A stretch of 64,000 bases of DNA from an uncultured Clostridia bacterium (lineage in GTDB: Bacteria > Bacillota > Clostridia > Oscillospirales > SIG627). Both the position numbers and the translations under genes were made by a program. Positions 1 through 64,000 of this stretch are shown here, in pieces. Positions within the stretch are counted from its first letter, which is position 1, and each line of letters starts with the position of its first letter. Location: assembly GCA_947589595.1 (NCBI GenBank), contig CANQBV010000003.1:62001-126000 (forward strand). The letters run 5' to 3'. The notes beneath the pieces are model-generated. The model worked only from the letters and a program-made list of their open reading frames with translations, had not been told where the DNA came from and searched no databases.

Positions 1-1
1 C

Positions 2-1135
2 AGAAAAATGGATCAGATCCGCCCGTTGGCCGCCGAAGTCGGCCTGATCCCGCGCGTACACGGCTCCGGCCTGTTCACCCGCGGTCAGACCCAGGTGCTC
101 ACGATTGCCACGCTCGGTGCGGTCGGCGATCAGCAGCTCCTGGATGGCATTGATCCTGAAGAAACCAAGCGCTATATGCACCACTACAATATGCCCGGCT
201 ATTCCGTCGGCGAAGCCAAAGCTTCCCGCAGCCCGGGCAGAAGAGAGATCGGTCACGGCGCGCTCGCCGAAAGAGCGCTCGAACCGGTTCTCCCCAGCAT
301 GGAAGAATTTCCTTATACCATTCGTCTGGTTTCCGAAATCGTTTCTTCCAACGGCTCCACCTCGCAGGGTTCGATCTGCGGTTCGACTCTGGCTCTTATG
401 GACGCCGGCGTGCCGATCAAGGCGCCCGTTGCCGGTATTTCCTGCGGCCTCATTACCGAGGGCGACCGGTGGATGACCATGATTGATATCCAAGGCCTGG
501 AAGATTTCTTCGGCGATATGGACTTCAAGGTCGCCGGTACCAAGAAAGGCATTACCGCCATTCAGATGGACCTCAAGATCGATGGTCTGACGCCCGAAAT
601 CATTAAAAACGCACTGGAAACCACCTATACCGCTCGTGTGTACATTCTCGACGAAGTGATGCTCAAAGTCATCCCCGCTCCGAGAGAAGACGTTTCCGAA
701 TTCGCACCCAAAATGATCTCGATGAAAATCAAGCCCGATAAGATCCGCGAAGTAATCGGAACCGGCGGCAAAGTCATTCAGAAGATCTGTGCCGATACCG
801 GCGCCAAGATCGACATTGAGGACGACGGCAGCGTGTTTATTTCCGCTGTCAACCGCGACGCCGCCTACGCGGCGCAGAAGATTGTGGAATCCATTGTCTT
901 CGAACCGGAAGTCGGTATGATATTCGACGATTGCCCCGTTACCCGCATCATCCCGATCGGTGCTTTCGTGGAATTCGCTCCCGGCAAAGAGGGCCTCGTG
1001 CACATCTCCAAGCTGGATCATAAGAGAGTCGAAAAGGTGGAAGACGTAGTGAACGTCGGCGATAAAATCCGCGTCAAGCTGATCAAAATCGACGAAAAAG
1101 GCCGCATCGACCTCTCCCGCAAGGACGCAATGTAA
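2..1135 (+). CDS. pnp: Polyribonucleotide nucleotidyltransferase (PNPase), C-terminal part
   Basis: PNPase is a phosphorolytic 3'-5' exoribonuclease that degrades mRNA in the cytoplasm. The gene enters from the left edge: the frame is open from base 2 (R-K-M-D-Q-I-R-P) and matches the known DGRKxDxIRP segment, so the ATG at 8 is internal. What is visible is the second RNase PH domain (about residues 1-220, with [12 protein letters not shown] and the acidic [10 protein letters not shown] catalytic motif), a KH domain (about 235-290, with the GTGG loop) and an S1 RNA-binding domain (about 305-375). The protein ends shortly after the S1 domain, without the long acidic tail found in some homologues. 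A strong hairpin follows, so this is the last gene of its unit; rpsO commonly lies upstream but is outside the window. Confidence 0.97.
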
Positions 1136-1145
1136 AATAATAACC

Positions 1146-1189
1146 AAAAAGCGCTATAGGCTTGAATGAAGTCTATAGCGCTTTTTTTG
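1146..1189 (+). terminator. Rho-independent terminator of pnp
   Basis: An inverted repeat AAAAAGCGCTATAG / CTATAGCGCTTTTTTT starts about 10 bases after the pnp stop and ends in a run of seven T. Confidence 0.93.
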
Positions 1190-1217
1190 CATACGGGTTC
1201 GATTATTCGCAGAATAC

Positions 1218-1246
1218 TTGACAAAGAGTTTAAAATGTGATAACAT
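1218..1246 (+). promoter_or_regulatory. SigA-type promoter of the acyl-CoA ligase gene
   Basis: TTGACA (1218-1223), a 17-base spacer and TAACAT (1241-1246) lie 30 bases upstream of the start codon at 1276. Confidence 0.8.
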
Positions 1247-1275
1247 AGTTTCAAATACTATGTGAGGTTATATCT

Positions 1276-2988
1276 ATGAAGAATTTAGCGATTATCAAAG
1301 ATTTTCCCCAGCACGATTTGATGAAGGATTATTTTTTGGACGCTGTCACAAAATACGGTGAAAATACCGTCTTTTTCCGGCAGGAAGAACGGGAAGGAAA
1401 GAAAATTTCTCACTCCCTGAGTTATCATGAATTCTGGGAGGAAATCCACCGCTTCGGAGCGGGGCTGATCCATTTGGGGCTTCAGGGAAAACGGGTCGCC
1501 CTGATCGGATTTAACTCCTATGAATGGGTACTGACTTTTCTGGCCGTACTATGCGGCGTGGGCGTGATCGTTCCGCTTGATAAGGAATTGACCGAGGAGG
1601 ACGTGCGCCGTTCTCTGATGCGCGCAAAGTGCGATGCGGTGCTCTTCGACGCCAAGCACCAGGAACTGATGCGCACCCTCTCTGAGGAAAATTTCTGCGG
1701 TATTCAGCATTTCATTTCCACAAAAAAATTGAGCGAGAAATTTCCCAGCATTCGAGAGATCGAGGAGTTGGGAAGCCTTGCGTTAACCAAGGGGGATGCT
1801 TTCTCCTCCTACGCGCCGGATCCGGACGAAATGGCCTGTTTGGTGTTCACCTCCGGCACTACCTCCACCTCGAAAGCGGTGATGCTTTCCAACCGGAACC
1901 TATCCACCGTTTTGTTTGATCTGTTAAGAACGGAGGAGTTTTTCCCCACGGATCGGAACCTGATCTTCCTGCCCCTGCACCACACCTTCGGTTTTATGGG
2001 GCTGATGGTTATTTTGTGCAACGGCGCAACCAATGTTTTCTGCGACGGGCTTCGCTATATTCAGAAAAATCTGAAAGACTACCAAATCACCACCTTCATC
2101 GGCGTTCCTTTGTTATTAGAGGCTATGTACCGAAATATTTGGAAAGCCGTGGAAAAACGCGGAATGACGAAAAAGGTTCAAAGCGGCTTGAAAATGAGCA
2201 AGGCGCTTCTGAAAATTGGGATCGACGCCAGAAAAAAGATCTTCCGTCCCTTGTTGGCAGAATTGGGCGGCGCGCTTCGCTTTGTAATCTCCGGCGCCTC
2301 TTCCCTGAGCAAAGAAGCCGCGGAAGGCTTTAACGATTTCGGCATTTTGACCGTGCAGGGCTACGGGCTGACGGAAACCAGTCCGGCGCTGACTTCCGAA
2401 AACCGGGACCACATTCGCTACGGTTCCGTAGGCCTTCCGATGCCCTCGGTGGAGATTACCATCGAAAACGCAGGCGAAGACGGGATCGGAGAAATCGTAG
2501 CCCGCGGGAATAACGTCATGTTGGGCTATTATGAAATGGAAGAAGAAACCGCAAAGGTCATTCGCGACGGGAAATTTTACACCGGAGATTTGGGAAGATT
2601 GGACGAAGACGGATATCTTTTCGTCACCGGAAGAAAGAAAAACGTGATCGTTTTGAAAAACGGAAAGAATATCTATCCGGAAGAATTGGAAGAACGCCTT
2701 TCCAAGCTGCCCTTTGTATCCGAGGTCATGGTCTACGGCAAAGATAAAGAAGACGATCTTTTGGTATCCGCCAAAATCGTATACAGCAAAGAGTATTTTA
2801 AGGAAAACGCCCCGGAAAAGAGTGAAGCGGAGATCGGTGCATGGATCAAGGAAGAAATCGCCAAGATCAACGAGTTTCTCCCCGCCTATCAACACATCAA
2901 AAACCTCGTAATCCAAACCGCGCCCCTATCCAAAACCAGCACCGCCAAGGTCAAACGTCAGGAAGAAATCGCCAAGGGCGACGCCTGA
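1276..2988 (+). CDS. AMP-dependent long-chain acyl-CoA (or acyl-ACP) ligase
   Basis: This 570-aa protein of the ANL superfamily activates a carboxylic acid, probably a fatty acid, as acyl-AMP and transfers it to CoA or a carrier thiol. Core motifs are all present: the P-loop-like FTSGTTSTSK near residue 190, GYGLTETSP near 360, YTGDLGRLDEDGYLFVTGRKK from about 434, and a C-terminal TSTAKVKR carrying the catalytic lysine near 551. The hinge segment GRKKNVIVLKNGKNIYPEE is shared with the second ligase of the window (38438-40174), so the two are paralogues. It stands alone between its own promoter and terminator, with no carrier protein beside it, which favours free CoA as acceptor. The chain length of the substrate cannot be read. 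The start at 1276 follows a weak GTGAGG site. Confidence 0.9.
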   Translation: MKNLAIIKDFPQHDLMKDYFLDAVTKYGENTVFFRQEEREGKKISHSLSYHEFWEEIHRFGAGLIHLGLQGKRVALIGFNSYEWVLTFLAVLCGVGVIVPLDKELTEEDVRRSLMRAKCDAVLFDAKHQELMRTLSEENFCGIQHFISTKKLSEKFPSIREIEELGSLALTKGDAFSSYAPDPDEMACLVFTSGTTSTSKAVMLSNRNLSTVLFDLLRTEEFFPTDRNLIFLPLHHTFGFMGLMVILCNGATNVFCDGLRYIQKNLKDYQITTFIGVPLLLEAMYRNIWKAVEKRGMTKKVQSGLKMSKALLKIGIDARKKIFRPLLAELGGALRFVISGASSLSKEAAEGFNDFGILTVQGYGLTETSPALTSENRDHIRYGSVGLPMPSVEITIENAGEDGIGEIVARGNNVMLGYYEMEEETAKVIRDGKFYTGDLGRLDEDGYLFVTGRKKNVIVLKNGKNIYPEELEERLSKLPFVSEVMVYGKDKEDDLLVSAKIVYSKEYFKENAPEKSEAEIGAWIKEEIAKINEFLPAYQHIKNLVIQTAPLSKTSTAKVKRQEEIAKGDA

Positions 2989-3008
2989 TCACCGACCTTT
3001 GAAAAAGC

Positions 3009-3052
3009 AAACCGTCCTTGACGAAGCCTTTTCTGTCAAGGACGGTTTTTTG
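3009..3052 (+). terminator. Rho-independent terminator of the acyl-CoA ligase gene
   Basis: Stem AACCGTCCTTGAC / GTCAAGGACGGTT followed by TTTT, about 20 bases past the stop codon. Confidence 0.93.
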
Positions 3053-3154
3053 CGCAATTTTCCGCTTGGGCGTATGGATCGCGCCCTTTTTTTGGTGCAG
3101 GAGAATTTTACCCCTGTTTCAAAGGGGGTTCCGAGAAAAAAGTTTCCGACAAAA

Positions 3155-3191
3155 AGGCAATACGGCGTTCTCCTTACGGAGAACGCCGTAT
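3155..3191 (-). terminator. Terminator of the seven-gene carbohydrate operon
   Basis: A perfect 14-bp stem ATACGGCGTTCTCC / GGAGAACGCCGTAT. On the minus strand it is followed by TGCCTTTTTG. It lies 18 bases past the stop of the last permease gene. Confidence 0.9.
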
Positions 3192-3208
3192 GTTTTCTCT
3201 TACAATCC

Positions 3209-4228
3209 TTAGCCCACGATACCGGAGCGTTCGATACCCTGTACCAGATATTTCTGGAAGAAGGAGTAGATCAAAAGCAGCGGCAGAATAATGAGCAGCG
3301 CCGCGGTATTGATAATCGCAGAGGAATATACCTCCGCTGCCAGAAAGCCGGTAGTATCCAGGCTTGGCGGCACCGTAATGATATTCGGCATCAGATAGGT
3401 GGTGTTCCGGGTAAAGAACAGAGTGGAATAGAAATCATCCGTCCACTGCCAGGAGAAAGCAAAGAGGAATACGGTGATCATCATCGGGCCGGCAAGCGGC
3501 ACAATGATTCTGACAAAGGTCTTAAACACACCGGAACCGTCCACATAGGCGGCTTCTTCCAATTCATCGGGCACGCCGCGGAAGAACTGACGCATCAGGA
3601 AGATATACAGCCCGTTCTTAAACGCAAGTCCGCTAAAGGACAAGAGCCCAATCGGCCAGTAGGTGTTGATCAAATTCAACGGCTTGCCGCCAATCAGTTT
3701 GATCAGGCCAAAGAAATCAAAATAACGGAATCTCGTAAAGAAAGCAAGCTTCAAGGCCTGGTGCGGCACAATCATGGTAAAGATAACCGCAAAGAAGACA
3801 ACCGTATTGCCTTTGAATTTGAACTTTGCCAAACCGTAGCCGATGATCATGGTCATGACCATCTGCATCACCGCGCAAAACAGCGAGAGGATCGTAGTAT
3901 TCAGCAAAGCCAGGAAATATTTATTTTCCGTAATAATTGCTTTATACGTATCCAGCGTCGGATATTTCGGAATCAGCTTTACCGTAATATCCATAAAGTC
4001 TTCCCTGCTCATAAAGGAGCCGGCGACCTTGGCAATAAAGGGATAGAGAATCACATAGGAAATTCCGATCAAAATGACATAGCGGAAAATCGCAAGGACT
4101 ACGTTCTTCAGAAAATTCAGAGTCAAAAAGCGGCTTTTAAAACGCTGCCAGGGAGTTAATTTTCCTTCGAAATTGACCTTGAATTCGTTTCTGCTTTTCT
4201 TTTTGCTGACTTTCAATTCTGCATTCAT
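3209..4228 (-). CDS. Carbohydrate ABC transporter permease, MalG/UgpE type (second pair)
   Basis: An inner-membrane permease with about six transmembrane segments and the cytoplasmic EAA loop EEAAYVDGSGVFKTFVRI that docks on the ATPase. The ORF track extends it to 4333, but that part overlaps the upstream gene; ATG at 4228 is preceded by GGGAGG at good spacing and gives 339 aa. The N-terminus is basic (MNAELKVSKKKSRNEF) and the C-terminal LVQGIERSGIVG is typical of this family. It pairs with the MalF-type gene at 4246 and is the last gene of the operon. The substrate is unknown; the operon context points to an oligosaccharide or other glycan fragment. Confidence 0.93.
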   Translation of the reverse strand: MNAELKVSKKKSRNEFKVNFEGKLTPWQRFKSRFLTLNFLKNVVLAIFRYVILIGISYVILYPFIAKVAGSFMSREDFMDITVKLIPKYPTLDTYKAIITENKYFLALLNTTILSLFCAVMQMVMTMIIGYGLAKFKFKGNTVVFFAVIFTMIVPHQALKLAFFTRFRYFDFFGLIKLIGGKPLNLINTYWPIGLLSFSGLAFKNGLYIFLMRQFFRGVPDELEEAAYVDGSGVFKTFVRIIVPLAGPMMITVFLFAFSWQWTDDFYSTLFFTRNTTYLMPNIITVPPSLDTTGFLAAEVYSSAIINTAALLIILPLLLIYSFFQKYLVQGIERSGIVG

Positions 4229-4245
4229 GAATTCATCCTCCCTTC

Positions 4246-5220
4246 TTAGTCTCTGCGCTGATAGAACGTGTACGCGGACAAGATGCCCGCTACAACGGCA
4301 ATAATCAGAATTACAATTAAGAAGTATACCCAATACATTGCCGTGGCCAGTGTGTTACCGCCGTCTCTTTCGCTATAAACCCGGCCAATGTAGTTCATAA
4401 CCTGATTGGAGCTGGAAGTAAAGGAGTCGATAATGGTATAGACCGTGTTCACCAAGATCATCGGGCTGATCATGGGGAAGGTGATCTTCCAGAAGGTTTC
4501 CCATGCGGTTGCGCCGTCTATGGTACAAGACTCGTAGATCGCCGGAGAAATCGACTGCAAACCTGCCAGGAAGATCAGCATCTGTACACCGGAACGGTTT
4601 ACAACCTGGTAAACGTCGTTTACAATATCGACCACGTAGTCTACCATTCCGGTACCGATCTTCATCGTGGAGAAAATCGCCTGCAGATCCATGGCGGTAA
4701 CCAAATCCCCTGCCTGATTGATACTTTCCTCTTCCATACCGCCTTCGGCGTAGGAAGCAAAGGAGTTGTTCATATCAATATCATCGATCAAACCGGTAGA
4801 AAGGATAACCGGAATGAAGAAAATCGCACGGAATAAGGTTCTTCCCACCATTTTCTGGTTCAGCAAAACCGCCATGAAAAGGGAGAAAATAACGATCGCC
4901 GGAATTTCCAGAATCAATTGCTGAAGACCGCTGGTAAGCGTAGATACAAACAACGGATCCGAGAAAAACGCCGCTTCGTAATTGTCCCATCCCACAAAGG
5001 TCAACAAAAAACCGCTGGAAGTATTGACCATTTCGTTAAAGCTGAATCGAATGGAGTCAAAAATAACGGGAACGTAAATCAGAAGGAATACCAAAAGAAA
5101 GGGGGCTACGAAAACCCAGCCGGCTTTCGCTTTTTTCTTGTCCAGAGATTTGGCTTTTCTTTTTTTCGGCGAAACCTTTTTCGTTTTCGGTTCCACCTTT
5201 ACAGCCGCTGCACTGTTCAT
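4246..5220 (-). CDS. Sugar ABC transporter permease, MalF/UgpA type (second pair)
   Basis: A 324-aa permease with a lysine-rich N-terminal tail (KKRKAKSLDKKKAKAGW), six predicted membrane segments and the EAA loop YESCTIDGATAWETFWKI. Between the third and fourth segments there is an acidic extracytoplasmic insert of about 60-70 residues (around residues 145-205, GLIDDIDMNNSFASYAEG) that ordinary MalF-like permeases of this length lack; it probably faces the secreted partners encoded in the operon. It ends 18 bases before the partner permease. The adjacent DUF5696 gene upstream suggests that this pair, rather than the first, works with that protein. That assignment is inference. Confidence 0.92.
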   Translation of the reverse strand: MNSAAAVKVEPKTKKVSPKKRKAKSLDKKKAKAGWVFVAPFLLVFLLIYVPVIFDSIRFSFNEMVNTSSGFLLTFVGWDNYEAAFFSDPLFVSTLTSGLQQLILEIPAIVIFSLFMAVLLNQKMVGRTLFRAIFFIPVILSTGLIDDIDMNNSFASYAEGGMEEESINQAGDLVTAMDLQAIFSTMKIGTGMVDYVVDIVNDVYQVVNRSGVQMLIFLAGLQSISPAIYESCTIDGATAWETFWKITFPMISPMILVNTVYTIIDSFTSSSNQVMNYIGRVYSERDGGNTLATAMYWVYFLIVILIIAVVAGILSAYTFYQRRD

Positions 5221-5240
5221 ATCATCACCTCTTCCTTTCC

Positions 5241-8138
5241 TTAGTTTTTCACAACTTCAAAGCCCATTGCTTCCAGAGTAATTCCCTCCGCTTTGACTTC
5301 AAAGTTGTTGTAATTCAGATAAATCTGGGTGCCGTCTTCATAGGTCACTCGAATCACGCGGTTACCGAGCGACTCATGATTGACAATGATCTGATCCTGC
5401 AAAGGAGAAAGCACTTCATTGATCTTGTTGTATTCGGTGAGAATGCTTTCCTTCCAAGTGGAATAGTCCACTGCGTAGTAGGAGCCGTATCCGTTGGTTT
5501 TCAGTTCGGCGGTATTGTCATACGCCAGAACGAAATACGGATTGGCGCCGTTTTCAATGGTTTTCAGAATCGTGTAACGGTAGTCGCCGGCCAAATTGAG
5601 CGGATCGCCCGCAAAGCGGATATAGCCGTGAAGTACGATTCCCATAAAAGGAACTTCCTGCGTAAAGTTGATACGGTTGGAAGAATCCAACGGGATCGCC
5701 AGCAAATGATCGGCATATTTCCAAGTATAGGCATTGCCGTTTTCCAGGATGATGCCGTCGTAAGAGCCGTCGATCGCTTCCAAAGCGGAGACGGTATAGT
5801 TCTTTGCATCCTCGCGGTTCAGCGGATAATCCTCGTCCTGGCTGGAGTTCAGCGCGCTGCCGAGCGAACCGACCGCAATATTCTTTTTGCCGTCGCCAAA
5901 GAGTGCGCTGTATTTATCCGTCACTTTCTGGAAATACGGAAGAATGGTTTTTGCGGAAAGCACATAGGCCACGCGAGAATTATAGGTCTGTACGCTCGGG
6001 TTGTAGGTTTTGTAGTAAGCGGTCTTGCCGTCGATGGTCTTTGCGGTGTCCTCGTCGATATCAAAGCCGTCGAACATCCGCTCGGTACCGACGTAGGAAA
6101 AATCAAAATCCATAAACAGCGAGAAGTTCTGCTCCTGCGCGTAGGCAATCAGTTTTTCAAGGCCCTTTTTTCCGCCGAGCTTGGATTCCACCTTCATCCG
6201 GTTGGCCGCGGTAGAAGCCATGCCGCCGTTGACCCATCCGAGATAGCGGACGTTCTGATTATCAATTCCCTTCCCCTTGAGTTCTTCCATTATGGTTTGG
6301 GCGTTCTCAAAGGTGGTCAGCGCCGTTTTGGTCGGGATCGGAACACCGAGGATGTTCGTAGTGGTGTCAATATCACCGATCAGATCCATATAAAGCGGAA
6401 TGTTATCCTGCAGATCGGAGATCTTTTCCAGCGTTCCGTTGCTGATCAGGAAATTGCGGTAAGCATTTGCCATGCCAATATAGTTGGCATTCTCACCGGA
6501 AAGCATCTGATACTGGATGGTGTAGTTGCCGACGTATTTTCTCGGGATCGCTTTTGTATACATGGCAACGCCGCCGGTCACCGTGATACCGTCCAGCGGG
6601 TAGGAGTCCGTCTGCCGCGCGAATACCGTAATCGAGACGGAGTGATATTCATGCTGCGAGCCGCCGTTGACAGAATCGATGCGGGCAAGGCTGTCGCCCT
6701 CTGTAATAATGGCAACGTACCCTTGCTGCACTTCTTTTTCGGTATATTCGTAGACGGTTTCAGTCGCCTTGGCTTTGTTCTCCTCTTGGGTCGCTTCGGT
6801 CTCCTCCTCTGCTCCTTCAACGGGAACTTCAACCGCCGTTCCGGATCTGTAGTGGGAGTTCATAACCGTACCGAACACAGGCATACGCCAGGTCTGGTAG
6901 CTGGCAGTGCTCGCACTTACCGTCTTATAAAAGCCGTAATCGTTGCCGTAAAGCGTACCGGCAATACGGGTGTAGTTTTTGTTCTGATCGAACGAAACGA
7001 TCGCGCCGGAGCCGTCCGGAATGAAGTTATATCCTTCATCGTCTCTTTGGAGCTCTTCTTCATCAGCGGGAGCTACTCTGCCCGCTCCGAAAAACGGCAA
7101 AATTGAGATCGTATCCAGCGTATAGGTAGTAGCGTCATACGAAATGCCGCGGGCGGGAAGTCTTACCTGGAGCCCGCTTTCGTTGAGGGTATACTCCAAA
7201 GCAAGGCGAAAAATAGCGGGGGAATCGTCTTGCAATTCATAACCGACCATCTCATGGTCAGACAGCATATCCTCCAAAGAATAAGCCGTGTATTTGCGAA
7301 TGAAATTTTCCTCATCCTGCAGCTCTTTGCCGGTGATACCGCTGTCAATACTGTAGATCGCCATCTCCGCAGTGACCGGGTAAATATCGATCATCGCCGC
7401 CTGTTCACGCGGGGTCAGGCTGGGGTCGGACACGTCGAACAGCGCATAGAACGAAAGGAATTTCGCAAAATCAAAGCTTTCCGCAGCTTCCGCTTTGGCT
7501 TTGGCGGACGAGTCGCTGCCGTTTTTCATTTCGATGTATTCATCGAAAGACATGTTCTCGTCTTTCTTGGTTGCCTCGAAGAACGGTCTTAAAATGTTCT
7601 CTTCAAAGCGACTGGCTTCGATCTGACGCGGCACCACGCGCTTTTTCGCCGCTTCGCCTATGGTAAATTCCACACGCAGACCGCCGCGGATATGCTTGAG
7701 AACAACCTGCTGCTGGTCGGCTGCGTCAACGTAGCTGTCCAAGCTGTGCGAGTTGCCTTCATTATCGTTGTACGTCAGCGAGATCTGCGAAAGCAACTGA
7801 TATTTTACCGAAGCGCTGGCTTTGGAATACCCCACGTCATACGGGTTGGTAAAGAGCATTTGTCCGGTCCTTTTATCAACCACGCAAACCTCAGCCGTAT
7901 ACTGCTGCACATAAAGCGCATAGCGGGTATTTTCGGTCACCAGCGTCATGGTGGCCAGCTTTTCCTCCGGGGAATCGTATTTTTTCGTGGAATAATTGAT
8001 CTTCATCAATTCGTTGTAAATTTCCTCGTCGCGAATAATCGCGCCCTCGGCGTTGGCCGTAACAGCCAAAGAAGGGAGGATCATACCGGAAACCAAAACA
8101 AGCGCAATCAAAAAGGTTATAATGCGATTTCGTTTCAT
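5241..8138 (-). CDS. Secreted DUF5696 domain protein
   Basis: A 965-aa exported protein. Residues 1-31 form a signal peptide (MKRNRIITFLIALVLVSGMI, cleavage near VTANA-EG). The track begins at a TTG at 8144, but the ATG at 8138 sits eight bases after AGGAGG and is preferred. The region from about residue 570 onward (IPLYMDLIGDIDTTTNILG, YLGWVNGGMAS, FSLFMDFDFSYVG) alternates strands and helices as in a TIM barrel and corresponds to DUF5696; before it lie beta-rich domains with an acidic low-complexity stretch near 435-455. The family has no established activity. Its position between two permease pairs suggests handling of a polysaccharide outside the cell; a glycosidase-like function is a guess. 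No membrane anchor, lipobox or cell-wall motif is visible. Confidence 0.8.
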   Translation of the reverse strand: MKRNRIITFLIALVLVSGMILPSLAVTANAEGAIIRDEEIYNELMKINYSTKKYDSPEEKLATMTLVTENTRYALYVQQYTAEVCVVDKRTGQMLFTNPYDVGYSKASASVKYQLLSQISLTYNDNEGNSHSLDSYVDAADQQQVVLKHIRGGLRVEFTIGEAAKKRVVPRQIEASRFEENILRPFFEATKKDENMSFDEYIEMKNGSDSSAKAKAEAAESFDFAKFLSFYALFDVSDPSLTPREQAAMIDIYPVTAEMAIYSIDSGITGKELQDEENFIRKYTAYSLEDMLSDHEMVGYELQDDSPAIFRLALEYTLNESGLQVRLPARGISYDATTYTLDTISILPFFGAGRVAPADEEELQRDDEGYNFIPDGSGAIVSFDQNKNYTRIAGTLYGNDYGFYKTVSASTASYQTWRMPVFGTVMNSHYRSGTAVEVPVEGAEEETEATQEENKAKATETVYEYTEKEVQQGYVAIITEGDSLARIDSVNGGSQHEYHSVSITVFARQTDSYPLDGITVTGGVAMYTKAIPRKYVGNYTIQYQMLSGENANYIGMANAYRNFLISNGTLEKISDLQDNIPLYMDLIGDIDTTTNILGVPIPTKTALTTFENAQTIMEELKGKGIDNQNVRYLGWVNGGMASTAANRMKVESKLGGKKGLEKLIAYAQEQNFSLFMDFDFSYVGTERMFDGFDIDEDTAKTIDGKTAYYKTYNPSVQTYNSRVAYVLSAKTILPYFQKVTDKYSALFGDGKKNIAVGSLGSALNSSQDEDYPLNREDAKNYTVSALEAIDGSYDGIILENGNAYTWKYADHLLAIPLDSSNRINFTQEVPFMGIVLHGYIRFAGDPLNLAGDYRYTILKTIENGANPYFVLAYDNTAELKTNGYGSYYAVDYSTWKESILTEYNKINEVLSPLQDQIIVNHESLGNRVIRVTYEDGTQIYLNYNNFEVKAEGITLEAMGFEVVKN

Positions 8139-8155
8139 ATTCAATTCCTCCTTTC

Positions 8156-10321
8156 TCAGACTCGTAGCGATAGCTCGGTATAAATATTGATAATAAACGA
8201 GGTAATCTTGGTAAGCAGACCGGAGAACAGCAGGATGATGAACATGATAAATACCATGGCGATCAAAGTGCCGATTACGGTCAGAATGTTCTTTCCGAAT
8301 GTGTAGTCGTGTGTGACCATCACGCCAAAGAACAACAGGAAACCGGTCCAGATATAGCCCACACTGATCAGCACCGTAATAATGGCGGATTCATCCAAAG
8401 AAAAGATGTGCGTCAGCATCGTAGCGGGGATCAGCATCAGCGGCAGCGGAACCAGGGCATAGCAGGTTGCCAGGCAAATGTCCTTAAAGCTTCCCTCGCC
8501 CTCAAAGAGCGTGGTCAGGCACCAGTTGCCAACGGTGAAAAGGAAGAACGGGATCAGAACGCCGATAATTTCGGAGAAAATACTCACGCCGTTTTCCAGT
8601 GGATCGTACCAGAAAGACTGGCCGATATCCTGGTAAACGAAGGAAAGGATCGTCAAAACTACGAAGAAGACGCCCGCCTTCATATTTCCGCGTTTTTCGT
8701 GTTTCAAATCCCAGAAGCCGTCGAACGGATGGAAGATCACGTGGCAGCCGTACAGCGCAGCCTCCTTGAAGGTTCTCTTGTCCTTCATGACCTGCCCCTT
8801 CTCGTTTACCTTGGCGGCATAGCGGAAGAACCAGGAAATCAGAAGCACAATGGCGATCACTACGACCGGGATGAGAATAATATAGTCTTCGATCCAGGCT
8901 TTTCTGATTTTGGTGTAGCTCTTGGAGTACCCCTCGGCGTCGTACGCGTAGGAATAATATTCCTCGGCGCCTTCGTAATCGCCGGAGCGATAAAGGCTGT
9001 CGGCAATTCCGATATAAGCTTCATCGAAATTGGAGTTTCTTAAAAGCACCTGCTGCCAATAATAGGCGGACTGGTCATAGTTCCGATCCTCCACGTTCTG
9101 CACGGCGGCGGTCAAATACTCGCCGTATTCCGTTCTCTTGTAGATCGTGAAGCAATTGCTGGTTTTGTCCAGCGCCAGGAACGAAGATCCCTGGTAGCAG
9201 ATTGCGGAAACAGCCTGATTATTCCCAAGCTGAACACCTTTATCTCCGAAAATATAGAGAAGGTTTCCGGCGGAATCGTAGGTGTAGAAGCGCTGTCTGC
9301 GAGAGTCTACGACACTCCAGATCCCAGCCTCGGAAAGAGCGACGTCGGTAATCAGCGAAACGCCGGTTACCGCATCGGCATCCACGTGGGCGTAACCGAT
9401 CACGTTAACTTCACCGGACGGCGGCCAGAAGCCGGTTCTCATCATTACGTCTTCGCCCTGCGCATTCAGCTTTTTTACCGGAGCATAATCGCCGGATTTG
9501 GAATGACTGGAAATAGCGGAAGCTACTTTATCTTCATCGAGCGAGGAAATGGTGGCGTAGATAAAACCGGAATCATCAATGGTAATATTGTTGTACTCGG
9601 TCGGCACGTTGGAGATCATCGCGTTTCTCTGCTCTCTGGTCTGGAACATTCTCCAGAAAATCTGCCAGGCACTGGGAGCGGATTTCTGTGCGCCGAGAAA
9701 GCCCAAAAAGTCGCCGTTAGCGTTCATGGAAATGATACCGTAGTTGGTAGTGGAAGAAACCACGTAAATTCTGCCGGCGGTATCCACTGCGCAGGCAATC
9801 GGCTTATACACACTGCCGTCCGGGATCGCGCTGCTTTCCGGCTGCAGGATCCAACGGTCGTAGGTGGCGGATTCGATTTTACCGTCCTCACCGACGGTCT
9901 TTTTGAAAACTACGATACGGTTGTTTTCGGTGTCGCAAACATAGATATCATCATTCTTAATGTAAACGCCCTGGCAGGAAGCAAACGCATCCGGCACCCC
10001 GTATTCGTTGACAAACGTGTTGAGAATACGATTCAGCGTATAGTCCGGGTTCAGGATCACGATCCGGTTGTTCGTCGGATCGGCAATGTAAAGGTTCCCG
10101 TCTGCGTCCGTCTCCAGATCGGTCGGAGAATTCAGCGCGGTCTGCAGACCCATGGCGGCGGAATCAATAATCGTATCCGGCACGTATGCGTGCGGAGATT
10201 CTACATAAAAACCGTCAATGTCATAGGTATAAGTGGAATAGGGCACCATGGCGCTGGCAGTAGGAGCCAGAATGGCGGCAAGGCAGAAAATCAATAAGAA
10301 TGATTTCCAAAACTTCTTCAT
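8156..10321 (-). CDS. Exported NHL-repeat / TPR / Yip1-domain membrane protein
   Basis: A 721-aa protein in three parts. After a signal peptide (LLIFCLAAILAPTASA) come NHL-type beta-propeller repeats (about residues 60-390; LETDADGNLYIADPTNNRI, IYVCDTENNRIVVFKK). A short TPR-like helical segment follows (about 400-465; YWQQVLLRNSNFDEAY, YRSGDYEGAEEYYSYAY). One transmembrane helix near 475-495 leads into a C-terminal Yip1-type bundle of about five helices. The propeller should be extracytoplasmic and the Yip1 part in the membrane. This looks like a surface binding or assembly module linked to the transporters; no enzymatic residues are seen. RBS AAAGGAG precedes ATG 10321. The fixed place between permease pair 1 and DUF5696 implies a shared function. 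Confidence 0.82.
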   Translation of the reverse strand: MKKFWKSFLLIFCLAAILAPTASAMVPYSTYTYDIDGFYVESPHAYVPDTIIDSAAMGLQTALNSPTDLETDADGNLYIADPTNNRIVILNPDYTLNRILNTFVNEYGVPDAFASCQGVYIKNDDIYVCDTENNRIVVFKKTVGEDGKIESATYDRWILQPESSAIPDGSVYKPIACAVDTAGRIYVVSSTTNYGIISMNANGDFLGFLGAQKSAPSAWQIFWRMFQTREQRNAMISNVPTEYNNITIDDSGFIYATISSLDEDKVASAISSHSKSGDYAPVKKLNAQGEDVMMRTGFWPPSGEVNVIGYAHVDADAVTGVSLITDVALSEAGIWSVVDSRRQRFYTYDSAGNLLYIFGDKGVQLGNNQAVSAICYQGSSFLALDKTSNCFTIYKRTEYGEYLTAAVQNVEDRNYDQSAYYWQQVLLRNSNFDEAYIGIADSLYRSGDYEGAEEYYSYAYDAEGYSKSYTKIRKAWIEDYIILIPVVVIAIVLLISWFFRYAAKVNEKGQVMKDKRTFKEAALYGCHVIFHPFDGFWDLKHEKRGNMKAGVFFVVLTILSFVYQDIGQSFWYDPLENGVSIFSEIIGVLIPFFLFTVGNWCLTTLFEGEGSFKDICLATCYALVPLPLMLIPATMLTHIFSLDESAIITVLISVGYIWTGFLLFFGVMVTHDYTFGKNILTVIGTLIAMVFIMFIILLFSGLLTKITSFIINIYTELSLRV

Positions 10322-10339
10322 TTCGATTTTCTCCTTTCC

Positions 10340-11212
10340 TTAATCTTTCATACCGGAAGTCGACATGGTTTCGATAATGTTGCTCTGCGTAATAACGAAA
10401 ACTAAAATCGGAACCAGCATCATAATCACCGTAGAAGCAGCGCCCGCGCCCTGACGGGAAATACCGCCGGTCACAATCTGCTGGATCGCGTAGTTAAAAC
10501 TCTTGTACTGCTCGGTGTAGATATAGATCGAAGCACCGGAGTTCCAAAGATCCTTAAAGCAGAACACGATCAGGGTCAGCCAGGCGGGCTTCACCATCGG
10601 CATGGCGATCTGCCAGAACACGCGCATCTCGCTGGCGCCGTCCAGTCTTGCGGATTCCAGCACCGTTGTCGGCACGCTGGTTTCCATAAACTGCTTCATC
10701 AGGTACAGACCCATACTCGTCGCACAGGCAGGAATGATTCTCGCCCAATAGGTATCGATCATATGGAGCACACTCATGGTGAAGAAGTTGGTGATCGCGG
10801 TTACGGTGGTGTGGAACATCAACGAATACACAACGATCTGGAACAGCACTTCTTTGCCGGGGAATTTCATCTTGGCCAGCGAATAGGCCGCCGCCGAGGA
10901 AAGCATTACATTGCCGAAGGTTCCCAACACCGAAACGAAAGCGGTGTTAAAAATGTAGCGGGAAAACGGCACCCAGCTGGTACTCATTAAGTTAAAGAGG
11001 GTTTTGAAGTTATTTAAAGTAGGGCTGCGCACGAAGAAGCGTGGCGGGAACTGCCACAATTCGTCCAAAGGCTTTAAGGACTGCAAAATTGTATACAGCA
11101 TCGGCAAAAACATGAAAGCGCCGAAAATAAGCAGTACCGTGTTGATCCCGATATCGCCGCCGAGCGAACGGTTGAGCGCGTGGTTGGATTTTCTGATATG
11201 AAGTTTTGCCAT
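10340..11212 (-). CDS. Carbohydrate ABC transporter permease, MalG type (first pair)
   Basis: A 290-aa permease with six membrane segments and EAA loop LESARLDGASEMRVFWQIAMP, the docking site for the transport ATPase. Its start lies three bases after the stop of the MalF-type partner at 11215, so the two are translationally coupled. It differs clearly in sequence from the MalG-type protein at 3209, so the two pairs are not a recent tandem duplication. The closest logical partner is the 1050-aa binding protein two genes upstream. Confidence 0.93.
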   Translation of the reverse strand: MAKLHIRKSNHALNRSLGGDIGINTVLLIFGAFMFLPMLYTILQSLKPLDELWQFPPRFFVRSPTLNNFKTLFNLMSTSWVPFSRYIFNTAFVSVLGTFGNVMLSSAAAYSLAKMKFPGKEVLFQIVVYSLMFHTTVTAITNFFTMSVLHMIDTYWARIIPACATSMGLYLMKQFMETSVPTTVLESARLDGASEMRVFWQIAMPMVKPAWLTLIVFCFKDLWNSGASIYIYTEQYKSFNYAIQQIVTGGISRQGAGAASTVIMMLVPILVFVITQSNIIETMSTSGMKD

Positions 11213-11214
11213 CG

Positions 11215-12165
11215 TTATTTACCAACCTTTCCGAGAATCTTGCGGACCAGCATATTGGAACCGATCATCAGGAAGAACAGTACCACGGCGATTGTGGAAG
11301 CATAACCCATTTCAAAACGGGTGTTACCGTAGTCCTCCAAATGGTGCATGATCGTGTGCGCACAGTATTCCGGCGAGGGGAAGCCGACAAGGCCGGTAAT
11401 GACCGCACCGAAACCGAACGACTGCGTAATGGCCATGACCGCGCCGAACAGCATCTGCGGGCGCATATACGGCAAGGTGATGTACCAAAGCTCCTGCCAA
11501 CGGTTTTTGACGCCGTCCACGGCCGCCGCTTCGTAAAGCGAGCGATCCACGACCTGAAAACCGGCAATAAAGGTCAGGAACGAGGTACCGAGTGAGGTCC
11601 AGAGCGCCACAATTATGACGATCGGCATGATATAGTCGGTATCCTTCAGCCAGGCAATCGGCGTAGTGATCAGACCGAGGTTGATCAAAGTACCGTTCAA
11701 AAAGCCGTGCGAGTCGGCAGAAAAGATATACGTCCAAACCAAATAGATGTTACCGGAAATACTGGGGGCGTAGAAGATCAGCGTCATCAGCGCGCGGATC
11801 TTCGATGGCAGTTCGTTAATAAACCAGGCCAGGATCAGGGACAAGAGATACGAACCCGGGCCGGTGATAGCCGCAAACACAAGCGTGTTCTTTACAGAAA
11901 GAAGGAAAATATCGTCATCCAGGAACAGACGGATGTAGTTGTCGAACCAAATGATATGCGGCATTTCCAGCATGTTGAAATCCGTTAAGCTGAAAAGGAT
12001 AGACAAGATAACGGGCAACACAGTGAAAATAAAGAAAATAATGTAGAACGGTGCGAGCAAGAAATATCCGGTCTTGTTGGCCTTCATTTCTTTCCATGTC
12101 CATTGCCATTTGGTCATGTCTTTTCTCGAGACCGGTCTCTTTACTGCTTCAGTCTTTTGAGACAT
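11215..12165 (-). CDS. Sugar ABC transporter permease, MalF type (first pair)
   Basis: A 316-aa permease with N-terminal cytoplasmic tail, first membrane segment at about residues 36-56 (YFLLAPFYIIFFIFTVLPVI) and EAA loop LYEAAAVDGVKNRWQELWY. It lacks the long acidic extracytoplasmic insert of the second MalF-type protein. It follows the solute-binding protein by 23 bases and is coupled to the MalG-type gene. Substrate unknown, presumed saccharide. Confidence 0.93.
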   Translation of the reverse strand: MSQKTEAVKRPVSRKDMTKWQWTWKEMKANKTGYFLLAPFYIIFFIFTVLPVILSILFSLTDFNMLEMPHIIWFDNYIRLFLDDDIFLLSVKNTLVFAAITGPGSYLLSLILAWFINELPSKIRALMTLIFYAPSISGNIYLVWTYIFSADSHGFLNGTLINLGLITTPIAWLKDTDYIMPIVIIVALWTSLGTSFLTFIAGFQVVDRSLYEAAAVDGVKNRWQELWYITLPYMRPQMLFGAVMAITQSFGFGAVITGLVGFPSPEYCAHTIMHHLEDYGNTRFEMGYASTIAVVLFFLMIGSNMLVRKILGKVGK

Positions 12166-12188
12166 ATGAACATTCTCTCCTTATCTTC

Positions 12189-15100
12189 TTAAAGTGTTTC
12201 TTCGTAATCTTCCAGGGTAGGAAGTCCGAATTCCGAACGCTTTCTGGAAAGCTCAGCATTGATGGTGTCGATATAACCGAGCATTTCTTCCACCGGATCC
12301 GCGTCATCGTTATAGGCGCTCAGGAAAGCGAATTCAACGTATCTTGTCACAATATAACCGCCGGGCATTTCGGGCGTGGCCTGCAGCCAGTCGAACTGGC
12401 GCTGCAGCTCTTCTCTTTCCTCAGCCGTCCAGCTCATGGAGTAGAGCGCTTCCAGGTTGGCGGTCGCATACTGACCGGAGGCGCCGAGCAAAGCATAGTA
12501 TTCCTGACCGTAGGTCGCCTGCGTTTCCGCACCGACCCACCACTTCATGAAGTCCCACGCTGCCTTAATCTCTTCGCAGCCGCGCATCATCACCACACCG
12601 GTAATAGTGGTGTCAGCCGTGTGGTCGATTATGACTTCTCCGTTTTTATCGGTCCGCACGGTTCCGGGCAGCAGCGTAAAGCCCCAAAGGCCGCGCAGCT
12701 CCGGCGCATAGATCGTAAGCTGAGAATAGATCGTGTACTGAGAAACGCCCACGGGCATTTCACCGGTACGGAAGCGGTTTACAAAGCTATAGGAGTACGG
12801 GAAGCCATACATGGTATACATTTCACAGAGATCCTTAAAGGTCTCCAGCGAAGTATTGGAATCCAGGTTGATCTGCATACCGAAGCTCAGGCCACTTTCA
12901 TCGCCGGGTAAAGCCTCGCGGTAAAGCTGCTCTCCTCTCTGATACAAGAGGATCAGAAGACCTGCCAGAGATTCGTGATAACCGAACTGCAGGTTATTGG
13001 ACTGCAGGGTAGGCAGCATGTTGTATACGTCGTCCCAGGTTTCGGGAATATCCAATCCCAATTGCAGCAGGATATCGCTGCGGTAGAACAGCATGGAGAA
13101 TTGCTCGGTTTCCGGCAGCGCGTACGCCACGCCGTAAAGCTGCAGCGGGGTGGTCGCCGCGTCGGCAAACCAGGAAATCACTTCGTCATAATCCGAGAAC
13201 ACCTCACGGCACAACGCGTTCTGCGCCAGGGTCGCTTCGTCGTCCCCTTCCTTGTCCACGTAGCCGGCCGGATTGAGCGGCATGACGGCGGAGCGAATGG
13301 CGTAATTGATCACGTTGGCGGAAGTGGTGGTCAGGTTCACGTCCGGGCCGCTTCCGGAAAGCGTAGCGGGAAGGAGCGAACCGGCAGCAACAAGCTTCAG
13401 TTCCACTGCCACATTGTAATTCTTCGTAAAGGAGTCGCTCACAAGCGAACGGATAATCTGCGCCTGGTCACGACCGGAAGTGGTCCATACTTCAATCGAA
13501 GCATAATTCTCGGTGCCCTCGGCCGTACGGACGCCGTAGCTGGAATAGTCGCTGATCCAGCTCATCACAAACTGTCTGAATTCATAAGCCATCGCCGAGA
13601 AGAAATTCGCACCGGCGCGATAGCCGTTGTCCTTCAGGTAGCGGGCTGTGTTTTCTCCGGCGGCGGAAGTGGGATAAACCAGGATATAGTCAAATTCCAA
13701 AGGCTGGTTTCTCGTCGTCATGATCCAGGTACCGAGCGTACCGATATAGTCTTTGAGTTCATCGAAGTTCGGAGCGATCAAATCTTCGTCTCCGCCCATT
13801 CTTTCCAAAAGGAGCGCTACGTTTTCCAGGGTAACGGAATCGGACCCCTTGGTGCCGTTGATCTCTTCCAGCTGAGCGGAAAGCTCATAAAGCTTTTCCG
13901 ATTCCTCCAGCATACCGACCAGTACCTCCGGCATCAGCTGGCCGAATTTATAATCGCGGTATTCATCCGGCTCCGCACCGGTAAGCATGAGGATCTGCAG
14001 GTAGTATTCATTGATATTGGCAAGCGAAAGCTCCACGTCGGTCAGAACCTGCGCCATATTTCCGAGCGCGACCCAGAATTCCATCCTGTGCTTGCCGGCG
14101 GTCAGATAGAACTTAAATTCTCTTTCCTCGCCGGTCGCTTCATCGATCACGCCGTCCGTGAGAGCGGAAAGCTGCCAATCATCGTCATATTTGAAGCGCA
14201 AATACTTGGCTTCAGCAAAAGGAGTGGCCCCATCTATACGAATGTCACGCGTTACATACATACCTTCTGCGAAGGACTGGTTAAAGCGGGGAGCGATGCT
14301 GTAATACCCATCGGACGCCACTTCAAATTCCCAAGAGATCCACTGCCCTACGGTTTCCCACTTTTCCCCGCCGATGGTGTTGAGATAAATATTGTAAGCG
14401 CTTTGGGGAGAGGTGATCGCCGAGCTGCGGTTGTAGGTGGGATAAATAATATTGGAAGAAGTCAGCTGTGCCTTTTCACCCTCCAGCATGACGATATCGC
14501 CGCTGGCGTTATCGGGCTTGGCGTTGTTCGCAGCCAAATACTCTTCGTAGGTGATTTCCGAATCATCGTAATAAATACGGATCGATTCGATCGCCACCGG
14601 CTCCTGCACTTCGGCAAGGGTCAGGGTGTGCGTACCTGCTTCAATATAATAAAGGAAGGGATCCACGATGTACCCGGTGGAATCGCTCGCCAAAATGGTA
14701 CGCCATTCCGGCGCTTCCACCTTGTTCGGTTTGATTTCGTTTCCGTCGTTATCCAAAACAAAACCGCGATCGTTGACCTCCTCGTCCGTGGGAACGCTTT
14801 CGCCCCAGACGCGGCTCATTTCGATATAGCGGGATTCGCGGAACGGGTAAGAGTCGTCCAGCAGCAGAGCGCGCTCGATCGTCGCGGCGTTGCTTCTGAT
14901 GTCGACTTTTCCGTCGCCGTCCAGATCGAGATTGACGATCGGATAGTAGGTAATGGCAATGTGGTAGTTCCCGGTCTTGGTAATTTCAAAATTCCAGGTC
15001 ACGTCGCCGGTTTCGGGAATCAAAATCGTGCCTTTGCGGGAAAAGTCCGTTTTCTGCGTCGAAACTTTGGCAGTCGTTTTTTCAGGATCGAATTCGCTGC

Positions 15101-15341
15101 CTAGCAGCGTAATATCATCCGTCCCTTTTACGCGGCTGTCATGAAGCAGTCTGTACTCCGCATAGGTGTTGGACTGCAAAAGCTCTTGGATCTTCTGCAG
15201 CTTGGAAGTGGAATCCGACTCGGAAACAGCGGGCTCTTTCTCTGCGTTTTCCGCAGCGAAAACAGCCGTTCCCAAGCAGGAAACCGCCATCAAAACAGCA
15301 AGCAGAAGCGCAAGCGATTTTGACAGAAATCTCTTGATCAT
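12189..15341 (-). CDS. Extracellular solute-binding protein with N-terminal carbohydrate-binding-like domains
   Basis: At 1050 aa this is over twice the size of a family 1 sugar-binding protein. A signal peptide spans about residues 1-30, cut by signal peptidase I near AVFA-AEN; the MAVSC stretch is only a weak lipobox. Two beta-sandwich-like modules follow, with matching phrases DVTWNFEITKTGNYHIAITY (about 110-130) and WISWEFEVASDGYYSIAPRF (about 335-355), which resemble CBM6/CBM35-like folds. The classical binding protein occupies about residues 600-1050 (YASIEVWTTSGRDQ, YGVAYALPETEQFSMLFYRS, AAWDFMKWWVG). It is the first gene of the operon with its own promoter, and presumably delivers ligand to one or both permease pairs. 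Fold assignment of the N-terminal modules is inference. Confidence 0.88.
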   Translation of the reverse strand: MIKRFLSKSLALLLAVLMAVSCLGTAVFAAENAEKEPAVSESDSTSKLQKIQELLQSNTYAEYRLLHDSRVKGTDDITLLGSEFDPEKTTAKVSTQKTDFSRKGTILIPETGDVTWNFEITKTGNYHIAITYYPIVNLDLDGDGKVDIRSNAATIERALLLDDSYPFRESRYIEMSRVWGESVPTDEEVNDRGFVLDNDGNEIKPNKVEAPEWRTILASDSTGYIVDPFLYYIEAGTHTLTLAEVQEPVAIESIRIYYDDSEITYEEYLAANNAKPDNASGDIVMLEGEKAQLTSSNIIYPTYNRSSAITSPQSAYNIYLNTIGGEKWETVGQWISWEFEVASDGYYSIAPRFNQSFAEGMYVTRDIRIDGATPFAEAKYLRFKYDDDWQLSALTDGVIDEATGEEREFKFYLTAGKHRMEFWVALGNMAQVLTDVELSLANINEYYLQILMLTGAEPDEYRDYKFGQLMPEVLVGMLEESEKLYELSAQLEEINGTKGSDSVTLENVALLLERMGGDEDLIAPNFDELKDYIGTLGTWIMTTRNQPLEFDYILVYPTSAAGENTARYLKDNGYRAGANFFSAMAYEFRQFVMSWISDYSSYGVRTAEGTENYASIEVWTTSGRDQAQIIRSLVSDSFTKNYNVAVELKLVAAGSLLPATLSGSGPDVNLTTTSANVINYAIRSAVMPLNPAGYVDKEGDDEATLAQNALCREVFSDYDEVISWFADAATTPLQLYGVAYALPETEQFSMLFYRSDILLQLGLDIPETWDDVYNMLPTLQSNNLQFGYHESLAGLLILLYQRGEQLYREALPGDESGLSFGMQINLDSNTSLETFKDLCEMYTMYGFPYSYSFVNRFRTGEMPVGVSQYTIYSQLTIYAPELRGLWGFTLLPGTVRTDKNGEVIIDHTADTTITGVVMMRGCEEIKAAWDFMKWWVGAETQATYGQEYYALLGASGQYATANLEALYSMSWTAEEREELQRQFDWLQATPEMPGGYIVTRYVEFAFLSAYNDDADPVEEMLGYIDTINAELSRKRSEFGLPTLEDYEETL

Positions 15342-15381
15342 AATATGGGGTTCCTCCTATATGTCATATGTATGTAGACTA

Positions 15382-15410
15382 ATTCTACCATAGCTTTTTT
15401 TCTTTGTCAA
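15382..15410 (-). promoter_or_regulatory. Promoter of the carbohydrate operon
   Basis: Read on the minus strand: TTGACA (15410-15405), 17-base spacer, TAGAAT (15387-15382). The start codon is at 15341, with GGAGG at about 15350. It is the only strong promoter seen for the seven genes. Confidence 0.82.
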
Positions 15411-15796
15411 GAATCGAAAAACCGCTAAATCTCAGCGTTTTCACGCATTTTTTGGCAAGAAAAAAGCTCGATTTTCGCCTTGATGTGAAAATCGAGTGAA
15501 TTATTGCATTTTAAAAAGTGCACAAATTTTAATGAAAAAATATATTCATGATCTGTTCACGCTTGAAATCCATTGAAAAATAAGGGATTATTTTTAAAAA
15601 AATCTTTAAATATTATATTTTTATCAACTAAAAAAAATATTCACATTTTCTAAATAATTATAATTTTGTGCATTTCAGCCCCCTTTTTCATGTTTTTGGG
15701 ACGCATAAAATCGGCTGAAATTATTGTAAATTACTTACAATATTTTTTTAAATTTTTCTACAATTTGCACATAGCTTTTTGTGTTCAAAAACAGGC
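15411..15796. other. AT-rich noncoding spacer
   Basis: This stretch between the operon promoter and rnhA is strongly AT-rich with many A and T runs, in contrast to its surroundings. No ORF with a ribosome binding site was found; the 63-aa ORF at 15666 has no RBS. It contains one terminator hairpin at 15460-15497. The AT bias would suit a regulator-binding or bent upstream region for the operon promoter. Confidence 0.6.
15460..15497 (-). terminator. Hairpin terminator downstream of rnhA
   Basis: CTCGATTTTC (15467-15476) pairs with GAAAATCGAG (15487-15496). On the minus strand the stem is followed by CTTTTTTCTT. It would stop rnhA transcripts about 300 bases after the gene and shield the carbohydrate operon. 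Confidence 0.75.
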
Positions 15797-16240
15797 TCAC
15801 TCCTGCGAAACTCGGTGCGATTCCGCCACCGCCATGGCGTCGCACCGCTCGTTGTAGGGGTGACCGGCGTGACCCTTGATCCAAGTGAATTTCACCTCGT
15901 GCCGCTGCAAAAGCGGCAGCAGCCGCTGCCAGAGATCGACGTTCAAAACCGGCTTTTTATCGGCCTTTTTCCAGCCGTTTGCCTGCCAGGCGCAAAGCCA
16001 GCCTTTTTCGATCGCATCCACCACATAGCGTGAATCGCTGATCACTTCCACAAGGCAAGGCTCCCTGAGCGCCTCCAGCGCCGCCAATACCGCCATGATC
16101 TCCATGCGGTTATTGGTGGTTTGGAATTCCCCGCCGGAAAGACATTTCTCCGTTCCCCGGTAAGTCAGGATCGCACCGTACCCGCCCGGTCCGGGATTGC
16201 CCATACAAGCGCCGTCTGTATAGACTACAACTTTTTTCAT
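15797..16240 (-). CDS. rnhA: Ribonuclease HI
   Basis: RNase HI cleaves the RNA strand of RNA-DNA hybrids (R-loops, primers). The four catalytic acidic residues are in recognisable motifs: D in [10 protein letters not shown] in [11 protein letters not shown] in [10 protein letters not shown], and D in YNERCDAMA; the substrate-handling segment WIKGHAGHP is also there. ATG 16240 with GAGGAAGCT upstream gives 147 aa, the usual length for the enzyme; the ORF track start at 16318 adds an unlikely basic leader. The gene is transcribed alone. Confidence 0.96.
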
Positions 16241-16362
16241 AGCTTCCTCTTTTCTTTCATCTGTTTTCATTGTATCATATTTTCTTTGATTCCGAAATAT
16301 TTTTTTCAAAATTAACACAATTTTTCCTGTCTTTGTCCCAATTATTAATTTTTTGGTTTTGC

Positions 16363-16391
16363 TTGCTTTTCCTACCCTACTGTGCTATGAT
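16363..16391 (+). promoter_or_regulatory. Promoter of trpS
   Basis: TTGCTT (16363-16368), 17-base spacer and TATGAT (16386-16391), with the extended element TGC just before the -10 box. No T-box antiterminator leader fits in the 57 bases between it and the start codon. Confidence 0.7.
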
Positions 16392-16447
16392 AGGAAAGTA
16401 GAAAAATGCCGTCTTTTTATTTTTTCTTATGCGAAAGGACATCCCCA

Positions 16448-17455
16448 ATGGACGCACAAGTTTTCAAAAAAAGAATACTTTCCGCCGCCCAGCCCTCCGG
16501 AAATCTCACCCTGGGAAATTATCTCGGCGCGCTGAAAAACTGGGCGGATCTGCAAAAAGATTTTGAATGCTTTTATTGCGTGGCCGATCTCCACGCGATC
16601 ACGCTGAAGCAGGAACCTTCGCTGCTGCGCCAGCGCAGCCTGCAAACGCTTGCGCTTTATATCGCCTGCGGGATTGATCCGCAAAAGGTCACTTTCTTTA
16701 TTCAGAGCCATGTGCCGCAGCACACTCAGCTTTCCTGGGTGCTGGGCTGCAGCACCATGTTCGGAGAACTTTCCCGCATGACGCAGTTTAAGGATAAATC
16801 GCAGCGCCATGCGGATAACATCAACGTCGGCCTTTTCACCTACCCGGTGCTCATGGCGGCGGATATTCTCCTGTACCAGGCCAATCTGGTACCCGTCGGG
16901 GACGACCAGCGGCAGCACATTGAACTGGCGCGCGATATCGCCAAGCGCTTCAACGCCAATTACTCCGAAACCTTTACCATTCCCGAAGCCTATATTTTAA
17001 AATCCAGCGCACGAATCATGTCCCTGCAGGATCCCACGCGAAAAATGTCAAAATCCGACCCCAACCCCTCCGCGTGCATTTTCATACTCGATTCTAAAGA
17101 TGAGATTCTGAAAAAATGCAAGCGCGCCGTCACCGACTCAGAAGCTGTCGTCGCAGCCGATCCGGCCAGGCCGGGGATTTATAATTTGGTGCAGATCTAT
17201 TCCGCTCTCACCGGCAAAAGCGCCGAAGAAGTCGCAGCGGAATTTGCCGGCCGTGGCTACGGTGATTTCAAAGCCGCCGTGGGTGAAACCTGCGCCGATG
17301 CGCTCGCTCCGGTGCGCGAAGAATACGCGCGGCTCACCGCCGACAAGGCGTACTTAGAGGAAATCATGAAAAACGGCGCCGAAAAGGCTTCTTATATCGC
17401 ACAAAAAACCGTTTCCAAAGTATACAGAAAGGTTGGCTTTTATCAGCCTCGATAA
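16448..17455 (+). CDS. trpS: Tryptophanyl-tRNA synthetase
   Basis: This class I synthetase charges tRNA-Trp with tryptophan using ATP. The HIGH-equivalent motif is QPSGNLTLGNYLGAL near residue 10-24 and the KMSKS loop is DPTRKMSKSDPN near 195-205. ATG 16448 behind AAAGGACATCCCCA gives 335 aa, the standard bacterial length; the track start at 16406 is too far upstream. It is followed after five bases by the GTG of the TagO/WecA-type gene, so the two are probably cotranscribed although functionally unrelated. Confidence 0.97.
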   Translation: MDAQVFKKRILSAAQPSGNLTLGNYLGALKNWADLQKDFECFYCVADLHAITLKQEPSLLRQRSLQTLALYIACGIDPQKVTFFIQSHVPQHTQLSWVLGCSTMFGELSRMTQFKDKSQRHADNINVGLFTYPVLMAADILLYQANLVPVGDDQRQHIELARDIAKRFNANYSETFTIPEAYILKSSARIMSLQDPTRKMSKSDPNPSACIFILDSKDEILKKCKRAVTDSEAVVAADPARPGIYNLVQIYSALTGKSAEEVAAEFAGRGYGDFKAAVGETCADALAPVREEYARLTADKAYLEEIMKNGAEKASYIAQKTVSKVYRKVGFYQPR

Positions 17456-17460
17456 GTAAC

Positions 17461-18678
17461 GTGACAGCACCAACGGTCATAATGAATGCGGCCGTCTCCG
17501 AAGCCACCGGGTTCGAGCTTTCCTCCCTGACGGCAAACGATCTCATCTACGGATTTCTCGCATTCTTATTCAGCGTACTGTTATCCTTCGCTCTCACTCC
17601 AGTCATCCGGGCGCTGGCATTCAAAATCGGCGCCGTAGATATTCCGAAGGATAACCGCCGCATGCACAAGGAACCGATCCCGCTGATCGGCGGTTTGGGA
17701 ATTTTTATCTCCTTCTCCGTTTCCACCCTGCTGTTTATCCAGTATTTTTCCAATCAGGTGGCCGGCATGCTGATCGGCATGCTGTGTATGGTCACCCTCG
17801 GCGTGGTGGATGATATCCGCGATCTCAACCCTCTGGTAAAATTTTTCTTTCAGATCCTCGCTGCACTGATCCCCGTTCTCAGCGGGATTCAGATCGATAC
17901 CATCATCATCGGGGAACGGATCATTGTATTTCCGGAATGGTTTGCCATTGCCATTACGGTTTTCTGGATCGTGGCCATCACCAATGCCGTCAACCTCATC
18001 GACGGGTTGGACGGACTTGCCTGCGGCATTTCGGTCATTGCCTCGTTCTGCTTGCTTCTGACGGCCATCATCAGCTCCTCGGAAGCGTACATTGCCCTTT
18101 TGGCGCTGCTTTTGGCAGGCGCGTGCCTCGGCTTTCTTCCCTTTAATGTGCACCCCGCCAAAATCTTTATGGGCGACACCGGTTCTCTCATGCTGGGCTA
18201 CACCCTCTCTACCATTTCCGTGATCGGTGTATTTAAATTCAATGCTGTCATCTCCTTTTTGGTTCCCTTTTTGATTCTCGGCATCCCGTTTGGCGATACG
18301 CTGATTTCCATAATCCGTCGCCTTTTGCACCATCAGAGCCCATTTCAGGCAGACCGCGGCCATTTGCACCACCGCCTGATCGATATGGGCTTTTCGCAAA
18401 AAGCCTCGGTGCTGATCCTCTATGCGATCTCCGCCCTCTTGGGAATTTGCGCCGTCATGTTCACGGGCAACAACGTGCGAGTCGCGCTCTATGTGTTCCT
18501 GGTCGGCCTTGTGGTTTGCATCATCGATTTCGCCACCTTCAAGGGCAACCGTGAAACCCGAAAAAACACCGGCATTATCGAAAATCTCGATCGACCGGAA
18601 GAAAAAGTCCCTTCCGAAAACGAAGCGGAAGCACCGCCCGAATCCCCGGAGCCTTCTGAAAGCTCTGAAGAAACATAA
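17461..18678 (+). CDS. Undecaprenyl-phosphate N-acetylglucosaminyl 1-phosphate transferase (MraY/WecA family)
   Basis: An integral membrane enzyme that transfers a sugar-1-phosphate, most likely GlcNAc-1-P, to undecaprenyl phosphate and so starts synthesis of a cell-wall polymer or exopolysaccharide. About ten membrane helices are visible. Signature motifs are VVDDIRDL (DDxxD-like), NAVNLIDGLDGLACG, IFMGDTGSLMLG and the HLHHRLIDMG loop with the histidines typical of WecA/TagO rather than MraY. The C-terminal tail of about 45 residues is acidic and proline-rich (SENEAEAPPESPEPSE) and likely cytoplasmic. The start may be GTG 17461 or ATG 17482; neither has a strong RBS. No teichoic acid genes are nearby, so the exact polymer is open. 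Confidence 0.9.
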   Translation: MTAPTVIMNAAVSEATGFELSSLTANDLIYGFLAFLFSVLLSFALTPVIRALAFKIGAVDIPKDNRRMHKEPIPLIGGLGIFISFSVSTLLFIQYFSNQVAGMLIGMLCMVTLGVVDDIRDLNPLVKFFFQILAALIPVLSGIQIDTIIIGERIIVFPEWFAIAITVFWIVAITNAVNLIDGLDGLACGISVIASFCLLLTAIISSSEAYIALLALLLAGACLGFLPFNVHPAKIFMGDTGSLMLGYTLSTISVIGVFKFNAVISFLVPFLILGIPFGDTLISIIRRLLHHQSPFQADRGHLHHRLIDMGFSQKASVLILYAISALLGICAVMFTGNNVRVALYVFLVGLVVCIIDFATFKGNRETRKNTGIIENLDRPEEKVPSENEAEAPPESPEPSESSEET

Positions 18679-18683
18679 AAAGC

Positions 18684-18720
18684 TCACCTCATTGGAAACC
18701 TGCCAATGAGGTGATTTTAT
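18684..18720. terminator. Bidirectional terminator between convergent genes
   Basis: TCACCTCATTGG (18684-18695) pairs with CCAATGAGGTGA (18703-18714); it ends in TTTTATTTA on the plus strand, directly before the stop codon of the convergent gene. Confidence 0.85.
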
Positions 18721-19080
18721 TTATTTTGATAAAAGCAAATACAACAAAATTCCAATTAAGATCACGTCGTGTTCGCTGTTGTCGCTGAGAAAGAAAATAA
18801 TCAGTGCGATCAGCGCCGAATCCTCCGGCGACAATTGATCCAAAAACTCCGCCAGATTGGCGGGCGCTTTTTTCTGTAAACGACCGAAAAACGATTCGCC
18901 ATTTTCCTGTTTGCGGGGTTCCGGAGCGCTTTCTTCCTTTGGCTCCCGTACCTCTTCCGGGGTGTTTTTCGCCTCCTGCATTTCGCTCTGAAGCCTTGCC
19001 TGGTAAGCTTTTCGCCTTTCCGCATAGCGGAAATTGGTTTCATCGGGGTGAAACGGGCCTCTCAGATTTCCGGAATACAT
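18721..19080 (-). CDS. Small acidic protein with hydrophobic C-terminus, unknown function
   Basis: A 119-aa protein that I cannot assign to a named family. The N-terminal two thirds is charged (KNTPEEVREPKEESAPEPRK). The C-terminus is LDQLSPEDSALIALIIFFL and ends in a hydrophobic run ILIGILLYLLLSK, suggesting a hairpin or tail inserted in the membrane. It is the third of three small genes in one direction (19719 to 18721). Similar short Clostridia proteins with a D/E-rich patch before LLLIALLYLLL are familiar to me, but without known function. Confidence 0.75.
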   Translation of the reverse strand: MYSGNLRGPFHPDETNFRYAERRKAYQARLQSEMQEAKNTPEEVREPKEESAPEPRKQENGESFFGRLQKKAPANLAEFLDQLSPEDSALIALIIFFLSDNSEHDVILIGILLYLLLSK

Positions 19081-19101
19081 TTTGCTTTCCTTCCTTTCCG
19101 T

Positions 19102-19461
19102 TTATAAATTGGGCAAGCCGGATAACAATTCCAGCGCCTTCAGGGTTTGGATTATTTTATCCAGCTTCCCCTGCTTTTCTTCCCGCACAAACGGGCGCAT
19201 GGCCTGCAAAAGCGCTACCCGTTCGTGGCTCCCCTCACCGAAAACGCGAACGATCTCGGCCAAATAGGGCACTTCATCAAAAATCTTTTTTCGTTCAGTC
19301 CCCCGCCCGTTGACTGGAATCGCCTCGTTTGAAACGTGTTCTTCTTCGGAAGGCGCGGCGGCAGGTTCCGGCCGCAGGGAAAAATTCTGTGCCAGATCCA
19401 TGATTTTCGCCATACTGTCGGGGTCGGAGAGTACGGTTTTCAGTTTATCGGAAAGATCCAT
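19102..19461 (-). CDS. Small helical protein, unknown function
   Basis: A 119-aa, mainly helical soluble protein. The N-terminal helix (MDLSDKLKTVLSDPDSMAKIMDLAQ) and the C-terminal helical block (RVALLQAMRPFVREEKQGKL, IIQTLKALELLSGL) flank a variable low-complexity linker. The C-terminal part recalls small Clostridia proteins containing LLxALKPYLSxxRxxKID, whose role is unknown. The stop of the upstream gene at 19462 touches this start, so the two are coupled. Confidence 0.75.
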   Translation of the reverse strand: MDLSDKLKTVLSDPDSMAKIMDLAQNFSLRPEPAAAPSEEEHVSNEAIPVNGRGTERKKIFDEVPYLAEIVRVFGEGSHERVALLQAMRPFVREEKQGKLDKIIQTLKALELLSGLPNL

Positions 19462-19719
19462 TTATTTTCCGTCCACTTCCCGGCGCAGGGTACTTAAAAG
19501 TTCTTCGCTTTTCTCCTTGCCCATCATGCGGGTAATCTGATCCAGATCCTTCTGAGTCAGCGAGGAAACCGCCTTTTTCACTTTGCCCATATCGCCCAAA
19601 AAGGCCGCGGTTTTCTTTTCCTCCACTCCCATTTGCTGCGCCACGGCGCGAATACTTTCGCGCAGCGCATCTTCATCCAGCGAGTTGATTTTATTCACCA
19701 GGTTTTGATCCAGTTCCAT
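19462..19719 (-). CDS. Small helical protein, unknown function
   Basis: An 85-aa all-helical, charged protein (MELDQNLVNKINSLDEDALR, KKAVSSLTQKDLDQITRMMG). ATG 19719 is chosen because AAAGGAG lies at proper distance; the ORF track start at 19740 overlaps that RBS. It is first of a three-gene set of tiny proteins and has no recognisable catalytic motif. The set probably acts together; a role in envelope or spore biology is possible but not shown. Confidence 0.75.
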   Translation of the reverse strand: MELDQNLVNKINSLDEDALRESIRAVAQQMGVEEKKTAAFLGDMGKVKKAVSSLTQKDLDQITRMMGKEKSEELLSTLRREVDGK

Positions 19720-19799
19720 ACTTGCTTCTCCTTTTTGCATTTTCTCAATTCATTCTATGCGCCGAAAACAGTTTTCGTGACTTTTTCTTCGCAAAACTT

Positions 19800-19860
19800 T
19801 AAAAAGATCAGCGGGGCGCCGCCCCACTCCCCGGTTACGCCCCGAAAGCTTTTCAAACAC
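19800..19860. repeat. GC-rich intergenic repeat element (type A)
   Basis: The segment contains a GGGGCGCCGCCCC hairpin followed by an ACTCCCCGG-like string and then AAAGCTTTTCAAA. A related arrangement (GGGCGCTGCCC, AACCCC, AACTTTTCAAA) is present at 35641-35680. Confidence 0.55.
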
Positions 19861-19885
19861 AAAAAAGCAAGAAAGCATAAAGAAA

Positions 19886-19912
19886 GAGGCTATCAACCCC
19901 GATAGCCTCTTC
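19886..19912 (-). terminator. Terminator of the SCIFF operon
   Basis: GAGGCTATC (19886-19894) pairs with GATAGCCTC (19901-19909); on the minus strand it is followed by TTTCTTTATGCTTTC. It lies about 130 bases past the decarboxylase stop. Confidence 0.65.
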
Positions 19913-19936
19913 CCATTTTCAATTCAAAAAGTTTTG

Positions 19937-20009
19937 GAAAGTCAAGAAAACCTTTTTCAGGTCACCGCAAGGCGTGATTTCCTTGCAGGGTGTGGGACGC
20001 GCTCCGCAA
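19937..20009. repeat. Intergenic repeat element (type B), copy 1
   Basis: Reads GAAAGTCAAGAAAACC, then CCTTGCAGGGTGTGGGAC, then GCGCTCCGCAA. It matches 35768-35827 in order and composition. Both copies sit immediately beyond the stop codon of a minus-strand gene. Confidence 0.6.
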
Positions 20010-20041
20010 ATCGGGACACGGGGGCGAAGCCCCGTAATCGA

Positions 20042-21376
20042 TTACTCCACAACGCGTACGGTACGAATCCCGTAGTATTGAAAAAGCGCAAGCTCTTTTT
20101 CACTCAGTTTCTCGCCGCAAGCGGCAATCGGTACCGCCGGCGGGCAACCGACGGAAGGAGATGCCAGTATTTTTCCCAAAGCATCCTCCACCGCACACAC
20201 ACGAGACGGCGCAAGCAGCGCCTCATGAGGGGAAAGCCCTCGGACAGGTCTGCCGATTGGCGGCGGCAAATCGGAAATCGGCTCTTTTCTTCCCCATTTC
20301 AAAAGCGCGTCCTCCAACCGAGCCGGCGCTGCCGCACCGTTTTCCGGCGTCAGCATCATCACCAGAAAATCCGGATCGGCAAATTCGCAAACGATTTCCT
20401 TTTCCGCCAGCTTTGCGGCTAGCTCTTCGCCGGTATATCCGTAGGACTTCGGCGCCAACGTAATTTTCAGCGGTTCTTCCCCCGCTAATTCAAATCCGTA
20501 CGCGGCAATTTTTTCCTTCGTCTCCGCAATTTTCCGGCAAAACGCCGCCAGCTTTTCCCGGTAGTCGCCGGAAAGAGCGGCGTTGGCCGCATCAAGCGAT
20601 TGCAAAATCAGGTATGAGGGACTGGTGGAAGCAAACAGCGCCATCGCCTCCTCCGCCGCCTCGACAAAAAACGCCGGCGCTTTTTCGGCAATGTGCAAAT
20701 ACGCGCCGCCTGTTAAAACCGGCAGGGTCTTATGTGCGGAATCACAGCAGAGATCCGCTCCCAAGGCAAGCGGGTGACGGCTCTCCGGCAGAAAATTCAA
20801 GTACGCACCGTGAGCATTGTCCACCAAAAGCAAAATATCATGCCGCCTGCACACCGCAGAAAGCGCCGCTAAATCCACGCAATTTCCCAAATAATCCGGA
20901 CTGGTTACATACACCGCGATCGGCTTTTCCGGCAGGGCAGCCAGCGCCGCTTGCAATTCCTCAGCACTCAGGCAGCAGGAAAGCAGGGATCCCGGCTTAG
21001 CCGGATAAAGCCATTCCACCGGCAGGTCCAAAAGCGCCGCCGTCGTTAAAAATACCTTGTGGGCATTCCGCCCCGCCGCGATCAGCGGACGGCGCCCAAC
21101 CGAGCGCGCATACTGCAAAACCAGCGCCAACATGGCGCGGATCGCTAAGGACGAGCCTTCCGTGGAATAAATCGTCCGGGCGCTGTTCCAAAGGCGAGCG
21201 GCGTTTTCTTCGCTCTCCCGGATGATCCCGCCGGCGCGGTACAATTCATCCGCCCCTGCGATCTCGGTAATATCGTAGCGCTCGATTCTCCCCTGCCCCT
21301 TGTGCCCGGGCATATGCAGCCGCAGAAAGTCTGCCCCGGCATAGGCTTTTACGAAATCGCAAATCGGCGTTTCCAT
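20042..21376 (-). CDS. Orn/Lys/Arg decarboxylase-like PLP enzyme
   Basis: A 444-aa fold-type I PLP protein related to SpeA/Cad/YaaO decarboxylases, which release CO2 from basic amino acids to give polyamines. It has the N-terminal LHMPGHKGQGR motif, the VDNAHGAYL aspartate that binds the pyridine nitrogen, and the Schiff-base lysine in CDSAHKTLPVLTGG. ATG 21376 lies within one base of the stop of the SCIFF maturase gene; the track start at 21457 runs inside that gene. It is smaller than classical arginine decarboxylases (about 490 aa), mainly in the C-terminal region. Substrate is not readable. The coupling to a RiPP maturase is notable, but may only reflect shared transcription. Confidence 0.88.
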   Translation of the reverse strand: METPICDFVKAYAGADFLRLHMPGHKGQGRIERYDITEIAGADELYRAGGIIRESEENAARLWNSARTIYSTEGSSLAIRAMLALVLQYARSVGRRPLIAAGRNAHKVFLTTAALLDLPVEWLYPAKPGSLLSCCLSAEELQAALAALPEKPIAVYVTSPDYLGNCVDLAALSAVCRRHDILLLVDNAHGAYLNFLPESRHPLALGADLCCDSAHKTLPVLTGGAYLHIAEKAPAFFVEAAEEAMALFASTSPSYLILQSLDAANAALSGDYREKLAAFCRKIAETKEKIAAYGFELAGEEPLKITLAPKSYGYTGEELAAKLAEKEIVCEFADPDFLVMMLTPENGAAAPARLEDALLKWGRKEPISDLPPPIGRPVRGLSPHEALLAPSRVCAVEDALGKILASPSVGCPPAVPIAACGEKLSEKELALFQYYGIRTVRVVE

Positions 21377-21377
21377 T

Positions 21378-22751
21378 TTACTCTCCAAGCGTTTTGGCCG
21401 CTTCCAGCATGATCGCGCATTCCATGCGCTTGCGGAAAAGCCGGCAGCCGTATTCATAGGTGCCGTTTACCGAACCGGTCGCGTGGTAGGCGTTGGCGGC
21501 ACAGCCGCCGGAGCAATAGAGCTTTGCCCAACAATCCTTGCACTCCGGGCGGGTATAAACATTGCAGGCGTAAAATTCATCCTGCACAGAGGCGTTCGTC
21601 ACACCGTCCCACACAGTCCCGAGCCGAAAGGCTTCTTCGCCCACAAACTGATGACAAGGGTATAAATCGCCCCACGGCGTGACCGCCATGTATTCCGTTC
21701 CCGAACCGCAGCCCGAAATGCGCTTGTAAATGCAGGGACCGCCTTTAAGATCGATCATGTAGTGATAAAATGTAAAGTCTTTGCCCTCTCGGTGGCGTTC
21801 CAGCATGAGCTGCGCCAGCTTTTCATACTGCTCCAGCACCACCGGCAGGTCTTCTTCGGTAAGCGCCGAGGGATCGCCCGGCGCCGCCACCACCGGCTCC
21901 ATGCTCAGCTCCGTAAAGCCCAAAGAGAGCATTTCCTTGATATCCTGCAAAAAATCAGGATTGGCGTGTGTAAACGTGCCGCGCATATAGTAGTTCTTCC
22001 CGCCGCGCGCCGCCACCAGCTTTTGAAACTTCGGCACAATCCGCTCCCAGCTGCCGTTCCCGGCAAAGTCTTTGCGGAAGCGGTCGTGAACTTCTTTCCT
22101 GCCGTCCAGGCTCAGCACCACATTGTGCATTTCACGGTTGGCAAAATCGATCACGTCGTCGTCGATCAGCACGCCGTTAGTCGTTAAGGTGAAGCGGAAA
22201 CGCTTGTTTTTTTCTTTTTCGATCGAGCGGGCATAAGCCACAAGGCGTTTTACCACATCCCAATTCATCAGCGGTTCCCCGCCGAAGAAATCGACCTCCA
22301 GGTTGTGCCGGCTGCCGGAATGCGCCACCAGAAAATCCAGCGCCTGCTTGCCCACCTCAAAAGACATCAGCGCCCGGTCGCCGTGATATTTTCCCTGGCT
22401 GGCAAAGCAGTAGGAGCAGTTCAGGTTGCAGGTGTGCGCCACGTGCAGGCACAGCGCTTTTACTACGCCGGCGCTGCGCTCCTTGAGTTTCCCCGCCATA
22501 GGCGCAAAGGTATCCGGCGTAAAGAGCTTTCCCTCCGCTTTTAATTCCTCTACCTCTGCAAAAATTTCTTCGATCTCCGCGTCCGTCGTGCGGTCGGCAA
22601 AAATCTGCAAAATGTGTGCTTTCAGCGGCTCGTGCGGCTCTGTTTCGTAGTAAGAAATCACCTCAAAAGCAATTTCGTCCACCAGGTGCACCGAGCCGGA
22701 ACAGCTATCCAGCACAATATTCATCCCGCCGAGCTTGTAGCAATGTGTCAT
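21378..22751 (-). CDS. scfB: Radical SAM SCIFF peptide maturase (thioether-forming)
   Basis: A 457-aa radical SAM/SPASM enzyme that installs Cys-derived thioether links in the SCIFF peptide encoded just upstream. An N-terminal precursor-recognition (RRE-like) region covers about residues 1-95. The SAM-binding cluster motif CNLNCSYC is near residue 110. The C-terminal SPASM region supplies further cluster cysteines (CGSGTEYMAVTPWGDLYPC, CKDCWAKLYCSGGCAANAY). Length and architecture fit the known SCIFF maturase family. The gene lies 73 bases after the peptide gene and is coupled to a PLP decarboxylase. The mature product and its role remain undefined in any organism I know. Confidence 0.95.
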   Translation of the reverse strand: MTHCYKLGGMNIVLDSCSGSVHLVDEIAFEVISYYETEPHEPLKAHILQIFADRTTDAEIEEIFAEVEELKAEGKLFTPDTFAPMAGKLKERSAGVVKALCLHVAHTCNLNCSYCFASQGKYHGDRALMSFEVGKQALDFLVAHSGSRHNLEVDFFGGEPLMNWDVVKRLVAYARSIEKEKNKRFRFTLTTNGVLIDDDVIDFANREMHNVVLSLDGRKEVHDRFRKDFAGNGSWERIVPKFQKLVAARGGKNYYMRGTFTHANPDFLQDIKEMLSLGFTELSMEPVVAAPGDPSALTEEDLPVVLEQYEKLAQLMLERHREGKDFTFYHYMIDLKGGPCIYKRISGCGSGTEYMAVTPWGDLYPCHQFVGEEAFRLGTVWDGVTNASVQDEFYACNVYTRPECKDCWAKLYCSGGCAANAYHATGSVNGTYEYGCRLFRKRMECAIMLEAAKTLGE

Positions 22752-22824
22752 AGTCGTTCTCCGATTTTAGACTTCATAAAAAAATGCCGCCGAAAAACAG
22801 CGGCAAATTCAAAGCGAATCGCAA

Positions 22825-22974
22825 TTAGTCTTCTTTTTTGTTTTCGCACTTCTGGTTGGCAATACCGCAGCTGGTTTTGCAGGCAGACTGGCAAGAGGTC
22901 TGGCATTCGCCGCAGCCGCCGGATTTAGCGCTTTCACAGAGATTTTTGGTTTCCAAAGTAGTGATATGTTTCAT
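22825..22974 (-). CDS. scfA: SCIFF ribosomal peptide precursor (six cysteines in forty-five)
   Basis: A 49-aa precursor starting MKHITTLETKNL, the conserved leader of SCIFF peptides, with the core SGGCGECQTSCQSACKTSC. ATG 22974 follows AAGGAG; the ORF track start at 23037 is artificial. I count seven cysteines, the six canonical ones plus one in NLCESAK. The core cysteines are substrates for thioether formation by the radical SAM enzyme directly downstream. It is expressed from its own consensus-like promoter at 23009-23037. The family is nearly universal in Clostridia; its biological function is unknown. Confidence 0.96.
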   Translation of the reverse strand: MKHITTLETKNLCESAKSGGCGECQTSCQSACKTSCGIANQKCENKKED

Positions 22975-23008
22975 GATTTTTCTCCTTGTGAGTATCGTTC
23001 TTTTCCGT

Positions 23009-23037
23009 ATTATATCACAGCGGAAAAAAGAAGTCAA
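23009..23037 (-). promoter_or_regulatory. Promoter of the SCIFF operon
   Basis: Minus strand TTGACT (23037-23032), 17-base spacer, TATAAT (23014-23009). Start codon at 22974. Confidence 0.85.
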
Positions 23038-23109
23038 GATTTTGGAAAAAAAAAGCGGCTCCTTTTCGAAAAAAAGCGACGCCTATTCCGTAAGTTTGAA
23101 AGCTTGGGC

Positions 23110-23137
23110 TTGACTTCTTTTCCTTTTTCGTTATAAT
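23110..23137 (+). promoter_or_regulatory. Promoter of the TSCPD-domain gene
   Basis: TTGACT (23110-23115), 16-base spacer, TATAAT (23132-23137). The spacer starts TCTTTT as in the divergent SCIFF promoter; the two share TTGACTTCTTTT. Confidence 0.8.
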
Positions 23138-23173
23138 TCAAATTGAAGGTAAAATCGAAAAGGAGATCAAAAT

Positions 23174-23431
23174 ATGGACTATACTTATCAAACCCAGGGC
23201 GTATGCTCCATGGAAATTCACTTTCATTTAGAAAACGACGTTGTAACGAATATTCAGTTTATCGGCGGCTGCAACGGCAACCTCAAAGCGCTTTCCAAAG
23301 TGCTGGACGGCTGGACAGTCGGGCAAATCGAAGAAAAGCTTGCCGGCAATACCTGCGGCAGAAAGCCCACCTCCTGTGCGGATCAATTGGCGCGCGCCGT
23401 CAAAGAAGCCTATTCCGCCGTTCATGCGTAA
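23174..23431 (+). CDS. TSCPD domain protein (TIGR03905-like)
   Basis: An 85-aa protein of the family with four conserved cysteines: C11 in TQGVCSMEI, then GGCNGNL, NTCGRKP and TSCADQLA. The TSCxD element names the TSCPD domain, also found at the end of some vitamin-B12-dependent ribonucleotide reductases. The cysteines could bind a metal. It is preceded by AAAAGGAG and by its own promoter. It is divergent from the SCIFF peptide gene, and both are small Cys-rich products. Function unknown. Confidence 0.88.
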   Translation: MDYTYQTQGVCSMEIHFHLENDVVTNIQFIGGCNGNLKALSKVLDGWTVGQIEEKLAGNTCGRKPTSCADQLARAVKEAYSAVHA

Positions 23432-23447
23432 AATCCATATCGGGAAG

Positions 23448-23486
23448 AAACAAAGAAAGAGGCTGTCATAACCTCTTTCTTTGTTT
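23448..23486. terminator. Hairpin after the TSCPD gene
   Basis: AAACAAAGAAAGAGG pairs with CCTCTTTCTTTGTTT across a nine-base loop; works for either strand. Confidence 0.8.
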
Positions 23487-23545
23487 CGGAGCGTTTTCCT
23501 GCGGAGCGCAAACCCCCACAGAGATTGGGGACCGCCCCAAATTTT

Positions 23546-24118
23546 CTACAGCAGCGCCTCCAGTAAAATTTTGCCGCCGATCCCGACCAGCACCACACCG
23601 CCTACGAAAGTAGCCTTACGGTTATAGCGGCTGCCGAAACGGTTTCCGATCGCCACACCGCCAAAAGAAATCACAAACGTGATCGCCCCGATCAAAAGCA
23701 CCTTTCCCAGCATATCCCAGGGCGTCATGTTCTGCCCGGCAAAAATGATCCCGGTCGCTAAAGCGTCCAGACTGGTTGCCACCGCCAGAATAAACAGTTC
23801 CTTGATATTCAGCCTGCCGCCGTCTTCCGACCCGGTTTCGGATTTTCCGCGAACCGCTTCCCAGATCATTTTGCCGCCGATCCAGCCCAGTAAAACAAAG
23901 GCGATCCACGGCGCATATTTTTCCACAAAAAAAGAAAACCCAATCCCCAAAGCATAACCCGCCGCAGGCATCAGCGCCTGAAAAGCACCGAAAAACAGCG
24001 CGATCACCAGTGTCTGTCCCCAGCGGATCTTCCGCATATTCAAGCCCTTGCAAACCGCCACTGAAAAGGCGTCCATCGAAAGACCGACGCCGATCAGTAT
24101 GACCTCCCATAATCCCAT
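23546..24118 (-). CDS. mntP: Manganese efflux pump MntP
   Basis: A 190-aa inner-membrane exporter of Mn2+ with six helices. Family signatures are seen: GLSMDAFSVAVCKGL in helix 1 and the mirrored ATSLDALATGIIFAG in helix 4, each with the key aspartate. Length is standard. No yybP-ykoY manganese riboswitch fits in the 76 bases upstream, so control by metal is not evident from the sequence. Confidence 0.95.
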   Translation of the reverse strand: MGLWEVILIGVGLSMDAFSVAVCKGLNMRKIRWGQTLVIALFFGAFQALMPAAGYALGIGFSFFVEKYAPWIAFVLLGWIGGKMIWEAVRGKSETGSEDGGRLNIKELFILAVATSLDALATGIIFAGQNMTPWDMLGKVLLIGAITFVISFGGVAIGNRFGSRYNRKATFVGGVVLVGIGGKILLEALL

Positions 24119-24195
24119 AAAAACCTCTTGATTCCGTTCTGTCGCCCCATTCTACCAAAGCCAAACCGCTCTGTCAATCGAAAAAGGGCGAACGT

Positions 24196-25194
24196 CTATA
24201 AAAGCGGCAATTCTTTTTGCAGCGCCACACAAAGCGACAAAATATCCTCCGGATCGGTATCAGGAAGAAGGCGCACCGTGTAGCGATCCACGTTGCCGTC
24301 CGTTCCCAAAACGACCAGTTCCCCATACGAAACGCCCGCCTCGCGCAAAAGGGCCTGCAGTTCCTTGCAGTTTTCGGCAAAATCCCGCTTCTTTGTTTGC
24401 GAAGTCAGTTCGATGGAAAGCACTAAATACGGCGTCAATTCCTCTGTTACGGGGGCGTCGGGCGTGCTTTGCAGCGCTGCAAAAGTCTCCGCCCCGGCGC
24501 TCAGCTTCGCATCGCCCAAGGAAAACGCATCGCCGTATCTTTCACGCAAAATGGGGAAAAGCTGACCGCGCGCCGTATCGCAAAAGCGATCGGCAATTTC
24601 CTGAAAATACCCGTCCTCGGTTTTATCCTTCCACAGGATCCTGTCGGTGAGCTCGTTTTCCTCATAGGGAAAGGTGACCTCGGTCACATAACACTTTTCA
24701 CCGCGGTCCAAATAGGTGCGCTGCCGCAGGAAGGTCTGCGCGGGGTATTTTTCTGTCAAATAGGCTTCCGCTTCCCGCTGGCGGGCAAGGTTTTCCCACG
24801 GAGTGCCGGTCCACAGCACATGGATCCCCATAGCGGCCAAGATCAGTACCACGGCAAAAAGGATGCGAAACACGCCCTTTTTCTGCAGCAGCCGCACCGC
24901 CGCCTGCGCCAAAAGAGAAAGCAAAGTCAGCACCAAAGCAAACAGGAAGGAAAGCCCCGTTCCCCCCTCAAGCGCAAGAGAAAAAAACAGCCCCGCCGCA
25001 AAGCTGAAAGCCGGCACCGGCCAGTTTTTCTTCACAATCAAAGCCGCCGCCAAAGCAAACAGCACGAAAAGCGGTAAGGTCGCCGAAAAGCCGCGCTGCG
25101 GCACGGCAAAAAACGCCCCCGGAAATACCAGCATAATCACGGCGGCAAGCCGCAGATTCTGTTCCTCTTTTTTCAGAAACGCTTTCAGGTTCAT
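24196..25194 (-). CDS. Membrane protein of unknown function
   Basis: A 332-aa protein that I do not recognise. The N-terminal 140 residues form about six hydrophobic helices in three pairs; the remaining 190 residues form a soluble, charged domain of mixed alpha/beta type (YLTEKYPAQTFLRQRTYLDR, VVLGTDGNVDRYTVRLLPD). ATG 25194 with GGAGGTAGA upstream replaces the track start at 25248. A short hairpin separates it from spoVG. The C-terminal half resembles the DUF of YfjL-type membrane proteins only in outline. Confidence 0.8.
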   Translation of the reverse strand: MNLKAFLKKEEQNLRLAAVIMLVFPGAFFAVPQRGFSATLPLFVLFALAAALIVKKNWPVPAFSFAAGLFFSLALEGGTGLSFLFALVLTLLSLLAQAAVRLLQKKGVFRILFAVVLILAAMGIHVLWTGTPWENLARQREAEAYLTEKYPAQTFLRQRTYLDRGEKCYVTEVTFPYEENELTDRILWKDKTEDGYFQEIADRFCDTARGQLFPILRERYGDAFSLGDAKLSAGAETFAALQSTPDAPVTEELTPYLVLSIELTSQTKKRDFAENCKELQALLREAGVSYGELVVLGTDGNVDRYTVRLLPDTDPEDILSLCVALQKELPLL

Positions 25195-25240
25195 TCTACC
25201 TCCTCCCGTTATCACACAAATCCTACCATAAAATATAGGA

Positions 25241-25277
25241 AAAATCAAGCCAAAAGCACGGTCTTTGGCTTGATTTT
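25241..25277 (-). terminator. Terminator of spoVG
   Basis: AAAATCAAGCCAAA pairs with TTTGGCTTGATTTT; symmetrical, so it can act on either strand. It lies 54 bases past the spoVG stop. Confidence 0.8.
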
Positions 25278-25330
25278 CAGTAAAATTTGTTGCAAAATCG
25301 GCTTCTGTTTACTATAATAAGAATAGGAAT

Positions 25331-25606
25331 TTATTCCACCGTCGGAGCAAGCTCTTTTTCCCGCAGGAAAACAGCCAGTACTTCTTTCTCCAATTCCCTG
25401 CGAAAATCGGCGTTAATGGGGTGCGCCACGTCGCGGAATGTGCCGTCGGCGTTTTTGCGGCTCGGCATCACGATAAAATACCGTTCGTTGGCATAAATCA
25501 CTTTAACGTCATGCACCACAAAAGCATTATCAAAAGTGACGCTCGCCACGGCGCGCATAGGTCCTTCCTCAAACATTTTTCTGATTTTAACATCCGTGAT
25601 TTTCAT
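25331..25606 (-). CDS. spoVG: SpoVG, regulator of septation and sporulation
   Basis: A 91-aa protein matching SpoVG along its length, starting MKITDVKIRKM, with the conserved VTFDNAFVVHDVKVI and the RKNADGTFRDVAHPIN segment. SpoVG is a nucleic-acid-binding regulator affecting septum formation and sporulation. RBS AAAAGGAGACTG precedes the ATG. It is divergent from murC, matching its link with cell-wall and division genes. Confidence 0.96.
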   Translation of the reverse strand: MKITDVKIRKMFEEGPMRAVASVTFDNAFVVHDVKVIYANERYFIVMPSRKNADGTFRDVAHPINADFRRELEKEVLAVFLREKELAPTVE

Positions 25607-25676
25607 TTTGATCAGTCTCCTTTTGCGATACTTTTCTTTAGTATAAAAAACAAATGTGAATGTTAGGTGAATTCAA

Positions 25677-27059
25677 ATGATACCCTATTGTGATTTTTTA
25701 GAACTGTTCAAAAACAAAAAAAGCATTTTCTTTCTGGGCGTCGGCGGAATCAGTATGTCCGCGCTGGCGTTTACGGCAAAAGCTGCCGGCGCGGTCGCGG
25801 CCGGGTACGACTCCACCCCCAGTCCCTTGACCGAAAAACTCGCGGCAAGCGGCATCCCTGTCGTATATCGCTTTTCCGAAAGCTCCTATGACGGCGTGGA
25901 TCTGGTCGTCTATACCGGCGCCATTCACGACAACGACCCCAACCTTGCCTACCCGCGCTCGCTCGGGATCCCCGAAATGACGCGCGCGGAATTTTTGGGC
26001 TTTCTCATGAAAAAAAGCCGAAACCCCATCGGCGTGGCCGGCACGCACGGGAAAAGCACGACCACCGGGTTTTTGGCATCCATCTTTTTGGCTGCCGATG
26101 ACCGCGATCCCACCATTATGCTCGGCGCGGAAATGAGCGCGCTTTCCGGCACCTACCGCATCGGTACCGGCGAGGATTTTATTTTTGAAGCCTGCGAATA
26201 CCAAAATTCTTTTTTGAATTTTTACCCCCGCCTGGCGCTGATCCTCAACGCCGAATACGACCACGCCGATTTCTTTCCGAATTTGGAAAGCGTGTACGAT
26301 TCTTTCACCCGCTTTGCCGATCTGGCAAAAGACGGAACGGCAATTTTTAATTTTGATAATCGCGGCGCCCGGATCGTGGCGGAAAGAACGGTTTCTCCGG
26401 TTTTCTTTTTCTCGCTGCACGAAAAAAAGGATCTGTGGTGCGAGGAGCTTACGGCGGAAAACGGGTTTTACCGCTTCCGGCTCTGCACGGCCGACTGGCA
26501 AATTCCCGTCAAACTGCGCCTACCCGGCTTGCACAACGTCGCGAACGCGCTGGCCGCCGCCTCCGCGGCTGTGCTTTCCTGTATTTCGCCGGAAACGATC
26601 CGCGCCGGACTGGAAAGCTTCGGCGGCGTGAAGCGTCGCTTTGAAGCCCGCGGCTTCTGCAATCACCTGCGCGTATTCGATGATTACGCCCACCACCCGG
26701 ATGAGATCCGCGCGACCTTGACCATGGCGAAAACCTTGGGCTTTGAAAAGATCCTCGTGGTTTTCCAGTCGCACACCTTCACCCGCACGCAGGCCTACTG
26801 GGATGATTTCGTTTCCTCCCTCTCTTTGGCGGACGAGGTCATTGTCATGGATATTTACCCCGCGCGTGAGGAACCGATCCCCGGGATTACGGCGGAAAAT
26901 TTGGCAAAAGCCATTCCCTGCGGCCGCTATGTGGGAAATGCGGACGCGATCGTCCAAAACCTTTTGCAGCGCAAGGAAAGCGGTTTATGCATCATCATGG
27001 GCGCCGGCAATATCATTCAGCTGACCGATCGGATTTTAACCGACAGAGGTAAGGTATGA
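25677..27059 (+). CDS. murC: UDP-N-acetylmuramate--L-alanine ligase
   Basis: This cytoplasmic Mur ligase adds L-alanine to UDP-MurNAc, using ATP. It shows the Rossmann start FFLGVGGISMSALA, the ATP loop GVAGTHGKSTTT near residue 120, the central EYDHADFF region, LPGLHNVANALAA, and DDYAHHPDEIRATL in the C-terminal domain. The 460-aa length is normal. It shares ATGA with the downstream NERD gene, and that gene again with the pseudouridine synthase, so all three form one operon. Confidence 0.96.
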   Translation: MIPYCDFLELFKNKKSIFFLGVGGISMSALAFTAKAAGAVAAGYDSTPSPLTEKLAASGIPVVYRFSESSYDGVDLVVYTGAIHDNDPNLAYPRSLGIPEMTRAEFLGFLMKKSRNPIGVAGTHGKSTTTGFLASIFLAADDRDPTIMLGAEMSALSGTYRIGTGEDFIFEACEYQNSFLNFYPRLALILNAEYDHADFFPNLESVYDSFTRFADLAKDGTAIFNFDNRGARIVAERTVSPVFFFSLHEKKDLWCEELTAENGFYRFRLCTADWQIPVKLRLPGLHNVANALAAASAAVLSCISPETIRAGLESFGGVKRRFEARGFCNHLRVFDDYAHHPDEIRATLTMAKTLGFEKILVVFQSHTFTRTQAYWDDFVSSLSLADEVIVMDIYPAREEPIPGITAENLAKAIPCGRYVGNADAIVQNLLQRKESGLCIIMGAGNIIQLTDRILTDRGKV

Positions 27060-27760
27060 CGCCTGCAACCCTGCATTTTCTCGGCATTTTTTTGGCGGTG
27101 GACTTTGCCGCTCTCCTCTTCTTTCTCCTATTTTGGTTTCAGGCAAGGGCACGCCGCCGCAGGATCCGCCATTATGGCGACAAAGCGGAGGAAACCGTTG
27201 CCGAATACATCCGCGAAGCGTTTCCCAAATCCGTGCTTTTCAACGATATTTATTTGCAGACGCCGCACGGCGTCACGCAGATCGACCACCTGCTGATTTG
27301 TCAATGGGGCGTTTTCGTCATTGAAACCAAAAGTCATAACGGCAAAATCATCATCCATGAAAAAGAATGGGTGCAGCTGTACGGCGAAAAGGTGGTGCGC
27401 TTTCATTCTCCGCTTTTGCAGAACGAAACTCACGTCAAAGCGGTCAAGAGCGTGCTCTCCGGAGATCGGGCATTGAGCAAGGTGCCGGTACAGGGCGTGG
27501 TGGTTTTCACCTCGAAAAAAGTATATTTTTCTCAGTTTGAAAAGGGTGTGATCCGTCTGGATCGCCTGAATTCCTACATCAAAACCGGTCAGGGCGCTCA
27601 AAAACGAAGCGGCGACTATACGGTCTCCCCGAAAAAGCACTATCTTTCCCGGCAGAAAATCAGCCAGATCGAAAAACGGATCCGTAAATACTCCAATCGC
27701 GCCGGCAAACGCCGCCGCGAGCACGAAAAGGCCATGCAGAGCCTGAGCCGAACGGTATGA
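27056..27760 (+). CDS. Membrane-anchored NERD domain protein
   Basis: A 234-aa protein with one N-terminal membrane helix (residues 7-30) followed by a basic stretch and a NERD domain (about 40-160: GDKAEETVAEYI, VLFNDIYLQTPHGVTQIDHL, WGVFVIETKSHNG). The D and ExK residues of QIDHL and IETK fit the nuclease-related restriction-endonuclease-like core. The C-terminus is basic. The nuclease activity of the family is predicted, not shown. It overlaps murC by four bases and the next gene likewise. Confidence 0.88.
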   Translation: MTPATLHFLGIFLAVDFAALLFFLLFWFQARARRRRIRHYGDKAEETVAEYIREAFPKSVLFNDIYLQTPHGVTQIDHLLICQWGVFVIETKSHNGKIIIHEKEWVQLYGEKVVRFHSPLLQNETHVKAVKSVLSGDRALSKVPVQGVVVFTSKKVYFSQFEKGVIRLDRLNSYIKTGQGAQKRSGDYTVSPKKHYLSRQKISQIEKRIRKYSNRAGKRRREHEKAMQSLSRTV

Positions 27761-28431
27761 AAAACTTGGAAATCCTATTTTGGGACGACTGCCTTGCCGT
27801 CGTCCGCAAGCCCGCCGGGCTGCTTTCGCAGCCGGATCCGAGCGGGCGGGAAAATCTGATTTCTCTTTTGGAAGCGCAGCTCGGTGCGCCCATCTTCCCC
27901 GTGCACCGCTTGGACAGGGAAACGGAAGGAGTGCTGGTATACGCCCGCACAAAAGCCGCTGCCGCCTCGCTTTCCGCGCAGATCGCCGCGCACAAATTTG
28001 AAAAAGAGTACCTGGCCATTGCAGAACACCCTCCTCAGCCGCTGAGCGGGGTGATGGAAGACTTTTTGTTCCGGGATGCGGCGAAAAATAAATCCTTTGT
28101 GGTCAAGCGCGAACGCCGCGGCGTGAAACGCGCGCGGCTTTCTTATGAAACCCTGGTTGTAAAGGCCGGCAAAGCCCTTGTGCAGATTCATCTGGACACA
28201 GGCAGAACGCACCAGATCCGCGTACAGTTCGCCTCGCGCAGAATACCGCTTGTGGGCGACCGGAAATACGGCGGCTCCCCGGCGGATACCTTGGCGCTTT
28301 TCTGCCAACAGCTTTCGTTTTTTCACCCGCAGACCGGCGCGCCGCTCTCTTTCTCTCTTCCCCTTCCCCCAGGCCCGCCGTGGGAGGGCTTTTCATCGCA
28401 GGGTTCCACCCCACAGCCCCGCTTCAGGTGA
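27757..28431 (+). CDS. RluA-family RNA pseudouridine synthase
   Basis: A 224-aa enzyme converting uridine to pseudouridine in rRNA or tRNA. The catalytic aspartate is in HRLDRETEGVLVYA (about residue 55), and TGRTHQIRVQFA forms the second motif. There is no S4 domain. The last 25 residues (PPGPPWEGFSSQGSTPQPRF) have no family counterpart and run into repeat-like intergenic DNA, so the native stop may have been lost. The RNA target is not readable. Confidence 0.93.
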   Translation: MKNLEILFWDDCLAVVRKPAGLLSQPDPSGRENLISLLEAQLGAPIFPVHRLDRETEGVLVYARTKAAAASLSAQIAAHKFEKEYLAIAEHPPQPLSGVMEDFLFRDAAKNKSFVVKRERRGVKRARLSYETLVVKAGKALVQIHLDTGRTHQIRVQFASRRIPLVGDRKYGGSPADTLALFCQQLSFFHPQTGAPLSFSLPLPPGPPWEGFSSQGSTPQPRFR

Positions 28432-28525
28432 GGGAGTCGAACGCACCCTACATCCCTCGCCTTAGAAAACTTTTAAAAAAGCTTTCTAAGAGCTTTCAAA
28501 ATTTTTCAGACGATAGAAAAAGAGA

Positions 28526-28558
28526 TCCGACAGGCAAAGCCTGTCGGACTTTTCTTTT
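28526..28558 (+). terminator. Terminator of the murC operon
   Basis: TCCGACAGGC / GCCTGTCGGA with a three-base loop, followed by CTTTTCTTTTCC. Confidence 0.85.
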
Positions 28559-28689
28559 CCAAAAATTTTAAAGAAAAAAAGTACTATTTTGTGCTTCGCA
28601 CAAAATTATGCAGAGCTGGTATTGTATTCGCCTCCAAAACTCGCGAAACGAATACCACGCGCCGCAAGGCGAATCAAACTGCGCGTAGC

Positions 28690-28708
28690 GCCGGGGACAG
28701 CGCCCCGG
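28690..28708. repeat. GC-rich hairpin beyond a minus-strand gene
   Basis: GCCGGGGACAGCGCCCCGG just past the stop of the 28710 gene. It resembles other GGGGCxxGCCCC units at 19800 and 35641. The 280 bases between rluA and this gene hold only the terminator above and AT-rich low-complexity DNA; no gene was seen. Confidence 0.45.
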
Positions 28709-28709
28709 A

Positions 28710-29792
28710 TTACGGTGCTGTGATCGTCACCGCAAGATTCAGCTCCACGTCGCTCCCCATAACAAGGATCGCATATTCACCGGGAACAGCGTCCCCGGCT
28801 ACCGGAATTTGAAAGCTCCGGCTGCCGCCGCTCACCGTTTCCTGAATCTCGCCGGAGGCAAAGGTCGCCGTCACGGCGATCGTTTCGCTCTGCGAAAACT
28901 GCAGCGTCAACTCAAAAGTGCCGCCCGGCTGCATTTCAGTCCCGCTCAAAGCGTGGGTAACCGGCTGATCGTAAAAAGTATCAAATTCATATTCCAGAGA
29001 GCCGTGGTAAGCACGGTCGTCGCGCACATACCAGTCGCAGTTCAGGAAAACCTGCAAATGCTGCTCGTCTTCCAATTTCAAAGGCGTCAGCTCCTCCAGA
29101 CTGCCGCTGTAAAGGATATCGCCCTTTTCGCTTAAAATCCGCACACTGCAGAAATCCGGCTCCAGATTCAGAACCGCTTCAAAGGTGCTCCCCGCGGGAA
29201 GCGCCGCGCTTTCTCCGGGTTCTTCGGCAATTTCCTGCACGTCTTCGCTGCCGTCGGCTTTCCGGTGGATCCATTCGCCGGAAACCTTCGCTGCGCCGTA
29301 CGCTTTTCCCTCCACCTGCAGCGCCGCCTCCGGCACCTGCACATAAGGCATCACGCGCGCGTAGATCGCACTTTGCAAAAGCAGCGGTTCCGCTTCCTCG
29401 CGCGGGATATGATAGAGAACGCCTTCTTCATCCGTAAACAGGCAGTCGCTCGCCGAGGCGGAAAAATACAGCATATAGGAAAAATCTTCCCTTAGTTTAT
29501 GAAAGATCAGGCTGATTTTTTCGTATTCTTCAATCGGCTTTGCCGGTTTCTCCACGGATACGCCCTTTTCCACCGCGTTTACAAACAAGGCAATTTCGCT
29601 TTCTTCCTCCAGGATTACCGTTTCCTCCCCCTCGCCGGTATCGGCAAAAATCAGCTCCGCCCGGACGATTTTCCCGGAAGAAAGCCCGCCCTGCAGGTTC
29701 TGCCGGACGATCAGTCCCACCACCAAAAGCGGGATAAACAGTATTACAACGATCAAAAAAATCGTGCCGGGATTTCTTTTTTTCGGTTTCAT
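28710..29792 (-). CDS. Membrane-anchored extracellular protein, unknown function
   Basis: A 360-aa protein with one N-terminal membrane helix (TIFLIVVILFIPLLVVGLIV) after a basic MKPKKRNPG, leaving the rest outside. The exterior is acidic and beta-rich (KIVRAELIFADTGEGEETVI, a C-terminal immunoglobulin-like stretch ending ELNLAVTITAP). I do not recognise the family. Its ATG overlaps the TGA of the LexA-like repressor gene, so the two are coupled and may be functionally linked. Confidence 0.82.
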   Translation of the reverse strand: MKPKKRNPGTIFLIVVILFIPLLVVGLIVRQNLQGGLSSGKIVRAELIFADTGEGEETVILEEESEIALFVNAVEKGVSVEKPAKPIEEYEKISLIFHKLREDFSYMLYFSASASDCLFTDEEGVLYHIPREEAEPLLLQSAIYARVMPYVQVPEAALQVEGKAYGAAKVSGEWIHRKADGSEDVQEIAEEPGESAALPAGSTFEAVLNLEPDFCSVRILSEKGDILYSGSLEELTPLKLEDEQHLQVFLNCDWYVRDDRAYHGSLEYEFDTFYDQPVTHALSGTEMQPGGTFELTLQFSQSETIAVTATFASGEIQETVSGGSRSFQIPVAGDAVPGEYAILVMGSDVELNLAVTITAP

Positions 29793-30535
29793 ACAGTCTC
29801 CTCTTGCGATGCAATTACTTTTCCGACCAATTTCAAATCATCGGTCTCCAAAACATGGATCGGGTCATACGCCGGGTTCAGCGAGCATAAATACACTTCG
29901 CCGCCGCGCCGCTCCCATTTTTTGCAAAGGCTTTCGCCGTTCAAAAGGAAAATTCCCACCTCGCCGGGGAAAATTTCCTGGCAGCGCTTGACGTAGACCA
30001 AATCGCCGTCGTGGATTTTCGGCTCCATACTGTCTCCGGAAATGCGGATCCCGAAAGAAGCATAGGACGGCACCTTTGCGGGATCGATCAAAAGCGAGGT
30101 CTTTTCGTCCGAAAGCACCGGCAGCGCCGCACCGGCCGCCGCAGGCGCGTCGAACACCGGGATTTCGCGCAGCACCCTGCCTTCCTCGGCGCGCTTTTTT
30201 GCTTTGCGTCCGTTTTCTGCCAATTCCGCTTCCTTTTCCAAAAGGGAAACCACCGTTTCCCTGCCGCGTTTATCCAGCGCCGCATACAGCGAAAGAATCC
30301 GCTTTTCCTCCTCGGGAAGCGCGGCCTTGGCGGACGAGGTATCCAGCACCAATTCCTCTACGCTCGTTCCCAAAACTTCAGCGATCCGCAAAATCTGGGA
30401 AAGGCGCGCGTTGTCGGAATCCCGCTTGAGCATACTGTCCAGCGTGGTATAGGGAATTCCGCACTTTTTGGCAAGCGCGGCTTTGGTCATTCCCTTTTCT
30501 TTCAAGAGCTCTGCAATTTTCTGATTAAACGCCAT
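29789..30535 (-). CDS. LexA/CI-like XRE repressor with S24 autoprotease domain
   Basis: A 248-aa transcription factor. The N-terminal XRE helix-turn-helix (residues 5-60; MTKAALAKKCGIPYTTLDSM) is joined by a charged linker to an S24 domain. The self-cleavage site is probably A-G in PAAAGAALP near 137; the nucleophile is S in ISGDSMEPKIHDGD, and a general-base lysine lies in GESLCKKWE. Such proteins are cut when RecA is activated by DNA damage, so SOS-like control is possible. ATG 30535 after GAGGGG is preferred; ATG 30547 is an alternative. It lies divergent to the kor operon and shares four bases with a membrane-protein gene. It could be prophage-derived, but no phage genes are near. Confidence 0.9.
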   Translation of the reverse strand: MAFNQKIAELLKEKGMTKAALAKKCGIPYTTLDSMLKRDSDNARLSQILRIAEVLGTSVEELVLDTSSAKAALPEEEKRILSLYAALDKRGRETVVSLLEKEAELAENGRKAKKRAEEGRVLREIPVFDAPAAAGAALPVLSDEKTSLLIDPAKVPSYASFGIRISGDSMEPKIHDGDLVYVKRCQEIFPGEVGIFLLNGESLCKKWERRGGEVYLCSLNPAYDPIHVLETDDLKLVGKVIASQEETV

Positions 30536-30698
30536 ACTGCCCCTCATTTTTCTCCAGTTTCATCGGAACCGGAATTATTGTAGCATATTTCGTAAAGTTT
30601 GTAAAGAGAAATTACGATTTTTCATAGTCGGGCGCCAAAGCTTATCAAATTCAAAAAGATGCTATAATTCATTGGTATAGATCATTTTTTATCTTTTC

Positions 30699-30727
30699 TT
30701 GTAAATTCTTTTCCTATATGTTAGAAT
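30699..30727 (+). promoter_or_regulatory. Promoter of the korDABC-sucCD operon
   Basis: TTGTAA (30699-30704), 17-base spacer, TAGAAT (30722-30727). The first start codon is at 30803. A further TATAAT at 30663-30668 lacks a good -35 box. Confidence 0.75.
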
Positions 30728-30802
30728 GAAAAGGAGCGAAATAAAATTAAAATCCCTCAAAAACTAAAATAAAGAAAGGCAATTTTGCAAAGGTGTTTTG
30801 AG

Positions 30803-31006
30803 ATGGCTGCCAAAAAACAACTGGTTATCAACACAAAATGGTGCAAAGGCTGTGGCGTTTGCGCCGCTTTCTGTCCGAGAGGCGTTCTCGCGCTGAAGGG
30901 CGAAAAGATCCAGGCCGTTCAGCCCGAAAGCTGCATTCGATGCGGTTTGTGCGAGCTGCGCTGCCCCGATTACGCAATTTATCTTGTTGAGGAGGAAGAC
31001 GCATGA
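30803..31006 (+). CDS. korD: 2-oxoacid:ferredoxin oxidoreductase, delta (2x4Fe-4S ferredoxin) subunit
   Basis: A 67-aa protein with two four-cysteine motifs, CKGCGVCAAFCP and CIRCGLCELRCP, holding two [4Fe-4S] clusters that carry electrons from the TPP site to external ferredoxin. ATG 30803 behind AAAGGTG is used; the ORF track start at 30785 is a TTG. The stop overlaps the alpha-subunit start as ATGA. First gene of a six-gene operon. Confidence 0.92.
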   Translation: MAAKKQLVINTKWCKGCGVCAAFCPRGVLALKGEKIQAVQPESCIRCGLCELRCPDYAIYLVEEEDA

Positions 31007-32133
31007 AACAAGTCAAACTGATGCAGGGCAACGAAGCCTGCGTGGAAGGCGCACTCTACGCCGGGTGCCGCTTTTACGCCGGTTATCCGATCACTCCCTC
31101 CACGGAAATCGCCGAGGGCTGCGCTGTCAGAATGCCGCAGGTAGGCGGCAGATTTATTCAGATGGAAGATGAAATCGCCAGCTGTGCCGCCGCGATCGGC
31201 GCCAGCGCCGCCGGTACGAAGTCTATGACCGCGACTTCCGGCCCCGGCTTTTCTTTGAAGCAGGAAAACCTGGGCTATGCCTGCCTGACCGAGGTTCCCT
31301 TCGTTCTGGTAGACGTCCAGCGTGCCGGCCCCTCTACCGGTCTTCCCACGTCTCCCTCTCAGGGCGATATGATGCAGGCCAAATGGGGGACGCACGGCGA
31401 TCATCCGATCATCGCCATTGCCCCCTCTACCGTGGAAGAATGCTATAAGCTTTGCGTACGCTGCTTCAACCTTTCCGAAAAATACCGCACGCCGGTTCTC
31501 TTTATGATGGACGAAATCGTTGGTCACCTGCGCGAGAGTGTGGAGCTTCCTGAAGACGGAGAACTGGAAGTCATTGACCGCGCCGCGCCCGCCGATCCCA
31601 AAAACGCCGGTCCGGCCTATGCCTGCCCGAACGGAGAGCTCGTTCCCGTGATGGCGCCCTTCGGCCAGGGTCAGCGCTACAATATCACCGGTCTGATTCA
31701 CACCGACGACGGCTTCCCCACCAATTCCAACGATATTGCAGACTCCCAGGTGAGAAGACTGATCCGCAAGATCGAAGAAAACCGCGACGATATCATTACG
31801 TATGAAGAAAAAGATCTCGAAGACGCCGATACCTGCATCGTTTGCTACGGCGGTACCGCCCGCAGCGTATACAGCGCCGTCGAAACCCTGCGCGCCGAAG
31901 GCAAAAAGGTCGGCATTTTCCGTCCGATCACCGTTTGGCCCTTCCCCGAAAAAGAGCTGGAAGCAATCTCCGGGAAGGTCAAGAGAATCGTGGTTGCCGA
32001 GCACAACGACGGTCAGATCCTTCTGGAAGTTCAGCGCGTGGTAAAAGACAACTGCAAGGTCGATTTCATCGGAAAGATCAACGGCACCGTTATCACGCCC
32101 GATGAAATCGTTGCCAAAGTAAAGGAGGCATAA
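31003..32133 (+). CDS. korA: 2-oxoacid:ferredoxin oxidoreductase, alpha subunit
   Basis: A 376-aa subunit containing the pyrimidine-binding and transketolase C-terminal-like domains of a thiamine-diphosphate oxidoreductase. Typical sequence is GCRFYAGYPITPSTEIAE near the N-terminus, the MEDEIASCAAAIGAS glutamate motif, TSGPGFSLKQENLGYA, and QRAGPSTGLPT. The adjacent succinyl-CoA ligase genes point to 2-oxoglutarate as substrate, oxidised with CoA to succinyl-CoA, CO2 and reduced ferredoxin. A branched-chain 2-oxoacid (Vor) role is possible but less likely in this context. Confidence 0.93.
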   Translation: MKQVKLMQGNEACVEGALYAGCRFYAGYPITPSTEIAEGCAVRMPQVGGRFIQMEDEIASCAAAIGASAAGTKSMTATSGPGFSLKQENLGYACLTEVPFVLVDVQRAGPSTGLPTSPSQGDMMQAKWGTHGDHPIIAIAPSTVEECYKLCVRCFNLSEKYRTPVLFMMDEIVGHLRESVELPEDGELEVIDRAAPADPKNAGPAYACPNGELVPVMAPFGQGQRYNITGLIHTDDGFPTNSNDIADSQVRRLIRKIEENRDDIITYEEKDLEDADTCIVCYGGTARSVYSAVETLRAEGKKVGIFRPITVWPFPEKELEAISGKVKRIVVAEHNDGQILLEVQRVVKDNCKVDFIGKINGTVITPDEIVAKVKEA

Positions 32134-32135
32134 AC

Positions 32136-32951
32136 ATGGCGTCTAAATTGATCGATAAATATTTCCGCGAAGCACATCTGCCTCACATCTGGTGCCCCGG
32201 CTGCGGCCACGGCGTTCTCATGAGAGACGTTGCCCAAGCAGTGGAAAACTTAGGGCTGGATAAGGACAAAGTGGTTCTGGTTTCCGGCATCGGCTGCTCT
32301 TCCCGCGCTGCCGGCTATATGGATTTCAATACCATGCACACCACCCACGGCAGAGCGCTCGCCTTTGCCACCGGTATTAAAATGGCGCATCCCGAGCTGG
32401 AAGTCATCGTCATCATGGGCGACGGCGACGCCAGCGCCATCGGCGGCAACCACCTCATTCACGCCGCCCGCCGCAACATCGGTATCACCGCGATCGTGTT
32501 CAACAACGATATCTACGGTATGACCGGCGGTCAGTATTCTCCCACCACGCCTTACGGCGAAAAGGGCACGACCGCTCCCTATGGCAATATTGACAGGCCG
32601 TTCGATATCCCCAAGGTGGCCGAAGCTGCCGGTGCGACCTACACCGCCAGGGGCACGGCTTACGACGCCAGACTTACCACCAAGCTCATTGAAGAAGGCA
32701 TTCGCCACAAAGGCTTTTCCATTATCGAGTGCGCTTCCATTTGCCCCACCTACTACGGCAGAAAGAACAAAAAAGGCAGCGCCGTGGATATGTACACCTG
32801 GCAGAAGGAAAACAGCATTCCCGCCGCCAAAGCCAAAGACATGACTCCCGAAGAGCTGGAGGGCAAATTGGTTGTGGGCGAACTTTCGCGCAGCGAATTC
32901 CCCGAACTGACCGAACAGTATCAGAAGATCATCGACAAGTTCCAGAAATAA
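32136..32951 (+). CDS. korB: 2-oxoacid:ferredoxin oxidoreductase, beta (TPP-binding) subunit
   Basis: A 271-aa subunit that binds thiamine diphosphate and Mg2+: WCPGCGHGVLMRDVA near the N-terminus supplies a conserved CxxC pair, and the GDGDASAIGGNHLIHAARRN to NNDIYGMTGGQ block is the metal-diphosphate motif. It lies two bases after korA. Length and motifs match KorB/VorA subunits. Confidence 0.94.
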   Translation: MASKLIDKYFREAHLPHIWCPGCGHGVLMRDVAQAVENLGLDKDKVVLVSGIGCSSRAAGYMDFNTMHTTHGRALAFATGIKMAHPELEVIVIMGDGDASAIGGNHLIHAARRNIGITAIVFNNDIYGMTGGQYSPTTPYGEKGTTAPYGNIDRPFDIPKVAEAAGATYTARGTAYDARLTTKLIEEGIRHKGFSIIECASICPTYYGRKNKKGSAVDMYTWQKENSIPAAKAKDMTPEELEGKLVVGELSRSEFPELTEQYQKIIDKFQK

Positions 32952-32964
32952 GGGAGGAAATGAT

Positions 32965-33498
32965 ATGAGTAAAATGGAAATCCGTCTCGCCGGTACCGGC
33001 GGACAGGGCCTGATCACCGGCACCATCATTTTGGCAGAAGCCGGCATTTTTGAAAACAAATTCGTCGCGCAGTCTCAGTCCTACGGGCCCGAAGCCCGCG
33101 GCGGTATGTGCAAGGGCGAGGTTATTATTTCCGATGAAAAAATCGGCTTTACCAAAGTAACCAAACCCACCTTCGTCATGGCGCTTTCCCAGCTTTCTTT
33201 TGAAAAGTATTGCTACGGACTCAGCGACGAGTGCTTCGTATTGGTGGATGAAACCATCGAAGTTCCCGCCGATTACCAAAGAAAGAATTTCTTAAAGCTT
33301 CCCATTCTGGCCACGGCAAGAGAAAAGGTCGGCAAAATGCAGACCGTCAATATCGTTTCCATCGGTGCGATCAACGAAATCCTCAAGCTTTCCTCTTTCG
33401 AAAATGTCAAAAAGGCCGTTCTCCTGCACATTCCCAAAGGAACGGAAGAATTGAACCTGAAAGCGCTCGAAGAAGGCGCGAAACTGCTTACGAAATAA
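32965..33498 (+). CDS. korC: 2-oxoacid:ferredoxin oxidoreductase, gamma subunit
   Basis: A 177-aa Rossmann-like gamma domain with the typical N-terminal RLAGTGGQGLITGTIILAEA and SQSYGPEARGGMCKGEVIISD. It completes the four-subunit enzyme with korD, korA and korB. RBS GGGAGGAAATGAT precedes ATG 32965. Confidence 0.93.
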   Translation: MSKMEIRLAGTGGQGLITGTIILAEAGIFENKFVAQSQSYGPEARGGMCKGEVIISDEKIGFTKVTKPTFVMALSQLSFEKYCYGLSDECFVLVDETIEVPADYQRKNFLKLPILATAREKVGKMQTVNIVSIGAINEILKLSSFENVKKAVLLHIPKGTEELNLKALEEGAKLLTK

Positions 33499-33511
33499 AG
33501 GGAGGTTCACT

Positions 33512-34678
33512 ATGAAAATTCATGAGTATCAGGCAAGAGACCTGTTTTGCCAATACGGTATTCCCTGCCCGGCGGGTATTGTAGCCCAGACGGCGGAGGA
33601 AGCCAAAGAAGCCTTTGCCAAAATCGGCACGACGCCCGTGGTGGTCAAAGCGCAGATTCACTCCGGCGGGCGCGGCAAGGCCGGCGGCGTGAAGCTCTGC
33701 CAAAGCGCAGATGAGGTCTATGACTTTGCCAAAAACCTCATCGGCAGCCGTCTTTACACCCACCAGACCGGCCCCGAAGGGCGCGAAGTCCAGAAGGTCT
33801 TCGTTGCCGAAGGCACCCACATTGCCAAAGAATACTATTTCTCCATGACCGTGGATTCCGCCAACGCCGCCGTTGTAATGATCGCTTCGGCCGAGGGCGG
33901 CACGGAAATCGAAGAGCTTTCCAAAAACCACCCCGAAAAAATTCTTCAGCAGCGTATTAACCCCGTGATCGGCTACAAGGATTACGACGGTTGGGAAATG
34001 GCGCAGAAGCTGGGTCTGACCGGCGACAAGGCCAAAATTTTTGTCAAAATCGCCCGCGGTATGTACCGTCTCTTCCTGGAAAAGGATTGCTCCCTGGTGG
34101 AGATCAACCCGCTGGTGGAAACCGCAGAGGGCACGCTCATCGCCGTTGACGCCAAAGTCAATTTCGACGATAACGCCCTGTTCCGTCACCCGGATATCGT
34201 AGCCCTGCGCGACTTTAACGAGGAAGACCCCAAGGAAATTCAGGCTTCCAAGTACGACCTAAACTACGTTTCGCTCGACGGTTCCGTTGGCTGCATGGTA
34301 AACGGTGCGGGTCTGGCGATGGCCACCATGGATATCATTAAATCGTTCGGCGGCAGCCCTGCCAACTTTCTCGACGTGGGCGGCAGCGCTACGACCGAAC
34401 GTGTTACCGCCGCTTTTGAAATTTTACTTTCCGACCAGAACGTAAAGGCCATTCTGGTGAATATCTTCGGCGGTATCATGAAGTGCGACGTCATTGCTCA
34501 GGGGATTGTGGAAGCCGCCAAGGCCATGGAAATCAAGGTTCCGGTCGTTGTCCGTCTGGACGGCACCAATGCCGACGCCGGCCGAGAGATCCTCGGGAAT
34601 TCCGGGCTTTCTCTGGTTCCCGCAGAAACCTTTGCCGAAGCTGCCAAAAAGGCAGTGGAACTGGCAGCACAGAACTAA
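33512..34678 (+). CDS. sucC: Succinyl-CoA ligase (ADP-forming), beta subunit
   Basis: A 388-aa ATP-grasp subunit starting [20 protein letters not shown]. It holds the nucleotide-binding glycine-rich [14 protein letters not shown], the metal site EINPLVE, and the C-terminal [15 protein letters not shown] and [14 protein letters not shown]-type CoA-ligase region. With SucD it interconverts succinyl-CoA, ADP and Pi with succinate, CoA and ATP. Placing it directly after korC couples ferredoxin reduction to substrate-level phosphorylation. Confidence 0.96.
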
Positions 34679-34692
34679 GGAGGGGAGAAAAT

Positions 34693-35592
34693 ATGATTCT
34701 GGTAAATAAAGATACGAAAGTTATCGTACAAGGCATCACCGGTTCGCAGGGAAAATTCCACACCGAGCAGATGCTGGCTTACGGCACCAATATCGTAGGC
34801 GGTACCTCTCCCGGAAAAGGCGGTATGGAGGTACTGGGCGTTCCGGTATTCAATACCGTTAAGGAAGCCAAAGAAAAAACCGGCGCCAACTGCTCGATCA
34901 TCTATATTCCGCCGGCATTTGCCGCCGACGGCATTCTCGAAGCCGTGGATGCGGAAATCGAGCTGGTGGTCTGCATTACCGAAGGCATTCCGGTGCTGGA
35001 TATGATGCGCGTAAAAAACTATATGGAAGGCAAAAAGACCCGTCTGATCGGGCCGAACTGCCCCGGTCTGATTTCCCCCGGCGCCTGCAAGGTGGGGATC
35101 CTGCCCGGCTTCATCCACGTACCCGGTCACGTCGGCGTTATGAGCCGCTCCGGCACCCTGACCTATGAAGCCGTGCATCAGCTTACTCACCTCGGCATTG
35201 GCCAGAGCAGTGCGGTCGGTATCGGCGGCGACCCGATTCGCGGTACCGGATTCATCGACGTATTGAAAATGTTCAATGAAGATCCCGAAACCTACGCGGT
35301 CGTGATGATCGGCGAGATCGGCGGCAGCGGCGAAGAAGAAGCAGCCGAGTGGATTCAGCAGAACATGAAAAAGCCCGTAGTTGCCTTTATCGGCGGCAAG
35401 ACCGCTCCCAAAGGCAAAAGAATGGGTCACGCCGGCGCGATTATTTCCGGCGGAAAAGGCACCCAGGCCGGCAAGGTTGCCGCTCTGGAAAAAGCCGGTG
35501 TGCTGGTAGCTCCCACGCCCGATAAAATCGGCGAAACACTGGTTACAGCGATCAAAAAAGCCGGTATTTACGAAAAGTGCCTCGTAAAATAA
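34693..35592 (+). CDS. sucD: Succinyl-CoA ligase (ADP-forming), alpha subunit
   Basis: A 299-aa CoA-binding subunit. Evidence includes [19 protein letters not shown], the CoA-binding [20 protein letters not shown], and the phospho-histidine motif [17 protein letters not shown]. The track ORF begins at 34483 inside sucC, but ATG 34693 with AGGAGGGGAG upstream is the true start and gives the standard length. Last gene of the operon, followed by a strong terminator. Confidence 0.96.
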
Positions 35593-35601
35593 CCCCTGTA
35601 C

Positions 35602-35637
35602 AAAAAAAGACAGATCCCATGGGATCTGTCTTTTTTT
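35602..35637. terminator. Terminator of the korDABC-sucCD operon
   Basis: AAAAAAAGACAGATCC / GGATCTGTCTTTTTTT with a four-base loop, ten bases past the sucD stop. Confidence 0.95.
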
Positions 35638-35640
35638 ATT

Positions 35641-35700
35641 CTCAGGGCGCTGCCCTGAACCCCATTCCGGGAACTTTTCAAAATGCTCTCTGAAAATTCT
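35641..35700. repeat. GC-rich intergenic repeat element (type A), second copy
   Basis: CAGGGCGCTGCCCTG hairpin, AACCCC, then GGGAACTTTTCAAA; same order of parts as at 19800-19860. Confidence 0.5.
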
Positions 35701-35767
35701 CAAAACTTTCAAGATAACAAAAGAGAAAATGATTCTTATCCTTTTCTTTTTTGTCTGAAAAATTTTT

Positions 35768-35827
35768 GAAACTCAAGAAAACCGTTTATAAAAAGCTTTC
35801 TTGCAGCGCGTGGGACAGCGTTCCGCA
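35768..35827. repeat. Intergenic repeat element (type B), copy 2
   Basis: GAAACTCAAGAAAACCG, CTTTCTTGCAGCGCGTGGGAC, AGCGTTCCGCAA; aligns with 19937-20009 and again abuts the 3' end of a minus-strand gene. Confidence 0.6.
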
Positions 35828-35829
35828 AT

Positions 35830-37134
35830 TCATCGGTTATCAGCCGAAAGCAGGTAGTCGATGAATTGCTGCGCCGTCCGGCCCGATACACCGCCGTGGC
35901 GCATTTCCCAGCGGTTGGCCTCGGCGCGCAGCACGGCCTCGTCCAAGAGAATGCCGTTCCGTTTCGCCAGACCGGATACAATCTTGTAAAAATCGTCCTT
36001 GGAAGGCTTGGAGTAGCGGATCGTAATGCCGAAACGGTGCACCAGAGAAAGCTTTTCCTCCATGGTATCCGAACGGTGGATCTCATCATCCGTTCTTTCC
36101 ATATCGTCCCGGTCTTTCCAGATCTCCTTGATCAGATGGCGGCGATTGGAGGTTGCATAGATCACCACATTCTCCGGCTTGGCCTCCACACCGCCTTCGA
36201 TTACCGCTTTCAGATATTTATACTCAATCTCAAAGTCTTCAAAGGAAAGATCATCCATAAAAATGACGAACTTGTAATTCCGATCCTTGATTTGCGCAAT
36301 CACATCGGAAAGGGCGCGAAACTGGTGCTTGTAGATTTCGATCATGCGCAAACCGCTTGCGTAAAACTCGTTTACAATCGCCTTGATGCTGGTGGATTTT
36401 CCCGTGCCGCTGTCGCCGTACAGCAAAACGTTATTCGCGCGTTTGCCCTCTGTAAAGGCGCGCGTATTGGCAACGAGCTGCTCTTTTTGTTCCTCATAGC
36501 CGATCAGATCGTCCAGCAGCACCGGCTCCATGCCCTGCGTGGGATAGAGCGCCGCTTTCCCGTCTGCCTCCGCCAGTACGCGGAACGCCTTGTTCAGTCC
36601 GAGCATTCCCACGCCGCATTCCCGGTAAAAGGCGGTAAGAACGGCAAAAAATTCTTGATCATCCGTCGCCCGCGCCAGGCGATCGCTCAGCTTTTCAATG
36701 TTCTCGCCGGCCGTACCGGAACCCCGACGCTGCGGGACAGATTCATAGGAAAGCAGCTCCGGAAGAAACGCCGCGTCAAGCTTTCCGCGTAAATCGTTGA
36801 AATCATAGAAAAATAAACGGCGAAAAATGCGAATATCGTGCATGGCAAGCCGGTCGAGACTACCGTTCCCCGCGCCCACCTTTTCGCAGGCCAAACTAAA
36901 GGGGTTTTCATCCATTGCCAGCAAATATGCCAAATAACGCTGCCAGAGATTCTTTGTAAAACCGTAGTCCGAAGCAAGCTGCAAAAGCGCCCTGACTTGA
37001 CGGTAGAAAGCAGCGGTCAGTTCTTCCCGGTCAAACGGTTCTGTCTTCACCGCGTTTTGAATTTTGAACAGCTGCTGCAGGATCGCAGCCTGCGGCACAT
37101 TGCCGTACAGCAAAAAATTCACAGCGTCTTGCAT
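35830..37134 (-). CDS. DUF815-family AAA+ ATPase
   Basis: A 434-aa cytoplasmic ATPase. The N-terminal half is helical and unassigned; the C-terminal AAA+ module has Walker A LLYGDSGTGKSTSIKA near residue 245, Walker B KFVIFMDDLSFEDFE, and a sensor-like YATSNRRHLIKE. The pattern matches DUF815 ATPases, whose substrate is unknown. The adjacent SdpI- and VanZ-like membrane proteins lie upstream in the same direction but behind a palindromic hairpin. No frame damage seen. Confidence 0.9.
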   Translation of the reverse strand: MQDAVNFLLYGNVPQAAILQQLFKIQNAVKTEPFDREELTAAFYRQVRALLQLASDYGFTKNLWQRYLAYLLAMDENPFSLACEKVGAGNGSLDRLAMHDIRIFRRLFFYDFNDLRGKLDAAFLPELLSYESVPQRRGSGTAGENIEKLSDRLARATDDQEFFAVLTAFYRECGVGMLGLNKAFRVLAEADGKAALYPTQGMEPVLLDDLIGYEEQKEQLVANTRAFTEGKRANNVLLYGDSGTGKSTSIKAIVNEFYASGLRMIEIYKHQFRALSDVIAQIKDRNYKFVIFMDDLSFEDFEIEYKYLKAVIEGGVEAKPENVVIYATSNRRHLIKEIWKDRDDMERTDDEIHRSDTMEEKLSLVHRFGITIRYSKPSKDDFYKIVSGLAKRNGILLDEAVLRAEANRWEMRHGGVSGRTAQQFIDYLLSADNR

Positions 37135-37164
37135 TTTATCCCTCCCGGATTTTTCCCTTACAAA

Positions 37165-37190
37165 GCCCGGTTCCGGCGCCGGAACCGGGC
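37165..37190 (-). terminator. Strong palindromic hairpin between the SdpI-like gene and the DUF815 gene
   Basis: GCCCGGTTCCGG (37165-37176) and CCGGAACCGGGC (37179-37190) form a perfect stem. On the minus strand it is followed by TTTG only, so it may be an attenuator or partial terminator. Confidence 0.6.
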
Positions 37191-37197
37191 TGACTTT

Positions 37198-37554
37198 TCA
37201 TTTTTCCGATTTTTTTAATTCGCGTTCGATCGGGATCATGGAAAGGAGCGGAACCAGCGACCCCAGTAAAAACAAAACCAGACAAAGAGTCCCCTGCGCT
37301 TCCACAGAAAAAAAGAACCACGCTACTCCGGCAAACGCACCGCCCACAAAAAGAAGCGCCCAACCGGACTGCCAAAGAAAGTGTGCCAGCATGAGATTGG
37401 CCTTTTCCCATGCGGCTTGGGAAGCGGTGGAGCGGGGGGTACGATAGCCGATCAAAGCCTGGATCTTTTCCTTGGCAGCTTTCCGACAAACACGCGACAG
37501 GCACAAATAGAAAACCGGCAGGAAGAGATCCAGCGCCAAAAAAGCAACTCTCAC
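37198..37554 (-). CDS. SdpI-family membrane protein
   Basis: A 118-aa protein with three or four hydrophobic segments. The stretch IGYRTPRSTASQAAWEKAN (about 35-53) is the signature of the SdpI C-terminal domain, known from the Bacillus immunity protein against the SdpC toxin. Most genomic SdpI homologues have no toxin gene nearby, and none is seen here, so immunity is not implied. Its start overlaps the stop of the VanZ-like gene by four bases. Confidence 0.85.
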   Translation of the reverse strand: MRVAFLALDLFLPVFYLCLSRVCRKAAKEKIQALIGYRTPRSTASQAAWEKANLMLAHFLWQSGWALLFVGGAFAGVAWFFFSVEAQGTLCLVLFLLGSLVPLLSMIPIERELKKSEK

Positions 37555-38027
37555 GCTTTCTTCCTCTCCCGCGCCGTTTTCCGTATCCGGAAAAGAGCTG
37601 TCAAAACTACCACCGCGCCAAACCCGGCCAAAGCGCCGGAAAAATCGATCATGACGTCCACCACGGCGGGATACCGCCCTTTGGAAAAGGTCTGCAAAAA
37701 TTCATCCGTCAGTGCGCAGAACAGCACACTGAAAAAAATCTCGTATCGGCTATGCAGAATTTCTCCCCGCCGCACAAACACGGAAAGCGAAAGCAAAAAA
37801 GCAAGCAGTCCGAATTCAGAAGCGTGCGCCAGCTTGCGGATTATCGATTCCGTTTTTTGCTGCGAAATCGGTCTTTTTACCACTTTTTCAATGGTCTGTA
37901 CCACCACTTTGGTCACCTGCGAGCTCTTTTTGGAGGAAGCGCTGGCATTCTGCATGGAATTGGAAAAAACAAACAGCAAAACGGCCAGCGTTAAAAGCGG
38001 CAAAGCAATACGCCAGAATTTCTTCAT
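37551..38027 (-). CDS. VanZ-like family membrane protein
   Basis: A 158-aa integral membrane protein with four to five helices. Typical VanZ-like motifs are RKLAHASEFGLLAFLL and LCALTDEFLQTFSKGRYPAVVDVMIDFSGALAG. Some VanZ proteins give low-level teicoplanin resistance, but most are of unknown role. It ends inside the start of the SdpI-like gene, so the pair forms a unit. RBS GGAAAACG is weak. Confidence 0.88.
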   Translation of the reverse strand: MKKFWRIALPLLTLAVLLFVFSNSMQNASASSKKSSQVTKVVVQTIEKVVKRPISQQKTESIIRKLAHASEFGLLAFLLSLSVFVRRGEILHSRYEIFFSVLFCALTDEFLQTFSKGRYPAVVDVMIDFSGALAGFGAVVVLTALFRIRKTARERKKA

Positions 38028-38199
38028 TTCGTTTTCCTTTCCGGGATGCCGACTTCAGCAGACCCAAAGTATTGCCGGAACCCCCGGCCTTGTGCGGTTC
38101 AGGATATTTTGCTGTCAAGCGGACTCGGCAGCCGTGCAGAAAAAGGGGCGGAAAACCCCCTGGCTTCTGGCGGCTGCCGGTTTCCGTTTTTACTTTGTT

Positions 38200-38424
38200 T
38201 CAGGATCTTTCGGCAATATAATCGCAGAGATCCTGCAGGGTGATAATGGAGTGAATATCGGCCTCGTTGATTTCCGTACCGAATTTTTCTTCACAGATCA
38301 CAATAAAATCCGCAATTTCCAGCGAATTTAATTTCATATCGTTCACAAATTCCGCTTCGGGCGTCACCAAATCCTCGCTGACTTCCAATTCTTCCACCAA
38401 AATCTTTTTAAGGACTTCGTACAT
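38200..38424 (-). CDS. Acyl carrier protein (dedicated)
   Basis: A 74-aa acidic four-helix carrier. The phosphopantetheine serine is in MKLNSLEIADFIV; the usual Asp before it (DSL) is Asn here. ATG 38424 is behind AGGAG; the track start at 38514 lies in the upstream gene. It follows the acyl ligase by 13 bases, so the ligase most likely charges this carrier. It is not the FabF/FabD-linked housekeeping ACP as judged by context. Confidence 0.9.
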   Translation of the reverse strand: MYEVLKKILVEELEVSEDLVTPEAEFVNDMKLNSLEIADFIVICEEKFGTEINEADIHSIITLQDLCDYIAERS

Positions 38425-38437
38425 ATGTGTTTTTCTC

Positions 38438-40174
38438 CTACTTTGATTCTTGAATCTTATAGCGCTTGATTTTCTTTGTCGTGGTTTTGTCAAACTCCGT
38501 GCGGCGCAGTTCAATCCCGCGGATCTGCTTGAAGCTCGGCAGCGAACGGTTCAGAACGCCAATTTCCTTTTTGATCGTTTCGCCGATCAGATTCAGATCG
38601 TCGCCAAGCCCTTTTTCTGCGGCTTTTGCAAAATCAGGATAAATCAGCGCCGTTACCGCCACCGTATCGTTTTCGGGATTGGTTCTGCCCACCACCGCGC
38701 ATTCGCAGATCAGATCGATCTTTTCCAGGTATTCCTCGATTTCCTCGGGGAATACGTTTTTACCGTTGTTCAGTACGATCACGTTTTTCTTTCTGCCGGT
38801 GATATATAAATATCCATCTTCATCCTGGTAACCGTAATCGCCGGTACAGAACCAGCCGTCCCGGAACACGGCGCGGGTGGCTTCTTCATCTTCGAAATAG
38901 CCCTGCATCACATTCGGGCCTTTCACAAGGATCTCGCCGTATTCCTCGCCTTCCTCTTTATCGATCCGCACTTCCACACCCGGCACCGGAAGTCCCACCG
39001 ACCCGGCGCGGTTGGCATGTTCGGGGCAGACGCTGATCAGCGGCGCGCATTCCGTAATGCCATAGCCCTGGCAAAGCGCAATCCCGAAATTGTCAAATTC
39101 CTTTACAAGCTCCGCAGGCATGGGCGCGCCGCCGCAGATAATACGAACCAAGCGCCCGCCAAAGGCCTCGTTCACGCTCTTGAAGAGAACCTTGCGCGGG
39201 TCGATCTTTACTTTTCTCAAAGCGCCGGAAATGCCGATTAACCCTTTTAAAAGCTTGTCGCGGTGACTTTTCTTCGCCGTCTCCCATATTTTTTTATAAA
39301 TCGTAGAAACAAACAGCGGCACCAGCACCAAGCCCGTGGGACGAAAGGTCTGAAAATTGCGCACTACGTATTTTAACGAGTCGTTGACCGCAACGGTAGC
39401 GCCGATCAGGATCGGCGTCAGAATCCCGCAGGTCATTTCATAGGTATGATGGATCGGCAATACCGAAACAATGGTATCGTCCTCACAAAATTCTGTCATA
39501 TTATGCGAAGCGTTCACGCCCGCCACCAAATTGCGCTGACACAGCATAACGCCCTTGGAGGTACCGGTCGTCCCGGAGGTAAAGAGGATCGCACAGGTTT
39601 TTTCCAGATCGATGGGGTTTTCCGCAAAGCGAACCGAGCCCCCGGCAATTTTTTCTCTGCCGAGTGCCAAAAGATCCAGAAACGCTACCTGCCCTTTCTG
39701 CACGCGCTCGGCAGAGGGCGCAAATTCTTTGGGTACCGCGCCGAACTCTACAAAATATTCCACCGTGCCGAAAGCTTCTCTGTTTTCAAAATATTTGCCG
39801 TAGTCCTTGGAAAATACCACACACTTGCAGCCGACTTTATTGATGAAATTGCAGATTTCATCGCGCGCCAATTCTTTATCCAGAGGCACGATGACCGAGG
39901 AGGAATTCACGGCGGCAAGGTAGGTCAGGATCCATTCCGGACTGGTTTCTCCTAAAACGGCAACCGTTCCGCCGGCAACGCCGATTTCAAAAAAGGCTTC
40001 TCCCAGCGCGAACATTCTTTCCCGGAATCCTTCGAACGCGACCGATTCCAGCGTTCCGTTTCTTTTGTATACCAGATAATCCTTTTCAGGATTCCGCTCA
40101 GCAGCCTGCACCACCAGATGCCTCAGGTCGTTGGCCTGGCGCTCCTTGGGGGGCGGATATAGATTTTGGTTCAT
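38438..40174 (-). CDS. AMP-dependent acyl ligase (probable acyl-ACP synthetase)
   Basis: A 578-aa ANL-family ligase that adenylates an acyl acid and passes it to a thiol. The motifs are CAILFTSGTTGTSKGVMLC, the GYGITECAPLISV element, CTGDYGYQDEDGYLYITGRKK, and a C-terminal TTTKKIKRYK catalytic lysine. ATG 40174 follows GAGGAGGAAAAAC; the track start at 40189 overlaps that site. The ACP gene 13 bases downstream suggests ACP loading, perhaps fatty acid recycling or a lipid-linked modification. It is a paralogue of the ligase at 1276, which has no carrier neighbour. Confidence 0.9.
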   Translation of the reverse strand: MNQNLYPPPKERQANDLRHLVVQAAERNPEKDYLVYKRNGTLESVAFEGFRERMFALGEAFFEIGVAGGTVAVLGETSPEWILTYLAAVNSSSVIVPLDKELARDEICNFINKVGCKCVVFSKDYGKYFENREAFGTVEYFVEFGAVPKEFAPSAERVQKGQVAFLDLLALGREKIAGGSVRFAENPIDLEKTCAILFTSGTTGTSKGVMLCQRNLVAGVNASHNMTEFCEDDTIVSVLPIHHTYEMTCGILTPILIGATVAVNDSLKYVVRNFQTFRPTGLVLVPLFVSTIYKKIWETAKKSHRDKLLKGLIGISGALRKVKIDPRKVLFKSVNEAFGGRLVRIICGGAPMPAELVKEFDNFGIALCQGYGITECAPLISVCPEHANRAGSVGLPVPGVEVRIDKEEGEEYGEILVKGPNVMQGYFEDEEATRAVFRDGWFCTGDYGYQDEDGYLYITGRKKNVIVLNNGKNVFPEEIEEYLEKIDLICECAVVGRTNPENDTVAVTALIYPDFAKAAEKGLGDDLNLIGETIKKEIGVLNRSLPSFKQIRGIELRRTEFDKTTTKKIKRYKIQESK

Positions 40175-40206
40175 GTTTTTCCTCCTCATTTTGCGAAAAA
40201 GGGGTT

Positions 40207-40758
40207 CTACTCGTTTTCCGCTTCCGTGATCATTTGATTTGTCCGGGCAATGAATTCGTCTAAATCGCCGTCGTTCAAAAGAAATTCGTCTGCTATGGCG
40301 ATCGGGCCGCCCTTTTCCATCGTTTCAATTTCTGCGATATCGCGGCTCTCGGCCTGTTCCGGCGTGAGCGGGCGCAGCTTTCTTTGGCCGATGCGTTCGT
40401 AACGCTTTTTCTTGGGAGTCACAATCGCCGCCACGGAAAGCCGATCTCCGAATTCTTCGCGCAAGACCTTATATTCCGACCACGAATACAGCCCGTCCAG
40501 GCAGACGTTTCCGTGCGTCAGTTTTTCCCGGATCACCGGCAAAAGCTTGATCGCAAAAGCGGCAGGGCCGAATTCACGGCGAAGTCCCTCGCGCACCGTG
40601 CGTTCGTTCTGCTCGTTTTTCTCCAGTCCCAGCCGTTCCAGCTCGGCCATGGTCACGCCGCCGAAATATACAAATTCCCAGCCCCGTTTCTGAAAAACCT
40701 CGCAGCAAACGCTTTTACCGCTTCCGCACATACCAACCAAAGCGATGATCCGATTCAT
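40207..40758 (-). CDS. P-loop nucleotide kinase, UPF0200/dephospho-CoA-kinase-like
   Basis: A 183-aa P-loop NTPase. Walker A is GMCGSGKSVCCEVF (residues 9-16), followed by the MAELERLGL helix, the LRREFGPAAFAIKLLPVI segment and a VCLDGLYSWSEYKVLREEFG region like that of UPF0200/AAA_18 nucleotide kinases, known best from archaea. A lid-like RYERIGQRKLRPLT helps the assignment. The substrate is unknown. Because CoA and 4'-phosphopantetheine are needed by the ligase/ACP pair that follows, a CoA-related kinase role is conceivable but only inference. Confidence 0.82.
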   Translation of the reverse strand: MNRIIALVGMCGSGKSVCCEVFQKRGWEFVYFGGVTMAELERLGLEKNEQNERTVREGLRREFGPAAFAIKLLPVIREKLTHGNVCLDGLYSWSEYKVLREEFGDRLSVAAIVTPKKKRYERIGQRKLRPLTPEQAESRDIAEIETMEKGGPIAIADEFLLNDGDLDEFIARTNQMITEAENE

Positions 40759-40850
40759 AAAAACACCTGCCTACATATACTTGTCCTATTTTACTCCAAT
40801 CCATGAAAAAAATCAAGTATTTTGGTAAAAAAAGCAGGTCTTACGGGAAT

Positions 40851-40879
40851 TTGACTTTTTTCCTTTTCCGTACTACAAT
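40851..40879 (+). promoter_or_regulatory. Promoter of nth
   Basis: TTGACT (40851-40856), 17-base spacer, TACAAT (40874-40879). The -10 box abuts the ATG at 40880, so transcription would begin within the track ORF and the start codon must be further down. Confidence 0.8.
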
Positions 40880-40918
40880 ATGATTGAATTGAATTTGTAT
40901 GAAAGCGTATTTGCCAAA

Positions 40919-41623
40919 ATGAAAAATTTTCTTTGTCCCGCTCAAAAAAGCCTGCCGCGCGCCCGCAAAAGCCGCGCCGCCCTCGTTGCCGAAGAATTGG
41001 AAGCCCTGTATCCGGCTGCAGAGTGCGCGCTCAGCTTTGAGGGAGATCCGTTCCGGCTGCTCATTATGGCGCGGCTTTCCGCGCAGTGCACCGACAAGCG
41101 GGTCAACCAGGTTTCCGAGCATCTGTTCGCCGCTTTCCCGGACGTTTACGCCATGGCAAAGGCGCCGCTTTCCGAAATCGAAGCGCATATCCGCTCCTGC
41201 GGACTGTACCAGATGAAGGCCAAAAATATTCTCGAATGCTCTCAGATCCTTGTGGAGCAGTACGACGGCAAAGTACCGGCAGATAAAAAAGCCCTGCTTT
41301 CCCTGCCGGGCGTGGGTGAAAAAATTGCCAATCTCATGCTTGGGGACGTTTTCGGCGATCCGCACATTGTAGCCGATACCCACTGCATTCGCATTGCCAA
41401 CCGGCTGGGGCTTGCTGCGAGTGAAAATCCCTCGCAGGTCGTAAAGTCGCTGGAGGCGATCGTTCCCAAAGCGGAGCAAAGCAGTTTTTGTCACCGCATT
41501 GTGTGGTTCGGGCGGGAGATCTGCCGCGCGCAAAGCCCGCGCTGCGCCGACTGCCCTCTGTGCGGCAAAATAGAGTCGAAAAACCACCTTTCCGGTCGAT
41601 CTAAAACAAAAAGTGTTACCTAA
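40919..41623 (+). CDS. nth: Endonuclease III-like DNA glycosylase/AP lyase
   Basis: A base-excision repair enzyme acting on oxidised pyrimidines. The helix-hairpin-helix LPGVGEKIANLMLGDVFG and the catalytic VADTHCIRIANRLG (Asp) are clear; the lysine of endonuclease III lies in LIMARLSAQCTDKRVNQVSE. The C-terminal Fe-S motif CRAQSPRCADCPLC has spacing C-x6-C-x2-C-x2-C, with x5 usual for the last gap. ATG 40919 is chosen (234 aa) because the promoter -10 box ends at 40879, one base before the ORF track start. Confidence 0.88.
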   Translation: MKNFLCPAQKSLPRARKSRAALVAEELEALYPAAECALSFEGDPFRLLIMARLSAQCTDKRVNQVSEHLFAAFPDVYAMAKAPLSEIEAHIRSCGLYQMKAKNILECSQILVEQYDGKVPADKKALLSLPGVGEKIANLMLGDVFGDPHIVADTHCIRIANRLGLAASENPSQVVKSLEAIVPKAEQSSFCHRIVWFGREICRAQSPRCADCPLCGKIESKNHLSGRSKTKSVT

Positions 41624-41650
41624 TATCATTAAGTAATATTGATCAAATGA

Positions 41651-41679
41651 TTGCTTTTTTTAACACTTTATAGTAAAAT
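41651..41679 (+). promoter_or_regulatory. Promoter of the Lrp-type regulator
   Basis: TTGCTT (41651-41656), 17-base spacer, TAAAAT (41674-41679). The AT-rich 41624-41650 stretch (AAGTAATATTGATCAAATGATT) has imperfect dyad symmetry and may be an operator for autoregulation. Confidence 0.65.
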
Positions 41680-41712
41680 AGAGTATCATCCGAGATTAAA
41701 GGAGCCTTCTTT

Positions 41713-42150
41713 ATGGATAAAGTGGACGAAAAAATCATTCAGATGTTGCAAAGCAACGCCCGGGTTCCCGTAAAAGAGATCGCCAAAGAGGTTTTTCTCT
41801 CCTCTCCGGCGGTATCTGCGCGGATCGAACGGCTCACCCAGGACGGGCTGATCAAGGGCTACCATATGACCATTGACCGCACCAGGCTCGGCTATGCCAT
41901 TACCGCCTTTATCAATCTGGAAATGTCGCCCTCTCAGAAGCCGACCTTTTATACCTTTGTTAAGGATTGCCCCAACGTATTGGAATGCTGCTGTGTGACC
42001 GGCCAGTATTCGCAGCTGATTAAAGTGGCGTTCCGCGATACTTCGGAGCTGGAACATTTTATCGGGCATTTACAAAATTTCGGCCGTACCAGCACGCAGA
42101 TCGTTTTTTCCACGCAGGTGGAGCCGCGCGACATCGATGTTTCCATTTAA
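41713..42150 (+). CDS. Lrp/AsnC-family transcriptional regulator
   Basis: A 145-aa regulator with an N-terminal winged helix (VDEKIIQMLQSNARVPVKEIA, recognition helix SSPAVSARIERLTQDG) and a C-terminal RAM effector domain (VLECCCVTGQYSQLIKVAFRD). Such proteins sense amino acids and often regulate themselves and a neighbouring transporter. The EamA exporter gene is convergent, so a direct link is uncertain. AAAGGAG precedes ATG 41713. Confidence 0.93.
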   Translation: MDKVDEKIIQMLQSNARVPVKEIAKEVFLSSPAVSARIERLTQDGLIKGYHMTIDRTRLGYAITAFINLEMSPSQKPTFYTFVKDCPNVLECCCVTGQYSQLIKVAFRDTSELEHFIGHLQNFGRTSTQIVFSTQVEPRDIDVSI

Positions 42151-42155
42151 AAAAT

Positions 42156-42191
42156 AACAAAAAGCAGTTCCGTGCGGAACTGCTTTTTGTT
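42156..42191. terminator. Bidirectional terminator
   Basis: A perfect 17-bp inverted repeat AACAAAAAGCAGTTCCG / CGGAACTGCTTTTTGTT between convergent genes. Confidence 0.93.
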
Positions 42192-42217
42192 ATACGGGCT
42201 CTCCCCAGTCATTTCTT

Positions 42218-43162
42218 TCAGGAACGAACGGTTTTCTCTTTCTTCGCGCGCTCCGGCAAGGCGGAAAAAATGAGCGCTAAAAGCAGAAAGACACAGCCGC
42301 AGATTTCCTCTGCCGTCATAGCGGTTTTGAGAACCAGCGCATCGGAAAACACGGCAAATACCGCTTCCGTACACATCAGGATCGAGGCCACCGCCGGCGC
42401 GGTTTTCTTTTGACCGAGAATCTGACAGGTATAGGCGATACTGCAGGAAAACACCGCGGAATACAAAATACTGCCGCGCGCCGCCAGGATCCCTTCCCAG
42501 GTAGGGGTTTCAAAAAGGAACATACAAACAAGTCCCATAAGCCCGCCGAAGAAAAACTGCAAAAAGGAAAGCAAAACGCCGTCGAACCCCGCGGCAAAGT
42601 GATCCACCGCCAAAATCTGGCAGGCGAAAAATACGGCGCAGATCAGGGTAAGCACGTCGCCAAAGCTCATGGAAAGGTTTTGCGCCACGTCCTGCAGCCC
42701 GCCGGAAAAATCTGCCACGCATAAAAGATACATCCCCAAAATTGCCGAAAGGATGCAGAACCATAGCTGCCGGGGAATCTTTTTGCCGAGAAAGATGCCG
42801 AAAACCGGCACGATCACCACATACATGGCGGTAATAAAACCGCTTTTCCCGGCACTGGTGCCATGGTAGATCCCGAACTGCTGAAAACTCGACGCCACAA
42901 AAATCCAAAAGCCGCAAACCGCACCGCCCCATAAAAGCCTTTTACGATTCTCTTTCTGCACCGCGGCAAAGAGACGCCCGCGGGTTTTCACGGCGATCAC
43001 CGGCAAGAGCGCCAGGGAGCCGATGATCATGCGAAGTCCGTTAAAGGTAAACGGCTGCACGGAGTCTGTCGAAACAGACTGCGCCACGAACGTCGTCCCC
43101 CAAAAAAACGCCGCCAGCAGCAGAAACAGCGGCCCTTGTATGCGCTTGATTTTTTCTTTCAT
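42218..43162 (-). CDS. EamA/DMT-superfamily exporter
   Basis: A 314-aa inner-membrane transporter with ten helices in two EamA repeats; typical phrases are FFWGTTFVAQ in helix 1 and the GKSGFITAMYVVIVPVFGIF segment of the first repeat. Export of an amino acid or other metabolite is likely, substrate unreadable. ATG 43162 with AAAGGGCAGCA upstream is preferred over the track start at 43222, which lies inside the terminator hairpin. Confidence 0.92.
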   Translation of the reverse strand: MKEKIKRIQGPLFLLLAAFFWGTTFVAQSVSTDSVQPFTFNGLRMIIGSLALLPVIAVKTRGRLFAAVQKENRKRLLWGGAVCGFWIFVASSFQQFGIYHGTSAGKSGFITAMYVVIVPVFGIFLGKKIPRQLWFCILSAILGMYLLCVADFSGGLQDVAQNLSMSFGDVLTLICAVFFACQILAVDHFAAGFDGVLLSFLQFFFGGLMGLVCMFLFETPTWEGILAARGSILYSAVFSCSIAYTCQILGQKKTAPAVASILMCTEAVFAVFSDALVLKTAMTAEEICGCVFLLLALIFSALPERAKKEKTVRS

Positions 43163-43178
43163 TGCTGCCCTTTCCCTG

Positions 43179-43219
43179 CCAAAGAAAAGAACGGGCCCTT
43201 GACCCGTTCTTTTCTTTGG
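43179..43219 (-). terminator. Terminator of the lipoprotein gene
   Basis: CCAAAGAAAAGAACGGG / CCCGTTCTTTTCTTTGG, a perfect 17-bp stem, 11 bases beyond the stop of the lipoprotein gene. Confidence 0.92.
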
Positions 43220-43229
43220 CAATTCTACT

Positions 43230-43697
43230 TTATTTGCCGTAGCAAATCTGGATTTCCTGCTCGGGAGTTACAACGGTGTCCAAACGAACGTTGTCGTCGC
43301 CGTTGACTACAAAGTACCAGGTGTTGCCGCCCGCCTTGCTGATGCCGTCGATCTTCGTGAACATATTCAGGTCTTCATCAAAAACATAGTCGCTGTTCTG
43401 CTCGTCCACATAAGCCTGGACTACGTCTTTCACGGTGATGTCCTTGCCTTCCGCCACATACACAGCGACCGCGCCGCTGAAAAGAACGTCCTCATAAGCT
43501 TCCGGCTCTTTGGTTTCTTTTGTTTCCTCGGCGCCGGTTTCCTTTTCCGTCGCGGAACCGGCGTCGGGATCTACAAAGGTCTTCACGGTAATGTTGAACT
43601 CCACCCCGTCTCCTTTGCTAGTGCCTCCGCAGGCAAACAGCATGGGCAGCACCATCAGAAGTACAAGAGCGATCGAAAGAACTCTGATCTTTTTCAT
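43230..43697 (-). CDS. Lipoprotein, DUF4430-like
   Basis: A 155-aa exported lipoprotein: signal peptide MKKIRVLSIALVLLMVLPML with lipobox LFAC (Cys at about residue 22), then an acidic linker (KETGAEETKETKEPEAYEDV) and a small beta-rich domain with NTWYFVVNGDDNV, similar to DUF4430 domains near cobalamin uptake and sortase-linked genes. ATG 43697 with AAAGAGG upstream is used; the track start at 43796 falls upstream of the promoter. The ligand is unknown. Confidence 0.82.
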   Translation of the reverse strand: MKKIRVLSIALVLLMVLPMLFACGGTSKGDGVEFNITVKTFVDPDAGSATEKETGAEETKETKEPEAYEDVLFSGAVAVYVAEGKDITVKDVVQAYVDEQNSDYVFDEDLNMFTKIDGISKAGGNTWYFVVNGDDNVRLDTVVTPEQEIQICYGK

Positions 43698-43745
43698 TGA
43701 TTTTACCTCTTTACTATTATTTGCGAAACGATTCTCGCTATTCAA

Positions 43746-43774
43746 ATTATAGAATAAAATTCCTTTACTGTCAA
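43746..43774 (-). promoter_or_regulatory. Consensus promoter of the lipoprotein gene
   Basis: Minus strand TTGACA (43774-43769), 17-base spacer, TATAAT (43751-43746): a full consensus, so strong constitutive transcription is expected. Confidence 0.9.
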
Positions 43775-43819
43775 TATATTTTTGTGAACAAACCAAAAAA
43801 GACGGATGCGAGATTTTGT

Positions 43820-44020
43820 ATGAAAAAATGGATCTGTACGGCTCTGATCTTCCTCTGCCTGGCTCTTCTTTTTTACGCTTCTCCCTTTTCGCTTTCCTCT
43901 TTAACCTGCCGCCTCACGCTGCGCCTTTGCCAAAACGAACTTTTCAGCGAGGTATTCGGGCTGGATGAAGAGGAGGCCGTCGAGGTTTTTGCCGATGAAA
44001 ACGGAGCCGCCTTTTTGTGA
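43820..44020 (+). CDS. Small membrane-anchored protein upstream of M50 protease
   Basis: A 66-aa protein with one membrane helix near the N-terminus (TALIFLCLALLFYA) and an acidic tail (LDEEEAVEVFADENG). ATG 43820 is preferred over the track start at 43697; the RBS is weak. Its TGA overlaps the GTG start of the M50 protease gene, so the two are coupled. It could be a small partner of the protease, in the way SpoIVFA acts on SpoIVFB, but no sequence similarity is evident. Confidence 0.65.
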   Translation: MKKWICTALIFLCLALLFYASPFSLSSLTCRLTLRLCQNELFSEVFGLDEEEAVEVFADENGAAFL

Positions 44021-44625
44021 GAAAGCCGAAAATAAAAATCGAACCGCTCGCCCTGCCTTTTCTTTTCTTTCTGTTTTTAGCAAATCCCCTGCGAGATCTT
44101 CTGCTGTTTTTTTCCGCGGCGCTCTGGCATGAATGCGGTCACTTTCTGGCAGGGTGGATCACCCGCAACCCGGCGGCGTGCATTTCGCTTTGCCCGTTCG
44201 GCATGAAAATTGAATTTGCCGATTCCCTGCAGCACTATAAAAACGATCTTTTCCTGGCGCTGTGCGGCCCGCTTTTTAATTTTTTAGCTTCCCTTGCGCT
44301 TCTTTTTCTTTTGCGCATCTTCCCGGATAAATCGCTGTTTCTGCTTTTTTATTCCCATCTGTTTTTGTGCTTTTTCAATCTGCTGCCGCTTTTTTCCTTT
44401 GACGGCGGAAGAATGCTCTTTGCCCTTTTGGCCTTGTCTTTCGACGCCGACCGGGCGCAGAACTTTTGCCGGGCAGTGAGCTTTGTTTTTTCCGCCCTGC
44501 TTTTTGTCGGCGGTGTTCTGCTTTTTCTTTCTCCGGCAAAAAATGCTTCTCTCCTTTTTCTTTCGTTGGTACTTTTGGCGGAGGAGAGCACACAAAAAAA
44601 TAAAGCTACGAATTTTTATTCGTAG
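44017..44625 (+). CDS. SpoIVFB-like M50 intramembrane metalloprotease
   Basis: A 202-aa membrane protease. The zinc motif HECGH lies in SAALWHECGHFLAGWI; the second metal ligand is in NLLPLFSFDGGRMLFALL (the NPDG-type helix). About six helices. The short form without a PDZ domain is typical of SpoIVFB, which cleaves pro-sigmaK during sporulation; the nearby gpr and spoIIP genes support a sporulation setting, but the substrate is inferred. GTG start at 44017, overlapping the small membrane-protein gene. The coding 3' end runs into the terminator hairpin. Confidence 0.85.
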   Translation: MRKPKIKIEPLALPFLFFLFLANPLRDLLLFFSAALWHECGHFLAGWITRNPAACISLCPFGMKIEFADSLQHYKNDLFLALCGPLFNFLASLALLFLLRIFPDKSLFLLFYSHLFLCFFNLLPLFSFDGGRMLFALLALSFDADRAQNFCRAVSFVFSALLFVGGVLLFLSPAKNASLLFLSLVLLAEESTQKNKATNFYS

Positions 44626-44640
44626 CCTAATTTTTTTGTT
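44605..44640. terminator. Bidirectional terminator between the M50 gene and rpsT
   Basis: GCTACGAAT / ATTCGTAGC with T-runs on both sides; the stem includes the stop of the M50 gene and ends at the rpsT stop. Confidence 0.9.
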
Positions 44641-44904
44641 TTAACCGGCAGCGTTGATTTTTTTAGCCATCTGGCTTTTCTTTCTCGCTGCTTTGTTCTT
44701 ATGAACATAGCCCTTGGCCGCAGCAGTATCGATTTTCTTCACGGCTTCTTTGTGAGCAGTACGGATACCCTCTGCATCGCCTGCCTCGATTGCACTATCA
44801 AACTTTTTCGCGGTCGTTTTGATGGTCGATACAAAAGACTTATTGATCTCGGCCTTTTTTTCGGATACCAATACGCGTTTCTTCGCAGATTTGATGTTCG
44901 GCAA
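44641..44904 (-). CDS. rpsT: 30S ribosomal protein S20
   Basis: An 87-aa basic protein that binds 16S rRNA: PNIKSAKKRVLVSEKKAEIN at the N-terminus and the A-rich RTAHKEAVKKIDTAAAKGYVHKNKAARKKS typical of S20. The start codon is TTG at 44904, set by AAGGAGGTGAATCAC just upstream and by family alignment (MPNIKSA); the track start at 44934 is too long by ten residues. TTG starts on rpsT are known in Firmicutes and lower translation. Confidence 0.97.
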   Translation of the reverse strand: MPNIKSAKKRVLVSEKKAEINKSFVSTIKTTAKKFDSAIEAGDAEGIRTAHKEAVKKIDTAAAKGYVHKNKAARKKSQMAKKINAAG

Positions 44905-44941
44905 GTGATTCACCTCCTTGATGTATACTCTCAACTGCTAC

Positions 44942-44970
44942 ATGATAACACGGATTTTTTGAAATTACAA
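44942..44970 (-). promoter_or_regulatory. Promoter of rpsT
   Basis: Minus strand TTGTAA (44970-44965), 17-base spacer, TATCAT (44947-44942). Confidence 0.7.
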
Positions 44971-45046
44971 GTGTTTTGGCGAAAGTTTTTTAAAAAAATG
45001 TCAAGAATAGCGGTATCGAAGTAAATTTTCTCTTGGGAGGAAAGCC

Positions 45047-45964
45047 GTGACGATTCGCACAGATCTTGCCATTGAACTGGTCGACGACGTAAAAAAGAAT
45101 AATTCATCCCTTTCGGGAATAGAATGCAGTAAAACGGAAAACCCGCTTTTGGAGATCGACCGCGTCCGGATCACCACTGCGGAAGGCGCCCGGCTTGCCG
45201 GAAAGCCGATCGGAGAATACGTTACCGTTAACACCGGTAAGCTTTGGATGGACGAGCGCGGCGTATTTAAGCGAAAGGTCTATCTTTTCCGCGACGTAGT
45301 CCGTGAATTATTAAAGGAAAAATTCCGCGGAGGCCGCTCTGTTTTGGTAGCGGGGCTGGGAAACCGCAATATCACCGCCGATTCGATCGGTCCCTGTGCC
45401 ACGAAAAATCTCATCGTCACCCGGCATATCCGCGCCTCCTCGCCGCTGGTATTTGAGGATCTGGGGCTTTTTGATCTCTGTGCCATCACGCCGGGCGTTT
45501 TGGGGCAAACCGGGATCGAAAGCTGCGACATTATTCAGAGCGTGGCGGAAAAAATCCGCCCCGGCGCGGTAATCGCAATCGACGCTTTGGCCTCGCGCAA
45601 TCTTTCCCGCCTGGTTTCCACGATCCAGATTTCCGATTCCGGCATTCAACCGGGAGCCGGTGTGGGCAATGTGCGACCGGAGATTACCGAAAAAACGCTC
45701 GGCGTCCCGGTGATCTCCATCGGCGTTCCCACCGTGGTAGACGCCGCCACCCTCACCGCGGACGTGACGGAAACCTATCTGGGCGCGGCGGTGGATCCGG
45801 AGGAAATACGGAAAAATTTATCCAAGGGCGATCTGAACTTTTTCGTAACCCCCAAAGAAACAGACCAGATCATTCATTTTATGGGGGCGTTCATCGGCTA
45901 CGGGATCAACCTGGCGCTGAATGAAAAACTAAGTTTTGAGGACATGCTTTCACTGATCGGGTAA
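45047..45964 (+). CDS. gpr: Germination protease GPR
   Basis: A 305-aa aspartic-type protease that degrades small acid-soluble spore proteins at germination. N-terminal TIRTDLAIE and the conserved GLGNRNITADSIGPCATKN, VIAIDALASRNLSRL and GAGVGNVRPEITEKTLGVPV blocks identify it. The GTG start at 45047 is preceded by GGGAGG. SpoIIP follows in four bases. A forespore-type promoter would be expected but could not be confirmed. Confidence 0.96.
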   Translation: MTIRTDLAIELVDDVKKNNSSLSGIECSKTENPLLEIDRVRITTAEGARLAGKPIGEYVTVNTGKLWMDERGVFKRKVYLFRDVVRELLKEKFRGGRSVLVAGLGNRNITADSIGPCATKNLIVTRHIRASSPLVFEDLGLFDLCAITPGVLGQTGIESCDIIQSVAEKIRPGAVIAIDALASRNLSRLVSTIQISDSGIQPGAGVGNVRPEITEKTLGVPVISIGVPTVVDAATLTADVTETYLGAAVDPEEIRKNLSKGDLNFFVTPKETDQIIHFMGAFIGYGINLALNEKLSFEDMLSLIG

Positions 45965-45968
45965 AAAA

Positions 45969-47147
45969 ATGAAAAAAACAACGAAAGAAAAAATGAAAAG
46001 AATAAAAAATCAATTCCTGCGCTGCTTTGCCGTGTACGCCGTACTGCCGATTCTGTGCGGTGCGATCCTCGGGCTGATCTTCACGCTCCATTCCGTGGGC
46101 GCGGAGGAAATCGAAACCTTTATGGAGGTTTACGGAGAGCAATCTCTGTTTGTCGTTACCGGCGCTACCACGCAAAAAGAAGAACCCCACACGGGCTTCT
46201 ATTTTCTGTCTGCGGATCTGCCGCACTATCTAAAAACCTCCGCGAAAACCATTTTTTCCACCCTGCGAAAGAAGGACGAGCAAACGCCGGCGACCCCGGA
46301 AACGCCCGCTTTGCCCGCCGTCCCCGGCACGGTTTACGATTCCCTGCCGGAGGGCGCGGTCGCCGTGATCCCGGTGGATCTTTCTTCCCCCTCGTATACG
46401 ATCAACACCACCAAGTACACGATCGATATCCCGGCAGCGCGCAGTGCCGCCTTTCCCTCACGCACAAAATCAGAAAACGGCGAACCGCTGGTTCTGGTCC
46501 TGCATACCCACGCCACTGAATGCTACTTAGAAGACGATACCAACCTTTCCGATTTTGCTCCCAACGGGGTGGAGACCTATTTTCTGCCCGATAAAACCTC
46601 GTTCCGCACCACGGATCCCGAAAAAAGCGTGGTGGCGGTGGGTAAGGTTTTTGCGGATACGCTCAATTCTCTCGGCGTTCCCACCCTGCACTGCACCGTC
46701 CAGCACGACGCCGAGGATTTTAACGCCGCCTACACAAACGCCGCCGCCACAATCCAACAATATCTGAATGAATATCCCTCTATTGAATATGTGATCGACC
46801 TGCACCGCGATTCGATCACCCGCGGCGAAGACTATGTAAAAACCAGCACCGAGATTGGCGGCGAGCCCTCCGCGCAGGTCATGCTGGTCGTCGGCACCAA
46901 TCAGCTGGGAAAGCACCCGAATTGGGAAACCAATCTGATCGTGGACACGGCCTTTAAGGACGCGATGGACGCCAAATTCCCGGGACTTTCCCGCTCGCTG
47001 TATATGCGCACCGCACGTTTTAACCAGGAATACCGCTACGGCTCCATGCTTTTGGAGGTCGGCTCCTCCGTCAATACGCTGGAGGAAGCCAAAACCGCGG
47101 CGCGCGCCGCCGCCGAAAGCTTTGCCGCCATGCTGCAAAGCCGCTGA
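45969..47147 (+). CDS. spoIIP: Stage II sporulation protein P (amidase/endopeptidase)
   Basis: A 392-aa peptidoglycan hydrolase with one N-terminal membrane helix (residues 20-42), a Pro/Ala-rich linker near 105-125 and a catalytic domain. Metal ligands are probably in VLVLHTHATECYL (first histidine) and VIDLHRDSIT (second), with the MLLEVGSS glutamate. SpoIIP removes septal peptidoglycan during forespore engulfment together with SpoIID and SpoIIM, which are not in the window. The gpr-spoIIP gene order is common in Firmicutes. Confidence 0.95.
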   Translation: MKKTTKEKMKRIKNQFLRCFAVYAVLPILCGAILGLIFTLHSVGAEEIETFMEVYGEQSLFVVTGATTQKEEPHTGFYFLSADLPHYLKTSAKTIFSTLRKKDEQTPATPETPALPAVPGTVYDSLPEGAVAVIPVDLSSPSYTINTTKYTIDIPAARSAAFPSRTKSENGEPLVLVLHTHATECYLEDDTNLSDFAPNGVETYFLPDKTSFRTTDPEKSVVAVGKVFADTLNSLGVPTLHCTVQHDAEDFNAAYTNAAATIQQYLNEYPSIEYVIDLHRDSITRGEDYVKTSTEIGGEPSAQVMLVVGTNQLGKHPNWETNLIVDTAFKDAMDAKFPGLSRSLYMRTARFNQEYRYGSMLLEVGSSVNTLEEAKTAARAAAESFAAMLQSR

Positions 47148-47155
47148 AAAGCGAT

Positions 47156-47191
47156 AAAAAGGACAGAACCTTTTAGGTTCTGTCCTTTTTT
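47156..47191. terminator. Terminator between spoIIP and the convergent gene
   Basis: AAAAAGGACAGAACC / GGTTCTGTCCTTTTTT with a five-base loop. Confidence 0.94.
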
Positions 47192-47194
47192 GCA

Positions 47195-48301
47195 TCAGTA
47201 ACAAATTTTGTAGCTGCGGGAAATCACTTCTCCGGCTTCGGAACGCAGCACGGCAAACAAAATGTTATCATACGCAAAGGTAAGTTCCTGAATTTCCCAG
47301 CCCGCTTCCTTTTCCGAAAAGGAATGATAGCGTTTTTCGCTCAAAACCACCACGTCCTTGCCTCCATCCTGTTTTTCTGCTTCGGCAATGGCGTAATTTC
47401 CCTGCGGGGACACGGAAACAAGCGTTGCCGAGCGGTACTCCGACTTTGGCAGCGTGGCGGAATAGGCGGTTCCCAAAAGACAATTCGTCCAGCCCAGATG
47501 CAGCTCTTTTTCATCCCGAGCCTCTTTTTCCGTGGGAAGACGCTCCAAATACACGCGGCTGAGAAGCGCGCCGTATTCCGCGTCTGCCAGCGGCGCTTCG
47601 ACCACTCCGAGAGTATTACAGTCCATTGCCAGGAAGACGCGCCTTCCCTCCCGCTCGGCGGAGAAAAAAGCGCTGCGTTCATTGACAAACGCGTGAAAGC
47701 GAATCTCGGTTCCGTATTCGTTCAGATCCACGGTTTCCACGCGCTCCACTTTCATGCTTTCCGCGTCCGAATCGGAAACAAAAATCGTCGCCACACCGTC
47801 CCGCAGGCCAAGCGCAAAAATCCCGTTCGATGAAAAGGCCAGCACGTCCTCTCCGACCGGATCCACGCCCTCCACGGAATCGGCAAACATCGGGTAGGCT
47901 TTTTTCCTTTCGGTATCAATGCGGATCTTTTCACCGCCGTTCAAATAGATCAGTCTCTCTTCCGAGGAAACGGGCCAAAAGCCCTCGTAAGCCGGATCCG
48001 GCGAAATCACGATCCCGTCTACCACAAAATAAGGGAAAATCCCCTCATAGCCGTATTCGGCAAGATCAACTTCACCCTTCTTCAACTCCTCGTACGTGCT
48101 ACTCAGAGGACGGTAATACAGTGCCCGCTGTCCGTCTTTTTCCAGAAAAATCAGTCCGTTGTAAGAAAACGCTCCTTCCGTTTCATAAAACAAGTGAAAA
48201 TCCCGCCCGGAAAAAATGGAAATTCCCAACCAGACGGCGCCGGCAATGAGAACCAGCGTCAGCGAAAGGATCACCGTGGCAATAATTTGATTTTTTTTCA
48301 T
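47195..48301 (-). CDS. Membrane-anchored exported protein, unknown function
   Basis: A 368-aa protein with a single N-terminal membrane helix (VILSLTLVLIAGAVWLGISI) and an extracytoplasmic region rich in short beta-strands with an aromatic and acidic character (GLIFLEKDGQRALYYR, VDPVGEDVLAFSSNGIFALG), perhaps a degenerate beta-propeller. No family is recognised. It is divergent from the ywlE operon, and has GGAGACGA as RBS. Confidence 0.78.
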   Translation of the reverse strand: MKKNQIIATVILSLTLVLIAGAVWLGISIFSGRDFHLFYETEGAFSYNGLIFLEKDGQRALYYRPLSSTYEELKKGEVDLAEYGYEGIFPYFVVDGIVISPDPAYEGFWPVSSEERLIYLNGGEKIRIDTERKKAYPMFADSVEGVDPVGEDVLAFSSNGIFALGLRDGVATIFVSDSDAESMKVERVETVDLNEYGTEIRFHAFVNERSAFFSAEREGRRVFLAMDCNTLGVVEAPLADAEYGALLSRVYLERLPTEKEARDEKELHLGWTNCLLGTAYSATLPKSEYRSATLVSVSPQGNYAIAEAEKQDGGKDVVVLSEKRYHSFSEKEAGWEIQELTFAYDNILFAVLRSEAGEVISRSYKICY

Positions 48302-48339
48302 ATTCGTCTCCTTTCCTGTGGAGAAAATCGGAAATGGAA

Positions 48340-48368
48340 TTGTATTTTTTGCGCCCTTGTGCTACAAT
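48340..48368 (+). promoter_or_regulatory. Promoter of the ywlE-rimI-tsaD operon
   Basis: TTGTAT (48340-48345), 17-base spacer, TGC then TACAAT (48363-48368), an extended -10 element. Confidence 0.78.
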
Positions 48369-48422
48369 GGGTGTTGTACTGACAAACATCGGCAGCGCTC
48401 ACGCCTGCCTCGAGGTGAAAGC

Positions 48423-48851
48423 ATGAAACTTCTTTTCGTTTGTACCGGCAATACCTGCCGCAGCCCCATGGCCGAAGCGCTTGCCCGCAAAATCGCCGCC
48501 GACGAGGGGAAAAACTGGCTTTGCTCTTCCGCCGGTCTTTTTGCTGCCGAGGGCGCGCCGATTGCCGAAAACGCCCGGCTTTGCCTGGAACAAAATTACA
48601 AAATTCCGGCGTTTTCCCATGCGGCACACCAAATTAGCCGTCGGGATTTTGAAGAAGCGGATTTTGTGATCGGCATGACAAAAGATCATCAAACCTACCT
48701 GGAACAGCTTTTCGGAAAGAGTGAAAAGCTTCTGGCGCTCCCCCTGCCGGTGGGCGACCCGTACGGCGGCGGCCCGGAAGCCTATGCCGCGGCCGCCGAA
48801 ACCATTTTTCAAGGGCTCCGGTTGCTGCAGGAACAGGGCGTTCTCTCATGA
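48423..48851 (+). CDS. ywlE: Low-molecular-weight phosphatase, probable protein-arginine phosphatase
   Basis: A 142-aa enzyme with the catalytic loop VCTGNTCRSPMAEALA and the general-acid aspartate in GDPYGG. Thr (CTGNT) instead of the Ile of tyrosine phosphatases (CLGNI) at the fifth loop position marks the arginine-phosphate-specific YwlE type in Bacillus, which reverses McsB phosphorylation. ATG 48423 follows GAGGTGAAAGC. The stop overlaps rimI as ATGA. McsB is not in the window, so the arginine role is inferred. Confidence 0.88.
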   Translation: MKLLFVCTGNTCRSPMAEALARKIAADEGKNWLCSSAGLFAAEGAPIAENARLCLEQNYKIPAFSHAAHQISRRDFEEADFVIGMTKDHQTYLEQLFGKSEKLLALPLPVGDPYGGGPEAYAAAAETIFQGLRLLQEQGVLS

Positions 48852-49288
48852 ATCCCGTTCGGTTTTTGCAAAAAGAGGATCTTCCGGTCATTGCCCGGCT
48901 GGAAAGGGCATGCTTTTCCCGCCCCTGGAGCGAAACGGCTCTTTTTTCTCTCTGCACCGAGGAAAATCAATTCGGGCTTGTCTGGGAAAACGACGGGCAG
49001 CCCGCCGCGTATCTTGGCGCCGTGTTCACCGGCGAAGAAGCGGAAATCGCCAATCTTGCCGTTTTTCCCGACTTCCGGCGAAAAGGCGCGGCGACCGCGC
49101 TTTTAAAAGCGCTTTTCGGCGTGCTGCAGGAAAAAGGAATCAAAGCCGTGTTTTTGGAGGTGCGCGTTTCCAACGCCGCCGCCATCCGGCTCTATGAAAA
49201 ATGCGGCTTTCACCGCATCGGCACACGCAAAAGCTTCTACTCCCTTCCCCGGGAAGACGCACTGCTTTTTCGAAAGGACCTTCCATGA
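48848..49288 (+). CDS. rimI: GNAT acetyltransferase, RimI (ribosomal protein S18 alanine N-acetyltransferase)
   Basis: A 146-aa GNAT protein with the acetyl-CoA loop FRRKGAATALLKAL and the C-terminal NAAAIRLYEKCGFHRIG. It should acetylate the N-terminal alanine of ribosomal protein S18. Its place between ywlE and tsaD, with four-base overlaps on both sides, agrees with the frequent tsaB-rimI-tsaD order in bacteria, although tsaB is absent from this window. Confidence 0.92.
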   Translation: MNPVRFLQKEDLPVIARLERACFSRPWSETALFSLCTEENQFGLVWENDGQPAAYLGAVFTGEEAEIANLAVFPDFRRKGAATALLKALFGVLQEKGIKAVFLEVRVSNAAAIRLYEKCGFHRIGTRKSFYSLPREDALLFRKDLP

Positions 49289-50355
49289 AAATCCTATCCT
49301 TTGAAACCTCCTGCGATGAAACCGCCGCCGCGGTGGTGGAAGACGGCAGAAAAATTCTTTCTAACGTTGTGCTCTCGCAAATCGAAACCCATCGGCGTTT
49401 CGGCGGCGTGGTGCCGGAAATTGCCAGTCGCGCCCATACCGAAGCGATCTGCACCGTGTATCACGAAGCGCTGAAAGAAGCGGCGCTCAGCATTGAAAAA
49501 ATCGACGCCGTTGCCGTGACTTCCGCGCCGGGGCTGATCGGCGCGCTTCTGGTGGGCGTCAATTTTGCCAAATCTCTTGCTTTTGCTACACAAAAGCCTT
49601 TGATCCCCGTCAACCATATCGAGGGTCATATTGCCGCCGCCTATCCGGCCTTTCCGGAACTGGAGCCGCCGTTCTGCGCTCTGGTGCTTTCCGGCGGGCA
49701 CACCTCCGTTATCGGGGTGGATACCTATACTTCCTTTTCGCTCATCGGCTGCACGCGCGACGACGCCGCCGGCGAAGCCTTCGACAAAACCGCCCGTATT
49801 TTGGGGATCCCCTATCCCGGCGGCAAACAAATGGACGAACTGGCTTGCCGCGGCGACCCGAAGGCCATTCCCTTTCCCAGCGCGGCGATCCGCGATTCGC
49901 AGTATGACTTTTCTTTTTCCGGGCTGAAAACCGCGGTCATCAATTTTGCCCACAAAGCCGAACAGCGCGGCGATTGCCTTCCCAAGGAAGATCTCGCTGC
50001 CTCCTTTACGCACGCGGTCTGTACGGGGCTGGAAAGCCGACTGGAGCATGTTTTTCAGGACTATCCGTACCGGAAACTGGTGCTGGCAGGCGGCGTTGCC
50101 GCCAATTCCCACATCCGTGCCGCTCTGCAGGATTTCTGCCGTCGGCAAAGGATCTCCCTGTTCCTGCCGCCGCTTTCGCTCTGCGGCGACAACGGCGCCA
50201 TGATCGGCGCGCAGGGGTATTATAATTTCACCGCCGGGATCACCGCCGATGCGTCTTTAAACGCTTCCGCCGTGTCTTTTTTCAGCTTCAAAGCGCCGAA
50301 AAATAAAAAAAGTTTTTCTCCTTCTGCTGGGGAAAACCCGGTGAAAAATGGGTAA
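49285..50355 (+). CDS. tsaD: tRNA N6-adenosine threonylcarbamoyltransferase
   Basis: A 356-aa ASKHA-fold enzyme forming t6A at position 37 of ANN-decoding tRNAs, with TsaB/TsaE. FETSCDETAAAVV starts the protein; HIEGHIAAA carries the metal-binding histidines, LSGGHTSVIGV and GLKTAVINFAHKA match the family, and the ATP motif LAGGVAANSHIRAAL is present. ATG 49285 (with AAAGGACCTTCC) is the true start; the track start lies in rimI. The C-terminal ~12 residues (SPSAGENPVKNG) have no family counterpart and run into a short direct repeat. Confidence 0.96.
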   Translation: MKILSFETSCDETAAAVVEDGRKILSNVVLSQIETHRRFGGVVPEIASRAHTEAICTVYHEALKEAALSIEKIDAVAVTSAPGLIGALLVGVNFAKSLAFATQKPLIPVNHIEGHIAAAYPAFPELEPPFCALVLSGGHTSVIGVDTYTSFSLIGCTRDDAAGEAFDKTARILGIPYPGGKQMDELACRGDPKAIPFPSAAIRDSQYDFSFSGLKTAVINFAHKAEQRGDCLPKEDLAASFTHAVCTGLESRLEHVFQDYPYRKLVLAGGVAANSHIRAALQDFCRRQRISLFLPPLSLCGDNGAMIGAQGYYNFTAGITADASLNASAVSFFSFKAPKNKKSFSPSAGENPVKNG

Positions 50356-50424
50356 AACCCCGTAATTTCAAGGGTTTTTCCGGCTCTTCCCTGGGGAAAA
50401 CTCCCGAAAAATTGGTAAAAAATG
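50329..50424. repeat. Imperfect direct repeat at the 3' end of tsaD
   Basis: Two copies spaced about 60 bases: GGGGAAAACCCGGTGAAAAA / GGGGAAAACTCCCGAAAAA, each followed by TGGTAAAA-like sequence. The first covers the end of tsaD, the second is intergenic. Confidence 0.6.
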
Positions 50425-50429
50425 CAAAT

Positions 50430-51137
50430 TTACCTGTTTTCACCGGAATCCGGCAGGGTGCCCGTCCCGCGCAAAAAGCGGATCGCCCGCTCCACGGAAT
50501 CGCGCGCGTTTCCCCAGGGTTCTTCGGTATAGCGGTAATCAAATTTTTTGCAGAACCAAGAAACGTCGTCTTTCAGTTCTGACAACGCCTTCATTTCCAA
50601 ATTCTGCGCCGCGTCCAGAAAATCACCCAGCTTCTTTTTGGAAATATAGAGCTTGGCGGTTTTCAGCATTCGGGTATAGCAGGGCAGACAAAAATACGGC
50701 TGTGCCTCGAATTTTTTGCGGAACTCGGCGTCCATTTCCCACAGAAGGCACGCGGTTTCAAACATTTTGCTCAGGTGAAATTCCACTTTCTCGCAAAGAT
50801 AGCAGGTACTGGAAAAGGAGTGGCATTTTTCCGCCACCATGGCGCTCTTTTCCTTGAGTGCAAGCTTCGGCGTTTGGCATTCCTTGCGGATCTGATCGAG
50901 ATGGCTCTCCAGCATCAGCGCCAGCGGCAGCCGTTTCTGCGCGGCAAACAGCGCTGCAAAATGCGGACCGCAAAAGCCTTTTTCGTTGGTTTTGATGCGG
51001 ATATCCGGCTCCATCATGGAAGCGCCGAGAATCAGTTCGATCTCATTGTTTTCTAATTTTTCTTTCATGCGGCAAAAAGGACAGCCGCACTTTTCATCAA
51101 ACGCTTCGTTTACGGGAATGGTATAAATCTTTTCCAT
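50430..51137 (-). CDS. DUF6062-like protein with cysteine pairs
   Basis: A 235-aa soluble, largely helical protein. It starts MEKIYTIPVNEAFDEKCGCPFC, which resembles the DUF6062 family of Clostridia. Cysteine pairs occur in CGCPFC, STCYLCEKV and YFCLPCYTRM, along with GFCGPHF, probably forming metal sites. Function unknown. ATG 51137 lies behind GGAGCTTTGC-like sequence, and a promoter with an extended -10 box is at 51188-51216. Confidence 0.75.
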   Translation of the reverse strand: MEKIYTIPVNEAFDEKCGCPFCRMKEKLENNEIELILGASMMEPDIRIKTNEKGFCGPHFAALFAAQKRLPLALMLESHLDQIRKECQTPKLALKEKSAMVAEKCHSFSSTCYLCEKVEFHLSKMFETACLLWEMDAEFRKKFEAQPYFCLPCYTRMLKTAKLYISKKKLGDFLDAAQNLEMKALSELKDDVSWFCKKFDYRYTEEPWGNARDSVERAIRFLRGTGTLPDSGENR

Positions 51138-51187
51138 GCAAAGCTCCGTTTTTCAATACTCGGGTTTTGTAAATTCCTGTGCATTTC

Positions 51188-51216
51188 ATTGTAGCACAAG
51201 CCGGGTACTTTTTCAA
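51188..51216 (-). promoter_or_regulatory. Promoter of the DUF6062-like gene
   Basis: Minus strand TTGAAA (51216-51211), 17-base spacer ending TGTGC, TACAAT (51193-51188). The CTTGTGCTACAAT part is identical to that of the ywlE promoter. Confidence 0.75.
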
Positions 51217-51254
51217 GGGCGCACAGGAGAATCTTTTGCCCGCAAGGAGAAACT

Positions 51255-51986
51255 ATGTCAAAAGAACTGCAAGCCATCGACGATCGCCACAGCATCTATC
51301 AGTTTTCCGAAGGGTTTTCTTTCGGCACGGACGCGGTGCTGCTCGCAGGCTTTATCCGCTGCAAAAAAGGGCAGGTCGGCGTGGAATTCGGCACCGGCAC
51401 CGGGATCATTCCGCTGCTGCTTTCGTTACACAAGGAATTCGGCCATCTCTATGCGCTGGAAATTCAGAAGGAATACGCCGATCTTGCGCGGGAAAACCTG
51501 CGGCGCAACGGCTTTTCGGAAAAAGTCACCGTGCTGGAGGGCGACCTGCGCGAACGCTTGCCCCTGCCGGAAAAAATCGATTTCGTCTTCAGCAATCCCC
51601 CCTATATGAAGGCCGATTCCGGATACCTGAATGAGAACGAAAAAAAGCGCGTCGCCCGGCACGAAATGTTCGGAGATATCGGCGAGATCTGCCTTGCCGC
51701 TTCCCGGCTTTTGCAGGATAAAGGCGAATTCTTCTGCGTCTACCGCACCGAACGCCTGTGCGATCTGTTCTGTGCCATGCGCGCCGCAGGGCTCGAACCG
51801 AAATGCCTTGTCCCCGTGATCCCCAAAATCGGCAAAGCCGCCGCCCTGGCATTGGTGCGCGGCGTAAAAGGCGCCAAAAGCGGCATGAGGGTACGCGAAG
51901 CCTTTGTTTTGCAAGACGATTCCGGCGAAAAATCCCCGGAAAATCAGCGATTATATGAAGAAGGTTTTCTCCGCTATGAGAACTAA
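51255..51986 (+). CDS. tRNA1(Val) adenine-N6 methyltransferase-like protein (TrmN6/YabB)
   Basis: A 243-aa class I SAM methyltransferase: the SAM-binding GVEFGTGTGIIPLLLSL and the N6-adenine catalytic motif VFSNPPYMKADSG. The order IYQFSEGFSFGTDAVLL at the N-terminus is that of TrmN6-type enzymes that modify A37 of tRNA1-Val. RBS AAGGAGAAACT precedes ATG 51255. Its end overlaps the start of the lipoprotein gene. Confidence 0.9.
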   Translation: MSKELQAIDDRHSIYQFSEGFSFGTDAVLLAGFIRCKKGQVGVEFGTGTGIIPLLLSLHKEFGHLYALEIQKEYADLARENLRRNGFSEKVTVLEGDLRERLPLPEKIDFVFSNPPYMKADSGYLNENEKKRVARHEMFGDIGEICLAASRLLQDKGEFFCVYRTERLCDLFCAMRAAGLEPKCLVPVIPKIGKAAALALVRGVKGAKSGMRVREAFVLQDDSGEKSPENQRLYEEGFLRYEN

Positions 51987-52572
51987 ACGGCTTTGGGCGG
52001 CGCTTCTCTTTTTTTCTCTGCTGCTTTCCGGCTGCACTCCCGGGAACGAAAGGCTTACGCCCAATGATTTTCTTTCGATTTTGCAAAACGACGACCGTTT
52101 CCCTCTCGCCGTGCAGGAGCTGGAAAACAGCGGGCAGGATCGCTTTTACGTCGCCCTGGAGGAAAAAGAAAGCGCCGACTCCGAAAAAGAAAAAAGCACC
52201 GGGACACAAGAAAAGAAGGAACTCATTTTGGTTACCTACGTCTCCAAAAGCTCCAACCACGAGGAAATGGAAAGCGAGCTTCTTTTTTCCCTTTTGCAGG
52301 ACTATGGCTTCCGGCTGATCTATTTCCAAACCGCGCGCGACGGCAGGCGGTGCATCCTTTTCAGCCTGGAAGAAGAAAGCGAAAGCTTTGTACAGGGGAT
52401 CTACTATTCTTTTGACGCCCAGCCCTGCGCCTGGTGGGGACGGCAGGCGGAGCTGAAAAAGAAAGACGACCGCTATTTGCAGCTCAGCGAAAACGGCAAC
52501 GCATGGTATTACACCCTTCCCCTGAAAGACGGCTTTTATTATTTTGAAAAGCAGGGCAGTCTCGTCGCCTGA
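51976..52572 (+). CDS. Lipoprotein of unknown function
   Basis: A 198-aa exported lipoprotein: signal MRTKRLWAALLFFSLLLSGC with lipobox LLSGC, Cys at residue 20. The body is acidic with a lysine/glutamate-rich linker (EEKESADSEKEKSTGTQEKK) and a beta-strand region near the C-terminus (YYTLPLKDGFYYFEKQG). It starts inside the methyltransferase gene; ATG 51955 in the same frame is an alternative that adds MKKVFSA. No family recognised. Confidence 0.75.
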   Translation: MRTKRLWAALLFFSLLLSGCTPGNERLTPNDFLSILQNDDRFPLAVQELENSGQDRFYVALEEKESADSEKEKSTGTQEKKELILVTYVSKSSNHEEMESELLFSLLQDYGFRLIYFQTARDGRRCILFSLEEESESFVQGIYYSFDAQPCAWWGRQAELKKKDDRYLQLSENGNAWYYTLPLKDGFYYFEKQGSLVA

Positions 52573-52679
52573 AACGAAAGCCGAAAATCTGTCGTTTTGT
52601 TTACAAAATATTCACAAGTATAAACAAAATCTGTGGTACGATAAGGTTGTAACGATTTATTTTAAAGAGAGGTGCCCAA

Positions 52680-52820
52680 ATGAAAGAATATACCCCTCCG
52701 GATATTGAATTTTATAAATTTCATACAGACGCCGTACTCACATACAGCAACCCCAATGAAGGCGGCTTTATCCCACGCTACCCGCTCGTGTCGGGAGAAC
52801 AGAAAAAAGTCTTTGATTAG
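52680..52820 (+). CDS. 46-aa peptide, MKEYxxPxIEFxKF type, unknown function
   Basis: A gene too short for the supplied ORF track. ATG 52680 is preceded by GAGAGGTGCCCAA. It encodes MKEYTPPDIEFYKFHTDAVL followed by TYSNPNEGGFIP and ends KKVFD. The N-terminal pattern (K-x-Y-x-x-P-x-I-E-F-x-K-F-x-x-x-D) recalls families of short Firmicutes peptides with MKxYxxPxIExxxFxxxDVI. A terminator begins seven bases after the stop, so this is an independent small transcript. It has no signal peptide or Cys residues. Function unknown; candidates are a signalling or regulatory peptide or a RiPP-like precursor, none supported directly. Confidence 0.75.
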   Translation: MKEYTPPDIEFYKFHTDAVLTYSNPNEGGFIPRYPLVSGEQKKVFD

Positions 52821-52827
52821 GCCATAC

Positions 52828-52865
52828 AATCGGTTGAAAAGAAATCTTTTCGACCGATTTTTTTA
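52828..52865 (+). terminator. Terminator of the 46-aa peptide gene
   Basis: AATCGGTTGAAAAG (52828-52841) pairs with CTTTTCGACCGATT (52846-52859), followed by TTTTT. Confidence 0.92.
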
Positions 52866-52882
52866 AGAAAGAGCAATATTCG

Positions 52883-52911
52883 TTGACATCCCTTTCCAAA
52901 AAAATTATAAT
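52883..52911 (+). promoter_or_regulatory. Consensus promoter of the CapA-family gene
   Basis: TTGACA (52883-52888), 17-base spacer, TATAAT (52906-52911): perfect consensus. Start codon at 52962 with AAAAAGGAGATTTTT. Confidence 0.93.
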
Positions 52912-52961
52912 ACTCTTGAAATCAGTACGTATTCTCGATTTTTTGCAAAAAGGAGATTTTT

Positions 52962-54335
52962 ATGGATCCTTATCTCTATAACCGTACCCCGAGAAAGAAA
53001 AAGAAAAAGAAGAAAAACTTTTCTCCGTATTGGCTGGTGCCGGTTTTCCTGGTCGTCATGCTGGTGCTTGCCGTGTGGGCGTCGTTTTCCGGCAAGACCG
53101 CGGTCACAACCGAACCGCCCGCCACAGACCCGGCTGTCACCGGTACGGAAGAAGCCCCCGTCAGCGAAGAGATTCCCGAGGTTACCGAGCCGCACCCCGT
53201 TGCTACCGCTTCGGTCGGCGTCACCGGCGACATTTTGATCCACGATCCCATTATCAATAACAACCGCACCGCCGACGGAAATTACGATTTCAACAACATT
53301 TACGCCGATATCAAACCGTATTTTGAAAAATACGATTTCATGATCGCAAACTTAGAGGTCACCCTTGGCGGGGCGGAAGCGGGCGTCTATTCCGGCTATC
53401 CCAGGTTCAACTGCCCGGACAGCATGATCGACGCGCTGAAAAATGCCGGGGTGGATTTACTCCTCACCGCCAATAACCACAGCTACGACACCGGCTACAA
53501 CGGCATGCTGCGCACCGTGCAGGTATTAAAAGAAAAGAACATGTCCTATATCGGCACGCGCGAAACCGAAAACGAAAGCTTTATTACCGTGCAGGATATC
53601 AACGGAATCAAAATCGGCATGTCCTGCTACACCTACGAAACCGAAACCAGTAACCCGAACCGCAAAGCGCTGAACGGAAATCTGTTGAGCGAAGCCGCCG
53701 GGCCGCTGATCCAGTCCTTCAGCTATCAAAGGCTGGACGCTTTCTACGCACAGGTGCAGCGGGATTTGGACACGATGAAAGCGCAGGGCGCGGAATTTAC
53801 CATGTTCTACCTGCACTGGGGCAATGAATACCAGTTCGTGCCGACCTCCTACCAAAAGCAAATCGCTCAAAAATTGTGCGACATGGGCGTAGACATTATC
53901 GTAGGCGGCCACCCGCACGTCATTCAGCCCTACGAAACGCTGCAAAGTAAAACCGGCCACCAGACGCTTTGCCTGTATTCCACCGGCAACGCCATTTCCA
54001 ATCAGCGCCAGGAAATCATGGACAGCGAACCCACCGGTCACACGGAGGATGGCATTATTTTCGGCGTCACCTTTGAAAAATGGAGCGACGGTACGGTGCG
54101 CATTGCCGATCTGGATTTTCTTCCTACTTGGGTAGAACGCAAATACGTCGGCGGCAAGCTCGCCTACCGCATCATACCTTTGGATATCAGCGATCCCGAT
54201 TGGTCGCACTATAATCTGGAAACGCTTGCCCGCGCGCAGCGTTCCTACAACCGCACGCTCGCGCTGGTGGGCGAAGGGCTCAACGCCTACCGGGCTCAGC
54301 TCGGCCTGGATCCGGTTCCCTTAACCGTTTCATAA
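52962..54335 (+). CDS. CapA family protein (poly-gamma-glutamate/capsule-type metallophosphatase fold)
   Basis: A 457-aa membrane-anchored protein. A very basic N-terminus (RKKKKKKKNFSP) precedes one transmembrane helix (about 24-44) and a Thr/Glu/Pro-rich linker, after which the CapA domain has GVTGDILIHDP, ANLEVTLGG, LLLTANNHSYDTGY, HWGNEYQF and VGGHPHVIQPYE, the metal-site motifs of the metallophosphatase-like CapA fold. In Bacillus CapA takes part in poly-gamma-glutamate export, but no capB, capC or capE genes are here, so the substrate is open. Transcribed alone from a consensus promoter. Confidence 0.92.
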   Translation: MDPYLYNRTPRKKKKKKKNFSPYWLVPVFLVVMLVLAVWASFSGKTAVTTEPPATDPAVTGTEEAPVSEEIPEVTEPHPVATASVGVTGDILIHDPIINNNRTADGNYDFNNIYADIKPYFEKYDFMIANLEVTLGGAEAGVYSGYPRFNCPDSMIDALKNAGVDLLLTANNHSYDTGYNGMLRTVQVLKEKNMSYIGTRETENESFITVQDINGIKIGMSCYTYETETSNPNRKALNGNLLSEAAGPLIQSFSYQRLDAFYAQVQRDLDTMKAQGAEFTMFYLHWGNEYQFVPTSYQKQIAQKLCDMGVDIIVGGHPHVIQPYETLQSKTGHQTLCLYSTGNAISNQRQEIMDSEPTGHTEDGIIFGVTFEKWSDGTVRIADLDFLPTWVERKYVGGKLAYRIIPLDISDPDWSHYNLETLARAQRSYNRTLALVGEGLNAYRAQLGLDPVPLTVS

Positions 54336-54336
54336 C

Positions 54337-54370
54337 AAAAAAAGCAGATGCGATGCATCTGCTTTTTTTG
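54337..54370 (+). terminator. Terminator of the CapA-family gene
   Basis: AAAAAAAGCAGATG / CATCTGCTTTTTTT directly after the stop codon. Confidence 0.95.
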
Positions 54371-54412
54371 CTATCGATCGGAAAATCAATTTCTTTTGCC
54401 AAAAAGAAGCGG

Positions 54413-54441
54413 TTGAATCCGGCAGGAAAATATGGTAGAAT
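54413..54441 (+). promoter_or_regulatory. Promoter of the metallophosphoesterase gene
   Basis: TTGAAT (54413-54418), 17-base spacer, TAGAAT (54436-54441). Confidence 0.72.
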
Positions 54442-54471
54442 GAAAAAAACAAATTCAAAGAGGACCCCTCC

Positions 54472-55227
54472 ATGGCAAAAACCAAAGCTTCCTTTCCTGT
54501 CCTTTCGGAATATTCCATCCCTGCTCCCATCCAAAAGCGCTTACGCTTTGCCTTTGTTTCCGATCTGCACGATTGCGACAACGCCCCGATTCTCGAAAAA
54601 ATTGCCGCGCAAAAAATTGACGCCATTCTGATCGGCGGGGATTTTGTGCACAACACCCAGCGCTTTCAGCGCGGGATCGATTTTTTGCACCTTGCCGCCA
54701 AAACCGCTACCACCTTCTGTGCCATCGGCAACCACGAAAAAAAATGTCGGCGCGATTTGTATCCCCTGATCCGGGAAAGCGGCGTGGTTCTTTTGGATAA
54801 TGCCGCCGTCCCCTTTCAGGGCATTCAGATCGGCGGGCTGACAACCGGCTTTTTAAAAGGGCAAAAGCAAAGCAAGCTCCAAAAAACGCCGCCGCCCAAA
54901 CTTTCGTTTTTAGAAGAATTCAGCCGTCTTGAGGGCTTTAAGCTGCTTTTGTGCCACCACCCGGAATATTACAAACGGTACGTCCGTCCCCTTCCCATTG
55001 ACCTTACCCTTTCCGGCCACGCCCACGGCGGCCAGTGGCGCTTTTTCGGGCGCGGCGTTTTCGCCCCCGGTCAGGGTATTTTTCCCAAATACACCTCCGG
55101 GCTGTATGAAAACCGGCTCTTGGTCGGGCGCGGCCTCGGAGACGGGCATTCCGTTCCCCGCATTTTCAATGCGCCGGAGATCATTCTTCTGCACCTTGTC
55201 CCCCAAATGAAAGAGCAGTTCCGCTGA
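54472..55227 (+). CDS. Metallophosphoesterase (calcineurin-like)
   Basis: A 251-aa enzyme with the dinuclear-metal motifs of the family in order: FVSDLHDCDN, IGGDFVHN, IGNHEKK, a histidine pair in LLLCHHPEYY, and LSGHAHGGQWRF. These match the YkuE/YaeI type. A hydrophobic segment or signal peptide is missing, so it is probably cytoplasmic. Substrate not known. Its TGA overlaps the ATG of the kinase-like gene, coupling the two. Confidence 0.9.
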   Translation: MAKTKASFPVLSEYSIPAPIQKRLRFAFVSDLHDCDNAPILEKIAAQKIDAILIGGDFVHNTQRFQRGIDFLHLAAKTATTFCAIGNHEKKCRRDLYPLIRESGVVLLDNAAVPFQGIQIGGLTTGFLKGQKQSKLQKTPPPKLSFLEEFSRLEGFKLLLCHHPEYYKRYVRPLPIDLTLSGHAHGGQWRFFGRGVFAPGQGIFPKYTSGLYENRLLVGRGLGDGHSVPRIFNAPEIILLHLVPQMKEQFR

Positions 55228-55727
55228 TGCAGCCGGGAAAAACGGATATGGCAAAGGTATTTCTGATCTGCGGGAAGCTGTGCAGCGGCAAAAGCACCTA
55301 CGCAAAAACGCTTTGCCTGCAAAAGAAAGCGGTGCTGCTCTCGGTCGACGAAATCATGCTGGCGCTTTTCGGCCAGGACGCCGGAGACAGACACGATGAA
55401 TTTGCGCAGAAAACGCAAAGGCTGCTGCTTCAGAAATCCGTTCAGCTCGTGGAAAGCGGCGTCAGCGTCGTCCTCGACTGGGGCTTCTGGCAGAAAGAAA
55501 AAAGAAGCCTTACGAAAGCATTTTATACCGAGCGAAGAATCCCCTGCGAATTCCACTATCTCGACGTCGACGAAAAGACCCGGAAAGCGCGTCTGGAAAA
55601 ACGAAACCGCGCCGTACAGGCAAATGCGCTCCGCGCTTATTATGTAGACGAAGGTCTTGCCGCTAAATGCGAACGGCTTTTTGAGCCGCCCTGCCCGGAA
55701 GAAATCGACGTGTGGGTGAAGCAGTAA
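55227..55727 (+). CDS. P-loop kinase-like ATP-binding protein
   Basis: A 166-aa P-loop protein of the AAA_33/zeta-toxin-like kinase group. Walker A is ICGKLCSGKSTYAKTL; the D in LLSVDEIMLALFG and LDWGFWQKEKRSL resemble nucleoside/small-molecule kinases such as those of the gluconate or chloramphenicol kinase type. It ends with the basic lid RKARLEKRNR. ATG 55227 overlaps the preceding stop; MAKVF at 55248 is an alternative. No antitoxin-like partner is seen, so a toxin role is not suggested. Substrate unknown. Confidence 0.8.
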   Translation: MQPGKTDMAKVFLICGKLCSGKSTYAKTLCLQKKAVLLSVDEIMLALFGQDAGDRHDEFAQKTQRLLLQKSVQLVESGVSVVLDWGFWQKEKRSLTKAFYTERRIPCEFHYLDVDEKTRKARLEKRNRAVQANALRAYYVDEGLAAKCERLFEPPCPEEIDVWVKQ

Positions 55728-55806
55728 GGCATGCCGCTTTTCAAAATTTGGCAGAGAACAAAAAAACAAACAGGAAAAAACGACTGTCGTTACAAGGAGC
55801 TTCCCC

Positions 55807-56646
55807 ATGAAAAAAGAACTGGAGCCCTATCAGATCATAGAGCGCAGCATATTGAAGGATTTCCGCAAAACGCTGTGGAACCCTTTTGTCGGCGCGGTCA
55901 AGCAGTATGAATTGATTCAGCCGCAGGATAAAATCGCCGTCTGCATTTCCGGCGGTAAGGATTCCATGCTGCTGGCAAAGCTGATGCAGCTCCTGCAGCG
56001 TTTCAGCGAGGTGCCGTTTGAAGTGCTTTTTCTCGTGATGGATCCGGGCTACAACGCGCCGAACCGGCAGAAGATCGAAAACAACGCCGCGCTTCTGCAT
56101 ATTCCGATCACGGTTTTTGAAACGAATATTTTTTCCGTGGCCAACCGCACCGAGCACTCTCCCTGCTATTTGTGCGCCAAAATGCGCCGCGGACATCTTT
56201 ACAGCAAGGCCAAAGAGCTGGGCTGCAACAAGATTGCGCTGGGACACCATTTCAACGACGTCATCGAAACCACCGTTATGGGAATGTTCTTCGGTTCTCA
56301 GCTGCAGGCGATGCTCCCAAAGCTGCACAGTCGGAACTTTGCCGGCATGGAGCTCATCCGCCCGCTTTACCGCGTACACGAAGACGATATTCTGGCGTGG
56401 AAACGGCAAAACGGCCTGGAATTTCTCCAATGCGCCTGCCTCTTTACTGAAAGCAGCGTTTTGCACGACGGCGTTTCCAAACGGCAGGAGATCAAAACCC
56501 TGCTGCACGAATTAAAAAAGGAAAACCCCCGCATCGAAAAAAGTATTTTCAACAGCCTCCATTCCCTCTGCCTCGATACCTTCCCCGGCTATAAAACCGG
56601 AGGCGAAGCCCACTCGTTTTTAGAAAACTACGACGCCGATTTTTAG
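55807..56646 (+). CDS. TtcA-like PP-loop tRNA-thiolation protein
   Basis: A 279-aa ATP pyrophosphatase with PP-loop motif VCISGGKDSMLLAKL near residue 50 and the CxxC in PCYLCAKMRRG, followed by LGCNKIALGHHFNDVIETT, as in TtcA, which makes 2-thiocytidine at position 32 of some tRNAs, often with an Fe-S cluster. Homologues in Clostridia are often annotated as tRNA 2-thiocytidine biosynthesis protein; activity here is inferred. RBS AAGGAGCTTCCCC. Confidence 0.87.
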   Translation: MKKELEPYQIIERSILKDFRKTLWNPFVGAVKQYELIQPQDKIAVCISGGKDSMLLAKLMQLLQRFSEVPFEVLFLVMDPGYNAPNRQKIENNAALLHIPITVFETNIFSVANRTEHSPCYLCAKMRRGHLYSKAKELGCNKIALGHHFNDVIETTVMGMFFGSQLQAMLPKLHSRNFAGMELIRPLYRVHEDDILAWKRQNGLEFLQCACLFTESSVLHDGVSKRQEIKTLLHELKKENPRIEKSIFNSLHSLCLDTFPGYKTGGEAHSFLENYDADF

Positions 56647-56652
56647 CCCTAT

Positions 56653-56690
56653 AAAAGGGCCGCGAAAACAAAAGTTTTCGCGGCTCTTTT
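56653..56690. terminator. Bidirectional terminator between convergent units
   Basis: AAAAGGGCCGCGAAAAC / GTTTTCGCGGCTCTTTT, with a four-base loop. Confidence 0.9.
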
Positions 56691-56701
56691 GGGTTCCGGG
56701 G

Positions 56702-59164
56702 TTATTCGACCGCTTTCAGGGATTCCGCCATGTTCACCTTGCCGATCTGTCGCTTCATCAGAAGATTGACCACAAGGGCAAAGAAATCGGTGCAGATCAA
56801 CGCCAGCACATAGCTCAACGGCTTGATTTGAATGGGATAGGCCAGAAAATCGATCACGATCATACGCATCACCGCCGCATGGAACAGCGTGCCGATCGGC
56901 AAGCCAATAAAGCCCGCCAACACAGAAAGAACCAAATTCTCCCGCAGAACGTAGCTTTCCGTTTCGCGCGGGGTAAAGCCCAGTACCCGCACGGTGGCAA
57001 TTTCGCGGCTGCGCTCCGCCAAGTTGATATTGGTCAGGTTGAAAATGACAATAAATGCCAGCGCACCGGAAAACAGCACCACAATGCCGATAATATATTT
57101 TAAAGAAGCCAGCGCGCTCTCCACGGCGTCTTTCGTGTTCGAAAGGCGAACCACCCCGGTCACGCCGTCAAGCGCCGTCAGCTTTTCCGCCGTGTTGTCT
57201 TCTTCATGATCCAGCGCAAGCAGTAGGGTATTGGCGCTCCATTCGCCAAGCGCCTCCTCATAAGTATCTGCGGAAATCACAGCAAAATTATCGATATAGC
57301 AGTCAAAAATTCCACTGACCGTTACCGAAAATGTTTCCCGGTCGGCATTTTGTACCTTCATCACATCGCCGACGGAAATCGAAAGGTTTTCCGCTGCCCG
57401 CAGGCTGATCAGCGCCTCTCCCTTCCCCGGGAACGCAAGGCTCTCCTCGCCGGTGTGAAAATCCCAATACTCTGCAAGGCGATCGGCGCTTTGGAAGCTC
57501 AGCAGCCTCACCGTGGTTTGCCTGTCCTCGCACTCCAGATCTACACGGTGGACCGAGCAGGAAAGCGGTTCTTTGATCTCGTCCATTTTTTCGATTTCGG
57601 CCGCAACCTCGGTTTCGTCCCCCTCCGAAAGCCCCACTTCAAATTCATATTTCTGCACCGAACCGAAATGCAGTTCTCCCACGTGCAGCATGGAATCGCC
57701 CACGCCAAACGCCGTTACCACAAGCCCCGCGCAGCAGCCGATGCCAATGATCATCATGATCATGCGGCGCTTATAGCGGAACAGATTACGCAGGGTGATT
57801 TTCTGTAAAAAGCGCAGGCGTTTCCAGAGGAACGGGATCCTCTCCAAAAGGATTCTCTTGCCCGATTTCGCTGTTCGGGGACGGATCAGCCTGGCGGGCT
57901 CGCTGCGCATTTCTTTGCGGCAGGAAAGCCAGGTGCAGCCGAGAATTCCGGCAAGCGATACCAAAAGCGTTACCGCCGCCCAAAAAGGACTGAATAAAAA
58001 ACGGATCGGCGCGAAGCTATAAAGCGCATGGTACGCCATCCAAAAAACTTTCGGTAAGCCCCAGGTTCCGAGGAAAAAGCCGACCGCCCACCCCAAAACC
58101 GTGGCGCTGCCCGCATAGAGCAAATACTTTGACGCCACGGCAAAGTCTGAAAAGCCCATTGATTTCAGCACGCCGTTCTGCGTCCGTTCTTCGTCTACCA
58201 TGCGGGTCATGGTCGTCATGCACACCAGTAAGGCAACTAAAATGAAAAACAGCGGAAAAATATTGGCGATCCCGCTGACAATGGACGTGTCACTCTCAAA
58301 ATTGACGTAGCCGGCATTTTCAGTCCGCGTCAGCACATAAGTCTGCGGTTCCGAAATTCCCAATAACGCCGCCGTTTCCGGCGTCAGGCCGGACTCGGCG
58401 AGCAGCGCGCGGTACCTTTCGGCTGCCCTCTTTGCAGTGCGATCGGCAATCTCATCTTTCTTTTCCGCAATCAGATCGTCATAGGCGTCGCTGTATAAAG
58501 CCTCACCTTCCTGCAGCGTCAGATTGATCTCCGTATAAACCTCGCTCGTAAAACAGGCTTCGGGAACATATAAAAATCCCCGCAGCGACCCGCTGCCGAT
58601 CCCGGTGGTGCCGCGATCCAGCCCAATATACAGCGGCGAATGCGCAATGCCGACAATCTCCAGCTCCGTTTCGCAAAGCGCTTCAAGGGTCGCGTTCTCG
58701 TTTTCCCCGGTAATACGGATCACCGTACCAATCTGCTCTTCCCCAAATACTTTGGCGTCCGCCAGACATTCGTTTGCCGTTTCCGGCATGCGCCCGGCGT
58801 CGAGCGACGGAAGATTGACCTTTTCCGGCAAGCTCAGCAGCTTAAAGGGAACCGCATCCCCTTCGGATTCCGCCAGTACGTCCACGCTCTTGTTTCCTTC
58901 CGCTTCGGCCACGGCGGAAAGCTCGTGCAGACTCTCTACGTCGTCCGCGGTAAAGCCCAACGTGGAAAAGAGGCGAAAATCATAGAAACACTGCTCCTGC
59001 AGGTACCTTTCGCCGGTATGGAGCATGGCGTCTTTGGTGATTTTCAGTCCGGCAAAAAAGCCGGCGCTGAGCGCGACAATCAAAAGCAGTGCCATATACC
59101 GTCCGAAAAACGAACGGATGCTGCGCCGGGTCAGTTTCAAAATCACAAATCTCACCGCCGTCAC
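56702..59164 (-). CDS. FtsX/MacB-type ABC transporter permease
   Basis: An 820-aa permease with an N-terminal membrane helix (residues 24-44, MALLLIVALSAGFFAGLKI), a large extracytoplasmic domain, three central helices near 310-420, a second extracytoplasmic domain and three further helices at the C-terminus: two FtsX units. The arrangement is that of MacB-like and antimicrobial-peptide or lipoprotein exporters. GTG 59164 overlaps the ATPase stop (GTGA); GTG 59167 is an alternative. The partner ATPase is encoded directly upstream. Substrate not known, no two-component system is adjacent. Confidence 0.92.
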   Translation of the reverse strand: MTAVRFVILKLTRRSIRSFFGRYMALLLIVALSAGFFAGLKITKDAMLHTGERYLQEQCFYDFRLFSTLGFTADDVESLHELSAVAEAEGNKSVDVLAESEGDAVPFKLLSLPEKVNLPSLDAGRMPETANECLADAKVFGEEQIGTVIRITGENENATLEALCETELEIVGIAHSPLYIGLDRGTTGIGSGSLRGFLYVPEACFTSEVYTEINLTLQEGEALYSDAYDDLIAEKKDEIADRTAKRAAERYRALLAESGLTPETAALLGISEPQTYVLTRTENAGYVNFESDTSIVSGIANIFPLFFILVALLVCMTTMTRMVDEERTQNGVLKSMGFSDFAVASKYLLYAGSATVLGWAVGFFLGTWGLPKVFWMAYHALYSFAPIRFLFSPFWAAVTLLVSLAGILGCTWLSCRKEMRSEPARLIRPRTAKSGKRILLERIPFLWKRLRFLQKITLRNLFRYKRRMIMMIIGIGCCAGLVVTAFGVGDSMLHVGELHFGSVQKYEFEVGLSEGDETEVAAEIEKMDEIKEPLSCSVHRVDLECEDRQTTVRLLSFQSADRLAEYWDFHTGEESLAFPGKGEALISLRAAENLSISVGDVMKVQNADRETFSVTVSGIFDCYIDNFAVISADTYEEALGEWSANTLLLALDHEEDNTAEKLTALDGVTGVVRLSNTKDAVESALASLKYIIGIVVLFSGALAFIVIFNLTNINLAERSREIATVRVLGFTPRETESYVLRENLVLSVLAGFIGLPIGTLFHAAVMRMIVIDFLAYPIQIKPLSYVLALICTDFFALVVNLLMKRQIGKVNMAESLKAVE

Positions 59165-59868
59165 CACTCGATCTTATCGATCGGCACCACGGCCGTGTTG
59201 ATTTCATTGGACTGAATTTTGCCGCTTTGAATGCGGATAATGCGATCGGCCATTGGCGCAATCGCCTGATTGTGCGTAATGATCACCACCGTAGTGCCCC
59301 GTTCGCGGCTCAAATCGTAAAGCAGCTTTAATACCGCTTTTCCCGTTGCGTAATCCAGCGCGCCGGTCGGTTCATCACAAAGCAAAAGCCGGGGATTTTT
59401 CGCCAAGGCGCGGGCAATCGCCACGCGCTGCTGCTCCCCGCCGGAAAGCTGAGCCGGAAAATGATCGGCTCGCTCCGCCAGTCCTACCATAGCCAGCGCT
59501 TTTTCCGCCGGGATCGGATCTTTACAGAGCTGCGCTGCGATCTCTACATTTTCCAGCGCGGTCAGATTGGGGATGAGGTTATAAAACTGGAACACAAACC
59601 CCACGTCGTAGCGGCGATATTCCACCAGCTCCCGCTTGTTGAGAGCAGAAATGTCCCTGCCGTCAAATTCAATTTTTCCGCTTGTAACGGTGTCCATCCC
59701 GCCGAGCATATTCAGCAGCGTGGTTTTCCCTGCGCCGGAGGATCCCAGCAAAATGCAGAACTCCCCTTTCTGAATCTCAAAACTGACGCCGGCAAGCGCG
59801 TTGATCTGCGCATCCCCTTCGCCATAGCTTTTCACTACATCCCGAAAAGCAATGTATGATTCGGTCAT
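59161..59868 (-). CDS. ABC transporter ATP-binding protein (MacB/LolD type)
   Basis: A 235-aa ATPase with Walker [17 protein letters not shown] (from about residue 40), Q-loop [13 protein letters not shown], signature [14 protein letters not shown], Walker [14 protein letters not shown] and the switch histidine in VIITHNQAI. The family handles mechanotransmission export across the membrane. First gene of the two-gene unit; the ATG at 59868 follows GAGGAAAT. Confidence 0.96.
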
Positions 59869-59960
59869 ATTTCCTCCCCGTTATTCTCTTTTTTCTTTGT
59901 TCATTCTATGACTTAATTAAGAAATTTGCATGGATATAAAGCAAAATCGGCAAAGTTCCA

Positions 59961-60085
59961 CTAAACTTTGACGATTGCTGGTGCACCAAAGCATTCTATA
60001 ATCGAACCGTTTACCTCTTGCAAGGTGACGGTTTTATTTGCTTCCCCGTAATTGAATGTGATGACCAGCTTGTCGTCGTAGAGAT
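59961..60085 (-). pseudogene. Detached C-terminal end of a large serine recombinase
   Basis: Read on the minus strand in a frame different from the main recombinase ORF, this gives LYDDKLVITFNYGEANKTVT, then LQEVNGSIIECFG and a stop at 59961. This is the C-terminal beta-hairpin ending characteristic of large serine recombinases (FLYDDxLVxTFNY). The upstream ORF enters the same DNA in another frame. An internal deletion of the coiled-coil region with a frameshift explains this. Confidence 0.75.
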
Positions 60086-61086
60086 ATATCGCTCATCATC
60101 ATTTCGCGGGTGTGCCGAACGACAAGATCCTCGATCCATTCCTTTTTGACCGTCTTTTTATCGCAGGCATGCCGGTACTTGGCGCCGTTGCATTTATAGT
60201 ACCGATGCACCGCTCCGCTTCGACCCGTACCGCTTTCGCCGGTCATATAGCGCCCGCATTTGCCGCACAACAGTTTGGTGGTCAGCAGGTAGTCGTTCTC
60301 CGCTTTGTGCCGCGCCGTGGCTCTCTTGTTTTTCTCGCGCTCGGTCTGCACCTTGTCGAATAACGCCTGCGGTACGATCCGGGGGATGCCGTCCTTTCGG
60401 ACGATATCCCGAAACTTGTATTCCCCGATATACCGACGGTTCTTCAACATATCCGTGACGATGTTTATGGTGATTTTTGCGCCGCGAGAAGTGGTCAAGC
60501 CTTTGGCGTTCAGCATCTCCACAATTTCCTTGATCGTTTTTCCGTTGGCGTATGCCTCGAATGCCTGTACCACGTAGGGCGCTTTCACGGCGTCCACCTC
60601 AAAGAATTGTTGATCGTTGATGACGTACCCGATAGGGACGGCGCCGCCGTTGAATTTGCATTTCAGCGCGTTCTCGGTCATCCCTCTGCCGACCTTTTCG
60701 GCAAGCTCGGCGGAATAGTATTCCGCCATCCCTTCCAGCACCGATTCGAGCAAAATGCCTTCCGACCCCTCGGAGATATTCTCCGTTGCCGAGATGACTC
60801 TGACGTTGTTCTTTTTCAAAACGTTTTTGTAATGCGCCGAATCGAACCGGTTTCGGGCAAACCGGTCGAGCTTCGATACAATGACCACGTCGAATTTCTG
60901 TTTGGCGCTGTCTTTGATCATCTTTTGGAACTGCGGGCGGTTGTCCGTTTTGGCGGATAAGGCGCACGTGTCGAAGATCGAAATTTCTTCTCGCTCTGCA
61001 AAAGCGTAGCATTCCCGAAGCTGACCTTCGATGCTTTCCTCTCGCTGATTGTCTGAGGAATATCTCGCATAGATCACGCCGATCAT
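60034..61086 (-). CDS. Large serine recombinase, internally deleted (probably inactive)
   Basis: A 350-aa ORF, against about 500-550 aa for the family. The catalytic domain starts YARYSSDNQREESIEGQLRE with the nucleophile serine in RYSSD, and contains KLDRFARNRFDSAHYKN; the recombinase domain (residues 160-255) and a zinc ribbon (CGKCGRYMTGES, CDKKT) are intact. After VRHTREMMMSDI the sequence diverges, and the proper ending is found in another frame (59961-60085). So the coiled-coil part is missing. ATG 61086 overlaps the XRE gene stop as ATGA and follows GAGGTGAAGAACGA. The integration partner sites are unknown. Confidence 0.85.
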   Translation of the reverse strand: MIGVIYARYSSDNQREESIEGQLRECYAFAEREEISIFDTCALSAKTDNRPQFQKMIKDSAKQKFDVVIVSKLDRFARNRFDSAHYKNVLKKNNVRVISATENISEGSEGILLESVLEGMAEYYSAELAEKVGRGMTENALKCKFNGGAVPIGYVINDQQFFEVDAVKAPYVVQAFEAYANGKTIKEIVEMLNAKGLTTSRGAKITINIVTDMLKNRRYIGEYKFRDIVRKDGIPRIVPQALFDKVQTEREKNKRATARHKAENDYLLTTKLLCGKCGRYMTGESGTGRSGAVHRYYKCNGAKYRHACDKKTVKKEWIEDLVVRHTREMMMSDISLRRQAGHHIQLRGSK

Positions 61087-61445
61087 TCGTTCTTCACCTC
61101 TTTCAGAACCTGAACCACGGTTTCTTTCAACCGGTCGTTGAACAGCGTTCCGGGGGTGAAGCACATTGCCATCAATGCTTCCAAACCGCCTTCTTGTGAA
61201 AGAGCCTCTTTGATCGCCGTGTGCTTTCGGATGCCCTGCGGGTCATCGGTTCTTCCGAAGATGTAGTCCAGCGACACATCAAAAAAATCGGCATACCACA
61301 GCAGCTTTTGCAGCGGCGGTTCGGCAATGCCGGTTTCGTACCGACCGATGGTCGCCTGCGTGGTTTCGCACAGATCGGCCAACTGTTTTTGCGAGTAACG
61401 GGCTTCCACACGCAGTTCTTTCAGCCGCGCTCCGACAATATTCAT
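61083..61445 (-). CDS. XRE-family transcriptional regulator of the mobile remnant
   Basis: A 120-aa regulator with an N-terminal helix-turn-helix (ARYSQKQLADLCETTQATIGRY, about 16-40) and a short helical C-terminal region. ATG 61445 lies at a better distance from AGGTGAG than ATG 61451. It is coupled to the recombinase gene and likely represses the unit. It has a good promoter at 61478-61506. Confidence 0.9.
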   Translation of the reverse strand: MNIVGARLKELRVEARYSQKQLADLCETTQATIGRYETGIAEPPLQKLLWYADFFDVSLDYIFGRTDDPQGIRKHTAIKEALSQEGGLEALMAMCFTPGTLFNDRLKETVVQVLKEVKNE

Positions 61446-61477
61446 ATTCATCTCACCTGCCTATACAGCCTGCGTTT

Positions 61478-61506
61478 AGTATAACACGATTATAGCTTTA
61501 AGTCAA
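61478..61506 (-). promoter_or_regulatory. Promoter of the XRE-recombinase unit
   Basis: Minus strand TTGACT (61506-61501), 17-base spacer, TATACT (61483-61478). Confidence 0.8.
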
Positions 61507-61608
61507 TGCAATTACAGATTATTTTGAAAACAATTTACGACCGATTTTGGTGACGAAAACATATCGTTCAGCTTGCACGGTAAGAAAAGCGCCGTTTTTG
61601 TGCCCGGT

Positions 61609-61776
61609 CTACGCTTTTCCGTTTTCCTCGGCGCATTCCTTCATCCACTTTTCAAATTCGGCTTTCCCTTCCCCGGTTTCCAGAAGCTTTTCGATTTCTT
61701 CTATAAATACGGCGCCAAGGGAGTTGAGGGCTTCTTCGGGAATATCCGACTTGAAAACAATCTTGGGTGTGTTCAT
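61609..61776 (-). CDS. 55-aa acidic helical protein of the mobile remnant
   Basis: Absent from the ORF track because of its length. ATG 61776 follows AAGGAGGTGTCGCC, a near-perfect RBS. Translation: MNTPKIVFKSDIPEEALNSL, then GAVFIEEIEKLLETGEG, and an end KWMKECAEENGKA. It is acidic and mostly helical. It reads in the same direction as the XRE and recombinase genes and lies about 160 bases upstream of them, although a promoter separates them. Function unknown; an accessory protein of the element is plausible. Confidence 0.72.
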   Translation of the reverse strand: MNTPKIVFKSDIPEEALNSLGAVFIEEIEKLLETGEGKAEFEKWMKECAEENGKA

Positions 61777-62295
61777 GGCGACACCTCCTTTGCTAAGAAT
61801 TACCTCCCTTCCGCCGGAGGCAGGCTGTTCCGTTTTCCATTGGGATCTCTCCTTCCTAACTAAAAATCACTTTTTTATATCCCATCATCTCAAAGCGAGA
61901 ATCCGAAGTCATCTCGTAGCGAGCGTGCGTCTTTCGTCATTTCAAAATGAGGAGCTTGCCTGAAATAAATCTAAAACAAATCCAACATTAATCTATAAGC
62001 GTCATTTCAAAATGGCAGCGCGGATTTTCGTTTCGAAAAGAAAGTCATCGGCATTTTCAAATGACTGTCATTTGAAAATTTTATTCCCATAAAGAAAGCA
62101 GACTGCGCGAAAAGCGCCGGACGAAAATTTGAAATTTTCATCCGCAAAAATCACAGTAGGGTTGGCCGTGTGTTTCACTTTGTGAACGAAAATTTTGAAT
62201 GAGGAAAGCAAAGACGCAACCCCGCAGCTTCCGGATGAATTTTCGTTCACAAATGAGGCCACAAAAAATTTTCACACTTTTTCACCACAACGACC
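61777..62295. other. Noncoding stretch with clustered short palindromes
   Basis: About 520 bases without a convincing gene. It holds degenerate repeats CATCTCAAAGCGAG, CATCTCGTAGCGAG and GTCATTTCAAAATG (61936-61949 and 62001-62014), a perfect 27-base palindrome ATTTTCAAATGAC-T-GTCATTTGAAAAT (62053-62079), and a 13-bp inverted repeat GTGAACGAAAATT / AATTTTCGTTCAC (62182-62194, 62238-62250). Confidence 0.65.
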
Positions 62296-62324
62296 TTGCA
62301 AAAGTTCGTTTAACCGTATATAAT
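62296..62324 (+). promoter_or_regulatory. Promoter of the excisionase-like gene
   Basis: TTGCAA (62296-62301), 17-base spacer, TATAAT (62319-62324); start codon 62355 with GGGGGAT. Confidence 0.82.
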
Positions 62325-62354
62325 ATTTATATAGAATGAAAAGGGGGATTTTTC

Positions 62355-62567
62355 ATGCTCGACGCAATTTCCGTAAAAGAAGCTGCAGAAAAATGGCAGA
62401 TTTCCGAACGACGAATTCAGAAGCTGTGCGAAAATGGCAGAATTGAAGGTGTGAAGCGGTTCGGGCATTCTTGGATGATCCCCGCAGACGCAAAAAAGCC
62501 CTGTGATTTAAGAAAACGCCGAAAGGCTGTGGGAAGCGAGGTGGAAGTTCGTCATGAATATCAATAA
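62355..62567 (+). CDS. Excisionase/MerR-like helix-turn-helix protein
   Basis: A 70-aa DNA-binding protein of the excisionase (HTH_17) type: ISVKEAAEKWQISERRIQKL, then CENGRIEGVKRFGHSWMIPA, the winged-helix pattern in which the W/M-I-P end is typical. Such proteins bind bent DNA and act as excisionases or small regulators. It overlaps the LysR gene by 14 bases. Its closeness to the recombinase remnant suggests it could be part of the same element. Confidence 0.87.
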   Translation: MLDAISVKEAAEKWQISERRIQKLCENGRIEGVKRFGHSWMIPADAKKPCDLRKRRKAVGSEVEVRHEYQ

Positions 62568-63462
62568 TATCAATTTTACGTCCTTTATCCGTGTGGCGGA
62601 GGCAGGCAGCTTCAACAAGGCCGCCGAGGATTTATACATCACTTCCACCGCACTGATTAAGCAGATCAATCTGCTGGAAAACGATTTGGGCGTGCGGCTC
62701 TTTGACCGGACGCACCGGGGTCTGACGCTGACGAAAGCCGGTGAATCCCTATACAAAGACGCCAAGTACATCACCGACTACTGCCGGGAGGCGGTGGAGC
62801 GCGCCAAAAATGCGGAGCTTGAGCAGGAACAGCTGATCCGTATCGGCACCTCGCCCATGACGCCCGCCCAGCTTCTCACCGATCTGTGGCCGCAGATTCA
62901 CAAGCACTGTTCGGACATCAGCTTTCAGCTTGTCCCTTTTGAAAACACCCCGGAAAACGCCAGAGAGATTCTGAGGAACCTTGGCGATAAGATCGATGTG
63001 GTGGCGGGAATCTTTGATGAGACCATGCTGAAACTGCGGGAATGCGACGGCTTTGAAATTTCCAAAGAGCCGATCTGCGTTGCCGTGTCCATCTATCACC
63101 CGCTGGCGCAGAGAGAGAAACTGACGGTCGAAAATCTGTATGGTGAAACACTGATGATCATGCACCGGGGCTGGAGCCGCCAAATGGACGAAATTCGGGA
63201 CGATTTGACCGAACATCACCCAAAAATCGCACTGGAAACCTTTGATTTTTACAATATGGAAGCGTTTAACCGGTGTGAGCGTGAGAAAAAATCCCTGCTT
63301 GTGATCGGGAAATGGTCTTGCGTCCACCCGATGATGAAGGTGCTCCCCGTCGAGTGGGACTATGCCATTCCTTTCGGGATTCTGCACTCCCCGACGCCTA
63401 CCAAAATGCTTTCCCGCTTTCTCTCCGCCGTGCGGCAGGTGACAAGCGAGAACAGGTCATAA
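62554..63462 (+). CDS. LysR-family transcriptional regulator
   Basis: A 302-aa LysR protein with N-terminal winged helix (FIRVAEAGSFNKAAEDLYIT, LIKQINLLENDLGVRLFDRT) and a C-terminal periplasmic-binding-like effector domain. It starts within the end of the excisionase-like gene, so they are coupled. The next gene, a PNPOx-like protein 92 bases downstream in the same direction, may be its target, or lie in the same unit. The effector is unknown. Confidence 0.93.
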   Translation: MNINNINFTSFIRVAEAGSFNKAAEDLYITSTALIKQINLLENDLGVRLFDRTHRGLTLTKAGESLYKDAKYITDYCREAVERAKNAELEQEQLIRIGTSPMTPAQLLTDLWPQIHKHCSDISFQLVPFENTPENAREILRNLGDKIDVVAGIFDETMLKLRECDGFEISKEPICVAVSIYHPLAQREKLTVENLYGETLMIMHRGWSRQMDEIRDDLTEHHPKIALETFDFYNMEAFNRCEREKKSLLVIGKWSCVHPMMKVLPVEWDYAIPFGILHSPTPTKMLSRFLSAVRQVTSENRS

Positions 63463-63554
63463 CCTGCGGTTAGAACCGATAAACCAATCGAGACTTCTCG
63501 TTCGGGCGGCGAAACGCTACGATAAAATCAAACACATACAAGGAGGATTCTGTC

Positions 63555-63947
63555 ATGCAGAGCGTTTACGATTTTTTGAAGAAGGTCGGCACCTATTATC
63601 TGGCGACCAATGAGGACGGTCAGCCCCGCGTGCGTCCGTTCGGCACGGTCGATCTGTTTGAAGGCAAGCTGTATATTCAGACCGGCAAGGTCAAAGAGGT
63701 ATCCAAGCAGATTGCAAAAAATCCGCTTGTGGAGCTGTGCGCTTTTGACGGCGACAAATGGCTGCGGCTTTCCGGCCGACTGGTGCGCGACGACCGTGTC
63801 GAGGCCAAAAAGCACATGCTCGACGCTTACCCGAATTTGCAGGCGATGTATTCGCCAACCGACGACAACACCGAGGTACTGTATTTTGCGGATGCCACCG
63901 CCGTGTTTTCCTCCTTCACAAGCGCACCGGTCACCGTCAAGTTTTAA
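63555..63947 (+). CDS. Pyridoxamine 5'-phosphate oxidase-like (flavin-binding split barrel) protein
   Basis: A 130-aa protein with a split-barrel FMN-binding fold: YYLATNEDGQPRVRPFGTVD at the N-terminus, LYIQTGKVKEVSKQIAKNP, and a C-terminal ATAVFSSFTSAPVTVKF. Short proteins of this kind (PNPOx/putative_PNPOx families) are reductases or flavin-binding proteins, not true PdxH. RBS AAGGAGG precedes ATG 63555. About 50 bases after its stop the window ends without a further gene. Confidence 0.9.
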   Translation: MQSVYDFLKKVGTYYLATNEDGQPRVRPFGTVDLFEGKLYIQTGKVKEVSKQIAKNPLVELCAFDGDKWLRLSGRLVRDDRVEAKKHMLDAYPNLQAMYSPTDDNTEVLYFADATAVFSSFTSAPVTVKF

Positions 63948-64000
63948 GCATAATTAGAGGACGACGGCAAAAGCGAGTTTTATTACTTTGCAAAAGACGG

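Follow-up and report, generated by a model that had tools for sequence, protein, structure and literature searches.

What does a 46-codon open reading frame encode when it stands directly in front of its own terminator and has no match among catalogued protein families? The frame belongs to the genome of an uncultured Clostridia bacterium of the order Oscillospirales and lies in a contig stretch of 64,000 nucleotides, which was analysed as a whole and is referred to here as the window. Pfam and NCBIfam contain no match for the 46-aa product, a PDB search with the single peptide sequence returned nothing, and phage sequences gave a single chance match (E = 6). We propose, with a probability of about 0.7, that the frame is a stand-alone (solo) gene for a leader-core precursor similar to those of linear polyphosphorylated peptides (LPPs). 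The LPP-like reading is based on the peptide family, which co-occurs with an LPP-type gene set and sometimes adjoins it.

The peptide gene and its surroundings

The frame runs from an ATG start to a TAG stop and encodes MKEYTPPDIEFYKFHTDAVLTYSNPNEGGFIPRYPLVSGEQKKVFD. The features of the locus, all on the forward strand, are as follows.

51976-52572, +, lipoprotein-like gene upstream (context), 198 aa, MRTKRLWAALLFFSLLLSGC..., ending 107 nt before the peptide gene
52634-52642, +, putative extended -10 promoter element TGGTACGAT, consensus match only
52668-52674, +, Shine-Dalgarno sequence AGAGGTG, with a comparable site in nearly all relatives
52680-52820, +, gene of the probable 46-aa LPP-like (YxxP-leader) precursor peptide, from the open reading frame and family membership
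52680-52742, +, predicted leader, residues 1-21 (M-K-E-Y4-T-P-P7...F14...T21), from the family consensus (Y1, P4, F11, T18, S20) and analogy to LPP leaders
52743-52817, +, predicted variable core or tail, residues 22-46, from family comparison
52746-52748, +, candidate phosphorylation site Ser23, a Ser in 40 of 44 relatives, by analogy to LPP core Ser3
52828-52866, +, intrinsic terminator, stem 52828-52859 and T run, from sequence and folding
52962-54335, +, CapA-like (PGA_cap) gene downstream (context), with its own promoter at 52883-52911

The Shine-Dalgarno sequence is separated from the ATG by 5 nt. The terminator starts 7 nt past the stop codon and has a stem of 14 bp with a loop of 4; the segment 52818-52870 folds with -18.2 kcal/mol (z = -5.4), a value that none of 200 shuffled sequences equalled. 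The ribosome-binding site, the clean 46-codon frame and the strong terminator seven bases after the stop, on which the original prediction of a missed peptide gene was founded, are therefore all present. A pattern check upstream of the frame found the extended -10 element and no good -35. Judged by these signals, the peptide gene looks like a transcription unit of one gene.

The promoter of the CapA-like gene is a perfect consensus match and lies beyond the terminator of the peptide gene. On the other side, a trmN6-like methyltransferase gene is followed by the lipoprotein-like gene, which has no Pfam match (51255-52572 for the two together), and this pair is kept in congeners. None of the five congeners has a counterpart of the peptide upstream of capA or downstream of the trmN6/lipoprotein pair, which occupy separate contigs in these genomes. 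The genomes are draft MAGs, and that of the window is 86% complete.

A dispersed family of YxxP peptides

The first relatives were found by tblastn with the peptide in 394 genomes of the order. The matches were weak, and several of them begin at residue 1 of short open reading frames led by a Shine-Dalgarno sequence. A profile built from the first 24 residues of these relatives (A2) has matches at E <= 1 in 179 of these genomes and at E <= 1e-3 in 67, nearly all of them in small open frames and at most 10 copies per genome. The original prediction had proposed a search for homologues sharing K-x-Y-x-x-P and had named the lack of conserved homologues as the outcome that would speak against it; relatives are present across the order and make up a family. 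The peptide had also been likened to orphan peptides of Firmicutes. The precursor-like style holds, whereas "orphan" is incorrect at the level of the family, which is dispersed.

The family proteins are 33-62 aa long. The consensus of the 40-odd fully read members is M-K-x-Y-x-x-P-x-[IL]-E-[IV]-x-x-F-E-x-E-D-[IV]-I-T-x-S, followed by a variable and often acidic tail. Among 44 members, the conserved columns hold Pro in 44, Tyr in 42, the final Ser in 40, Asp in 39, Phe in 37 and Thr in 31. Many of the ignored 35-60-aa open reading frames in such genomes probably form this one family. Two members from the same genome (L110:5495-5683 and L120:6668-6853) have long tails rich in Ser, Pro and Ala, including many consecutive Ser residues, and follow genes of roughly 1000-aa proteins. 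In another genome, the same family peptide is encoded twice at a distance of 8 kb (L125:5387-5518 and 13592-13723), the first copy directly behind a subtilase/LRR protein.

The first 23 residues of the window peptide match the family consensus. An HMM built without the window peptide ranked it first among 1654 segments of the window, with E = 0.02 against 8.7 for the next, and only 1 of 20,000 composition-preserving shuffles scored better. Since the HMMER model of such a short core is weak when used alone, a position-specific scan of 725,025 small-ORF positions was performed with a 20-column score matrix derived from the 44 relatives, window sequence excluded. The window peptide scored 26.7 bits. 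Clear relatives aside, the next best position reached no more than 12.9 bits, and this runner-up is itself a YxxP peptide, encoded next to a cassette of the window's own genome. Held-out relatives scored 21-50 bits and most members 30-62 bits, which places the window peptide among the weakest-scoring members of the family. Its Tyr4, Pro7, Phe14, Thr21 and Ser23 all stand at the exact consensus spacing; the near-invariant Asp (39 of 44) is replaced by Ala, and the usual acidic tail is absent. Judged from its sequence, the peptide is almost certainly a genuine, if low-scoring, member of the family.

Most relatives lie behind genes of secreted proteins

The upstream neighbour could be read for 41 members, and 33 of them are located at most 40 nt behind a gene on the same strand; 32 of these come from gene calling, and L104, with an upstream secreted gene of 1406 aa, was added by hand. 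The complete upstream genes are secreted-like in 25 of 27 cases, compared with 66 of 289 other genes at the same loci (p = 4.5e-13, with secretion called by a simple heuristic signal-peptide rule and related genomes counted as observations that are not independent). Domains encoded by the upstream genes include BspA-type leucine-rich repeats, cohesin, subtilase, CHAP, transglutaminase and F5/8-type domains. Most relatives are probably co-transcribed with the large secreted surface protein encoded in front of them, and their position directly behind surface-protein genes suggests that the product acts in concert with the cell surface. As one of the minority of solo members, the window gene has no large secreted-protein partner ahead of it. 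The solo members L106, L109, L112, L121 and L131 also have promoter-like sites of their own. A search of the literature outside subscription journals and preprints returned no paper on LPP-like systems in Clostridia and no report of coupling between precursors and secreted surface proteins. The coupling of precursors to genes of large secreted proteins is new here.

Kinase, RRE and peptidase cassettes

The LPPs of Paenibacillus alginolyticus are produced by LppA/K/B/S/D/N (Popov et al. 2026, PMC13381572). LppA consists of a YxxP leader and a variable core, LppB is an RRE, for which N33, Y60, D70 and F74 were named as contacts with the YxxP leader, and the kinase LppK adds several phosphates to Ser3 of the LppA core. 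LppS is a SipW-like peptidase that cuts after F-E-T, LppD is the exporter, and LppN also belongs to the set (PMC13381572).

A comparable gene set accompanies the peptide family. PqqD (PF05402) is encoded in 62 of the 67 peptide-bearing genomes and in 142 of the 327 others (p = 5.8e-15, a figure inflated by shared ancestry). In L142, L143 and L181-L186, the peptide gene directly adjoins genes of HprK, PqqD and the peptidase, in most cases together with ABC and/or NTP_transf_5 genes. The modifying enzyme or exporter that the original prediction proposed to look for near relatives is found beside several of them, as a cassette of kinase, RRE, peptidase, ABC exporter and nucleotidyltransferase. 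Most family members are encoded a long way from any PqqD cassette. Cassettes of a similar kind are present in named MAGs of Oscillospiraceae, Lachnospiraceae, Clostridiales and Bacteroidales. The Bacteroidales examples with an HprK-PqqD-S24 arrangement are L228, L229 and L230, and in L230 the kinase and peptidase appear to be fused in one frame of 384 aa.

The cassette kinases have a conserved P-loop and in most cases no Pfam match. An AlphaFold model of the kinase (pLDDT 92.7) has the HprK/P fold, with 1kkm as the top PDB match (E = 3.3e-6). The peptidases are of the S24/SipW type and retain Ser37-His76-Asp92 in 19 of 19 sequences; their best NCBIfam match, below the cut-off, is the archaeal type of signal peptidase I. 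The RRE of the window's own genome matches PF05402 with E = 6e-21. The RREs keep N33, Y60, D70 and F74, which are the leader-contact residues of LppB with the same residue numbers. Their PDB matches are TbiB1, PbaB1 and LppB, and the RRE of the window's genome is somewhat closer to the lasso B1 chains than to LppB. A profile of the family peptides (A3) finds only two PDB chains, the RRE-bound lasso leaders TfuA and TbiA, at E of about 1-2, a sequence match that is suggestive only.

The window's genome contains two sets of kinase, PqqD/RRE and peptidase genes, both on other contigs (C6 and C9). The C6 set (L174) is beside rsmA and a gene of a secreted FIVAR protein, and occupies the same place in the congeners L176, L178 and L179; L177 has the RRE and peptidase there, and labelling did not find its kinase. 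The secreted protein, which has about 450 aa and a weak FIVAR match, is encoded at L174:10331-11692 and also in L176-L179, thus across the whole genus, beside the set next to rsmA; a fixed partnership of this protein with the kinase-RRE-peptidase set is possible. Behind the C9 set (L175) come genes of a secreted protein of 816 aa, of two YxxP peptides of a divergent type and of a capsule protein labelled Wzz-like by eye. The two divergent peptides, in tandem at L175:6070-6450, have the pattern Y-x-x-P-x-[LF]-K-V-V-x-Y-E... and represent a second precursor type in this genome. Neither the C6 nor the C9 set has an exporter beside it. The NTP_transf_5 protein of the genome is encoded on contig C11.

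Comparison with LPPs and related systems

The cassettes resemble the LPP system in having a discrete PqqD-type RRE with the same contact residues, an HprK-fold kinase and a SipW/SpI-type peptidase with Ser, His and Asp; several of them also encode an MsbA-like ABC exporter and an NTP transferase, and capsule genes lie beside one of the sets in the window's genome. The peptides share the YxxP leader, a Thr before and a Ser after the predicted cut, and a hypervariable tail. Three of the features that mark an LPP system (peptidase, RRE and HprK-like kinase) are present in the cassettes, none of which adjoins the window gene, and binding of the leader by the RRE is predicted.

The published LPP precursor motif is YxxPxVLxHQxIxFETxxS, that is, P-x9-F-x-[T/A] (PMC13381572). 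The window peptide and its family instead have P-x6-F...T-x-S, compared with P-x9-F-E-T-x-x-S in LPPs, and do not fit the published motif. Because of this difference in spacing from LppA, we call the peptide LPP-like and not a member of the LPPs. Furthermore, LPPs were defined from a few clusters of Bacilli (PMC13381572), whereas the cassettes described here are from Clostridia and some Bacteroidales, and the family precursors are mostly scattered and located behind genes of large secreted proteins. The search for LPP precursors was confined to 5 kb around the cluster (PMC13381572), so the scattered ones would have been missed. The family of the window peptide is probably a Clostridia branch of LPP-like peptides.

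Lasso peptides of the paeninodin type (A, B1, B2, C, K, N, D) also have a YxxP/WxxP leader that is read by a discrete RRE, and they share the HprK-like kinase and NTP transferase; the paeninodin leader has W where that of the family has Y. None of the 22 genomes of the family encodes the B2 leader peptidase (PF13471), and matches to PF00733, the Asn-synthase-like family of the macrolactam cyclase, occur in the window's genome on contigs C7 and C12 only, whereas the cassettes are on C6 and C9. With no B2 and no cyclase on the cassette contigs, a lasso peptide was rejected. The HPr-rel-A (TIGR04352/04353) and SynChlorMet (TIGR04248/04249) systems also combine an HprK-related kinase with a PqqD-type protein. 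Membership in these was rejected, since all matches are far below the curated cut-offs (25.1 of 200 bits for TIGR04352, 18.9 of 35 for TIGR04353, 20.9 of 100 for TIGR04248 and 36.7 of 125 for TIGR04249).

Alternative explanations

Because of its low family score, its missing consensus Asp and its tail, which is atypical and not acidic, the window peptide could be a decaying copy, that is, a degenerate and non-functional family member that has moved away from its surface-protein partner. The lack of a giant secreted protein beside the gene, unlike in most relatives, and of a peptide at the same place in congeners is consistent with decay. However, the intact frame, good Shine-Dalgarno sequence, promoter-like element and strong terminator have all been kept, and the five consensus residues are exactly spaced, so we regard a decaying copy as unlikely. 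Quite unlikely, too, is a translated small protein that partners secreted surface proteins, for example as a chaperone or quality-control tag, and undergoes neither modification nor export. The position of most relatives immediately behind secreted-like genes, and of most members far from PqqD cassettes, would fit such a role. The co-occurrence with PqqD at the level of genomes and the neighbourhood of kinase, RRE and peptidase genes point instead to leader-directed processing, and precursors are built in just this way, with a hypervariable tail behind a conserved leader.

It is very improbable that the frame arose by chance in front of a terminator or is a leader frame that attenuates the downstream gene, even though it has only 46 codons and no ortholog in place. 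The score of 26.7 bits, against at most 12.9 bits in the null scan, speaks strongly against a chance frame. Attenuation is disfavoured by the consensus promoter that the CapA-like gene possesses beyond the terminator, by the lack of runs of regulatory codons in the frame, and by Rfam, which has no match anywhere in the window.

Proposed pathway of the window peptide

Based on the signals of the gene, the family consensus and the cassettes, a pathway for the LPP-like precursor can be proposed. Transcription of the peptide gene would start at the extended -10 promoter in front of it and stop at its own terminator. The window peptide probably feeds an RRE-kinase-peptidase pathway, the machinery of which would act on it in trans. 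The PqqD-type RRE protein is predicted to bind the leader at M-K-E-Y-T-P-P, and the HprK-fold kinase would phosphorylate Ser23 once or several times. The SipW-type peptidase may cut after Thr21 or, with lower likelihood, after Thr16. The tail would then leave the cell through an ABC exporter and serve at the cell surface. By analogy to LPPs, the chances that the product is both exported and phosphorylated at Ser23 are about even.

We speculate, while considering it rather unlikely as a whole, that the LPP-like pathway is a genome-wide system of surface decoration in this order of Clostridia. One or two central kinase-RRE-peptidase sets would serve many scattered precursors, each as a rule translated immediately after a large secreted protein of its own, the phosphorylated tails would join or anchor the secreted proteins encoded upstream, and the precursor of the window would have gained a promoter and a terminator of its own.

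The dispersal of the family suggests that searches restricted to the neighbourhood of a cluster miss most precursors. The probable LPP-like branch in Clostridia occurs in a considerable fraction of the gut-type genomes, and the location of its precursors behind genes of surface proteins provides a testable hint that the role of LPPs is at the cell surface.
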